A stretch of 64,000 nt of DNA from Norana najaformis. Lineage: Eukaryota; Annelida; Clitellata; Crassiclitellata; Hormogastridae. Shown here in pieces: positions 1-64,000 of the stretch; position 1 is the first letter of the stretch, and every line of letters starts with the position of its first letter. The translations under genes and the position numbers were made by a program. The notes beneath the pieces were generated by a model. It searched no databases. It saw only the letters and a program-made list of their open reading frames with translations, and was not told where the DNA came from. The DNA is taken from assembly GCA_964023275.1 (NCBI GenBank), contig OZ029915.1:21170775-21234774 (forward strand). The letters are read 5' to 3'.

Positions 1-1020
1 AGAAATCGCTATCTCAATTCACCATTTTATTAAGTGAGAGGATCGTGTGCATTATCCAGGATAGGTATCAAATTCTTGAATGAACAATATTTTTGAGCAT
101 AACAAGGAGTTTTACGAGCTCTGGTTTGGATCTTGCAGCTTAAATGCAGAGAAAAAATGAAGAGAAAAACAAACAGTGAAAGACAGCTAGCCTCTAAAAA
201 TTCAAGAAAATTAGAAAACTAGTTTGCTGCAATGGAAACGAGCATGTCACACAGGCTTAGTCGTGCTTACTCACTTGTTCTCTTACTAAGAATTCTATGG
301 AATGAAGTCATGTATTTTTCTTCATGTGTTCCTTCGACAGTCTTCATGCATGCCGTCCACAGTCACGCAGCTCCAGTTTTCCAGAAATCCATGTTTCTTA
401 TTCTAATTAATGCAGTTGGACACTGCATTAAATGCGAGACTTATTTTTGTATAATTAGGTTTCTGCACTAATTTCCTAAACATATCAATAATTGCGTTGA
501 CATTTAGAAAAAGAAAGTTATATATATATATATACAAACAAGAAGTGCATATGTAGCCGCTCAGCGTAAAAGTACCGATGCTTCATGGTATATCATTGTT
601 TTTTATAACAGATTTCGCCTTTGTGATGATACATTTGTGAAGTCATTTATTACCAGCTTGGTCCCAAGATTGGTTTGTTGAATCACCCACATCATCCGAT
701 TACTGGATTGCAGCTACTGCGTTCGTTTTTACAGGCTAAAATCTCTCCAGCCAGAACCCATTCAATACACGAGCTATGTCTTGATAAGGTCGGGTAAGAA
801 ATTACCTCATGCCGTACCATACCTCTAGTTACACAGGCTTACATGCGTATTTGTGACATAGGCTGAATTATGCATTATATCCTTGTCTTCAAGGATATCC
901 CTGTCGAATGCATTTGTCTCGTCTTGATTAATGTAACGCGCTTCTTACTAGTAACAAAAAGTCAAACATGCAAAAACCGAAGAGTTACGAACTTTGTCTA
1001 GAGCCACAACTAATACGCCA
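1..1020. other. Intergenic, no gene recognised
   Basis: I see no coding exon or RNA gene here. The stretch is AT-rich with a short TA dinucleotide run near 521-532. Its short reading frames show no recognisable motif. Confidence 0.5.
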
Positions 1021-1024
1021 AAAT

Positions 1025-1500
1025 AAGAGTATATGACCCCTCGACTCAAATCTTTGCATTGGCTTCCTGTTCAGCAAAGAATTTGTTTAAAATTGAGGCT
1101 TATGGTTTATAAGATATTGAACTCTGGCCAATCACAATACTTTAAAATAGTTAAAATCAATTTTCGTTGCCCAGAATTATCGTTATTCAGGCAGGTCATC
1201 TGGTTGTCTTCATCTGGTTATGCCTAAAACTAGAACTGTTCTTGATGAACGGGTTTCTTGGTCGCTAGACCTAGATTTTGGAACTCTCTTCCTGCATCTG
1301 TTCGTTTTGTTCAGTCGCTTGTGACATGTCGTTCTCAACTTAGGACTTACTTTTTCAAATTACTTATCCACCATAGGCTAAATCGCTGTTTTAGCGGACT
1401 GATATTCTGGATATTGACCAGATTGCAGCTTGGTTTTGGTGCACCATCGGTTGATACCTTGTCCTTTAGACACAGACGCTATAGAAGTTGATAATAATAA
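1025..1500 (+). mobile_element. CR1/L2-like LINE, C-terminal end of ORF2 (fossil)
   Basis: Two adjacent reading frames (1033-1227 and 1258-1491) together read like the part of a CR1/L2-type LINE polyprotein after the reverse transcriptase: a LKSLHWLPVQQRI motif, then an RFWNSLPASVR motif. Both are standard landmarks downstream of the RT domain in this superfamily. The frames are separated by a stop or frameshift, so the copy is dead. Its end (GACGCTATAGAAGT near 1470) resembles the ends of the LINE copies at 13.6, 10.3 and 38.8 kb, so it probably belongs to the same family. Confidence 0.75.
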
Positions 1501-1606
1501 TTACTAATAATACCAATAATTAACACAACCATCGCATACAGACAGATAATATCACAGTGCCGGGCAATGGCTTCGTGGGCAAAAAAGCACTTACAGAGAG
1601 ATAGAT

Positions 1607-1608
<2 letters not shown>

Positions 1609-1677
<69 letters not shown>
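1609..1677. repeat. (GA)n microsatellite
   Basis: This is an almost uninterrupted AG dinucleotide run of nearly 70 bp. The leucine/serine-rich reading frame on the opposite strand is an artefact of the repeat. Confidence 0.95.
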
Positions 1678-1679
<2 letters not shown>

Positions 1680-4130
1680 AAAGTGCGGTTGGGCGACTGA
1701 ATCAGCCGTCATTTGCATGGGATGGCCAGCATCGTACTTGCTTTCTCGCAGTCACCGACAGACATCGCACTGTAGCGGCGGTGAATAGCGTTGATCGGGT
1801 TTGCGATGACAGAGCCGGCCGACTGACCGACCGACCGACCGACCGACCGGCGGGCAGTCAGATGAGTGACCGTCGAGGCAAGGACAGGTGCATATCGACT
1901 GATAAAGATGGATTATACGACGACGGGTTCGCCTGACTGATCATCTGCCTGAGATCGAGCGACGGGTGGAAAAGAGGCAGACGACTGATCATCCGATATC
2001 AAACGGGGGCGATTGGAGTGCATCCTGTCCGTCTGCATTAACCCTCATCAGGAGCAGTGAGTAGGAATGGCTTGCTCTTTCATTTCATGCAAACAAATGT
2101 GATGGGTGTCCGGCCATAGAGTCATCAACGATGTGCCCAGCGAATGCGATTGGAAACCCGGATCAGCGAAAGAAATATTGGCGATAGCATATTCCAGTTC
2201 GCTGAAGGACTGCTGTGCGTGATGAGGTTCACAGGTGTAAACTTTTGTAAGGTAACTAGACTCGAGCCTAACTTTTAGACGCTAGTCATGCCGTAGTTGG
2301 AGCAGCTAGATAAATGAAATGAACAATCTAGACACCACAAAGGGGAAGAAAAGAAGAAAAGTAGAAAAGATTACCAAGAGAGGACAGTTACAGAAGGTAA
2401 GGAAGGAATCAGGCTATACAGGTTAGGTACACGTAATCGGTGTCTCAGCCAACAAGACCAGCAAGTGCGCTAATTAAAAAACCGTTATGATGACCTTAAT
2501 TTCGTTTATCATGTATTTATAGTTTTCTATAATTCATCTTTATCTGTCCGTAATTTACAGAAATTCATTTATTTACTTGTTTATCCACTATTCGATCTAA
2601 ATTTATCAAGGCATTTTTATGCTGTATGCATAAATTTCCAGGCTTGCTGATCATAGTGACCTTGCATATAGATTAGATTAGATTAGATTAGAATATACTC
2701 AATCATTTACGTATTGTAACCGTAATGCTTTAGAGTTTGATGCGTAAATTCTTAAAGTATTAGCACGTTCTGGGTTGAATCTGGTTGGACTAGTTTTGAC
2801 TGGCGACATGGCTAAGTTAGATTAGACTGTGCTCAGATGAACTGAGTCGGTTTTGATTAGATTATTTGTTTGTAGCCGATTATCCTGAAATTAAGAAATA
2901 AATGCTGTTGCAAATGAATTTCTTTAACCACTTCATCAGCGATAAAATTACAAATTGCTCTACGTTTGAGCTGCACTGAATGTGCAGCGACCATTATAAT
3001 TTCGTTGTCTATCGAGCGAAACCATTGGTTGATAGATTGCTACATGTAAATGTCAGATGCTATTCGGAGGTCTGCGTTTCAGATGTTATTCACAGACGGA
3101 GCTAGAAAACTTGCAAGTATGTAGGGAAATTTGTTGTTTACGTTGTCAATCGAGAAACGGCTTCTTTGCAGTCTTCAGGTTTATTCATTTCATCCATTTA
3201 GGCTATTTTCGTCGCTTAACAAGAAGAAATTTCTGCTCAGTCGAGAGTAAACGATGGCCCAGAGTATAATCAGCTTTCAGACGACTGCTTCGTGACCAAA
3301 GAAGGGCCATAATAAAGGCAAATTATCGCGATAAATGTCCCTTCCTGCTTTCTGCCTCTCTGCCGTCCTCGCCATAATCCACCCCACCATTCCGAGTAAA
3401 TCCACTCTTTGACTTCCGTCAGTTCAAATATCAAGTCACCCAAGCATATATGTGTCCATCTTAAAGTCTAAAAAATATCTGGGCTGAAAACCTCGTAAAT
3501 TATTCTTCTCGAAGAAACTTAAAATACCCGTTAAATTCTTCTTCTACGAGCAGCTTAAAATATGCCTTTGAATTGCGTTCGCTGATAAGTTTGAAATGCT
3601 TAGTTAAACTCAATAGAACTCTAGACACCTTCAACTCTTAAAGCATGCTGTTATCTTTGAATTTTTAGATGTATAGTTGATCCTTAGACAGTTTTAAATT
3701 TTAGAATATCTCCGCAAAGTTATAATTTAATTTGGTGAAGCTTGAAATGACATTCCTCTCTTCCTCCGCTGTTCCTGCCGACAGCTCCAATCATTCATTT
3801 GCAAGAGGCCTAGTACGCGACGCGATACTGCATTCTATGCACCTGACCAGGTAGCCACATTAAGAATTAAACAATACCCTTCTCTTCCGAATGCATCCAA
3901 GATGCATGCACATCTTGTGTGGGACGAATGACAGGGAATCAATTTATTCAGAAAGGACGCGAGCAGGAAACCAGAAGTCCTCGCTGATATTCAAACTCAC
4001 CTTAATATATCATAATTATCATCATCATTGTCGTCATCATCATCATCAGCAGCAGCAACAACAACAACAACAGTTAATGCAGCAGAAGCGTGGCATGAAG
4101 AAGAACAAGTACAGTAAGGTAGAAGCAGCT
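1680..4130. other. Intergenic; short tandem repeats
   Basis: No gene is recognised. The stretch holds a GACC-type tetranucleotide run (about 1822-1850), a GATTA pentanucleotide run (about 2668-2693), and a loosely repeated region around 3480-3720 where motifs like CTTAAAATA and TTCTTCT recur at about 50-bp spacing. CAT and CAG triplet runs lie at about 4015-4070. Confidence 0.5.
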
Positions 4131-4134
4131 CCTC

Positions 4135-4375
4135 TTTTACAGATCGTACCCTGACATCCCTTCTTCCTCTTATCTCTCTCTCCTCTCCAACCCCAAACAC
4201 CACCACCCCATAGCTGCCACGCTGTCTCTCCGTCTGACTTTTGGATCTTGACCTGGAACCGAACCCTTTTTGCCTATCGATTTTGTTTTCACTGAGCGCC
4301 TGTGAATAAGCTGGTCCCCGTGGCGCGGCCTTCGTTAGGCGCTGTAGAAATCTCGGAATTACGATTACGAAGAAC
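4135..4375 (+). mobile_element. LINE 3' end, GATTAC-tail family (copy 1)
   Basis: The sequence from TTTTACAGATCG to the ATTACGATTACGA tail closely matches 41070-41310. Shared landmarks are CTTCTTCCTCTT, CATAGCTGCCACGCTGTCTC, GACTTTTGGATCTTGACC, CCTATCGATTTTGTTTT, GAATAAGCTGGTCCCCG and GCGCTGTAGAAATCTCG. At 41 kb the same block directly follows recognisable LINE coding sequence, so this is an isolated 5'-truncated 3' end of that LINE. The short tandem tail is typical of CR1/L2-type elements. Confidence 0.8.
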
Positions 4376-4659
4376 AAGTAAGGCAGAAGCAGTTGCTGCT
4401 GCTAGTAGCGCGCTGGGCAGTATCGCCAGACAAAAATCGAATGGTCGATATTTCATGGGTAAAGAAATGTCGTCAAACATAAAATCAGTAGCCACAAGTA
4501 AAATAAGCCTCATGTCGAAGCAGAAAGCTAGGGTCCTCCGATTATTTTCCATTTCGGATCAGTTTTCGAAATTTTTATTTTAGGCCTATGCCGCTTTTGT
4601 CCGTTGCTTCATAATTCTTTTCAACTCATCAAAATTTAACCAATTGAGAAATTGAGGCA

Positions 4660-4815
4660 AAGTGAGTATGTATGTGTATGTATGTATGTATGTATGTATG
4701 CATGTATGTATGCATGCATGTGTGTATGTATGCATTTACATATGCATGTATGTGTGTATATGTGTATGTATGTATGTGTGTATGTATACGCGTATCTATG
4801 AATGAACGAATGACC
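4660..4815. repeat. (TATG)n-like microsatellite
   Basis: A TATG/TATGTG/CATG tetranucleotide array with scattered substitutions grades into GAATGAACGAATGA at its right edge. Reading frames on both strands here are repeat artefacts. Confidence 0.9.
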
Positions 4816-4859
4816 GAACGAGTGAATGAATGCAGAAGTGTAGGCATACGTTAGGGTTT

Positions 4860-7800
4860 GACATTATTTTGCTTTTGTCATTATCCGATTCTTAATTGGA
4901 CTGATTAAATTGGTCGCAGGGACCGATTTCGTTGGAATAGAAAAATACCGATGAACAAACGCTAGAGCTGGTAATTTTTCAGCGTAAATGATAAAACACG
5001 ATCCGAGTCTATAGAACACATCTGCCTAAACTCAATACTGTATAAATAAGTAAAACACATTACCACAAAATAATGCACATCGGCATTTTAGAAAAATTAC
5101 ATTAAAATAACGGTAAATAAGCTTTTCAGCTGAGGGGGACCACGTAGAGAGCGCGGAACCTACACTTGATTCTGGGGCTATGCCCTCAGTTGGGTCCAGG
5201 ATAAAACCTGTGGTCAGAGGGTCAGGGTGAAGCTACCCTGAAGCTGAGAGTTTTCCTTACAACATACGTTATTTGGGGTATTTTCCTTGCATTAGTTTTA
5301 GGTTTCATTTTGTATTCTAGTAAAAATTTTTGCAACTTTATACTCTACACGATGTACTGCATAACCTAACAAAAGCAGACAAAATTTGTATTCGGCTACA
5401 ATTTAGCGACAGATACATGGATATGTCACTTCTGCTATTTGGATTTTGGAGCTTTTACTTTCAGGTTTTATTCTTTACCTTGTGCCAAATGGGTTTGCTT
5501 AGTCCTCATATTAATTTTTTAATCACTGCATGGGGCCTTGGTCCCCACGCCCTTTGGGATTCGCCCTTGACGGTAAATTTTTGGTAATAATGACCCATAA
5601 GACGACTGCAGAAAATTGAAACTATTTATTTAGTCCAAATTTTTATAAAATAATATGAAAATAATGAATATAATTCAAAGTAAAAACGAATGTGCTTGGA
5701 TCAGTCAATTCTAGTGATTATGCAGAGACTGGCAATGGATTTTGCGATGAACTTAAGTCTTTCCGGCTTAGACGGGAACTCTTAAATATATTTCACTTGA
5801 TCCTAGACGGGCAGAACTGTGCCTACGACAACAGAATACGTAATTGAATTTACTCGCATAGATCGGCCTACGCAAGTCTAAAGCTGATCGATTTAAGTAA
5901 AACCCAAGGACATATCACTTTGCAGTTTGACACGCATTCTAAGCCTATATATACCATATCGAATACAATTATGATTTAATGTATTGTAATTTGATTATTT
6001 TCAAAGTCAAATTCTTAGGTTTGAGTTTCGCTGTCCGAGGATTATCATTTCTTTTTTAAACGTTTAAGACTCTTGCTGCGCTGCCCCATCTGGGCATGCC
6101 ACTGTCCACTACTGGTTTAACTGATTTCGTACTTAATCCTCCTAAGTTATCTATATACTGTATGTCCTATCTTATCAATGTTATATTAGGCCTATACACA
6201 GATCTCCGTCGTTCGGGTACCACAGCTCTTAAGCTCCCGCAACGGTATTTGCTAAGCTTACCACCCAGGGCTAGTCTACAAACATATTTATCCTTCCACA
6301 GCGCCTCTATGATAAGCTGCCATCAAGAGCGGATGAATGGATGGGCAAATTGACTATGCCGGCAATTGATTTAGAAAAGGTATGACACAACTGATTTGGA
6401 TAGGGTTGCTAATAGAATTTGTAAAGTAATAAACGGCCACGATAATGCCGTGAAAAATAAGTAAAGTTGAAACTTAAAAACCTAATGAAAAAAGCTCCGG
6501 AAATGTGTGAATTAGAAAAGGGACACTAGAAATCAATAGAAGAGAACGAGAAGTCAAACAAATGAGGTAAAATGCGCCAACGAGAAACAGGAAACCACTA
6601 CAAAAAGGCGTTGATTTAAAACTTCCTATAAAATTTCGGGGACTTGAAAACCAGTTACGAAATTTTCGATGACTGCAACTGGACGTGAAAAATTTCAGCT
6701 TACAGCTCCTTGACCGATATAAACTCGCCAGAGGCTACCGTGTGTATGCATTTCTAAAAAAAAAACTTCATACAAATTCTGCTTTACTGAATGCCAAACG
6801 AAACCTTATTAGGGGTATGCTTTGACGGCGGAACGTGTTTCCCCATAGCCTTCAACACTCATACAGGCCTAAATAATTTCTAATCGAATTTGCACAAAGC
6901 TTAGTGTACACCATGAACCATTTTTGGCCTCGCCACTAACAACAAACATTTTCAACCTATATAGGCCCACAGACCTAACTACAGTTCAATTAAGTTTTTC
7001 GCTTGCCTCTTTCAGCAGTTCTGCTAGTAGTAAGCTTTAGAACAACAACAGGCCTTGCGTGTCATGAGTGATGAAGTATTTCTAAAATGCCTTTAATGCA
7101 CCGCGATATTGAAGTGCAGCAAAAGCCTTGCAGAGGCTTTTGTATTAGCTTGCGGTCGCGGAAGGTCAGAGGTCGTACATTTATAAGGTTATATATTATA
7201 TGTTATATGCTATAATAAAAAAGTCGCCAATGTGGCGCTATTGGTTTGTCGATAAACACATCAGCAATTTGTCGTTCATTTATGACGACTAAAAATCCAG
7301 CCATGACGCTTCCTGGCGAGGATAGCGAATGGACTGAGAGCTCGTGTGAATGAGGTTTTCAGATAGCTGCCGACAAAGTCTATGGAGTGTTTTATTATAC
7401 GAAGAACAGCAAAACGAGCCGATAACATGTTCGGCGTTGGTCCACAGATGATTGTGATATGCATGTAGCGCACAATGAGCCACGTTGCAGTTATAATCTG
7501 CTCTAATCATTCGGATGGAAATATACCGGTGGGATATCTATTCCGACAGTGAAGATCCTCTCGGTATAACCTTCGCATGCAGATCTTCGTCCGCATGACG
7601 AAGGACGGGCTTCCAACTGATAAAGATTTGTCAACAGAGAGGCAGTCCTTAAGATTTTAAATTTCTTGTTGCATTTTTACATAAATTTGGTCGTTTTTTA
7701 ACTGTTAAGTTACCAAATTTCGTTGTCAAATTTTATTTACTTGCTAGTTTATTCTTTTCTTCTGCTTGCTGAGATATTATTGGACGGCGAGTGGAGGGAT

Positions 7801-9590
7801 GTTGAAAGAAATAAAGACTTATTTATTTTAAACGAATTCCAAAATAAATCTTAAAAACATTTGAAACAAACTAAACCATACCAAACAACAACTTTAATAT
7901 AAAACTATCACGTAATTCAGGTACTAATTAAGTTGAATTATCATTATGAATGAAACCTAAATCTAAGCCTTTTGGCCTGTCCACCGCATCATTTAATCTA
8001 CTCGCATTGTGTAGCATTGTATACCGGATTTCATATTTATGAAGTAAACAAGTAATCGACAAGGGACGACTTTCGACGAGGATACATAACTGGCAATATT
8101 ATGGTTATTATTATCGACGCAGACTTTGTTCCGATAGTTCCAGAAGATTAAAGCACCACACAAAATTGTCGCTGATTGTTTGGTCCAGGAAATGAAAGGT
8201 TCTCTTCTCTTCTCAAATGGACCGAAAAGTCATGATAAAAAGCCAAATTTAACGTAAGCAAAGTCTCCAAGCATAAATTTTTATTTGCAGGTTGGTTTAG
8301 TGTTTCCGTCCGTTGGTTGTGTCCGTTCATCGTGCGTGAATGATACAGATTTTTGCGACAACTGCCTTTGATTATATGCAAAGCCATGCAATATAATGCA
8401 ATCTAACAAGTTGCATGACAGTACAGTATAATATTGTATGATAAAGTTTCAATCACATATCATAACACAATGTAATGTAATACAATACAATACTTACTTA
8501 CTACTTACTACAATACTTTTGTAAGATGATGTATCGGAACAAAATCAGTCTTAGAAATTATTGGTTATGTGACTTTAATGGCAAATCTAAGATAGTATTT
8601 GTACGACCGCAGATCGCAGACATTGTTGATTTACGAGACAAATATTTTCTTGTAAGGTCGCATTGACTGGCTTATGCTGTTTGACAGTTGTTATTCATCA
8701 CCGTCATCGTCGTCGTCGTCGTCGTCATCATCAACATCTTCTTCATCATCAGTTCCTGAAGCCAGTCATTTCGTGGCGATGGGTACGAATGAATGACCTC
8801 CATTTTTTTCGATCATTTAACTGGTCCAGTGCTCTTTCGTGTCTAATCAAAGTCTTGTTGTGTTTTCGTTTATACTGTCTGTCTAGCGCTATGCTTCTCC
8901 TTTCTTCAACGCCTTCTGTGGAATTCGGTTAACAAACATTCCTCACATATGACCAAACCATCGGACTGAACGACTTTATTTCTGTTTATTCGGTTTATGT
9001 GTTTAAAATGTGTATCGCAACGAATGTTCTGCATCCGTAGACAGTTCATGCCTATATGAGCAATCTGGATACACAATTTTGTCAGTATGTAGGTGGGTGT
9101 AGACCAGCGCCTGCATTGTGAGGTAGTCTATAGCAGCGGATCAACGTGCACCGGGCGTCCAACATGCGTCCAGCTGACTATGGCTCTATTAAGGCAACTC
9201 TCATGCAACATCATCATCGCCCGAGGCATGACGCGGCTGTTGCTATTGCCAAATGCAAACCCAGTCCGTGACAGCGACGGCGCTCTCGTGTTCATTGCCA
9301 GTGGCAGAGTTCGCCTGAAGAGAAAGCGCTCATGACGAGACACACACACAGCCTCTATTCTTCCAGCGTTAAAGAATCAGGAGGCGTTAAGGAAACTGCG
9401 AGGACAAACATGCTCTCGTTTTCACTTTTACTTTGCTGCTTCTCTTTTCCATTCGTTCTGTTAGTTTTTTCTACCTACTAACCTGCTTATATTTCTTCAT
9501 GCTTAGTTTTGTCAGTCTATCATCTGTCTATCAAAATACTATTCTATCTACCTATCTCTCTGCATGTCTGTCTGTCAGTCTGTCAATCTA
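4860..9590. other. Intergenic, no gene recognised
   Basis: Nothing in this 4.7-kb stretch could be assigned to a gene or a named element. Small simple repeats are present (ATAC-rich near 8475-8515, CGTCAT-rich at 8695-8750). Reading frames at 5330-5587, 6096-6353 and 9093-9335 are open, but show no family motif and no convincing splice context. Confidence 0.45.
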
Positions 9591-9593
9591 TCC

Positions 9594-9636
<43 letters not shown>

Positions 9637-10136
9637 CATCCATCTATCCATCCATCCATCCATCCATCCATCCATCCATCCATCCATCCATCCATCCATC
9701 CATCCATCCATCCATCCATCCATCCATCCATCCATCCATCCATCCATCCATCCATCCATCCATCCATCCATCCATCCATCCATCCATCCATCCATCCATC
9801 CATCCATCCATCCATCCATCCATCCATCCATCCATCCATCCATCCATCCATCCATCCATCCATCCATCCATCCATCCATCCATCCATCCATCCATCCATC
9901 CATCCATCCATCCATCCATCCATCCATCCATCCATCCATCCATCCATCCATCCATCCATCCATCCATCCATCCATCCATCCATCCATCCATCCATCCATC
10001 CATCCATCCATCCATCCATCCATCCATCCATCCATCCATCCATCCATCCATCCATCCATCCATCCATCCATCCATCCATCCATCCATCCATCCATCCATC
10101 TATCTATCCATCTATCTATCCATCTATCTATCTATA
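9590..10136. repeat. Very long (CATC)n tetranucleotide microsatellite
   Basis: A CTAT-rich left edge (about 9590-9648) leads into about 450 bp of uninterrupted CATC (about 9649-10100, around 113 units) and then a mixed CATC/TATC right edge to about 10136. All six reading frames through it are open, which generates artefactual Ile-His-Pro-Ser and Met-Asp-Gly-Trp repeat proteins. It is not a gene. Confidence 0.97.
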
Positions 10137-10249
10137 CCTATGTGAGCATACCTGTCTGTCCGTCTGCCCGTCTTTTTGACTGAAAAAGAACTGTAAGATT
10201 TTTATTGTCCCACGGAAGAAACTGTTGGCAGTTAACTGGACATTCATAT

Positions 10250-10400
10250 TGCGCCCATCTAACATAATCTAAAGACTTCTATATAGCCGCTAACATAATG
10301 GCCAAGGCGTCATTCGATGGTCGCTTCAAGTGAAATCGCAATAAAAATAGTAATACGTTGGAGAAGCCGGGTCGAATTCCGAAAGGAATTAATCTGAGTA
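10250..10400 (-). mobile_element. LINE 3' tail, reverse orientation
   Basis: On the minus strand this block runs through TTCTCCAACG, GATTTCACTTGAAGCGACCA, CGAATGACGCC, and a TATAGAAGTCTTTAGATTA end. The order matches the end of the LINE at 13540-13640 and the copy at 38771-38880. It is a 5'-truncated tail without coding sequence. Confidence 0.65.
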
Positions 10401-10554
10401 CCTCTTGAAGGCGCTCAAGCTTCCAACGGTTACCTGTAAATAGGGCCTACGAATGTCGCCGTCTTTCTCGTACTAGTTTGTAGTATGGTAGGCTGAACTA
10501 GATATTAAAGTTTGTGTTTATGTGCAATATAGCGTTAAAATTGATAATCTTGAT

Positions 10555-10985
10555 CATGAGCTATCTATCCATCCATCGTCTCGAACATTGAGTTTGTCTT
10601 TCCGGTCCCGCTGTCCGTTGGTTCGCCTTTTACCTGCACCCTCGTACGCAATCAGTTTGTATCGACCAACTCACTTCTACGCCTGCTGTCATGAATTGTG
10701 GCGTTACAAACGGTTCTGTATTGGACCTGTTCGTTTTCATAATGTGGACGAATCCACTACTTACTGTTAGCTCTCTTGGCTATCACTTTTATCACGTGAT
10801 GATACACAGCTATTTTTTTCACTCCACTGTTGCTCGTCTAATTCTGCTCTTCAGCTACTCGCTTCAGTTTTTGATAATGTTTAGCCTAAGTAACAAAACT
10901 TCTTCTGAATCCTTCAACAACTGAATTCATTCTTCTAGACACAAGCCAACAACTTGGTTAAATATTCTGCCTTAAATATTGCAAA
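10555..10985 (+). mobile_element. LINE reverse transcriptase fragment (fossil)
   Basis: In shifting frames this reads as the second half of a LINE RT domain: an 'RLEH...LSGPA...W..YL.PRTQSV' stretch, an NCGV motif near the usual CGVPQGS position, then a block ending at TTCTTCTAGACACAAGCCAACAACT. The same landmarks in the same order occur at 12500-12830, so both are copies of one family. Frameshifts and a missing YADD box make it non-functional. Confidence 0.7.
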
Positions 10986-11739
10986 ATCAAGAAAGGCCTC
11001 AATTTTGGACCACGGATTGTTATATTACCATTGTATCATTTCTGTTGAAGATAAAAATCAACTAATTAAATATCCCTGTAAGATACATGCATATATGTGT
11101 GTGAGTGTGTTTTTGTGTGTATACGAGTGTGTGCGTGTGTTGGTGTATTGGCTTTCATTTCGTCAACGATGTTTTATTAATCGGTTAAGCATTCAATTAG
11201 TCAACAGATGGTGTTCTTTGCTGCCTTAATTCGAGCTTTGCCTTTGCGCGGCTTTTCAGGAGCGGCAGGATAAGCCGTGCACTGACCCAGTCACGCGGGT
11301 GATCTACGGAGCTTAACACTTACCGTGCAGGAGCACTTCTTGAAAGATGGACGCCAGATGTTTAGATACCCCTGCTACAAAGGATCAATCAAGGATTACA
11401 AGGCCATTGGTGCTTAGGGCATTTGTAGCCCTATTTATCCACGGTTTCAGGTTGACTTTCACTTTCCATTTAAGCACAGTTCAGTTAATAACATAGCTGA
11501 ATAATTATTGTCACTTTAAAACGTCGCATGGCCAGAAAGTCATAGACACAAGCTGCACATAGTAGCAGAACATTGTCCAATGCACAAATTGTACACAGTA
11601 ACAGTTCACTGTGTAATGAATATAATCGTTGGTACAATATCTATATATGAAACCGGCCGCAGTAAATTGTACTAGAAAACGAATGCCTATAAAAGTATAT
11701 ACAATATAACCAACTAATGCGGCATAATGATGTTGTCTT

Positions 11740-13645
11740 TTCTTCAACTGCCCTCGATCCGAGGATTGGCTGCGCCATGGACAATTGTGTTTCATCTGCT
11801 TTTGCTCCTAGTTTCTTTTAATGACTGGTCGTTCAATCCACGACTAGCTGTTTTCGATCCATATCACCTTAGGTCTTTTCCGAACTCAATATCCAGGAGT
11901 TGTGCCTTAGAAAGTCTTCTCTAGGAAATCTCCATTTTCGTACCCTAAATCTCCTCCACCAGTTCTCAGCTTGCTCCAACCAGCAACTTTGTTTGAGATC
12001 CGTAATCTCGTTTTCTCATTCTCTGATGAACATTGTGTGTTGGACCTCAATCGTACCGCCCTTTTGAAGGATTGATTGCTTCGACGTTTTGAGCCAAATT
12101 ACCACATCCGATGTCAATCCCTCTCTCTCTCTCTCTCTCGTTGAAGGCTGCTTCCCCGCCAGTTTTGCTCATGCCATAGTTTACCCTCTTTCTTAGAAAG
12201 CTATCTCTCCCTCCTGACGATTTATTAAAATTTCGCCCCATCTCTACTCTCAATTTTATTTCCAAAAGTCTAGAAAAATTAGTTGTCGGTTGTCTGAGTA
12301 ATCACCTTTCATCTCACAATCCGTACCTTCCCTTCCAGTCTGCCTACCACAAATACCATTCCACTGAAGCTGTACTACTACTTGCCGTTCACAATCACAT
12401 AATCAACTACATGGACCAAGGAAAAGTAACTGCTCCTATTCTCTTATTCTCCTTGACCTATCTGCCGCTTTCATACTGCTGATCATAATGTACTCCTTCA
12501 CCGCCTCGAACATTGCTTTGATCTTTCCGGTCCTGCTTTCAGTTGGTTAGCATCTTACCTGTATCCTCGTACTCAGTCAGTTCGAATCAACCAATTCATT
12601 TCTGAGCCTATTGTATTGAATTGTGGCGTTCCACAAGGGCCCTTTTAAGTTTATATTTTAAGCGACTCCACTCAGGTCTCTTGACTATCACAGGTACTGT
12701 TGGACTTTTAATCCTGCTCTTCAACTACTTGCTTTAGTTTGTTTTATAACGCTTTCAGTCTTGTATGCCAAACAATAAACTTCTGAATCCTTCAAAAACT
12801 GAATCCATTCTTCTAGGCACAAGCCAACAACTCTATAAATTTGATTACCTCATATCTATTCAGTTGAGTGGCTCGCAATCGTAGAGAATGCGCACGCAGT
12901 CTAGACATAATGTTTGATTCTACTATGTCATTTTCTAGTCATGTTGGCGTCATATGCAAATCAGCTCAATTTCACATACGAGATATTCGTAGAATCGGGT
13001 CTCTTTTTCCTCAAACTCTCTTGATCCCACTAGTTAATGCATTGTTTTTCAGCAGGTTTGACTGCGTAACTCACTTCTTAATGGCATTACAAAGACATAT
13101 ATGCATAAACTACAAATGGTTCAAACTCTATCGCCAGAGTCATAACAAAAACACCTAAGTATCAGAATATTACACCAATATTGCAACCGTTACACTGTTT
13201 GTCCATCGAGCAAAGAATCCAGTTTAAATTCTATCTCATAGTTCATTTAAACCAGCCGACCTCTCTTTGTTCCATACTGAACGGTCATGGGAACAAATAT
13301 TGCACTCGATCAGTGGATGCTGTGGCTCTTGTTGTCCCTCGTACCAGAACTGTGTTGGGTTCTAGAGAGTTCTCGGTTGGGGTTGCTGGTGCACGGCTTT
13401 GGAATTCGATGCCAAGTTCTATCCATTTTGTCACTTTTCGATGTCATTCAAATCTAAACTTAAGACTCGTATGTTTTAACATGCTCACCCACCGTAGCTT
13501 AACTTATGTTTTCTCTGACCTATAGGAATTCGACCTTGCTTCTCCAATGGTTACGATTTTATTTGAAGCGAACATCGATTGATGCCTTTAGCATTCTGAT
13601 AACGGCGCCATAGAAGTCATTAGATTAGAGCAGACTCTTTCATAG
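11740..13645 (+). mobile_element. CR1/L2-like LINE, 5'-truncated fossil
   Basis: The longest copy of this family in the window. Around 12230-12450 the plus strand reads FRPISTLNFISKSLEKLV, then SSHNPYLPFQSAYHKYHSTE and a GKVTAPILL stretch: the fingers/palm start of a non-LTR reverse transcriptase. The central part (12480-12860) is frameshifted but alignable to 10555-10985. The open stretches 12868-13158 and 13181-13525 hold the post-RT region, including HCLSIEQRIQFK and ARLWNSMPSS motifs. The element ends near 13640 with AACGGCGCCATAGAAGTCAT and an ATTAGATT-type tail. Stops and frameshifts throughout show it is inactive. No endonuclease domain is convincingly present. Confidence 0.8.
12119..12140. 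repeat. (TC)n microsatellite
   Basis: A pure TC run of about 20 bp inside the LINE fossil. Confidence 0.9.
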
Positions 13646-16600
13646 AGCATGCTCGAAATATGAAAGCTTCCTCTTCTTTATTTATCAATCTAATAATATT
13701 AATAATTTTATTTATAATTTATTATAATTTAATAATATTATCATATAATGAATTAATAATGTTATTCATGTGTTGTTAATTAAGCTCCATGTAGGCCTAC
13801 CTGTTATTGCTGCTGCTGCAAATCATGTGAATTGAATCATATTATTGATGCTACTGATGTATGTTTCTTATGCGTGCATCATATAAGAAACAACAGCAGA
13901 TGTTGTTGACGGTATCGCTTTTTTGCCTTTACACTGTTTTTGAAATTATTGCTATTATGTCAGAGGCATAAAATGAAAACATTCAAGTGCAGGAATTCGG
14001 TTCTCTAGTTTATCATAAGACGTCTGTCCTGACAGCAGCAGCGAACTCTGCTGATACGTAGACTGCTAGAAACGCAGCTCTGTGTTATTGGGTAAAGCTT
14101 ATAATCTCCAATAAAACACCGCATTAGTCCAACCCATCAGGTCTCGGATTACGCAAAATATTTATTTAGATCCTACGACAGATGTCACAAGCATATAGTG
14201 TTTGCGTATACATATGTATGTTTGTGCAATCTCGTTGAACGCATTATTTATGCGGCGCTAATCTGCCCAAATCCTTGCATGGTCCATGAGCAAATAGTCA
14301 TCCACAGAAGGACAGAGTCAAATGTCATCAGCTGGATAAAGAGATTTATTTGAACAAAGCATGACTCTAGAATACACAAACCACGATGAATCGGAAAATG
14401 TGTAGGAGTCTTAAGACGTGATACAAGCCGTGCCCATGGGCTCGCAAGACATAGTTTTCAAAGGAAATTATAAAACTTTGGCAGTGCAACCGGACATTTA
14501 GATTATGGTGTCTTTTATAAGCTTCTGGAATGCAGCTTTGCCAGTTTCTATGGTTCTTACAAGTCTTATCTAACACGTTGTTATCCACATTTTTCATTAG
14601 GCTTTCTGAGTTCAGGTATCGACGAAAGACCTCTTCAAATATTACATATAAATTATATATTATCATATTGTGTCATACCATCATGTGCATAAAACGTTTT
14701 TATCCAACTCGCCAAGCCGCCAATGGTTGTAGCTTGATGCTCTGAATACGATGCTATAGTAAGCATATAAAGCTTAGTGACGCCGAAAACAGTTAGTAAT
14801 TGGGCGAGTAAGCGTTCTTGAAATACTAGGCATCTGAACCAACTCAGACCACCATTCCTTGGGGTCGAGAAACGAGTATTAGCGCAGGTTGTGATGTTAC
14901 AACATTTTTCTTTGGTATCGTGATTTCGAGCTGTTCCTATGGATGCGTGTAAACATATGTAAGACTATGTTGTCTTTATTTAAAATATATTGCTGTTGTA
15001 AATGGATTGTCTGATATAAAAATTCGAATGGCAATGAATCAGTGGATGTGGAAAGAGAGAAACAGACAGACGAAGAGGGAGTGAAAGAAAGACAGAGTGT
15101 GTCCTTGGACCAGATCTAAGAACAGCCAGACTCCAAGGCTTGGTCAGCGGAGCACCTGCCATGCAGTAGCCTCTGTTCAGCGGTCGATATACGAAGCAGT
15201 ATTGTTGCAGAGGCTGAATGAATCACTTTGTTCCCTGTTCCATGGCTGACAACAGATCTTCATCAGTAGTTCTTTCGTTGTTCCAGCCTCGCAGAACAAT
15301 CGTCAGAGGATGCTGAATCCAAAATTCTACAATGCCATCGCCCTATACGACGCATGAGAGGCCAACTTCAATGAATGGAGGATTTTTTGGCCAATGCGAA
15401 AAGCATGGGTGAAAATGCCAGACTGAAGTTGCGCCAGAAACACAGTCAGAGGACAATAATTCCGTTTGCAACAGGAGCGCCTCTGAGGTGGAATACAACC
15501 TAATCCAATCATCAATTTGCACAGGGCCTCTCCGCACCTACAGGCGCCTACAACTAGAACCAACCGTTAGGCTTTTTCCCGACTGGTCAGCATTATTCTC
15601 CAACCTGCAAACAATTCTCCGACAAGCATTCATATTCTCCAACCGACCAGCATATTCTCCGACCGACCCAAATATTTGCCGACAGACAAAGGAATTCCCA
15701 GAGGCTTCCTTGATCGTTTTCTCCGGTCCCTAAATACGCTGGGTAACTCAATGCATATGCCTGCTTTTTATGGTGTGCGACCAAAGAAAAGCTACAGTTC
15801 TTTATATGACATCACGATTCCTTCAAAAGAAAGCTTCGTTTCTGACTTCTTGACCTGGGCTTTGCCTTTATTCCTTTTGCACCATGATGCAGTTGTGGAT
15901 AGATATAACATGACATATGTATATCCATCCCACCCCATGGACAACTTTGGTATTGACGGTTACAGTATAAGGCAGCGGAGGCCTTGCATAGTAACAGATG
16001 CTTTCATTCTTCTGTTTAGGAACCAAATTCGCAGTCCTTAACGACCACCTCTCATTTATTGTCTCGGCCGCCTCTTTGATCTCCCAACCTCCTGCATGTT
16101 ACGGCTGTCATCTCTTTCTATTTAATTCCTCTCACTCCTTCATCTGTCATCTCGCGCTTTCTCTTCTCCCTCTTTCATGCCACATTCTTTTCAGTCCTGA
16201 GATGCTATATCGAATGGTGCAGTTTGCTAAACACTTTAATAGACTAAAGGAAAAGACGGAAGGCTGAGTGGTCGCCAGGTGGCGTGATATTCCAAAGTCG
16301 GCCACCCATCCAGTTAACAACCAAGCCCAATGGTACTTAAGTTCACCGCGCATGCCAACGGCGTCATATCAACAACACCAGGTATTTGAGTTTCGTCCCA
16401 TGGAGTCACGAACCCTAACTTGGACTTTGCGTCTTAGTTAGGCGCCACAACAGAAAACCGAAAACACAGTCGATTTACTCTGTTCCTACTTGTTACGTTA
16501 ACAGATTTGGATACAGATAATGAAAATGAAATCGATGCTTTCACGATTATCAAATGTTAGGTCGCACAGTGGAAGATTAATAAATCAGTTGCATATCACC

Positions 16601-17990
16601 TCTGTAAGGATGGTTCAAATCGCGCTCACTTATTTGTACTTGACGAATCATTGTCGACCATATAACCCATAAAAAGCTTATTGGACTGGTCGTGGCGTAA
16701 GTGCGCTAAAGCCGAATACCCTTCAACCTCGGGACTACTCCTGTGAGGACTATGGTTAATTTAGGTGTGTAATAAATTAGCAGTGATCTTATTTATAGTT
16801 GCCTGTGTGTGACTGTACCTGAATGTTTAAATACGAATCAGCTGCCTGGCATGGACCAGCTTACGCTACTGCATCTAGACTATCCCTATTATCACCATAC
16901 ATCAGTGTTTTCCTGAATATTAACGTCGTCTTAAAGGTCATATATACTCCAGTAATTATCCTGTGTCACTCATAGACTTACCAGACATCAGCAATCATAT
17001 GATGGTGAGCTCAGTTTTTTAGCCGAAGGTCGCTGAAATGCCAGTCATCCTTCGCAAAAAATCCAACCAGACTCTAAATTCCCTATTTAGCCAACAGCCC
17101 AAGTAAAAATCACGAGTATACAAAACAAATACAGTGATTAAGATGAATAAGAATCAACATGAACTTCTTAAAGCACCTTGTTCGATGACGTTGCGCAAAA
17201 CTAAGACTACCTCCGAACAAGTTCCATGAACAAATTGCATTGTTATACATTAATGTTGTTAAATCGTGCAACCAGATAATAATGTAGCGTCGTTGGAAAA
17301 GTCTCAAATATGTTTATATGAGGCTGTAAACAATCGCATCTGTGTTCGTAATATGTAAGTATAATATATACATACAGACCTATATAATGATTGCAGCATT
17401 ACTCAAAGACAGACAATAAGGAGTACCCCGCCAATGCTTAGGTGCGACTTCAGCATTAGTCACAAGTGGGGAGATCCATTAGCTTACACCTTTCAGATCC
17501 CAATTGCAAGAGTTGTTGTAAACAAGATACAAACATAGCTGGTAAATATGTCGTCCCGTCACACCGACAATGCATTATTGTTGAAGAGACATTTAAATAC
17601 TAACCTTATATTCTTTCCCGAATTCATGGGACGCAGGACTGTCTGGTGAAAACTAATGACTCGTAATGACAAATTCATTATGACAAATTTCTCCAGTACT
17701 GAATCGGTATCAGTCTTTATTGATTCCAAGTCAAGAGTGATACATGTTATAAGTGCTGTGCAGCTGAACAGGTTGCAAAGGGCACACCGAGAAGGAACAA
17801 TAGTCCCGCTTAATTAGGGCCGCCTATTAATACAGTGGCAATTAGATGGCTATGAACAGAGCGATATGACAAATATGCATTAAAAACATAAACTAAGGTC
17901 TGAAAAAATAAACGATTACTCAAATACAACTAAACTGTAAATGCCTTAGTATATGAGAAAGAAAAACAAGACAAAGTTAACTGTTAAGTG
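13646..17990. other. Intergenic, no gene recognised
   Basis: No coding exon, RNA gene or named repeat could be supported. Open frames at 14367-14666, 15676-16041 and 15998-16267 lack recognisable motifs. An AT-rich ATAAT-type patch lies at 13680-13760. Confidence 0.45.
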
Positions 17991-18350
17991 CACAGTCTCA
18001 AGTTCCAATAAAAAACTGATCATTCCCAATGAATTGAGAGATTTCGTCTTGCAAACTCAATAGTGCCATTCAGGAGGATTTGGAAGCAAAACTGAATTGG
18101 ATGTAATATACTCATTTTAATGATATAATTATATAATCGTTCATACATCAATTTTTCAAAATATTTGATGAAAAAGGAAGCATAGAAATTGGCCTCTGAT
18201 TAATATTTTCTCTATATCCTGATTTAAAATGGAGAAGATTGATGAAGATTGATTAGCACCTTTCCAGGAAATAACAAATTGAGACTCCACAGCTGGCAAG
18301 CAATGCATCTGAAGCTAAAATACGATGTCAATATTAATTTTTGCATAATA
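17990..18350 (-). mobile_element. Reverse-transcriptase fragment, degenerate
   Basis: The minus strand between about 18260 and 18050 reads, with interruptions, FKSGYRENINQRPISMLPFF, then KYFEKLMYERLYNYI, then ILHPIQFCFQ. This is the order of RT motifs at the start of a LINE palm domain (RPIS-LP--SK-FEK and QFGF). It differs from the other LINE copies in the window and probably belongs to another family. No catalytic YADD segment is visible downstream. Confidence 0.55.
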
Positions 18351-18359
18351 TGACGCACA

Positions 18360-21300
18360 AAGCATGTTGATGGCCATAGGCTGTCAACAAGTCATTACGC
18401 ATTAAACCCTATAAATTGGATCACTACATATTTACATTACATACATTCAAAAGAAATAGTTGATAGACCTTTGGTGATATAAAAAGGCTGCATTGAAAAT
18501 CCGTATACGAAAAATGACTGTCAGCCGATGCATCAGATTCTGAACAAATGAGAGGATCAGGTCTCCCGAGTAAGGTAGACCTCTGTAGCCTACAGATTAG
18601 CAGTTAAACAACACAGCAATTGAAGACCCACGATTTTCATTGCTGACGGTTATAAATCATTCGAATGTATCAACTGAATGGCGAAATAAGGCCTTGTGTG
18701 AGCAAGCATATTTTAGCTTCTCAATACATCGCATGTGCGATGAAACGCAATTTCGATTAAGCTCATTGGAATGTACCAGGCATTTATCTTGCAGAATACT
18801 GACATCCTACATGCTCAACATTTCTGTTATAAGGTTACAAAGGAAGATGATGAATTACTTCTGGGTCCATTTTAACTGTCAACATTGGCGAACAACATTT
18901 GTACTTTTGCAATATTTCATGGAGATTGCTGAATCTATATCGTATAAAATATAAACTATTAATCCATAGGGCATGAGTCACAGTAAATTTTTTATCAGAA
19001 GTTTTGCAAATGGCAGATATTCGTTCACAAGGATGTCCTTTCTATCCAATTAATTTTTTATTCTAAATAAAAGATTTCACAAAGTGTGAAGTAACGTTAT
19101 CGTCATTGACTAGCCTACTAGAGGTGCTTTAAATAGATATGCGAAATTCGACATTTTATATTTGATAAAAATCCGAATAATTAAATATAAGGATATAGGC
19201 ATAATAACCCGACAATCGACATTTTCGCCAAACCCTGTCATCACTGAATTACCGGATGTCAGGCACCTCGCAAACCTTTTGCTTGAAACTATGGTGTGGT
19301 TTAAAAAGTTGCCGTCGGTGAATTTCTTTTGACGCTACACTAGTTATGGTTGATTTGAGTGTCAGACATTTCGGTAATTAAAATTATATAGAACCATGTA
19401 TCTATCTTTCGAAAGGATTCATTGCTCTATACAGTTTTTAAGTAGTTAAAAAGTGGTTAACTAATATTCTTAAAAACAAGTTATAACTAATAAATGAACT
19501 ACAAAACCTCAGTTTGTAGATAAATATTTTTTAAACTATTTTTTTCAGTTGCCCACTTACCAACTTGTCTTTAGTGTCTCCAAATTATTGTTATATGCCA
19601 CAATTGGCGATAATGCTTGTTAGGTGATAATTCCGGTTATAGAACAGTTGTCCGATTATGAATTACCCTAATAAAGTGATAATGTGCAGTCTAATACTGC
19701 ATCATTGCTACAATGATGCTGCAAAAATGTGCAAATGTAGACAAAAGAAATCTGCCTTCTGAAAACCTCGCAAACTTCTCCAACTTCTTAAAATACAACC
19801 ATATAAAGTAATTTACGCTGCCTTGCTAGTTACTAACCTAACCTACAACTTTAAAATGATGCAACGGACACAACACACCAGTGCTAAAAACTTTCGCGCT
19901 CTCTCTTAACAATGCATCAATTTGCATCTGCGTATATAGGTTCTTTCCCCTCAAGACAGCAGACTAATACTACATGGTTTCGACCGGCCTCCCTATATTG
20001 CGCAATCGCTGATTTTCCAAAAACCAGCATACTCGACAAAATGTAGGCTGCACGAACACCCACGTGATAAAATGCGCGTCGGCAAGAATTACTGCTTGAC
20101 GTCAACCCGCTTGACCGCAAAGCACCACGAACCAATCACACCGACCCTACAACGTGTTCAGCGTTTGCCAGGCAGCATGTGATCCGTGTGTGCACAAACA
20201 AATAAGAGCCAGATGATTCATGGAAATTTCTATACAAACGCTCGCTCAAAACTTGCTGACTAGGCAGCGCAATACTATGTTCAGAGAACCCCCTTGAGCA
20301 TTGTTAGAGTTTGCGAATTTTGAGGACAATGGGTAGTCAAAATAGAGGCTTGCTAAAGGACTCGATATTATTGTGACTTCACTAATGAACCGAGTGCACT
20401 TTTGCAGAATGTATCTGAGAGCATAATAATCTTAAGGGACGCCACAAATGGCAGCTTCCTTAGATGAGGCAGAGCCCGAAATTACTGGTATGATAAATAA
20501 TTGCCGATTAAAGCGATCAATACATTGAGGAGAATCTTGCACTTGTCAGTCCACCATTGGTTTATGGCAATTGCTCCTGTTACTAGATAAAACAAGGACG
20601 GCAGCACTTTTGTTGTAAAAACGGAGATAGCGAAGACATAATGAAAGTTTTCATGAATTCTACATTATAAACATAAATTTGACTCTGTTCTCTGTGGCAG
20701 AATATTATCCTGTAAGTCAACCAGCCATTTGTAGGAGGAATCATACGCCCTTTAAGCCTCTCATAAATCCTTCAATTTGTGTTTCTGCACAGACCTCCTG
20801 ATATATAACGAAACGCCAGGTGGGCTAATGGAACTCTACAATTTTTACTCAGGTAGAAATATTCAATATCAGTTATCGTCATCTACATAATGTTTTCAGA
20901 TGCCCTTGAGTGTTTTACAATGGCATTAGTGTTCCAGTCAGCGTCAACTCATGTGGAAATTTTGAGTAGGCCTCCTTGTACAATGGTAGAGCTCGACAGG
21001 ATGGAAAACAGGATAAGAGTGAAGGACAGGGAGAAAGAAGAGTGCAGGGAATAGAAAGAGGGAGAGAATGGGGGAGAGAGAAATTGAGAGAGAGAGAGAG
21101 TGAGAGAGAGCGAGAGAGAATAGATGAGGCAAAACAGTAAGAAAGAAAGAGGAAATATTGAAAGAAGATTAGGAGAATAGTCCATTTCTCTTCATTTTCT
21201 ATCAAACACGGACATAGCAGTGAGGGGTCATGTCAATCTTTAAAGTAACATCCGCTAACAGCAGACGAGAGGTTAGCTTGAATGTCAATATCACTGTCAA

Positions 21301-22900
21301 TGTCACCTACTGCTGAAACATTTTTGTTTGATTGCTACAAGATGGCACAATGCTGTATGGCTACAGGCAACAAACAGTTACAATATGCGTACAAACATTC
21401 TGACTACCACACTGTCTGCACGCAGTCGTGCACTACGGATTAAATCGCTTACAGCTACTCTTACGCTACTTTATCTTATCATCTGTGACTTCGGTTCTTT
21501 TTGAACTGGTTTGTCTTCGGGATAATTTGTCAATACCTTCGCCGCGACCACAGCTGCTGAGCGAGAAACCCGTGAGAACGGACGAGTGAGTTGGAATACT
21601 TTGGCGACTTAATGTAGCAGGAGACAGCCGACGCAGCCTCTGATGACCGTGAAGCCAGATACAATACTGCGTCACGTGTCATCTTCTCGAGGAGCAAAGA
21701 AGCGCCAAAGCACTTGTAATCATTCACGATGAATCGCACTTTTCAGCGTCTGTTTTCAGCAAACACTTCATAACAGATGGTGCCTGATAATGATGCGGCC
21801 ACGTACTGTGGCTTTCGGCCACAACAGCTGTGTAAGGTGGCCACAAATAGCAAACTAGATAAGTGTCTGAATGAACACCACAACGCTATCAAACAGTTTA
21901 TAATTATCGATCTTCACAATACTAGCACACGTGACTGCGACGCTAAGAATTGAGTACATACATTAGAATTGTGCAATGAATTGTAAAGTTTGTGTGATAC
22001 GCTTCCGATGATCACAATCGGCGACGATATTGTCTATCGATGCACTTCTGTATAAAAACATTAAAGACCACTGCAGGGAAGAAGAGTGTATCCTCTTTTA
22101 TAAAATGACTTACAGACAGATAGGCAGGCAGACAGAAGAACAACAGACAGAGACAGAAAGACGGAGAGAAACAGATTTAGACAGAGAAACAGACAAAGAG
22201 ATAGAGAGGGATAGAAAGTGGGTGTCTGGGGGTTCAAAAATAGAAATCCTGAGGGATAATAGGCTAGAAGTGCTCATATTTTCGCAGTGCCGTACATGAA
22301 GAATAAAAACAGCCTGAGACACATAGGGTTGTGGAGGCTAACATATAATACAAACGCCGTCGGGCTGTAGTTGAATAAGGAAATGAAGGTGATTCGGAAT
22401 GAGTCGAAAGGTGAAACTGGTATAATTAACTCCCGTCAACGTCTCGTTCCATATTCTATGTTCTTTGTCTGTTTCTGCTGCTGAGCCTGGGCGAGTCATC
22501 TTAACTCTACTGTATCCAGGTTATAAGGAAAGAAAAGAAATAATTGATAATAATGCGCATGAGCTCTATTACACGACAACGGTTTGTGTTTCACTGATCT
22601 AAATGATCCTTGCTCATTTATAATTTTTTCTAACTACCTTTATGTGTAGACTACATAAATAAAATATGTTATGAGTATTAATATGCATACATACATAAAG
22701 AACAAACATACGTGTACAATAAACACATATTATAAGCTTCCATACTCGTCGATCATATTATTATGATTGTGCATATGCGGTGTTTTATGCAACAGTACTC
22801 AGTCATAATCATCGATGTCGCTTTCGTCATGATCAGAATCAATCAAGTTCCTGTGTTTCTTTTTCCGAACCTTCTTTTAAATTATGATCCTCGTTTTAAC
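18360..22900. other. Intergenic; purine-rich simple repeats
   Basis: No gene recognised. A GA-rich tract occupies about 20995-21130, and an ACAGA/GAGA-rich tract lies at about 22110-22215; the open frames across them are repeat artefacts. The stretch 21460-21740 is more GC-rich than its surroundings and has two overlapping minus-strand frames, but I see no motif that would make it an exon. Confidence 0.45.
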
Positions 22901-22914
22901 TATGATAATCGCAA

Positions 22915-23100
22915 AACGTTAAAACACCCATATCGTAATTGTAATCTCGAGATTTCTACAGCGCCCAACGAAAGCTAAGTCGAGGGAACCAGCTTATTTA
23001 CAGGCGCTCAGTCAAAACAAAATCGATAGGCAAGATGGGTTCGGTTCCAGGTCAAGATCCGAAAGTCCGGCAGGCAGGCGGGCGGGCGGGCGGGCAGTTA
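22915..23100 (-). mobile_element. LINE 3' end, GATTAC-tail family (copy 2)
   Basis: The reverse complement of this block carries the same ordered landmarks as 4135-4375 and 41070-41310: TTGGATCTTGACCTGGAACC, GCCTATCGATTTTGTTTTGA, GAATAAGCTGG-like, GGCGCTGTAGAAATCTCGAG and an ATTAC-type tail. A GGGC tetranucleotide run (about 23075-23096) adjoins it where the more internal LINE sequence would be expected. Confidence 0.75.
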
Positions 23101-23514
23101 GACGGCTAAGGCGGGTGGTGTTTTGAATCGGATCTGCAAGATAGATAAGGGAAAGAATAGGAATCAGGATAAGGTCTGCGAAACAGGAGTGTTTTTAATT
23201 TTGAGTGGAAGACCTGCGGAGAGATTGCAAAGGATGAAGTGATGGTGAGTTCGAAAGATGGATCAGATAATCATCGTAATTCTGGCGGGAGTTTATTCCA
23301 GCGAGGTGCAGCAGAAATGGCAATGGAGCGATTTCCAAATGTAAGGACATTTTAACCATAAAATCGGCGTGATCATTACTGTGCTCAACAGCAGAAATAA
23401 CGTTTTATTATTAGGATGTTATAAGCATATTAAGTTTTCTTGTGTGCGATCAGCTATTGGTTAATAAAGAATATACTTACTTATTTACTTACTTACTTAA
23501 TTAATAGTTTGTCG

Positions 23515-24115
23515 AGGGTTTTGCATTATTTGTCACCTGGTAATAATTAATCGCCACAACTCATTTCATTACCATTTGGCATTAATTTATTGCTACGATA
23601 GTTGTTAACTGATTACTACACGATAATTACCATCACCTGTTAATTGCCATTACGTGTTAATTACTTGATCATGTGTGTTATTTAATTGCCAGTAGTTCAA
23701 TTAATTGTCATTAGTTGCTAATGACTTGCAACTTGGTGTTAAATAATTACCCCAAATGGCTAATTTTCTATCATTTGGTTTTAATTCATTAGTTGCTATC
23801 AGATGCTAATCAACTGCCACTAGGTGTTAATAGTATGTGTTAACTGTCTGTCACAAGTGCTAGTTAAATGCCACTAGTTGTTAATTACAACAATTTGCTA
23901 ATTAATTACCACTGAGTATAAGCTAATAGTCAACAGTTAATTATTATCACTAGGTGTTAATTCATTGTTAGTGTGCCAATCATTTGTCACTAAATGCCAC
24001 TAGATGTTAATTACAACAATTTGCTAATTAATATTGCCATTGAGTACAAACTAAAAATCACATGTTAATTATTGCCACTAGATGTTAATTAATCAGCGCC
24101 AGATGTTGTCGCTGT
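23515..24115. repeat. Degenerate TTAATT-rich array upstream of the GPCR
   Basis: For about 600 bp, variants of GCCACTAGGTGTTAATTA and CAACAATTTGCTAATTAATT recur, first loosely and then more regularly towards the right. The best preserved units are near 23870-23915 and 23998-24030, with spacing of roughly 20-40 bp. It ends only a few bases before the GPCR start codon. It is therefore either a minisatellite that invaded the 5' flank or untranslated/promoter sequence grown by tandem duplication. Confidence 0.75.
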
Positions 24116-24121
24116 CATAGG

Positions 24122-25435
24122 ATGCCTTCGAATGCAGTTGTGTCGATTGTGCATCAGCTGACGTCTGAAACTGACCTGGAGTCAGGTGTCATGGTTGCTC
24201 TGGGGATCAACGTGTCCCTCGACGTTTACCAGGTGCCGTCCATGTCGTCGCCTGAGGCTGCAGAGGACGATGATGCCGTGAAGCTGAGCATTGAGATGTT
24301 CACCGTTGGCACCGTTCTCTGTCTCATCATCATCTTCACTCTCCTTGGCAACGGCCTCGTCGTCGGAGCCGTTCTCTTCTTTCGTCGCCTGCGGTCCATC
24401 ACTAACTACTTCGTCGTGTCCTTGGCCGTTGCTGACCTGACAGTGGCCGTCCTTGTTATGCCCTTCTCAGTGATCTACGAAATGACCGGTCGATGGACGT
24501 TCAGCTGGATCGTCTGCTACTTCTGGATCTCATGTGACGTCATGTGCTGTACGTCATCGATCCTGCACCTGTGCGTCATTGCCATTGACCGCTACCTGGC
24601 CATCACCGAGCCACTGACCTACACCGGACGCATGTCCAGTCGGCGGGCAGCGCTGGTCATCGGTGCCGTCTGGACGTGCAGCGCCGCTATCTCGTTCGTG
24701 CCCATCTTCACAGGTTGGTTCGCCGACCTGACCCTCATGACCTTGTACGAGGATTCGCGTGACTGCGGCCTACACGTCAACCCGATCTACGCGGTCGTCT
24801 CTTCGGGAACGTCCTTCTATCTGCCGCTCAGTGTCATGGCCCTCGTCTACGCCCGTATATTCCACATCGCCAGGCATCAGTCGAAGGAGATTCGCAAACT
24901 GGAGGACTCACTGGACCGAGACGAAACCAGTCGAGAACAGAGGAGAGCCGCCCGGCGCAACAGTCGCGACTCGAAGGCCGTCAAGACCCTTGGTACTCTG
25001 ATGGGTCTCTTCTGCCTCTCGTGGCTGCCGTTCTTCGTCGTCTACGTCGTCAAGCCCTTCTGCCAGCGTTGTGCCTTTCCACCGGCGCTCATCTCCGTCA
25101 TCACGTGGCTCGGCTATTGCAACAGTTTCTTCAACCCGTGCGTCTACGCGCTCATCAACCGCGACTTCCGGTTCGCCTACAAGAGCATCCTTCTGTGCCA
25201 GAGGTCAATGCAGGGGTCACGGCACAGGACGATTCTAGTGGCACAAAGAGACGCTGACAGAGTGAATGGCTACAGCGGAGATAGAGAAGGAAGTGGCGCT
25301 CAAGGAAGTGGAGGAGGAGGAAGCGGCAGAAAAATCGGAGAAGGAGGAGGAGGAGGACACGCCTCAAAGTCAGCTCTGAATCCAAGAGACATTTACGAAC
25401 TAGAATTACAATCAATCGAAGCCCGAGCTAGTTAA
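24122..25435 (+). CDS. Aminergic GPCR (octopamine-beta / D1 / 5-HT4-like)
   Basis: A 437-residue class A receptor in one uninterrupted exon. A 57-residue N-terminus with an NVS sequon (residues 30-32) precedes seven hydrophobic helices. Key residues: N77 (TM1), D105 in LAVADL (TM2), C132 paired with C215, D139 in TM3 (the amine-binding aspartate), DRY at 156-158, TM5 serines 227, 228 and 231 before P235, WLPFF at 301-305 (S300 replaces the usual Cys before Trp), and NPxxY at 338-342. C359 is a likely palmitoylation site. The short third intracellular loop and long tail (glycine-rich, about 386-410) suggest Gs coupling. The SFVPIFTGW stretch recalls octopamine-beta and 5-HT4 receptors, so the exact ligand is unsettled. 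Codons strongly favour G/C endings, unlike the flanks. The CATAG just before the ATG could be a splice acceptor, so an upstream non-coding exon is possible. Alternative starts are M24 and M41. Confidence 0.95.
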   Translation: MPSNAVVSIVHQLTSETDLESGVMVALGINVSLDVYQVPSMSSPEAAEDDDAVKLSIEMFTVGTVLCLIIIFTLLGNGLVVGAVLFFRRLRSITNYFVVSLAVADLTVAVLVMPFSVIYEMTGRWTFSWIVCYFWISCDVMCCTSSILHLCVIAIDRYLAITEPLTYTGRMSSRRAALVIGAVWTCSAAISFVPIFTGWFADLTLMTLYEDSRDCGLHVNPIYAVVSSGTSFYLPLSVMALVYARIFHIARHQSKEIRKLEDSLDRDETSREQRRAARRNSRDSKAVKTLGTLMGLFCLSWLPFFVVYVVKPFCQRCAFPPALISVITWLGYCNSFFNPCVYALINRDFRFAYKSILLCQRSMQGSRHRTILVAQRDADRVNGYSGDREGSGAQGSGGGGSGRKIGEGGGGGHASKSALNPRDIYELELQSIEARAS

Positions 25436-28400
25436 TCAGAGCCCTAAGAGAAAACATCATCCGTGGCATGTCTCATCACTAACTCAGGTTTGAGCTAGCT
25501 CAAATCACTCAGATTGGCTTCTGATGCCCTGTTCTAAACCGCTGCGTCACACGCATGCACACACACACACACTAGTCCATGGGCATCGCCGTAATGTCCT
25601 GCAAGTCAGGTTTCTATTACCATATTTACGGTTTTAAAGAAGGAACAAAGACTCGAAGCATAATCCAAAATTTTACAATGGTGTCTCGTTGCTCTCTGAC
25701 CGGAATATATGTGTTACTAAGAACACCAGTGTAGCAGAATGCTCACATACATAAAGTGGCAGTAGTGCATCCCAATCGTCGTGGCACATTTACTTAATAA
25801 CTACTAAAATATATTATAATTGTCTAGCACCGACTACCCTTTGATGTTACATTCCATAACTTACTTCACACTGTTTTGGCAGTTCATTAAACAGATACTC
25901 GAACATAAACAAGACGATTGTTTATAAAAGAGGTTATCTGAGATAATTACCAGTCAGTTATTGTCGTCTGTATTAGGCACAGATTTTAATGCGGTTCATC
26001 GATCTGTTTAGCTGAAGAGCAGAAGCGACAACAGCCGTGGAACATCGAGGACTCTGTAGGCAATGCATTCAGACAGGGATTATTCTGTTAGGTTCTTAGT
26101 GTAATTAGTCCGCCTAATGCAGTGTATTTATATAGCGCGTGAAAGCTAGTATGTAACGAATACTTGTAAGACTCATTTTGGACCCTCGCAAAAGCGTTTT
26201 ATGTAATGGCAAATATAATTGCTATTCAGAAAGTTATCTTGAAGACGACTGCTTGTAATTCTATATTTTAGGCCTATGTTGTTTTGACATATCTGTTGAA
26301 ATATATGCATTCAGCTGATAATGAAACGCTCTTTAGCATCATAAATTATGTAGTTGTGACTTGGACTATTGTCAAGTAATCAACCCTAGTACTAGGCTAA
26401 TGATCTCGCATTTGGATTTATATACATTGCATATATATGTGTATATGAATATGCATGTATACTATATATGCGTGGTTATGTGCGTATGTGCATGCATGTA
26501 TGTATGTAAATCCATGCGCATCCAGCTTCTGAAAGCGAGTAATGCCTTGCAATGCCTATCAATTGCACTGGATCCGATCCATCACACTTCGCCTAGCGAA
26601 AGATCAAATCAGAGTAACCTTCCCCCTTAGGGTTATTGCCCTGTTTGTGGTTATCCCAAAGAAACACCCAACTCTAGATCAGACTGACTGCGCTCCTATA
26701 CCAGACAATACATGTCACGAGAATTCCCACCAGACACGGACATTGCATACAGAGTTCCGAAGTCTTATGTTGTCGAACAAATCTTGTTTCGCGAAAGTCA
26801 CCATCGTCAAAGTCGACTCGAAATGTCAGGTTCTGACAATCAAGAAACGGCGTAAACGTTTAATTGAAACAAGATTGCGAATGCAACTAAAGCAATGATT
26901 GACTTTTATTTTCTCTCAACTTGCTGTGTTGCCTTTGTTGAAGTCTGTTGGATCGATCTTCTGCTAGAGTTTCAGCTCAGTGATCCGCTCACAACTCTTG
27001 CACCACGTTTGCCTCACACCACACTTTAGTCATGCGCTTAATAAACAGGTCATTCCTCTGTCTTGCCGTGTAAGCCTAATGTCTTCTTTTAACCCACTTT
27101 AAATGCCAGATTTTGCAGGGATATTCTATTTCTAAGAAACATAGTCTTTTCGTATGTTCTATAGATACGAAAAAACCCAAAAATTCCAAATGTTAGTAGG
27201 ACTATTCTTACGGTAATGTCTTAAGGCATCAGGCACCAGAAGTCGGTCAACGCGTGTTGCATTAAATTAAGCACGATCAATGTGACCGGCACAATGATAT
27301 TTGCAGTTAGAAAGCGGCTACGTGGCAATACAATTGTTTTTGCTTCGAAACTAGAAAACAAATGTCGAAGATAGTGCAGGTCATATTACTTTGAAGAGTG
27401 TGGAGTATAAGACAAAGATATTGAATAAACTTCGTCACTATTCGTAAAAAGTATTGTTTTGAATGCCTAAAAATAGCACTAGTGTCTTATTTCAGCTTTC
27501 TTCGAATAATGACTAATTTTGTATGCAGCAGGCGACTACAGTTACTCGCTCGGTCAAGTTCATGTTTTTGACTAACACATTACTGCAGTATTCTCAGACA
27601 GACAGACAGAAAGACAGACAGGCTGGCAGACAGACAGGCAGGCAGACAGACAGACAGAGAGACAGATGCATACTGAGGAACAGATAGAGAGACTGAGAGA
27701 TACACAGAGAGATAGGGACACACAGAGAGAGAGAAAGCCAGAGACAGAGAGCGAGACGAAGACGAAGACAGACAGTGACAGACAGAGACAGCGAAAGAGC
27801 TTTCTTGCAGATCATTGCGTTATCTAACGGGCGGATTATGGAATGACTTCCGTTGAAGAAGCAGTCGATAGCCAAAAGTGAAATCACCATCACAGACCCG
27901 TCTTTCTCCATAAACTGTGGGGAGATATAGCAAACATATAGCCTACTGACAGGGCGAGTCTACAGGCTGCCATTAGCTAAAAGCAGGGCAATTGCCATTG
28001 CCGGTGATTAACCTGGTCAGAGGTGCGTGTGTAAGATCGAGATACTGCCCAGACAGATAAATCCAGAGAGAATTACTCGAATGGCTGTTTAGACTTGACT
28101 AATTGCTTTGTCACCTTCGTCTACACACGCAACATCATCCCAGGTAGAAGAAGAACCTTGACAAGGAATTATTTTGTTGACATGGAAAGGTAATGGATGT
28201 TTGGATGGTTAGATGGATGGATGCGTCAGTTGGTGAATGGGTGATGGATGAATAGTGGATGGCTGGATGGCTGGAAAACAACCAACAAAAGATTTCTTGC
28301 TGTAGGAGAAAATTAGTTTACACATTTAGATACACGCGTAGGCCTATAGACATGCATACGTACGTAAGTACATCTTTACATTACTCAATATAAATATATA

Positions 28401-28685
28401 AATAAATATATCTCTATATAAGGCTAATTACTTCAAATTCCTCGAGCCGAATAGAATTCGTAACTAAGAGGCAACGATTGTCTGGTCTTCAGAGGGCGCT
28501 TTAACCCTAAGAGACCAGTTGGTCGGACTCGTCTGTCACCAACAATGCAGAAATCGCTTTGGCAGAAGGAATGTCACAGCAGCGCAGTTGACTGTTGGCT
28601 CCTGATGTCACAGAAGCTACATCCCCTTCTGCAGACTGACTTAAGCTTACGCGTCACTGTATTCCTCGACAGTCTCCAAAGTTTT
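25436..28685. other. Intergenic; CAGA-rich repeat
   Basis: Downstream of the GPCR I see no further exon and no obvious poly(A) signal I would commit to. A CAGA/GACAGA-rich tract lies at about 27594-27800 and a GGATG-rich patch at 28195-28272. The open frame at 26542-26898 shows no family motif. Confidence 0.45.
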
Positions 28686-28689
28686 CTTT

Positions 28690-29015
28690 AGAGAACATCA
28701 CCCGGTCTGGACGGGTTTAGAGATTGGACGTCATGGATGGGGGTCCGTTGGTTGGGCTGTTCGTGTGTGCGGGGCTTGCAGTTGGTAACTTTTCTAGCTA
28801 TCTGGACTCTGTGGTTCTAAATGAACTTTAACAGCATTTTGTCTAGCTTAGAACTTTTCTACCTATCTGGACACTGGTGAACTGATGAACTCTGTGATTC
28901 TAAATGAAATTTAACAGCATTTTTGTCTAGTTTAGAGAGCGCCTTGGATAAGTTTATGTTGGACAAGTGCTATAAAAACTTCTGACTTTAATTACAATTA
29001 CAATTATAGATAATT
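28690..29015 (+). mobile_element. Probable LINE 3' tail with internal duplication
   Basis: The right end, GAGAGCGCCTTGGATAAG then GTGCTATAAAAACTT and an ATTACA-type tandem tail (about 28990-29012), has the form of a CR1/L2 3' terminus. Before it, a block containing CTATCTGGAC, TTCTAAATGAA, TTTAACAGCATTTT and GTCTAG appears twice in direct orientation (about 28797-28850 and 28862-28935). No coding sequence is attached. Confidence 0.5.
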
Positions 29016-29764
29016 ATGCCCCGCACAGAGTACTGCATTTTTTTGCGTGAGATGCAACGCCATGCCTTCATCTTCTGAGCTGAAGATAACCTAACGTTAA
29101 ATGCTTTTAGGCGCAACTTCTGTACAGCAAAAGACACATTGGTGTAAACCTGTCTCAGTGGCTGGAGGCTGAACAACATGCCACTAGTAAATGCTTGGAC
29201 GTAATCCTGCAAGGTCTGTTTCGCTGTTTAATAGACTAGAGAGCCAGCTGGGTTGATGTCCCGACTGCGCTATACTCATCTCTTGGGAGGGGAAGATGTC
29301 TGCTCGGCAGTCACTAAAACCTTGAAATACTTGTTGCCAGTATTATTAATATGATCGCTAGTGCTGAAATAACAGCTAAAAGATGGTTATGGCATGGATT
29401 TCATTACCTGCCTCGGTCGTAATCCTGTACGAGGGACGAGGGACAAACGAAGGACTTCATTTCTGTTCCAAAGAATATGGTTATCCATCGTTTCAATGCA
29501 AAAAGTCGACATCAGAGACTGCCACAGTAGTGTGTTAATGCCCACATATCTTGTGGATGCATATACAGTAGGAAACCAACCTCTTGTATCTTCTGTAACT
29601 GATTCATTTGAAATTTTGTAGCGGTTATTACGTTGCTCGGATCTCCGCTGATCATAACAGTACTACCGGATTACCGACGACTCCCAAACGACAACAGCAT
29701 ACACTCAAACTACTTTGATTACAGGCTCAAACCAATTTTGTATGCATAAGTGACTCATAAAAGA

Positions 29765-30640
29765 ACATATTAATTATCGTCATTGTGTGAAGTTTTCCTT
29801 AATTAAATGAATTCAAATTAATAATCACTATTGTGTGACGTTTTCCCTCAACACAACCAAATTAATAATCGCCATTGTCTGATTTTTCCTGTAAACACAA
29901 TCATACCAATAATCCTCATTGTGCGACGTTTTCTAGAAACAAAGTCCAATTAATAATCTGCATTGTGTTTCGTTTTCTTTAATTAAACAATAAAGTTAAT
30001 AATCGCCATTGTGTGACGTTTTCTTTCAACATAATTAGAGTAATAATCGCCACTGTGTGACGTTTTCTTGAAACAATATCAAATTAATAATCTGCATTGT
30101 GTGACGTTTTCTTTATTTAAACAATAAAATTAATAATCGCTATTGTGTGACGTTTTCTTTCAACAGAATCAAATTAATAATCGCCGTTGTGTGACGTTTT
30201 CCTATACACAAAAGTAATCGCCATTGTGTGACGTTTTCTGTAAACAAAAAGTAATAGTCGCCATTGTGTGACGTTTTCTGAAACATAATCAAAGTAATAA
30301 TCGTCATTGTGTGGTGTCTTCTTTCAACACAGTCAAAGTAGTGATCGCCATTGTGTGACGTTTTCTGTAAACAAAAAGTAGTAATCGCCATTGTGTGACG
30401 TTTTCTTTCAACACAATCTCATTAATAATAGCCATTGTATGACGTTTTGTGTTAACAGAATAAAATTAGTAATCGCCGTTGTGTGACATTTTCTTTAATT
30501 AAACACAATAATCGCTATTGTTTGACGTTTTCTTGAAATGCAATCATTAATAATCGGCATTGTGAGACGTTTTCTGGAAACAAAATCAAATTGATAATCG
30601 CCCTTGTTTGACGTTTTCTTTAAAGCAGTCTTTTGAAACC
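29765..30640. repeat. Minisatellite, about twenty ~42-bp units
   Basis: A tandem array whose units share AATAATCGCCATTGTGTGACG, then a TTTTCTTT and AACA-rich stretch. Units vary from about 33 to 58 bp, and the AT spacer changes more than the GCCATTGTGTGACGTTTTC core. The preserved core contains CCATTGT (SOX-like) and TGACGT (CREB/ATF half-site-like) words. The spacing and unit variation exclude a CRISPR array, and the host is eukaryotic. Confidence 0.93.
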
Positions 30641-32590
30641 AGTTGTATTGCTGATGATGTAATGGCATAACTATATAGGCCTATTACAATACTGCAACAT
30701 CAAGTAAAGTTGATTCACAGAATATATATGCTATGTCGCTATGGCAACGGGAGATGCTTACAAAATTTATAGGCTTCAGCTCGCTTTTGAGAGGTTCTAG
30801 ATGGGCGTTACGTATATAAATATTCAGATATAATGACGCGTATATACGTTCTCAATTTTTTTTAATATTCTAGCATAGGCCTGGATATTTAGTAGGTAAA
30901 TGTTTAAACATTCATACAGTATAGTTACAGAGCTAACTTTTGTCGGTGTTAGAAAACCGCAAATATTAATGTAAAACTTCACAGTTTCGGAATGAATGTT
31001 AAGGGCAACGCATGTAGAACAGCAAAAGTAAAACAAACGCCAACACTCTATAAACCTTGGAGGCTGGGAAGATTCATTAAGAATTGATGCCTAATTCTGG
31101 CTGTCATTTCAGTTGTGTTATCATTAGCTCATTCTTAAACAGTCACGTTTTTTATATGAATTCTACATAGCATTGCAGTTCTATATAGAGGGATGATGAG
31201 AATGGATGTGACCCCAAAAGCGAGAACGGCTGGACCTTCCTAATGTTGCTAATTCTGATACTAATAAACCTCCTAGTACTGCTAATCTTTCCCGGACTAG
31301 CTTTGATGTGTTTGACTTTAACCTCTGCGTCTAGGGGTCGAATCCCAGCGCCTCATTTGGAAGTAAAATTTGTTGCCAAGCCATAAAACCTAAAAAGCAG
31401 GTTGTCCAACTTGTCCTGTCCTTAGATTAACGGTTTTATTGTTTCGCGCTTCAGCCGAATAGCATTCAACCCAGGGACCACACCTCTCATGACCACACTC
31501 TAAAAAGCAATGTTTGCTAAGACTAGACACTAGAGTGGCTAGAATGCGCACAGACATAAAACGCCTGGTGTCAAAGCACAATTCACTGTTTCCTGCCGCT
31601 GTACACTCTTCGCCAAATACTCTATAGAACAGGCCAAAATAACGTCTGACTATTCGCCACATCGCCACAGTCACTGTGCTTTACTGTCAATTAACTGATA
31701 TCTAAGAGCGTTCTGTCTGAATAAGTTTATGCTGTTCCAGGCATTGGCTTACCTTCACTTACCCTTCCTTGCACAAGGAGGAGTAAGCTACGGTAAGGTA
31801 ATTTTGCCAGCGCTGTAATTATGGGCAGGCTGTGTTTTCAAGAGTTCTGATGCGACTTGTCTTGAACTTTTGGGATAAAAGCGACCCTCGTCGAATCTTT
31901 AATCCTTAGCGGTTGCTATCCTCTGTGTTCGAGATGTCGGTGGTTAGAGGAATAGGTAGACGGGTGGATGGGTGGGTTAGGGAGATAGTGTTGCCTCTGT
32001 CTTAGATCATTAGATTAAACGCATTTCTACAGGCCTATCGGTCGTGAATTAGAAGCCCGAGTGCACGCATGCATTATTATGGCAGGCGAGTTGCCAGCGC
32101 CGCGAGTAATCAGCTTCCGTTGTGCATGTGTATGTGATCGGAGTTCTGTCTTTATATAAAATATCATTATGCGGTCTGTCGGCACAAGAAGAGACGGTCT
32201 GAACCTCCGGTGAGCTGTTTATTAGACGAGCTATGATACTCATTCATCGGTTTAACTCCCCTATGCATCCTTTATACGTGTCTCGATACAATGTCTATGT
32301 ATATAAAAGATATAAAATATTATTCATGGTTCTGGAGTAAGCACGACAATTAGACTGATACGATCGATTTGCAAACAGTATGAATTTATATTGGCCGAGG
32401 CGGGAATCGGAATCCTTGGCATTTGTACTTATGTGCAGGCTTACAGGACATTCGCGCATTTGTTCACCTATGCAAGCACAATCCTACATGGTGCATGCAT
32501 GTCCAATTTGTGCGCATGTGTATACTTGTAAATTAGTATGCAGGCAAAAGCGTACACACATACGTATGGACATGAGCTTATATATGTATG
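30641..32590. other. Intergenic, no gene recognised
   Basis: No exon or named element could be supported. GGGTCGAATCCC at about 31334-31345 resembles a pol III B box, but no matching A box lies at the right distance upstream. Confidence 0.45.
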
Positions 32591-32599
32591 TAACTCTAT

Positions 32600-32990
32600 C
32601 CTAACAGGACTGCCAAAGTTCAGACTACGTCAGCTTCAGTCGGTTCTCAACTTTGCCCCCCGAATGGTGGCCAACCAACCGAAGTATATGCGAGAAACTC
32701 TGCATTGACTTCCTGTGGAAGAACGCATTCAATTCAAGTTCCTCCTACTTGGACGGTCGGCAATGCCCCAGAATATATCATAGAGCTGTGTGGTTTAGTG
32801 TCTATTCTGCCTGGTCGCCGTTCACTACATGTACGCTCTGCTGCCCAGGGAGATTTACAGGTTCCTCGCTTCCGCACATCATTACGAGCTCTTCGGGCTT
32901 CTTATGCATCAGACGTTGCTCTTGGAACAATCTTCCAGTAAATCTTCGTACTCTTTTATGTGATTCAGCTCAACATACATTACATTAACC
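32600..32990 (+). mobile_element. CR1-like LINE, post-RT fragment
   Basis: In shifting frames the plus strand reads LPKFRLRQLQSVLNFAPRMV, then LPVEERIQFKFLLL, then a LQVPRFRTSL stretch and NNLPVNLRTL. These are the usual landmarks between the RT domain and the end of a CR1-type ORF2. The wording differs from the other copies here, so this is another family. Stops and frameshifts make it dead. Confidence 0.75.
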
Positions 32991-33204
32991 AATACCTGTG
33001 TAAATCAGTTAGACAGCCACTTAGGCAGCGCTTTCGACTGGCGCATAATGGATTCTATATATATGTTCTAATACATATGGGCCCTTCGTTTTATGTATGT
33101 AGCCTACGTACGTCCATATGCATACTATAATTATGACCATGTGAATAAATATTATATATTGCGTGCATACTGATATCCACTGATCTAGTGTTGAAGAGAT
33201 TAGT

Positions 33205-35640
33205 AAAATATGGATTGCTGCCTTCATGTTAGCGGCTGGACAGCTTATAAAGCGCTAGTTAATGAAACTTAATGCACCACAAAAGCGCTAATAGCAGTTG
33301 GCTCAGTCCGATGACAAGAAAATGTGAGTCTTCAACTTCTTCCGAGAGCATTCAATGGAGAGATCCGGTGTTCGTAGTTCGGTCGGTAGCGCGTTCCACA
33401 CCATAGGGCCGGATACGCCAAATGTTCTTGTGTGCGCCACAGTGGCCCTTCCAGACCATACCAGATCGTAGCTCCGTGCAGAGCGAAACCGAGACCGACC
33501 AGGGACCGAAGAAGCTGGAACGCAGTCGCGTGACAAATATGGGGGCGCCAATCCGTGTAGGCACTTGTAAACTAGTATCGCCACTTTGAATGTAATCCTT
33601 TTGCGGACAGGCAACCAGTGTAGATCTTGTAGAACAGAGGTTATGTGTTCGAACCTCCGAACCCCAGCAACCAACCTCGCAGCAGCATTCTGTATGCCTT
33701 GCAGCTTCCTAAGTAGCCCGCGGCTAATGCCGTATAGCAGGCTGTTGCAGTAGTCTAGCCGACTACCGATGAAAGCGCAGGCGAGGCTCTTCCTTGAGTC
33801 GGGTGACAGCGACGACCGAATCTGTCCCAGCTGCCGCAGCTCGAAATAACATTTCTTGCAGATGTTGGCCACATGGTCCCTCATCGTAAGCTCCCAGTCT
33901 ATTATTACTCCCAGGTCAGTGAAGCACACTGATCTTCGCCGTGTCCAACTGATGTCTCGTACCAATCAAAACAAGCTGTGTCTTGTCCACGTTCATCCTC
34001 AGTCGATTTCTACACATCCAGTCATCAATACATGCGACACAATCGGTGAAACGTTGAACGGCCGCCGAAGTATCTAGGGCCGGGGAATTGATGTAGATCT
34101 GAGTGTCGTCGGCGTAGCAATACGCTGTCAAACCCTTGCTCTCGACTACGTCCAAAATCTCGGCTGTGTAAAGGAGGAATAGCAGCGGGCCCAGAGAGGA
34201 TCCTTGAGGAACGCCACAATCCAGATGGGCTATTGATGACAGAGTACCTCGAAAATGAACATGCTGTGTTCGACCGGTCACGAAGGACGTTAACCACCGT
34301 AGCGCTGTCCCACCGATGCCGTGCCACTCGTGGATCGACGTAATAGGATGTCGTAGTCGACCGTATCGAAGGCTGCGCTAAGATCTAGCAGGCCAAGGAG
34401 GGTAACCCGTCAGTCATCTATCGCACGCAGCAGGTCGGACAGAATACGTAAGAGGGATGTTTCAGTAGAGTGGTTACGTCTATAAGCAGACTGTAATCTC
34501 GGCATCAAATTGTTGGATTGTAGGTAGTCAGTGAGTTGCTCAGATACCAGACGTTCAACCACTTTTGACATGAATATTAGATTAGAGACTGGTCTGTAGT
34601 TGTTGTATTCATCCGCAGCTAACGACGACTTCTTTAGAAAGGGGTGACTATTGCGTGTCGCTGATCAACTGGCAGATGGCCGCTGAGAAGTGAGGCATTA
34701 CAAATGGCCACCAAGAACGGCAGCAAGGCGTCAATGGACTCCTTGAGGAGAAATGTAGGTATAGGGTCAAGCGAGCAAGACTTACTGGGTGACCTCATGA
34801 TGATCCAACGAATATCCTCAGGGGAACAAGCGCGGAAATCTTTTATGACAGAAGGGGAACAGATGCTAAAATCCGGGGCTGGGCAGCCAGCCGTGTCGGC
34901 CCTGATGGATGCCACCCTATCAGCAATAAACCTCAAGAAGCCGCCGGCAATGAGCGCTGTCGGTTGAGTCACTCCTTCACCGGCGGGCTTGTTTCGTTTC
35001 AGTAGTTTAGACAGAGAGCTCCGAAGTTTGGAGGGCCTGCGCGCTCAGAGGCAATTCGTCGGCTCCAGTAATGAATCTCCTTCAGCTTAAAATCTGAATG
35101 CTTTCTTCGGACTGCCTTGATCCACTCCAGCCTGTCTTGGCTAGTTTTTGACTTCTGGTGTCTGCAGTTCCGCCTGATCATTCGACATTCAGCGTCGAAC
35201 CAAGGAGATAACGGTCGAGCTCGAGTCTTAACAGTATGAGCCGGAGCGAATCGATCGCCAGGTCACGGAGCGTAGAGTCGTATATATGGAAGAGCTCCGA
35301 AGCGTCTGTGGAAGAGGGTTGAGCACCCAACGGACCGCCTCTGCTGGCTTCCATGAATGCAGTCCGGTCAACAAGACTCCAACTCCGAACAGATTTGGTC
35401 GCAGAGTGCCCGAGGCGAAGACACCTAGGAAGACGACATGTGATCATTCCGTGATCAGAGATCATGTCAGGAGGGTAGACGTGGACGTCAGTGACGACCT
35501 CGTCTGAGAAAGTAATGACCACGTCCAGAGTACCGCCCAGTATGTGAGTCGCTCCGCTAATATGCTGAATCATGCCAAGGCTTAATGTAACGTAAATGTA
35601 GGAAACGTCACAGTTTGAGAATACACAATAGAATGGAGAA
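33205..35640 (-). mobile_element. Long CR1-like LINE with endonuclease and RT remains
   Basis: Read on the minus strand, this is the most complete LINE in the window. From 35580 down: the end of an exonuclease/endonuclease/phosphatase domain (HILGGTLDVVI, then SDHGMITCRL with the catalytic SDH), a linker (about 35160-34980), an SLDPIPTFLLKE segment opening the RT, a damaged RT core (34630-34290), then CGVPQGSSLGPLLF with YADD at about 34150 in the open stretch 34281-33916. A frameshift near 33930 leads into the long frame 33965-33303, with NAAARLV, LHWLPVRKRI and VWNALPTELR. The 3' end (about 33300-33205) contains AGCGCTTTATAAGC. The catalytic motifs are intact, but several frame breaks and the missing 5' part mean it is not autonomous. 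Confidence 0.88.
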
Positions 35641-38600
35641 TAATAGAAATGACACGTAGGCCTACAACAGAAATTCAAATGCCAAAAGCCTTTAAAACCT
35701 GAGAGGCGGATTCTATGGGTTTTGGGCGTATTGAACGTAAGCCCTACCTACAACAATCCACCAATCTTCCTGGTAACAATCCCCTCGCTCCAGCTGTCAA
35801 CTATTGAAATAGAAACTCATCTCCTCCTTAGGATGTTACTGTGTATTCTCGGATTCCCCTCTTGGCTTTCGACCTGCTCAACCTGAAATTTGGCTTGCAC
35901 GACGATTTTGCTTAGTGCAGCGGCAGTGTTTACTACTACCTCTAGACTAACCTGCTACAGTAGGCTATGTATGTATGTATGTATGTATGTATGTATGTAT
36001 GTATGTATGTATGTATCGAACGAGTGAAACCTTTGATCATGTTTCCATTTTCCGGCGTGAATAAGGCTAATAAATAAAAATGGCAGTTTTCGCTCAGTAA
36101 TGTAGAAATGCAGCTAGGTGTAAAGGCATATTACACCTATAGTTGCAATTGTTTTGGCATTCAAAGAGGCATAAGCTGCAGTTTGAAGTAATCGCTTTCA
36201 AATGCACAACGGAAACAAATGCGTCGCCACTATCGCTGATCGATCGATCGATTCTTCTGACAGGCAATAAACAACGACTTGGTTGGGTAACTTCGGTCGT
36301 CTGTCAGTCGTCTGTATCGACCTCCCCCCTTTGGCCGCTTGCTTCGCTTTGCGTCGTCACGATGGTTCATGAAGTAGGCATTGTAGTTGATAAGCTAATG
36401 TTTTAAAGGAATTCGACAAACTGAGTCACAATCAGGAAACAGATTATCCTCGATCACAAGTACAAAAGCCAAGTAACTGACCTCAAGTCCATCTAATCTA
36501 AAACTCTTTCTCATACGTTGCACGCCGAAGTCTCTTCAAAGGCGCCGCTGCAACTGTTTCTGCCTATGTGTTTGTCTCTCTGTTTATCTGTTCCTCTGTC
36601 TCTCTGTATGCCTATCTATCGGTTTGTTTGTCTTTGTCTGTCTGTCTCTCCGGCTGTCTCTCTCTTTATCCTTATCTTGGTCTCCCTATCTTGTTTTTTT
36701 CTGTGGGTCTTTCTGTCTGTCAATCGAAGTGTATTGGCAAAAACGCACAACAGTTGAAAACCGCCTGTCACAAGGACAGACACAGACTATGTGTAGGCCC
36801 CATCTGTGACCGACTTTTTGTTTTTCTATATGTCTCTCATGCCTCTTTGTTCCAAATCGAGGTGACAGCAGAACAAACAGTATTAGCAGTAGTACAAAGG
36901 GTTAAAATAATAATTGTTATGTGATGCTGGTGATGCTGATGTTGTTGTTGCTGACGCTGGTGTTCGTGATGATGTCCACTTGTTTCAGCCTCCGTAGTGT
37001 CACGAAACGACGTGTAGCACCGATGGAGTGGATATTGATGCCATTCATGGCCTTTTGTAGAAGCCTGATTGAATTGTAGATTTGATGAGGAAAATGATGG
37101 GATCTAAGGGGGCGTTCACCTCTTCTTTCGAGTCGAGAACACAGGCGCTCGCACAAATGAGTCAGAGACGCAGGGACGACGGTTCTGTTTTACTCAATAT
37201 CTCTTGTCGCAATTGGTTTCATACGGCAATTGTCACAGACCTCAAAGTACTTGACTCAACTGCATCTTGGTCAGTAAATGTTGCATGAGTCTGTGCAATA
37301 CATCGTCATAGCTGCATTGTCGTTTAATACAGAATACGTCGCTGGCAGACAGCACTTTTATGTGCACCCTTACGAACGCAGACGGACAAAGACATTCAAG
37401 CAGACAATGCACACAGCTTCGATCATGCAAGTCAGTTGTTGTCAGTTCCAAAAGAATGTCTACGCAATGAAAACAACAGTTGCAAAATGCATCGACAGTC
37501 AATGCAACGACCAGCATGAATACTTAGATCAGAATGTTCTGTATAAGTCAATATATATATAACAACCATGAACAATAACTGTATATGTTTTATATATGAG
37601 TGATATATGGATATGAATATATAAGCCACATATCTTCATCATGATCACTGCCAATTTCTGACGCCAGCCATACTGCTGCGATGAGTGCGAATGACCGATT
37701 AAACAAACGACTGCGCATATAGCTACCACTGATTACATCGTACCGTTCATAAGGCCTCTGTATATAAATATAAATATATATATTCACGGTATATATTTTA
37801 TATAATACAACTGAATATTGACCACTTTGGAGATTTCATTCAAGATGGTCAATTTATTCATTGCCATATATAAATTTATATATATATATATATTGGAGTT
37901 TAAGCACTGACTTCAACTAGTATATGCGTGTGCGTGTGTGTGTGGATGTGGGTGTGCGCGTGGCTTGGCAGCATTAAATTTTGCATTTGGCTGTATAGTG
38001 TATAGAACACATGTAATTTCAAACGTCATCGGCTGTGTTTTGTCGACTTGTAAGTCAGACGTGTTTGCAGATATAATAAATATATATACATATATATATA
38101 TTTCGTGCCGAATGAACGTTCTGTCTGGGTTTTCGCATCTTTTTCTCATCAATCGATGGTCAGCAGGTGCGTGCTGAACATCTGATGCTTGGTGACTGCA
38201 CTCGGCTGACCACTGAACTAATCAACATCAATCTCCTTCAATGATTGCATCTCTCGGTCTCTGAGCTGCGCCGACCAGTATATTCATCTGGGGCTGGACG
38301 ATGAACAGGAATTCCATGGATGCCAATCTAAGTGTAGAGGTCGCATCAAACGTCTACAGTTGTTGGATTGCTATAGGCGGGTTTGCACTTCAGCGGAAAG
38401 ATCTTTCAAACCCTGAATAGTTTCTACAGAGGCGTACCAGTTAGAAAAGAACAATTGATTGTTTGAGCTATAGTAGTAAAGCTTTAAGATGCATGGTAGG
38501 TCCAGCTAAATACGGATCTATACCATCTTAACCAGCACTGTGCGTGGCTCTAAATAAATATGGCAAGACAATAGGTTCCTCAGCTGATGTGGGACTTAAA

Positions 38601-38765
38601 CCCAATAATTTCACAGAAGAGGGCGTTTCATTAAAGTTTGAAAAGAACAGGGAGGGGGCCAATACTTGTATGAAATAATCACTGAACATGTTAGCTCTAG
38701 AATGTCAGTAAAGTCCACAATTTCATTTAGAACGTCTGCTTTAACCAGTGATCGAATAACATTCC
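35641..38765. other. Intergenic; ATGT, CTGT and TA repeats
   Basis: A clean ATGT run lies at about 35967-36016, a CTGT/CTCT-rich tract at 36556-36722 and several TA runs between 37545 and 38102. I see no coding exon. It forms the upstream flank of the ATG8 gene. Confidence 0.45.
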
Positions 38766-38770
38766 ATGTC

Positions 38771-38880
38771 ATCTGATCTAATCTAAAGACTTATATAGCG
38801 CCGTTATCATAATGCCCAAAAGCATCAGTCGATCGTCGCTTCAAGTGAAAATCGCAGTCAAAATCCTAATCCGAGTTACG
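38771..38880 (-). mobile_element. LINE 3' tail, reverse orientation
   Basis: The reverse complement contains GATTTTCACTTGAAGCGACG, then ATAACGGCGCTATATAAGTC and a TTAGATTAGAT end. It matches the terminus of the LINE at 13540-13640. It lies about 30 bases upstream of the candidate ATG8 first exon at 38910, so it abuts or forms part of that exon's promoter or leader. Confidence 0.65.
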
Positions 38881-38909
38881 ACTTGAGAACTCTGAAGACA
38901 ACCTCAAAT

Positions 38910-38943
38910 ATGCAGTTTGAATACAAAGCAACCCGTTCCTTGG
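38910..38943 (+). CDS. Candidate alternative first coding exon of the ATG8 gene
   Basis: An ATG opens 34 bases encoding MQFEYKATRSL plus one base, followed by a near-consensus donor (GGTAAGT). This is the length and phase of the established first exon at 41521-41554, which encodes MQFKFKEDNSF. About 24 of 34 bases agree between the two, and both N-termini fit the ATG8 first helix; this one is closer in flavour to GABARAP. Spliced to 43061 it continues in frame as ...SLEKRKAE. I found no separate copies of the other ATG8 exons between 38.95 and 41.5 kb, so an alternative first exon is preferred over a full tandem duplicate. A leftover from a partial duplication remains possible. Confidence 0.7.
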
Positions 38944-38999
38944 GTAAGTTGCGTTTATGTATGTATTTTCTAGACACTTAGTGTATAGCGCCTTTCAGG

Positions 39000-39150
39000 T
39001 AATCGTAATCGTAAACTCGAGATTTCTACAGCACCCAATGAAAAAGTAAATCGCGGAAACCAGCTTATTCACAGGCAAAATAAAATCGATAGGCAAGGAG
39101 GGTTCGGTTGCAGGTCAAGATCCAAGAGTCAGGAAGGCAGCCAGTTCAGT
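39000..39150 (-). mobile_element. LINE 3' end, GATTAC-tail family (copy 3)
   Basis: The reverse complement again gives TTGGATCTTGACCTGCAACC, GCCTATCGATTTTATTTTG, GAATAAGCTGG, GGTGCTGTAGAAATCTCGAG and a TTACGATTACGATT tail. It lies in opposite orientation to copy 4 at 41.1-41.3 kb, between the two candidate ATG8 first exons. Confidence 0.75.
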
Positions 39151-39164
39151 TACCTCTCAAAAGC

Positions 39165-39545
39165 GCTGCCGGGGCCAATCTAAATGATTTTAAAGTCATT
39201 AAGAACAAAAAGTTGATCAATAAGTGAACAGTGCTCAGATAACTAGAAGAGTCAACACTGGCTAGCTCCAGTAGAGCCCAACCGACGGATTCTTATTCAT
39301 AGCTGATAGTAGACATTGTGTTCAGAGTTCCAGGACTACGAGCATCGAAGAAAAGGGGCGACGACAGGCGACAAGGCTCGCAACACACGAAACCAACTCC
39401 AATGCTCAGTCACTGGCAGATGGCGGAAGACATGTCTGGACAGATGCCTGGACATTCCTGAGCTACTAGGTTTACGGAGAACGACATTCTCAGTAGCCGG
39501 CCAATTGATCGTAGAGCGTCTCCGCTTTAGAACGGTCAGCATGAA
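39165..39545. repeat. Interspersed repeat shared with 56430-56770 (copy 1)
   Basis: The ordered words TAAAGTCATTAAGAAC, GTGCTCAGATAACTA, TAGACATTGTGTTC, CCAGGACTACGAG and GACGACAGGCGA are all repeated, with small changes, at 56430-56640. No coding motif was recognised. Orientation and class are unknown. Confidence 0.6.
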
Positions 39546-39549
39546 TTCA

Positions 39550-40590
39550 AAAACTCTTTTGGCTTTTTAAACCGGAGTTTGGTACTGTCCAGATAGTAAC
39601 CTGAAACCCCTCAGGGCGGACGAGTCCATTGCCAGCGTATGAGACCGATAACAAACGTACGAACACTGTCCAAAACACCCAAGTCCGACGGCGAAAAAGA
39701 TAAATAACTCCAAGAACGCTGATTAAGTCACCTTAGAACTTCGAATGTACAAATTATCCAGCAAAACCCACATGTGACCAGCTAACTGATTAAAAGCAAC
39801 ACGCTAGAGAAACATACGGCCATCTTGGCCACTTGCGCCAAGATGCCCGAACGTTAATTAACAATTTTAATTAACATGCGGCCATATCTCATTGTCATTT
39901 AATAATACATGTGAGGGAACTAATTTTAAGAACTCCAAAGATTTTATCCGGTACTGATGTTTTACTTTATTGTTTGTCCTGCCACGATAATTAAGTTCAA
40001 GAGGGATCATGTAGCTTCTCACAAATTTCAAGTAGGCTTATATCGCAAGACACAGTGTTCACGGTAAGCGTTGTAAACTGATTTCAAATAAGAACCACGG
40101 ATTACAGCTGTCCGATGGTATATCATAGGCCTAGCCGTGAGCTATGGTAGAAGTATAGGCCTACTGAGCCACGGACTGTATATACTAGGCCTAATGTTCT
40201 CGTTGGCAGAATTTAAAAAAACACTTGCTTAAAGTTTACTCACTTGGTACGCGCAGTTTATATACTTGCTAAATTGCATAATTATGTAAACTGTGTAAAT
40301 GTACATGGTTTTCTATAGCGAACGTGTGGCCTCGAGCCTGCTCATTTTTGCAATGATTTTATCAGGTGAGATCCTTAACCACCGCTGCCTGTTTGAATGA
40401 GCGCCACTCCTTTTAAGGTCCCCGTGCATGGACGGTGCTAGCCCGAGATTTGAAATTATTTTAGATTCAAATCTCCGAAGTAATGAAACAGGATGAAAAG
40501 CTTCAGAATCTGTTAACGGGCAGGTGAATAAACAATGCTCACAGAAATCTGACAATCTTTACACTGGGAAAAAGGCAGCCAAGGAAGGAC
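39550..40590. other. ATG8 5' region/intron, nothing recognised
   Basis: No exon or named repeat was identified. Several copies of the word TAGGCCTA occur at 40125-40195, a word common across the whole window. Confidence 0.4.
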
Positions 40591-40599
40591 ATCATGACC

Positions 40600-41312
40600 A
40601 TTGATCACATTTTAATTTTATCATTTATTGTGCATTTCAAGCCATACAGGATGGTCTTGCTCGTGCTGTCACCAAAACCCCCAAACACCATCACAATCAT
40701 AACTCCTGTTCTTAAATCACTACATTGGCTTAAAATATCTGAACGAATTGAGTACCAAGTCCTATCACTTACCAGCAACACACTTCAATCTTCCCAACCA
40801 TCCTATCGCGGTCATTTATTTACGATGCAACCGCTTCGCTCAACCCGCTCCTCTTCTGCCCTAACACTAAGTTTCTCCGCCCTCCCGTCACCTCATCCTT
40901 AAAATTTGGCAATCGTTTCATAGCCATAGCTGCCTAACCACTCTGGAATAAGCTCCCCCAGAACTGCGACAGTTTTCTGACCCATCATACAAACTCATCG
41001 ATGATCCACCGCTTGCAATTTCTGCTTCGGCCTTTCTCTCAAAACTGAAAACATTCCTCTTTCACAGATCCTATCCTGTCACCCCTTCTTCCTCTTGTCT
41101 CTCTCTCCTCTCCAACCACAAACACCACCCCCCCCCCCCCATAGCTGCCACGCTGTCTCTCTGCCTGACTTTTGGATCTTGACCTGGAACCGAACCTTTT
41201 TTGCCTATCGATTTTGTTTTGACTGAGCGCCTGTGAATAAGCTGGTCCCCGCGGCGCGGCTTTCGTTGGGCGCTGTAGAAATCTCGTGATTACGATTACG
41301 ATTTCAATCTTT
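40600..41312 (+). mobile_element. LINE, post-RT region and 3' end (GATTAC-tail copy 4)
   Basis: Reading frames from about 40650 give TPVLKSLHWLKISERIEYQV, then SSLKFGNRFIAIAA and LWNKLPQ: the post-RT part of a CR1/L2-type ORF2, with a few stops. The 3' end (41070-41312) is the reference for the tail family: CTTCTTCCTCTTG, a run of a dozen C at about 41128-41140, CATAGCTGCCACGCTGTCTC, CCTATCGATTTTGTTTTGA, GGGCGCTGTAGAAATCTCGT and GATTACGATTACGATT. It lies in sense orientation, about 200 bases upstream of the ATG8 exon at 41521. Confidence 0.85.
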
Positions 41313-41520
41313 AGATAACGCTTATTACGTCAAAACATAGATGGCACTAATTAGCAAGGCGATACCATTCAGAAGGATGCTCTACCCGACTGTATAATCA
41401 GTCATCTGTCATACGGGTCTTTCTTGCGAGTAACTCATGGGTAAACCCAGCGAGCAAAACAAGCGAAGTTCTAAACAAAACACTGCAAAAGAAGAAGGGG
41501 ACGTAGAAAAACGACGCAAA

Positions 41521-44500
41521 ATGCAGTTTAAATTCAAAGAAGATAATTCGTTCGGTAACGTTTAGTTTTTTAAAGTAGGATTTTGTTATGTTGAGGTGGT
41601 TTTTGTAAGCTGCTTCGATCGCATGAAAAGAATTTTAGTTCGATGAGACGCAGTTTGTCGTCTAACTTAAGACTTATTAAGTCTGATGTATGATTTATTT
41701 AATTCAACCCTAACACTTTGCCCTTCAAGAATGTAGATCAGTGGAATAAAGTAATGCGAGAAAGCAGTTTGATGAATGTTACGATATCAGAACAAAGGGC
41801 ATATGACTTAAATAGGCCAACGTGTAATTTCTTCCTCGATATACGCGTAATTTGTCTTAATTCAATTCAGTTCAATTCAATTCAATGTTCATTTATTGAA
41901 ACCGTTCAAACAAACAAATAACAGTTATTGAAACCGTTCAAGCAAACAAACAGACAGAGCTGTTCTTATGAACAGCATACAAAATCTCCATGGGCATCAA
42001 AAGGCAGGTCCGAAAGGACAAAAAATTTAAAAATATTAAAAGTAGGTTTGGCAATTTTGAAAAGGTAAATACCTATCATGTGTTTGATAATTGTTTACAA
42101 AATCTGTTTATTATTAAATGTTACCTTTCAAACTATAATTTTGTGCTATTTTAAGAATGTGAAGGAAAAAAACTTCTTAAGAAAACCAGAGGGTGGCTGT
42201 CTTAAGAAGTGTCAGTTTTTAAAGTTATGTCCTAAAGGCTGTCATTATTAGGAAGAATTCCGCATTGGCCTGCATGGAGTTAATAATGCATGCACAATAC
42301 GGTCACCCCAGACTTGGAAGAATAGAGGACTGTGAGTTCCGCATGGTGATTCTTGCAAGTGAGTAAGTGATCAGTGAGTAACAAACATGATAAGACATGT
42401 TTGTAAAGAAAAAACTTATTACATATAAGAAATTACTCAGTTAGGTAAGTTTCGGATATACGTGTAAGAATGTTTGAGAAAATGTTTTCATGATGAAGCG
42501 CTTCACCAGACAAATTTCTGCAGGTATGTTGGAAATAAATCACGACTTGTGCAACATTGTCAGTTTTCTTTGCATCCTTATGCATCCACATGCTCTCAAC
42601 ATTTCATGTGTGCACTAATTGTTTTGCGGATCTATGAAATTCATGCACAACCACATAATGCATAAAAATAGTGTTTCAAAGTTTTCCAGATCGGAACCAC
42701 CTCACCTTTCTTTGTTTTTAATGAGTTCCTGGAAAGAAGTGTTATAATAGAACGGCACTGTAACAGAACAGATGCATGAGGATGCAAAGGAAACTGACAC
42801 TGTTGGACAAGTCATGATTTGTTTCTAACATATCTTTATGCGCAGTAATCTGCGTGTGGGTCAAAGTGGAATTTTATCCATTTTTTATTATAATAACTTG
42901 CATCCTAAAAATAAATGACTCACACGGTGTGGGTGATCGTTTGAACAGAAAAACAGCTGTGCAGCATATTTTGTTCCCTGTTGGTAGAGGAGCAAGCCAT
43001 GAAAAACTCGTGCTAACTGTCTGATTTTGTTGATAACGATGGAATGATGTTTGTTCACAGAAAAGCGGAAGGCGGAAGCCGCAAACATAAGATCTCAGCA
43101 TCCAGATCGTATTCCAGTAAGGGTTATTACTAATCCAATTAATCATTTACCATGTAAACTTATGTTTTCTTGAGGTTAAGCAAATCTGATCCTATATGAT
43201 GCAATTCCTAAGGTAAAGATATTCTACAATGATATAATCCACAAGGTCAGGTTGTCTGTAAATGATGCAGTCCAACAGATAAAGAGTGTTTCCGAATCAT
43301 CCCAACCATAAGAAGATATTATCCATAAATGATGTTGTTCAAAAGGTAATGATGTTCCAAAATCGTACAATCCATAAGAAGAGATTATCCATAAGTGATG
43401 CAGTTCAGAAGTTCAGGATGTCTGTGTATGATACAGTTCAATAGACAAGATTGAAGACAGTTTCCAAGCAATGCATTGTACTAAGTAAACAGGGTGTCCA
43501 TAAATGATAAACCCATTAAGAAATGCTGTATTGATGTTCCTGCACTTCTAAGCAATGTCTTGGTTGAGTTGATCTCATTCTCTAGACAAAAACTCATTGT
43601 TGCATTTATTGCAGAAACCTCCAGTCTGTGATGTTTGTACATAATTGTGTTCACTGATGTTTGTCTTACATGTTAGTATCATCTTGTCCTGAACTCATCA
43701 GTGGCATTTTGACATTTTCCTAATGCATTTGCGTTACCCCTGTACATTCAGATTTCAAATCCTATTCTGTGAAATTAACAATTCGTTGTCAAGCTATGTA
43801 TCCCTTAAGGAGGAGTTGTGCTTCAACCAAGAGAACCTTCAACTCCGGATCACACCACTAAGGATTAATGGTGATAGAGACACTTAGTAAGTGAGCAGAA
43901 TGTATTTTACCTTACATACTGATAGGTTCCTGTTACATTTAAGTAGGACTATCAAAGAGACTGCCAGACCATCACGTTTCACTCATTCGTTGATAGAAAC
44001 ACAATTCACCAAATCTTTTTGCACTGTTCTTGAGAGGACATTAGTTTTTGCTTTCACAGCATGATATAAGAAAAACTTCAAGCCATGTTCGACCAGTTAA
44101 GATGTTAATACCAGCACTTGCTATTTGTCAGGTGATCATTGAGAAGGCTCCTGATTCCCATATTGGAAACTTGGACAAGAACAAGTTCTTGGTACCACAA
44201 GATATCACCATTTCCCAGCTGATGTATATAATACGAAAGAGAATCAAGCTCGGGGAAGACAAAGCTCTTTTCATTTCCGTGAATCAGTTTGTTCCGTCAA
44301 CAAGGTAGGAAGCACAGCAAAGCCTATTTAGCATTTTTAAAATCATAAGTGTTTTCCTGCTAACTTCCTATTTTATGATGTAATTAAATACAGTGTGTTG
44401 TAATGTAATCACAGGCAGAACTCTTCAGCATCACTGTAATAAAGCGTAAAGTTGGAATTAAGTGTTGCTTTTGGTAAAATCAGTAGGTGTACCAGAAGAA

Positions 44501-47500
44501 ATTAAACTATTTCTGTGGTGTTTCAAGCAGTAGAAACTCATTCTGACCATGCCTTGTGAAAGATCTTCAGCATTAGCCTGTCAGAAATGGGCATCTTTAG
44601 ACCAGTTGAAATCGATGCATGGTTGTGTGTTCTCTGCATGTAAGTGGTGTGATGAATTACACTGGCCAACACATAATTTGTTGCCTCAAATGTTAGAACT
44701 GTTTCTGGGTATATTTGACCTGCTGATTCCAGAAAAGGCCCCAGTTTTCTCCCAGCAGGTCTAGTTTTCGAGATATAGAACATTATGCCATATACCAGTC
44801 CTTGCCTCTGCTCGCCCATAAAACGTAAGGCTATAGCTATAATTATGTAGTGCTCAATTTATTATGTGATACACTAAATAAACATAATAATACAAATACT
44901 TAAAAGAAAATGGTAGTACCTGAAACTGTACTTATATGATACCAAACAGAACAAGTTTGTTATAAAAATTTCAAGTCGTTCGACACCGAAGAAGCTCCTT
45001 TTGTACGATTTCCGAGTGTGGCATCTGCCGGAACAATCGCGCATAATATTCCAGCAATAGTCTGCCATCATGTGTGCATCCCATCTTCCTTGATATCGAT
45101 TTTCCATTGTTTTGATGTCTTGGTGAAATCTTTCACCTTGCTCTTCGCTGAAGTCACCAAGATTCTGTGGAAAGCGATCTAAGTGACTGTGGAGATAATG
45201 GACTTTAATGCTCATGTTGCAGCCAAGCTTGTTGAAATGAAGAAGCATATCCTCTACTAGTTGTGCATGATTGTCTGCCTTCTTGTTGCCAAGAAAATTT
45301 TTAGTTACAAGAACAAAGGAAGACCAGGCACAAGATTCAATTTCATTCATTGATGGTATGAAAAGTGGGTCATTCATAAGTTGCCTGATCTGTGGACCAT
45401 CGAAGATTCCAGCCTTCAATTTTTCCATTGTAATTCCTGGTAACTTGTGTACTATGTATTCGAAGCATGAACCTTCTTTATTCAAAGCCCTGACAAATTG
45501 TTTCATCAGGCCTAGCTTTATATGTAGTGGTGGCATTATGATCCTATCTCGTGCCACCAAAGATTCCTTGATTACATTTTGAGCTCCAACCACCATGTCT
45601 TTCCTCGAAGGCCAATCTTTTCTTGTCCAATGTTCATGCTTGGCTCTACTGTCCCAAAGACACAAAAAGCAGGGATACTTTGTGTAGCCACTTTGTTGAC
45701 CAAGGAGGAAATTTACCATCTTCAAGTCTACACAAATTACCCATTGATGTTCTTTGTATTTTATCTTTTCCAGTACTAAAGAGATGGCATTGTACTCTTC
45801 TTTCATCCTGGTGGAGTGACCGATTGGAATAGAACCAAATTTGTTGCCGTTATTTAAAAGCACACATTTCAGACTACGTTTTGAACTGTCGATAAAAAGA
45901 CGCCACTCATCTGGGCTGTAATCCGACAGACCAATTTTCTTCAATAAGTTGCTGATGTCATTACAGAATACTAGGTTGTTGTCTTCGGTAAAGAATGGCA
46001 GCAAATCCTTTTCTCTGTTTCTATAAATTGTAATTTTCGTTCCAGGCTGAAGTGCATTCTTTTCCTTTAGTCTGGACGCAAGCAATTCAGAGGACTCTTT
46101 GGAAAGATTTAAGTCCCTGATCAGATCACTCAACTCTTTTTTGGTCAAAACGTTCACTGTGTGAAGTTGATTGGAAATCACTGTCACTGCCCCCATTTTC
46201 TTCACTTTCGTCATCTTGTCCGATATTGGACATGCAAGTCTCATCGTCTGAGAGCTGAGGTAGTTCGCGAAAAGGTGGAACTGGTACAATATCCGAATGC
46301 GGAACAGGTCTCCTGGCTGAAGGTATATCAGGGTAAGACAACTTGTGACGATTATTTCGATTGATGCCTATGATATTAACCATACAAAAGTAACAGTCGT
46401 CGAAGTGGTTTATCTGTTCCCTCCAAACCATCGGTACACCAAATTTCAGGCAGCTTCTCTTTCCAATTGTCCAGTGGCGCAATTGTTCAATACAAGTTTT
46501 GCATACTGTATGAGGAGCCCATTGCTTATCTTGATCTCCAAGTTTGACACCAAAATAACCTACATATGCTCTTTTTACAAACTCAGAAATCGGTTTCCTG
46601 TTTGCTTTTAGTGTGTATTCCCCACAAATGTAGCAGAATATGTCTGGATGGTTAATGCAGCTTCGTCTGGAAGTAGCCATAACCTTAAGGATGTTCGCAT
46701 CTGAGGAATTAAATGACTAACCTAAAAAATAGTAAGAACATGTAGTTATTTAATGCTCACATTCACAGATTGTTCTTGCGACCAACTCTTAATATGCCCT
46801 AAGACGACTGCGGCTGCTCTAGCTTTCAGGAGGCGGTTTATATAGGCTATAAATGCTGACTTCAGCATAATCTATTTACATAGTTCGAAACCATGAAACG
46901 CTGTATAAGCACAAATAAATTCTAAATGAGGCCATGAATTTAGTGCTGAGTAAGCTGTAGGCTACGGAATAGTTATTTCGTTGAATCAGCAATATCTCAG
47001 CACGCGGCAAGATATGCTGATTTTACATTATAAGGATGTAGGCATTATATGAATCAGCAAGAATTATAATTAGCCATAAATAAAGCTTATTATGACATTT
47101 TAGTTTGCCAAAGACATCGTTTAAAGAGTGGACTGGGTTTTCTTTACAAAATCGACGATATCTCAGAAACTAGACCTGATGCACTCAATCCAATGACATT
47201 TTCTGAATCAGCGCCCAAAATTACCCCAAGAACAGGTCTAAAACCGAAGGCAACAAGAAAAAAAAATTTTTCTGTTGGCCAGTGTTATCCATGAGGGATT
47301 ACATGTTTCACTTCTTTTTCTTCAAAAATGCTGACCATTGACGTGGTTCAATGTATGTTAGGTATGTATGGGAGCAAAGTTTTGATTGAAACAAATGCAG
47401 AGCTGGGTTGTGATTGAAACAGATACAATGCTGCTTTTCTAATCCACTTGTGCCTGTTGTGGTACCCCATTATCTAAGATATTTAATGTTATTTGTATGA

Positions 47501-48544
47501 ATTCTATAGGTTAGCCTAAAAATGTAGGTCTTTCTACCCTTTTGAATGGTGTTTTAAAATATTTCTTTTATTGAGAATTTATCATTTGTTTCATCTTAAT
47601 ACTTGTAAATATCTGCTGTCATCGGTTTAAGGTGCACAGTTAGACTGTCAAATTGATTAACTTCTGACCAAAGCATATGACTGCAATGTCATATGACAGT
47701 ACATGTTTATGTCTCGACCATATGGCTTGTAAACATCGGACTTAACCTTTAATCTTGTCAACTATCATGGCCAGGTCATGGCCAGTCTAAGTTGGTGTTG
47801 ATTAATATTGTTACTGTGCACAGCCTGACCAGCCTTTAGTCCACATCCATGGTCTGCTTGTCTGTTTGCTCTTGCATACTGTAAAGGTTGTTAGGTATTG
47901 GCACAGAGAACACAGATTTACTTTTAGTGATTTAATTTAGTTTTATTTGCACTTTTAGTTTTACACTAGCAACAACTATCTGTATGAAATGCAATTCTGT
48001 TAAACCCTGTTTTCAGTTATCAGTTTTGCTATAGGTGAAGCAAGTGCTGATGTCCTAGATTTATTTGATTATTAGTGTTGCCATCGTTTACATCTGTGTT
48101 GACATTTTACTCTGGACCTGATTTATCCTGATTTATCTTGCCACTTATTCTGAAATTACTTTTTTCTGCATATCGCTGCTTTTTAAATAAACATTTCTCG
48201 TTTATCCTCGAAGAAGGCTATGTCATACAAATAGCAGTGGTGATATTCTTATGCAAAAATAATAATATATGATATAAATTTGGGTTGAACCTTATTTTGG
48301 GGCCATTCATGGTAACAACAAGCCAAAATAAAAATCTTACATATTGTATAAAAAAGGTATTAGTATGCATTGTAAGTAAAATGAAATTAAATCAGTTGAC
48401 TTTTGTAAATTGTTGCTAGATATTTGAACTAAAATTTAGTTTTCTTTTTTCAGTATCACCGTTGGGGAGGTGTTTGATCAATACCGAGATGAAGATGGAT
48501 TCTTGTACATCAATTTCCGTGGGGAAAATACGTTTGGACACTAA
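41521..48544 (+). CDS. GABARAPL2: ATG8-family ubiquitin-like protein, GATE-16/GABARAPL2 type
   Basis: Four coding exons join cleanly: 41521-41554, 43061-43116, 44132-44304 and 48454-48544 (354 bases, 117 residues, the family's usual length). ATG8 proteins are conjugated to phosphatidylethanolamine through a C-terminal glycine and drive autophagosome growth, cargo capture and membrane traffic. The protein opens MQFKFKEDNSFEKRK, has HPDRIPVIIEKAPDSHIG, NKFLVPQDITISQLM, IIRKRIKL, then DEDGFLY and ENTFGH; Gly116 is followed by one residue for ATG4 to remove, as in GATE-16. FKED, DEDGFLY and ENTFG favour the GATE-16 subgroup over GABARAP or LC3. Donors are GTAACG, GTAAGG and GTAGGA; acceptors are CAG before 43061, 44132 and 48454, with matching phases. 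An alternative first exon may lie at 38910. The last intron carries a DNA transposon. Confidence 0.93.
42470..42885. repeat. Inverted-repeat (foldback) element in ATG8 intron 1
   Basis: Positions 42525-42586 and the reverse complement of 42771-42832 match at 55 of 62 bases without a gap, separated by 184 bases. Weaker matching continues outward on both sides. This is the shape of a MITE or foldback element, and transcribed RNA could form a long hairpin. I see no coding capacity and did not identify a target-site duplication. Confidence 0.8.
43185..43470. repeat. Degenerate ~66-bp tandem repeat in ATG8 intron 2
   Basis: Words such as TGATGCAGTTCA, ATCCATAAGAAGA, GATTATCCATAA and GGATGTCTGT recur at about 66-bp spacing, giving roughly four decayed units between exons 2 and 3. 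Confidence 0.6.
44660..47284 (-). mobile_element. CACTA/EnSpm-like (CMC) DNA transposon, nearly full length
   Basis: The element begins CACTGGCCAACA (44660-44671) and ends TGTTGGCCAGTG (47273-47284), a perfect 12-bp terminal inverted repeat. TTA lies directly outside both ends (44657-44659 and 47285-47287) as a candidate 3-bp target-site duplication. Imperfect inverted similarity continues inward about 130 bp on each side: TTGTTGCCT, CTGTT-CT-GGGTA, GCTGATTC-AGAAAA, CAGGTCTAGTTT and GAGATAT appear in the same order. CACTR termini with a 3-bp duplication are hallmarks of the CACTA/EnSpm branch. The 2.6-kb body encodes one transposase-like protein on the minus strand. It sits antisense in the last intron of the ATG8 gene. 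Confidence 0.85.
44874..46680 (-). pseudogene. Transposase-like protein of the CACTA-like element, one frame break
   Basis: Two overlapping frames make one protein of about 600 residues. The N-terminal part (46680-46126) has zinc-ligand pairs CYIC, CKTC and CYFC plus the family signature WAPHTVCKTC. The C-terminal part (within 46289-44874) carries FIDSSKRSLKCVLL, WVICVDLKMVNFLLGQQ, a CFLC pair with nearby His, PPLHIKLGLMKQF, and SEEQGERFHQD. I read D134, D188 and a Glu in SEEQGE (numbered from 46289) as a probable RNase-H-fold DDE triad, with CxxC after the second Asp as described for CMC transposases; this is inference. I recall the family as widespread 'uncharacterised protein' entries in invertebrates. 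The frames would fuse if the six-A run at 46137-46142 had one base fewer. The last ~40 residues, from about 44990, look unlike the family and may be read-through. Confidence 0.82.
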
Positions 48545-48591
48545 AGCAAAAGGAACCATTATTCGTCCAGACTTTCTGATGCATGTAGCTT

Positions 48592-48597
48592 AATAAA
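48592..48597 (+). terminator. AATAAA poly(A) signal of the ATG8 gene
   Basis: A canonical AATAAA lies 48 bases after the ATG8 stop codon, giving a very short 3' UTR if used. Confidence 0.7.
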
Positions 48598-48739
48598 GTA
48601 TATATAGTAGACACTTGTTACTGTGCTGCACAGCACAGGTTTTGCAATTTTTGGCAACAAAATCCAAAATTAATATAATGCTTAAATTTTTGATTAATGA
48701 CATCTTTAAACCTTTTTAGAATTTTTGATTGCACAATTA

Positions 48740-49900
48740 ATCTTTGTCGCTTTGTCTTGGACTTTGTCCTCAGCAAGGTCCTCCCTCGCCAAATGTGGCT
48801 CTCGGTGGCTTTGGGAAAGGCTTGCTTCATTTAGCATCTTTGCTGGATGCCTGAAGACCTCTCAGATTTACGCCAACCTCCAAGAACCTATCCATCGCAT
48901 TCTCCCAGCGATACAGGAATGGCCTCTTGGTTTCACTATTGCAGTGGACCACCACATAACTGGAGCTTCATGGGGCCTGCTTTGTGACTCGTCAGGTGTG
49001 GTTTTTCTCTCGTTTTCCAGCGCAGCTGTCTGCCAAGGTGTTCTTGATCTAGAAGTAGTGCTTGTTTTCAGCGTTGTCAGTGTCGGCCAGATGCAGCAGG
49101 TCATCCCTGTGCCCATCCACCTGTGATGCATGGATCATCACCTGCTCTTCCACATGTACACATTTACTAATAGGATGCAGTTCTGGCGTTCAACCTTGCC
49201 AACATCACTTACTTTCACTGGGAACTCTATTCCGGCAAAGCGCAGCTCGCCATTGTAGGCTTGGTATTTGGCTGGACGATGTGGGTTCTCCCTATGAGGT
49301 GGAGCGCAGGCAGGACTGCTCACTGGTTCTTCACCTTGATAACCGCGTGTGGTGGTATGCACTTTGGCGTCGGGAACTATAAGCCCCCCCAGAATGGGCT
49401 GTACTTGGTGATGTCCTGGTCCAGTGCAACACTGCTAGAGCCTCAAGCCTGATACTCCTCGGCACTGAAGAACCTTCGCTTTGGCTTCTTTAAGCTTTTG
49501 GCTAAACTTGCCTCAGTTCAGGGCAGATCTAAAATAGGCCATCATGGTTATCACATATGGCTTGGTGCCATCATCATACACCCAAGCCAAAGAAAGCACC
49601 AGTTTCTCAAGTTAGAACTACTATGAACTTAAGGCCTCCTTGCTGCCTTAGATTGCTTCCTAGCACTTCTGCCATGCCAGGTATCATTGCATCCAAGGTT
49701 ATTGCATCCGCCTGGAGGCGGTGGCTGTTTGGAATGGTTACACAGAGTCTCAGAATACTTGCCGCCCTGAGTATGACAAGCTTGGGGTCATCTGCAGTGG
49801 CCGATGTACTCTTGAGGGTTTCACCAAAGCAAATTGCATTTAAAGATGTTAGTCAAATGAACCAGAACTTTTCAAAGAGCAAAACAAAACCATAAATGTA
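48740..49900 (-). mobile_element. Polinton/Maverick DNA-polymerase-B N-terminal region, decayed
   Basis: On the minus strand, broken frames read in order LKSTSATADDPKLVILRAAS, RLQADAITLDAMIPG (about 49840-49690), YQAYNGELRFAGIEFPVKV, DVGKVERQN (about 49260-49180), VDGHRDDLLHLADTDN with an HY-F-IKN stretch (about 49115-49040). In Polinton polymerase genes I recall a similar order upstream of the exonuclease domain: a proline-plus-Y region, I-FPVKV-DI-KFEKQN, then a VNLLLI-HY--IK block. Stops interrupt every segment and no exonuclease or polymerase catalytic motif is visible, so this is an inactive fragment. Confidence 0.6.
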
Positions 49901-50850
49901 AAAATAAGTCAATCCAAGGTTTTCTTTAACTGAACTAGAAATAGAACAAATGGATAATTGTTACTGTGACTGTTAATTGTGATTGTTAAAATTATGTTTG
50001 TAGAAATGGTGCAGTTTGATAAAATTAATTAAATGGCTGGATATATATAACCCCTGTAATACATGTATTGCAGATGACTTAGCAGATGCATATCTTTCAG
50101 TTCATACTTCACTGCTTTGCACTTAAAATATGCACCATGGCATACATAGCCTGCATGTGTTTTTTATTCAACCACACAAGCAGCTCAGACATTGCTGCTA
50201 AATTGTCTGACAACACAAATAATTAACTATCTGTGCAAGTCCTCTGGTAATCTGGGGTATGACATGCATGGATCTGCCTGGCTAACTATGGCTTTGAATA
50301 AATGCACATCTATCTTTGCATTTGATTGCTGTGATTATCTTAAGCAATTATATTGTTTTGAAGGACTGGGTTTTATTGTTGATGTTCTTTATCTTAATGT
50401 TTAACAAAACCCTGATATTTAGCTTTTCCAGGTAAAGTTTAGTATAGAAGTGCAGTTGCTTTAGCGACTTCATTTTTCTTAGCCTTGGCATTTATTTTTC
50501 TTAGCGTTGGCATAGGATATCTGGTGGCCAGTCCTCCCTCCCACCTGAATCTAGTATATGGAAACCCAAAAATCCTTGGTAACTGTAAGCACATGACTGC
50601 GTTAGAAACTGATTCTTGAGAATTTGTGAGTAGGCAACTACATGATGTTGTTGCATGACTAAAACGTTACTATTCTGAGACCAGTGTGGGATATAGTAAT
50701 ATGTGAATACCGGCCTATAAGACCAGGAAACAGAGGCTACAATACTTCTATGAGAAAGCAATATGACATGACCTCGAGACTTCAGGGTTGTGTACAAGTG
50801 TGTATGTTGCTATGGGATTGCTTGAATAACTGATGAAACCACAGAATGTC
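49901..50850. other. Intergenic, nothing recognised
   Basis: AT-rich sequence between the Polinton fragment and the inverted-repeat cluster. The minus-strand frame at 50501-50797 has no recognisable motif. Confidence 0.4.
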
Positions 50851-51470
50851 GTGATTGTACCAGAATACACTGAATGACAGAATGACCAGCACATGCTGGT
50901 ACAAGGAGACGTGGGTACCATTGCTATTACCTGAAAGCACTGCTAGCAGAACATGATGGTACTAAAGACTAATGATGTTACAAACTGGTACCAGAACACA
51001 TATGCACCAATTCATTCTGGCACAATTACTGCATTTATGCCAATTAATCTCATACCATAAGTCTGCAGTACGCTATCACACACTTCATGCATGTGCTTAT
51101 AGTGCTTTTCCAGCACACCAGTACCAGAACACACCAGTGTCCTGCATGAAAAAACTTGCTGCACACTCTCACAAACACACTAGTGTGTGATGGCATACTA
51201 GCTAGTGATAGCGTATAGCTTAACTGCTTACTGGCAAGAACCGAACAATTGAACCATTACAGACCCATACCAGAAGACACTTGTATCAGAAGACAGACAC
51301 TAGTACCATTTAACCCTCATCTGGTGTCTATACCAGCTGGTACCAAACTGCACTGGTTCCATCGCATTCTGTTGTCATTGTGTTCTGGTGCCAGTTTGCA
51401 ATGGTAGCACGTTCTGGAACCTGGGTTCCAATACTGTGTTTTTCATCAGTTACTAATGGTACTAGTGTGT
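50850..51470. repeat. Cluster of GGTACCAG/CCAGAACACA repeats in both orientations
   Basis: The words CTGGTACCAGAACACA, ACCAGTACCAGAACAC, GGTACTA and TAGTACCA recur, mainly in one orientation to about 51320 and mainly inverted beyond. The clearest pair is 50981-51000 against 51379-51398, which are inverted complements at 18 of 20 positions. Both direct and inverted relations exist, so the block could form cruciform or hairpin structures. No terminal repeats of a named transposon were identified. Confidence 0.7.
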
Positions 51471-52338
51471 TGATCTGGATTAGCAGCTAATCACTTGATT
51501 ATCCTGCAATCAAACTACTTATGCACTGCTAAGCATTGGAACTGAATCTGAAATTATGGAATAAATAACACAGGATTTCCATAGATTTGACAATTTCTAA
51601 TTTCAACCGACAAGAGTATAACGGCAATTTCGATATTTCAGCATGCTACTTAATCCTAAAAATAATGTGTCAACTTCCATAAGACAACTAGGCAGAAGCC
51701 ACCCATGTAATTTGAGTGCTAGACTTGGCATGGTTTCCACCAACTTCCCACATTTTCATAAATAATCTGACCGATTCAGCAACATGAAAGCTGCAACCTT
51801 TGGCCTACTCCAAACAACATTGTAAAACCATGCAGTTTCAGCAACTGGCATGTAGAAACCTTCATTTCGAAAATACAGGTATTCGCCTATCCACTGCCTC
51901 AGTCCGACTTTGAATTAACCATATTCTTAGTCCAGGGAGGACTGCATTGCATACATTTATGCCAGTTAAATGTATACAACACAATAACTAATTAACTATA
52001 CCTGGAATAGCAAGGACACTTTTCCTCTTTTTATGTCTCCCTGACTTTAAAATGTAAGATGCTCTACGTTAACGAATAATGATGATACCACATCAAGGAA
52101 TGAGACAACAATAATTTAGTTATAAAAACTTTGGTTCTGAAATGCTAACAAAATAGTGAATCAGAAATGGTAAAGAACTGAAGTAGTATACTACAGAAAT
52201 GACATCAGTACTCAATCTCAGTCCTAAAATACTGGTCAAGAAGTTTGCAATACAAGTTCCATTCTTACCAGCCTGAACTAATCAAAGAATAGAAATGGAA
52301 AGAATGATCTTGTAAAAATACACAAAAACAAAATCCTA
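51471..52338. other. 3' flank of CEP76, nothing recognised
   Basis: This is the region downstream of the CEP76 stop on the minus strand. I found no exact AATAAA on that strand close to the stop; CATAAA-like variants exist. No other feature was recognised. Confidence 0.4.
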
Positions 52339-55300
52339 TCAGAGCACACATTTGTATTTGCATGCAAACATGATCCATGTTGCACAAACGCATTCTGGAT
52401 ATGTATAGATGCGGACACGAAGTGCCATTCGCATGTGGTCTCCGCGACAGTTGATGATCTCTTCACAAACAGGATACCTAAAAACCAGACAGGCAAAGAG
52501 CAGGTTACATGAAACTGCACTTCGTTAAAGAAACTTGTTATTACACTCTACATAAATTTATGTGCATGTAACATTATCAACATATAAGACTGATTGAATG
52601 AGCTGATTCAACTTAGCCTAATACATGCCAAAGAACGGTGCTATAGCACTGACTGGGTTTTGAAACTACAAACTGATATCAAGTGTCTTTATATTAAATA
52701 ATAATGTATCATGGTTATTTTCTTTATTCATTATTTTAAGCAACATTTATTTTTAAAAATATTTACTGTCTTAATGCTAATAATAAACAAGCTTAATGAT
52801 AATGTCTTAATGCTAATAATAAACAAGCTTAATGACTGTTACACATTCACATAACCAAGTTCTGTACTCGATTATATTTTGACTGAAAGTTTTGAAAAAA
52901 TGCACCATTACTGCCATGAAACATTGCTATGCATTGACAAAATATTTTTGACTTGTGCATGCCCTTTGTAAGCTTCTGGAAGTGCCAGCAGCTGTATGAG
53001 TGGGGAATAATTTTCCTTTTTAAAGGGTGGACTGCATCATTGGCCTTGGGGAATAGATGCTTCATGTCACCCATGGAGATACTGATACTAACCTAAGGCA
53101 ACCATAGAAAGCTCGACGTGCATTTCTGTGCACAAACTGAACAGGATAGCCTTTGAAAGTGTGACCATCAGGCACATTTCTTCGAATTGCTTGCTGGAAT
53201 TCCTCGTTACCAGCAGTCACACCTGCAACCATTTGCCAACAGCATACAGTATCAAAATGGCAAACAGTTCCTCAATCCCACAGCTCACGACAGCAATTCA
53301 GACTGCATAAATAAAAAAGACTATATAAATAAATGCAGTTATAACCACTGAGTGCAACTTCAAGTTTAAACTAATTTGGAATCATCCATACAGGATGACA
53401 AATGGCCATACAAATGGCCCCTTTAGACCTCTCCCTCCCTCATTTGCATTTGGGTGCCCCTCTCACATCCCTTTGCAGATTCTGCACTCCAATGGAGTAC
53501 CAGTTTAGGATATCCTATTAAACTTCCAGGGTTAATTGTGCTGTGGGGTACTTTGATGCTGCTGAATCCAGCAAAGGAATTAGATCCAATGTGGTACAGA
53601 CTGTCTGTCTGACTGGAATCGGCATTTAAGGCACAGGCTGAAATAACAGAAATAACTTATGCTAATTTAGAAGTGGACATCTGCAATGGGCACAACCCCT
53701 CCCCTTGTCTGCATTTGGGTTACCCATCTCTTCCCATATTTGATGCTGGTGTCCCTTATGGGCGACCCCTGTAAGGGTTTCTGTAAGTTGCCAACAAACT
53801 GACAGGCACTCCATGGATATAGTGATCTAGCAATGCCATCTGATGAAGTTATTTTGCACAGTCACAATATTCTGTCTGTTTTTACTTTTAACTGACCTTT
53901 GTGAATAAATGCAATGATCTACCTGTCAGACGCTCTGTTTCGTAGGCTGAAAGTGCAGGTGTTAGTAGATAACTCAGATGATCATCCCAAACTGTTGTCA
54001 AACCTTGATCCTTCAAAATTCAACAAAATACATACTGTATTAAAATTGACAAGCATTACATTATGGTCGATTGTTTCTTTCACTTATAAAATTTATACAG
54101 TGCCACTCTCTAATAAAGAGGCATCAGCTGATGGCACTGATCAATTATGTGCCAAGAACTTGCTCAAGACCATTACAGAATGATCGTCTCGAGAAAGAAG
54201 AAAGACTCGAAACTGCACATTCCATGTCATAAGGCAGGCAGTCAAATCACCCACTCAATAATAACATAATTATAACAATTAGCAACTTCTATAGTGCCAG
54301 TGAAATAATTCACAAGGAATCAACCAATAGCACACCAAAACCAAGCTGTAGTCAGGTAAATACCAGAAAGTTAGTCCACTGATTCCAGTGTCACAGGTGA
54401 TGCTTATAAAAGATGACAAACACAATGCAAAAGATGACAATTCCCTCTGTAGAACAAAAAAGTTACCAGTATTGTGAACAATAACCTATACATATAAAAG
54501 GCTAAGATAAGCTGAGATGTCTTACACGTCGATGTTCTGTGACAAGTACACGTAGTTCTTGTTCTATTTCACTACTGATAAGACTGGCATCCAAAAGAGA
54601 AGGACAGAGTGGAGGAAGAGCTGGCCGGCTGGATCCTGATCCCGGGCCACAAACAGATTGGATAGCATCTTCAGACATGGCCTTCCAACGAGACTCATCG
54701 CGCAAGTCAAACACACACAACTCCACAAGGTCTGTCGGCTAAAAAACCAGATATACCTCAACAGTGCATTTCATCACACAAATCAAACGCTTGGCCACAA
54801 CTTCCAAGATCTGTTGGCCAGTTGTCAGATAAACTGTTCAATCAAATGCTTCTTCTCTAGTACTGGATGACTGTCATCTTTGAAACCTATGGCAGATGCA
54901 AGGAAAGCTTGTAAAAACACATCCAATGCTCATAAATATGATACTTGAATGCTCTGTTAATATTCGTTATCTACCAGCATTAACTTTGCTGTTATCCATA
55001 TCATGCATAAGTAAGAGCTAACCTGTGAATTTGCGTACAGAGCCGCATTGTTAAAAACACATCCAATGGTTCTGTAAGGATAAGGTGGTTTGGGTTGAGC
55101 ATCTAAAGGAGGATCGTTTGGGTTAACTGGGAAATGGGTGTACCTGTCCAAAACAAAAATAACACATGTTTCAAAAATCGGTAAGAAATATCATGTCAGT
55201 ATCAATCTATGATTACAAAACAGTCTGTAATTACCAAGGGCAGATCTAGGGAGGAACAGGAGGCCATGGACCACTGTTGTTTGCTGTCTTGGAATGGAAG

Positions 55301-58300
55301 ACCCACACTAGAGCTAGAATGCAATGTGAAAACCTTAAACTAATGCATCAAAAATACTAAAAATTACCAAGTTTGCAGCTGCATTCATTTTACAAAGCAC
55401 ACACTGCATTGCATTCATTTTACAAAGACACACTGCTAAAGACACCATTTCTCTGACCTGTGACTAATGCAACCCACCTGTGACCATTAAGACTTTCCCA
55501 GAAGGTGACGAGCCCGTCGGTATCAATGGTCATCACCCAGGTGTGTGTAGCACCTTTGGCTTTGGTGCCGACACAAACGTATGCATCAAGACCAAAGCCA
55601 AGCAGCAAAGAGCAGAGCAAAACAGCATGATCCTCACAGTCCTAAGCCAGAAACATCAGCAAGATCAATAAAACAAACACAATGCAGTCAAAAACAGGAC
55701 AGGATTGATATAACAATTAATCCATTGACTCTAAGAGATAAGTAAGAAAGTACGCAAGCACTGCTGGTCCCATAGAAAAACAATACATGCAGTTTTTAAT
55801 AGATGACAACAAATACATAGAATGCTTAAAAATACATTAATACATGTCTTACAAGCAGGTAAAGAAAGAGGCAAATGAGACGACTAGTAAACCCCTTGAA
55901 TGTCACTCCTGTTTTTAGGCTGTGCCAGTTGCAGGTTATTTACGTTTACTGCTGCTGTCCCTCTTGTCTATGCCTTTGTTACAAGTAGAATTGACTAATG
56001 CAGCATCATCTAAGCAGGCCTTCCGTAAGGGCAGATTGAGCAGCTGGAAAGTGTGCTGCAAAGCTTACTGGCTGTGTTTCTAAATTTAATCACTTTTCTG
56101 ATCACATGCATGATGTAATTGACTGGCTCCCTGTCCAACACCACATTATGTTTAAGATTACAGCATGGGTCTGGTGGCATCACCTGTGTAATGTGCCAGC
56201 TTGCTTATAGAAACTTGTCACTGTTTTGGTTCTGGCTGACAGTCAATCCATTCACTCCACAGCTCATGGCAAACAGATTGCACATTTTGCACAAACTTTG
56301 ACAATGCAGTGTCAGGCATTTTCAGGGACTGGGCTGCCCACTTGAAGTAGACTTCCTCTACAATGAGTTAGGTACTTATCCAAACACTAAATGCAGTGCC
56401 TTTTAAGTAACTCAAAAGCACCACCTATGCTAGCCTAAATAATGCTAAAGTCATTAAGAACGATAAGCAAGCAATGCTCAGATAACTATAAAAATCACCA
56501 GTGGCAGTCCCCCCACACATGAAAAGCCAAACCAACGAAGTCCCATCCAGAGTTAACCGTAGACACAATGTTCCGAGGTCCTGGGTCGAGTTGCACTGAA
56601 GGTGACGAATGACGACAGGTGATGATGTACATGGTACACAATAACACCATCATCCAGTAGTCCCTCATCGATGGTAGAAGACAGAGCATCCAGAAATCTG
56701 AGCAGGACAGGTATTCACCACTGGTCACAGAAAGTACCTCTTGGCGGTTGCCATGCTGAAGACACTTCCATCACCAAATTTAAGATATCTCAGTCACAGA
56801 AGGCGTAAATAGGTCTGTAGGTCTGAGGCTCGACTGTCTGGCTCAGAACCTATTTACCCTCTAGAGGTTAAGACCAAATATCATCAGAAAACACACAAAA
56901 TCTACTGTGGAATCAGAAGATAAAGCCTAAACACCAATTTGGTAATAGTAGTACTTCGAATATATAACATGTATCGAGCAAAATCTGAGTTAAGACAAAC
57001 AATTTGATGAAATTTGTCTTATGAATAGGATACATCATGCACATTTTATCAATGCTTAAAAACTGTTCCCTTTCACAGGGGCTGTGCTGGGATATGTTAA
57101 TATCTAGATATCTTGAAGAGGTGCTACACAAATTTACAGAATGCATGAATCAATAAATGGTAAAGTGGTTTAGGTAGCATACTCCTTTGCTTCTGCAGAG
57201 GAAGGCATGCATTGATGTCCACTGTTCCAGTTGACTTCCTCCACCAACCACTGTAGTCTTCTCATGACCAATCAGACTAACGAACCGGGCAGCCTGGCGT
57301 GGGGTGTCAAGCAGACGGCCCGCTCTCAGTGGCTGGACATAGCAACACACAGGTCGATTGGAGCCATTCTCATCCTGCAGTAAAAGAAATTTCACATACA
57401 CATAGGCAAAGTAATGTAAATCAAAAGCAAGTCTTGTATGATGCTTATTGTACAGTTGTATTTTTAAGAGCATAAAGATGTCCATGAAAACTGCTTTGAG
57501 GCACAATAACTTTTCTAAGGGATGGAAATGACTAGTTGAATGACCAACACAACTGGACATAAATGGGGGAGTCTGACCAAAAGCCAATACCCTGGACTAT
57601 AAGCCACCTGCAAAATACCTTCAACTGAGTTAACAGTGGAAACACAATGATCCAAAGACCCACAAAGATCCATCAAAAATATCTTTGTTAATGTTTTTCA
57701 TGTGGCTACCGCTGCAAAGAATGTAGTATTATTACAAGGTAGCTTTAAAGAGCCACAGAACATGTTAAGGAGCACTTCTAAGTAAAGTAAAAGTAAAATA
57801 TCCCATATCCCACAAGTGCAAAGTAGGGGAGGTGCTCATATCCTTTTCTTTAGGTCCTTGAGCCAGCAACTGGACAAATCCCAAGGTCATGGACACGGGG
57901 CCAGTGCATCACAGGACTTGCTGTTTACTTCTCAGCTTTTGCCGGTACCAAATTATACTGCTTGGTGACAGAGGCACATGTGCACAAACAACTTGTCCAG
58001 GGTTGTTACATGGAGTCGAACCCGCAAAGTTCTGCATAATCATTGACCAAACACGTTACCGATAGACCACCATGCTGCACACAGCATATTTAAGAGGTAC
58101 TTAAAAGGTGCTACATCAAGTGGCATGATATATACATACATAATTACATACATACATAATTACATACATACATACATAAATACTACTTTGCTTCTAGGGA
58201 CTTCTTCAAGGCCATACACCTGTCAATCTTTTTCTGTTATACAGTGAAAAGCTTGTTTAATCTTCAGCTTCCTTTGTTGCTTGTTATATCATGTTATGCA

Positions 58301-61300
58301 GCCAAACCTTAGAACATTAAACAGATATAACGTAAGATCAGAATCCAATCAACCTGGGCAAAAATCTTGACACGTCTTTCACTCTGTGATGGCCGTATTT
58401 GGCAGTACTCCTTCCACCACTGCTTGGCATAAACAAGAAACAGTCTCTCACGTTCAGCCTTCTTTGCCTTTTCCAGGCTCACCTGAGCTGATGTCAGCTC
58501 ATCAGTCAACTGCTCTGTAGTTTTCGGAATTATTTCAAGACGTGTTTCCAAAACTCCAACAGGAACTTTACTTTCTGACCCTGGAACAAATTCAACACAA
58601 CTCATGCAATATCGTCAAAACACTCAGATGCAATCTTATTACTTAAAGTAAAATCTGAAGTCTGCTAACAGCAATAAACCAGATGTTAGCAAAAAAGTTG
58701 TAAATGGCTGTTGTGACTTTAAACGACTGATGTGCCTGGTGATTACAAATTATGAAACAACTGAATTTATGAATTCTAACAAATTCACCACAGTGCAAAC
58801 ATAAAGGATTCACCAGGTATAAACTGCAAAAGGTACAACATATACTCACCAATTCCCATTAGTTCAATGCCAATGGTACATCGTGAGGAAGGGGCTGCAA
58901 GCACAGTTCGCCAGTCGAGATAGTGTGAGGAAACAAGGGAAGTCTCACCAGATGGCTCAGTCTTGATCAGAACAATGTGTATGGGATCACACATTGACAA
59001 CATTGTCGTGTTGTCAGCCATCTTTGCAGCTATGCCTACATGTAAAAAGAGTCAGTTAACAAAGATGGACATTGGACTAATATCTATACTATGGTAAAAT
59101 CAAAAGACCATTCTGATTCTAAATATAATCAGGGATCTTGAGTCAGATCAACAATTTCAATATCATCAATCTTATTAGACGCAGCTTGTTGGACCAAGCA
59201 AATACTAATAAAAAGCAAAATGCTTAAAGAATTTGTCATTTCTTAACTTCACAACTAAACATACATACATACATGTGTGTGTATGTGTGTGCATGTATGT
59301 GTGACCATGCCTGACAAAATTTTCACAAAGTTGGAAAAGTTAATTTGTGAGAAATGCACTCAGAAGTCATATAGGAATAAAATGGGCCAACATGAATTCT
59401 TTGCATATTTATGTTTGTTGTTGTGTTAGCTGCCAACTGTAGTTCCTTATGTGTAATTTTGCCATCTGAGTATTAATAATATGTCCAATTTTATTATGAT
59501 GTTCAGCAACAAAAACTTTATTTAACATGTCCCTTGGTGCTCTAACTGGAAGTCATGTGCATCAATTTTTTGCAAATGACCAAATCAAAAAAATATCTGT
59601 CTCAACCAGCTTTTTACAGAGATTCACTGAGGGCAGCCTAAGAGAGGTATATGAATACTTTCCAATTTACTATGTACACATAAATATTCACAACCCTAGG
59701 CGCAGCGACTTGGGTTAGATTATATTTTTATGGGAATCTTTAACTGCTGATTTCTCAAAAGTAGCCGTGAAAAGACCTCCATCTTTCAAAAACTGTAACT
59801 TTTTGCTCTTTGTGATAGAAATGCGGTTTTCACCTAATTATTCAGCAATTCCACCCAAATCCAACACAGTATCAACTCAGTTTTGACTTTTTCTCACTTT
59901 GTGAGGGATTTCTCAGAAAAAGTCACATATGGTCTAGTAATGCTTAATATCAAATTTCCAGTATTATTCTAGCAAGCACTGATGAAAGATTGATACCTCT
60001 AAGTACAATGGTGCTTCAGCTGTTTTTAGAATAGAAATTCATCAGCTGAGTTTTATACAAAATATAAAACTACGTTTCACCTGCCACATCTTTGTGGAGT
60101 TCCAAAAGAAATCCTTCCTGAAAATCTGGTTCACAAGCGCAAGGCACAGCACGAGATCGGAACCTTTGGCCATGGAAATTGATGTGAATGGTGAGCATAG
60201 ATCCCACTTGGCCAGGAAGAGATTCTGGTTCATTGATGTGCTCCAGAAATGCCCGACCACCGACAAATTGAAGGAACAGATATCGCCGAGTAGGATCAAT
60301 GTTTGCTACAAGTAGTAGAACAACAGAGATAAATGGAAAAGCACAAAAATGACTCAACTGCTGAACTTCTTGTGTTTTTTAGTTACAGTCTGGAGTCTAT
60401 TTTCAACAAAAAGACCTCTGAAATCCTGTTGAGGATAATAAAGCAGAGCTCTGATCCTTTCAGGGTCTGCCAACTGTATTCCATTTATTGTAACAGGAAT
60501 TGGCACCTGCATCATGTTGACTCTGGGATCCATAAAAAGATGATGATTCTGATGGTGTTGGTGATGATGATGATTATAATTTATATATCAATGTGCAAGG
60601 TAGTCTGAGAGTCTCACTAATGTTGCTATCTTCATTATTTTGTCGCTTTCAACATTCTTGGGATAAACAGAAGATGTGGTCTCCCATTGCCTTACTCCCG
60701 ATGTTTTTCACGAGACACCATATCACATTCATCGATAACCACCATTGCCATTCTTCTGGTTCTTCACCATTGGGCACTTGCATATAATGACAAGGACTCA
60801 GTCGTCCGCCATACGCTTTGCTTGAACAGGAGGACCACATGGAGTTGGTATGGTGAACATTTGGATATCAGAAGCTTTGCAAGGCTCTTGCTGTCCTATT
60901 TCCCTTCCTAATAAAATTACTAAATAAAAGTATCAAATATAATTTACCTTTTTTAACAGAAGGCACAGAAAGCAGTTTCTCATCTTTGTCAATGAAATGA
61001 GTGGCAGGTTTGACTGGCACAGTAGAAACACCAGGTAGAGCTGCAGTGCCACCTAATGTCTGAAACTGAAGGCGATTCATGATTTGGTCCAGCACACCTA
61101 AAGAAAAAAACCTTACAGCTAGTTTTATGCCACAAACCCATGAAATATTATAACATAGCACTAACAACTGGCTGGTGCTTAGGAACCGAATCATTCCTGC
61201 CTATTTTGAAAAAAATGAAAACAGCGTTACAAGTTGAAGACCTACTTATTTGGCTTAGTATATCATGCGCATTTCTAGTGATGGCACAGTGAATGAACAG

Positions 61301-63155
61301 CTAAGAAATCAGCCTTTCACCTCTGCACCTTGGATTCAATTCCAATTTGCCAGGTGAACTCGACAAATCAATCTGCACAAAACCTTAATGGCTATTTTTT
61401 CAAACATACAAGTGCCTTCCTGCATAAAATGTACAAACTCATGATTTTGATGTTCAAAAAACTTGGTGAGAAACCCATTCATACATTAAGCTCATTACTA
61501 AGCTTCAGTAATTCTAGGCACCTTAGCACAAGCCCTCAGCTGCATCCAATAATAAAACAAACTTCAACTGTTTTCACATTAAAAGTTACAGCTGAAACCT
61601 TTCTGGTAAAGGGCAGAGAGAAGTTCCTGTTCAGTGATTTTTTGTTCATCGTTTCGTTCCTGCATCACCTCTGTAAGAACACTATGAATGGAAGACTGGA
61701 TGTCAAACTGTGGAAATAAACACATCAGAATGTCTCAAGCAGAGCATAAGCTTCCACTGTATCAACAACCAGATTCTACACATATTCAATCAAATAACTC
61801 ATTAAAATCCTGAATGTGAATTTACTTATTGTGCTTGTTACAAATGCACAAGTCCAGTAAATCTGAGGTGCAACACAAGTGTGTATTATCAACTTGGCTC
61901 TACAGTCATGAACCATGGCTCTATGAATCACCCCAATATTTTCATCAAATAACTTTACACAAGAGGTGGGCATTTAACTTTTCAACACTTTTCATCATCC
62001 ATTAAAACACAAGTACCTTCAAAGGTAAGGAGTGGGAGTAGGAAGGGCAGGAAACCTAAATGGACTCTTCAGTAATTTAAATAAGTTCATATGTTACTCT
62101 AATATTCTCATCACTAAGCAATTCAACAATAAACTATATAATTTATGAGTCAATCAATCTGTCATGAAATATGTAAATAAACTAAAATTGTAATTACTAA
62201 ATATAAAGAAATCACTTCAAACTGGAATCCAGAGTAACAGAACAGTAGGTTGCTTTAAAGTGGATCTGACAACTTATGTCTGTGTTAGAATCACTTACAG
62301 CCAATTTTATTTAGATCTCTTTTAAAAGCTTTGGTTATGTTTCTCTAGTACCGATAGCTAGGTGCTGATTACAAGAGTCCCTCTCATGGAAATTATGATA
62401 ATGTGGCCTGATTTGTGACTTAGTCACTCAGATTATTGCATCCTTGTCCTGGCTTACACTATGCCTCTTTTAATCATTTCTGGTACTGCATTTGTCTTTT
62501 TAGCTGCTTTTTCACATTATCCTGAAAGTTTCAAATCTTACGTTCAAGGTTTTGCACTCTTGTAAATAAAACAAGTGAATCACAATACACACATAATATC
62601 ATATTTAATATAATCTACATCTGTTTCCCTGATTTAAAAATCTTTTGTGGAATTCACAGACGAAACTGCAGTTATAGGCTTTTACTGGTTTGGCTGGGTA
62701 AAATGTCAACAAGGTTTATGTAAAATTTAAATATCTAAACATATGCACATCAAAATGAAGCTATCAGGAATTGTATCTCGGACCTAGAAGCATCCTGATA
62801 TGCAGCAAAATCAAGTGTTGGCCGTTTCACAAAATCGGTCGGCTGCATGCAAGTTCTGACACGCACATGCATTTCAAACCATCAGCAAACAACAGCGAAT
62901 TGTTATAATCGGTACGTAAGAAAACTTTCAACACGCAACGCATTAAAGATAAAATGTCAGTAAACGAAAACCGTATACCAATGAACATAAATTACAAGCT
63001 TTGGCCATAGTATCCAGTTTAACAAAATTCTTCACAATAGTCGTATTGGTTACATTCATAGTACATATTCGTTTAGAAGTAACTCATGCAACCTGTGACA
63101 AATGATTGTGAATAATCTGCTTCAATTCGGTTATTTTATCCGGAGGTAAAGACAT
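52339..63155 (-). CDS. CEP76: Centrosomal protein CEP76, complete 13-exon gene
   Basis: Coding exons in gene order: 63155-63093, 61707-61599, 61097-60948, 60305-60081, 59035-58850, 58580-58354, 57374-57183, 55641-55478, 55143-55023, 54738-54526, 54010-53923, 53222-53093 and 52477-52339. All phases join, giving 2007 bases and 668 residues, against roughly 660 in vertebrates. CEP76 sits at centrioles and restrains re-duplication. It starts MSLPPDKITELKQIIHNHL; a helical N-terminal part is followed by a C2-like domain (about 108-260, NIDPTRRYLFLQFVGG, CACEPDFQEGF), a linker with RERLFLVYAKQWWKEY, and a transglutaminase-like domain (about 320-480) with RPVCCYVQPLRAGRLLDTPR, GDCEDHA, THTWVMT and TFWES. 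The last exon ends in WIMFACKY before the stop. No break was found. Introns hold a SINE, a LINE fragment and an unnamed repeat. The exon 2 donor (GTTTCA) is weak. Confidence 0.95.
56090..56425 (+). mobile_element. LINE post-RT fragment in CEP76 intron 7
   Basis: On the plus strand, antisense to CEP76, broken frames read a WLPVQHHIMFKI motif, a stretch around SIHSTAHGK, then FSGTG-ATWN-like sequence before 56340. This is the order seen after the RT domain of CR1/L2 LINEs. It is frameshifted and inactive, and is followed directly by the repeat at 56430. Confidence 0.6.
56430..56770. repeat. Interspersed repeat shared with 39165-39545 (copy 2)
   Basis: It shares the ordered words TAAAGTCATTAAGAAC, AATGCTCAGATAACTA, AGACACAATGTTC, GGTCCTGG and GACGACAGGTGA with the block at 39.2 kb. 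Here it follows a plus-strand LINE fragment, so it may be that LINE's 3' untranslated region. Confidence 0.6.
57781..58090 (-). mobile_element. tRNA-derived SINE in CEP76 intron 6
   Basis: Read on the minus strand, a tRNA-like head carries an A-box-like TGGTCTATCGGTAACG (about 58072-58054) and an exact B box GGTTCGACTCC (58022-58012) at tRNA-like spacing. A body follows, with CCTGGACAAGTTGTTTG, CACATGTGCCTCTGTCACC, TGGTACCGGCAAAAGCTG and GTGATGCACTGGCC. The element ends in a TTTTACTTTACTT tail near 57781. Head, body and simple tail make it a nearly complete SINE in the same orientation as CEP76. Confidence 0.75.
59036..60080. other. CEP76 intron 4, nothing recognised
   Basis: AT-rich intronic sequence with a short CATA/TGTG repeat at about 59262-59302. 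The open frame at 59527-59718 shows no motif. Confidence 0.5.
60306..60947. other. CEP76 intron 3, possible unnamed repeat
   Basis: A GATGAT/GGTGAT microsatellite lies near 60537-60575. To its right, the minus strand between about 60840 and 60650 has a tryptophan-rich open frame (WQWWLSMNVIWCLVKNIG) that looks like a decayed mobile-element protein, but I could not assign a family. Confidence 0.35.
61708..63092. other. CEP76 intron 1, nothing recognised
   Basis: AT-rich intronic sequence between the first and second CEP76 coding exons. No repeat or RNA gene was identified. Confidence 0.5.
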
Positions 63156-63720
63156 TTTAAATGAATACTGAAGCAGATTTAACAAATTATTATTATTGCT
63201 TTTTAACTTTTGCAAATGCAGTGTATCCAAAGAAGCTTGTTTTGAAAATACCGGAAGTAGTGTCAAATGTATGAGCAATTACTTTAGGGGTAGTAAAACG
63301 TTATACCACAATGAAAATATCTCTCCACACAAAATATCTCAGTTGATACCACCGACGAATTTCACTCAGCTTTAATCGTACAATTAAATACTATCACAAA
63401 ACGAGATCGTATTATCGAAAATAATTAAAATTTAACAAAGTCTATGCATCACAACATTGTAAGAAAATCATAAGTCCGTGAGATAGATTTGTGCGTAAGA
63501 TTGACTCCTGCGGTCAGATGCTTGTAAACAGTCTGATTTTCACGGTGAATCTTTGAGACATAACCGAAAGTTTAATGAGAAAATTATCTGGTGCGGTTCA
63601 AGAGTGATAGTCAGTGTTGGAATAAGTACATATATGTTATAGCAATGACTTAAGTTCAGTTGTTGCTCATTCTTACAGTTTACGTAAGTATAATATACCG
63701 GAGGCCAGATATTGTGCAAG
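63156..63720. promoter_or_regulatory. Shared 5' interval of CEP76 and EXOC2 (candidate bidirectional promoter)
   Basis: Only 565 bases separate the two divergent start codons, so both 5' UTRs and at least one promoter must lie here unless an EXOC2 leader exon lies elsewhere. I see no convincing TATA box or CpG-rich island; CG dinucleotides are scattered (for example 63410-63420 and 63495-63515). Confidence 0.6.
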
Positions 63721-63844
63721 ATGTTGAGCAGTGTGCGAAAACCGCCCCCGCAAGTAACTGGGATTTCTCCAAAGGAAGGACCGCCAGGAACCAGAGTCAC
63801 CGTCAGAGGAGAAAATCTGGGAGTTGATAGCAGAGATCTTATTG
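63721..63844 (+). CDS. EXOC2: EXOC2 (SEC5) first coding exon, partial at window edge
   Basis: The ATG at 63721 opens [20 protein letters not shown], then [22 protein letters not shown], the start of the TIG/IPT domain that begins the exocyst subunit EXOC2/SEC5. This N-terminal domain binds Ral GTPases, and the exocyst tethers secretory vesicles to the plasma membrane. The frame hits a stop soon after GKYK, so a donor is needed. Two fit: a GC-type donor at 63845 (GGCAAGT, leaving Gly split after one base) or a GT donor at 63849 (AAGTATAAG). The rest of the gene is outside the window. The neighbour CEP76 is divergent. Confidence 0.88.
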
Positions 63845-64000
63845 GCAAGTATAAGTGAATAACACAAGCTGTATCTGTATATCTTCGCCACAAAAGCTAG
63901 TCGTAAAAGCTATAGTGTTATGTAAGAAAAGCTTGGAATTTATATGCCATTTGGACTCTAGCTCTTCATAGTACAGCAGTATTATGCATCTCTGATAAGG

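Follow-up and report, generated by a model that had tools for sequence, protein, structure and literature searches.

The locus studied here raises the question of what kind of element carries a long minus-strand coding region lying between inverted repeats in a 64,000-nucleotide stretch of the genome of the annelid Norana najaformis (hereafter the window, meaning the whole stretch that was analysed). Our analyses indicate that it very probably belongs to the Chapaev3 group (CMC or CMCT clade) of cut-and-paste DNA transposons. The 2,625-bp element occupies positions 44660-47284 of the window, between a left terminal inverted repeat, CACTGGCCAACA (44660..44671, plus strand), and a right one, TGTTGGCCAGTG (47273..47284, minus strand). 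As the preliminary description had stated, these repeats form a perfect 12-bp inverted match and are bordered by equal TTA target-site duplications (44657..44659 and 47285..47287). The left TTA is preceded by A and the right one followed by T; over 5 bp the flanks of this copy are unequal (AATTA on the left, TTATC on the right). The ends read CACTGG, compatible with CACTR. Perfect 12-bp inverted pairs with a spacing of 0.5-6 kb number 62 in the window, and the pair formed by the element ends is the one (1/62) with equal 3-bp flanks. Inside the repeats, imperfect inverted similarity, first estimated at about 130 bp, was recovered by local alignment of a left subterminal region (44659..44801, plus strand) with a right one (47130..47285, minus strand), over about 145 and 158 bp, with a score of 85 against a maximum of 63 among 1,987 random pairs. 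Within the window, blastn found no further copy of the element, all other matches being of 13-32 bases; one 13-mer, at 54810-54822 (E 6), is identical to the right end and was discarded.

The coding region does not correspond to the one long protein in an intact-looking element that had been described. It is split over two different minus-strand frames, an open frame for the N-terminal part of the transposase (46126..46716, with the Met of the relatives at 46678-46680) and another for its catalytic part (44874..46367), which encode the N- and C-terminal parts of a single protein. The 567-amino-acid relative P0003, the closest among the 120 relatives listed of 2,428, spans both frames as one protein and is 97% identical to the second frame (44874-46367) over the matching 78%; the segment corresponding to P0003 from residue 182 onwards extends from 46136 to 44979, and the window frame extends 34 residues beyond the P0003 C-terminus. 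Because relatives read both frames as one protein, the window copy must have a reading-frame break, located within 46126..46165 (minus strand) at or near a six-base homopolymer (46137-46142); it may be a mutation or an assembly error. Unlike the window copy, which is among the nine broken ones, 27 of the 36 copies of the first set described below can be read without interruption from the zinc region as far as SEEQGERFH. Pfam and NCBIfam searches of the tested proteins gave no family above threshold.

The window copy carries all of the following motifs and proposed catalytic residues, which are given here on the minus strand with P0003 numbering and with conservation counted over the 90 database rows of alignment A1. 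The two catalytic Asp proposed earlier in FIDSSKRSL and ICVDLKM correspond to D264 (45888..45890) and D318 (45726..45728), both present in 90/90 rows, as are both residues of the C(2)C motif (C337 and C340, 45660..45671), the LH motif (L385-H386, 45522..45527) and the H(4)H motif (H494 and H499, 45183..45200). The third putative catalytic residue falls in SEEQGERFHQD, as had been suggested; there, we infer that E516 (45132..45134, 89/90 rows) is to be preferred over the alternative E513 (45141-45143, 90/90 rows). D318 and C337 lie 19 residues apart, the same spacing as D708-C727 in RAG1. In agreement with the fold anticipated by the preliminary description, the predicted model of P0003 has an RNase-H-like DDE core of the RAG1/Transib type, with 15% identity to HzTransib over 350 residues and 9-15% when RAG1-like chains and HzTransib are aligned with it by structure. 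The profile of the whole protein retrieved no PDB chain up to E 10, and hhalign of the transposase profile against mouse RAG1 fragments produced no meaningful alignment, so that the link to RAG1 is based on the fold and on the order and spacing of the motifs.

The host assembly (608 Mb in 17 contigs) provided many other copies. In the element search, 40 of 1,286 candidate places were scored and 35 of the 39 non-window places were taken, whereas in the protein search 77 of 6,426 candidates were scored and 20 were taken, none overlapping the first set. Fifty-six copies were examined with their flanks: the window copy and the 35 others of the first set, and the 20 of the second set, whose choice from protein matches favours unbroken frames. 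Both exact 12-bp ends were found in 43 of the 56 (28/36 in the first set, 15/20 in the second), and the duplication counts refer to these copies, leaving out 8/36 and 5/20. Equal 3-bp flanks occurred in 32 of the 43 (20/28 and 12/15, that is, 74%), as compared with 0/28 and 3/15 for control 3-mers taken 10 bp further out and with 532 of 1,806 (29%) in a stricter control in which the left flank of one copy is paired with the right flank of another, which takes the common target preference into account. The equal flanks were TTA in 15 cases, TAA in 11, ATA in three, CTA in two and TTG in one, hence TTA or TAA in 26/32; with A before the duplication in 35/43 copies and T after it in 40/43, the preferred target is A-TWA-T. 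In the first set, mean identity falls to 28% in the 40 bp outside the ends, against 99.6% and 89% in the 40 bp inside. The copies thus cease to resemble each other at CACTGG/CCAGTG, and most of them have a 3-bp duplication of their own, which bears out the expectation drawn from the single window copy.

Eleven copies with exact ends have unequal flanks. In five of them (L010, L035, L036, L057 and L059) the 3-bp flanks become equal when the left one is taken two bases further out from the left end; any other shift of the left flank by 1-8 bases fits 0-2 of the 11. Four others (L009, L030, L043 and L045) pair a TTA flank with a TAA flank, so that only the middle base is different; this might have arisen by recombination between copies or by repair of a mismatched stagger. 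The last two, L014 and L032, fit neither pattern. The joined flanks of L041, searched in the host genome as an empty site, matched their own site only; a long inverted repeat surrounds this copy, which sits in its loop. The repeat across the L033 junction is an ATT microsatellite. An apparent shorter form (query 1031-2631) proved to be an artefact of the search cutting candidates: of the 20 such loci retrieved, 15 have both exact ends and the other five reach well beyond that point.

The copies also inform on the age of the family. Among 27 copies with both ends (L009 and the eight copies without both exact ends being left out), median pairwise divergence is 0.57% (0 to 1.26%), a figure biased downwards because these copies are the best matches to the window. 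Singletons account for 157 of the 178 variable columns in the same 27 copies, a star-like pattern suggestive of a recent burst. In the protein search, 74 of the 77 scored places have no stop and three have one, the same abundance of unbroken copies as in the element search. Taken together, these sequence comparisons point to a very recent multiplication of the family in its host.

Relatives are numerous, 2,428 passing E 0.001. Those named among the 120 listed come from the beetles Pyrocoelia, Callosobruchus, Aromia and Onthophagus, the psyllid Diaphorina and the worm lizard Rhineura, and all of them are labelled uncharacterised, hypothetical or unnamed. One listed relative is labelled as a Pseudomonadota metagenome bin and is probably a contamination. 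Scans of viral contigs and genome contigs found no relative.

Chapaev3 transposons were reportedly treated by Kapitonov and Jurka in 2008. In the excerpted text of PMC4079192, Chapaev3 includes the families Merrow, Garfield and Conan and has hosts among insects, lampreys, fishes, a lizard, a tenrec and a bracovirus; its ends are CAC/GTG, the duplicated TWA is preceded by A and followed by T, and the motifs of its transposase are C(2)C, LH and H(4)H. An excerpt of PMC4411706, which cites a 2008 Repbase report naming Chapaev3, treats it as a separate clade that forms one superfamily with Transib, and an excerpt of PMC12730594 places it inside Chapaev, within the CMCT clade. The animal CMC lineage of our element is already known: it has the features that PMC4079192 and PMC4411706 (excerpts) describe for Chapaev3. 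Since it shows all the published features tested, the element most likely behaves like a Chapaev3 and is one. The earlier proposal that its protein is the transposase of an animal CMC lineage is supported by the ends, the 3-bp duplications and the predicted RNase-H-like DDE core. A literature search for four peptides of the transposase family gave no match.

EnSpm elements usually end in CACTA, in contrast with the CACTGG found here. Although CAC..GTG ends with 3-bp duplications also fit EnSpm, and the C(2)C and H(3-4)H motifs occur across the whole CMCT clade (PMC12730594, excerpt), the target A-TWA-T, the transposase length of about 560 amino acids and the joint presence of C(2)C, LH and H(4)H make up the Chapaev3 set as published in the excerpts, so that an EnSpm/CACTA element proper seems very unlikely. 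We give even less credit to a Transib-type element close to RAG1. Transib duplicates 5 bp at its target, whereas the flanks agree over 3 bp in 32/43 copies and over 5 bp in only 2/43, and identity to HzTransib is low over the 350 aligned residues; Chapaev3 is moreover held to be a separate clade beside Transib (PMC4411706, excerpt). Finally, the exclusively uncharacterised, hypothetical or unnamed labels of the named relatives among the 120 listed of 2,428 might suit a host gene or a domesticated transposase flanked by coincidental inverted ends, but this reading is hardly credible in view of the many near-identical dispersed copies that stop at the same base and of the equal 3-bp flanks in 32/43.

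A Chapaev3 transposase is expected to begin with a Chapa zinc-finger domain, for which the N-terminal domain of the transposase is the candidate here. This domain is Cys/His-rich and well predicted, with a zinc-finger-like region of conserved Cys and His (46384..46635, minus strand), part of which resembles the treble clef of ZAD (zf-AD, PF07776), a domain situated at the N-terminus of the ZAD-C2H2 transcription factors of insects. The resemblance appears by Pfam, by fold comparison and by profile comparison, weakly in each case. In Pfam, zf-AD matched 14 of 22 members (best E 5.6e-05) and FYVE 11 of 22 (best E 0.0012), and the zf-AD scores of the N-terminal domains, where shown (18.5, 16.5, 15.3, 16.0 and 18.6 bits), are all below the gathering cut-off of 28. 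Against the PDB, the N-terminal profile retrieved no ZAD chain, its sole match being a FYVE domain (E 0.053), and a protein search with one ZAD returned three proteins, too few for a profile. Because the PDB comparison gave only FYVE, which also matched in Pfam, the treble clef may be common to ZAD and the transposase without homology. If it reflects true homology, the resemblance would bear on the origin of insect ZAD transcription factors, and it is the one lead that could matter outside transposon annotation.

If it acts as RAG1 and Transib do, the transposase would pair as a dimer on the ends of about 150 bp, where the two Asp and one Glu would cut beside CAC/GTG, and the ends would be joined to target DNA with a 3-nt stagger, giving rise to the TWA duplication. 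The N-terminal zinc domain may serve dimerisation or end binding, and excision may leave hairpins on the flanks. In principle, unbroken copies could still move the window copy in trans.

Elsewhere in the window, an uninterrupted frame of 448 amino acids (24089-25435, plus strand) matches rhodopsin-family G-protein-coupled receptors (PF00001, E 7.9e-69). Several open frames lie in pieces at 33303-35747 (minus strand), one of which (33916-34377) matches RVT_1 (E 3.2e-15), so that this region is probably a broken retroelement. A tandem array of about 20 copies of a 44-bp unit, for which a period of 134 bp was likewise detected, occupies 29769-30624, and an ATCC microsatellite of 547 bp (about 137 units, 98% matches) lies at 9586-10132.

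The element is ordinary in type and notable for its recent multiplication, the window holding a damaged copy. Its assignment to Chapaev3 gives a name to a protein family whose named database members carry only the labels uncharacterised, hypothetical or unnamed. Chapaev3 transposases have the same catalytic core as the V(D)J recombinase, and the biology of Chapaev transposons was called largely uncharacterised in 2014 (PMC4079192, excerpt). Since the host contains dozens of copies with unbroken frames and exact ends, mostly diverging by less than 1%, its natural copies would be a place to look for an active Chapaev3.

Compared with known systems, and likened by published description (PMC4079192, excerpt), the element shares with Chapaev3 the CAC...GTG ends, the TWA duplication between A and T, the C(2)C, LH and H(4)H motifs, a similar transposase length and an occurrence in insects and vertebrates. 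In the same excerpted source, full-length Garfield_BM and Merrow_PM/LC have transposases of 556-562 amino acids in elements of 2,289-2,455 bp, shorter than the 2,625 bp found here, and the coding part of Merrow and Garfield lies in two exons instead of one. From RAG1 and HzTransib it differs by the 9-15% identity of the structural alignments, a 3-bp rather than a 5-bp duplication and a different N-terminal zinc region.
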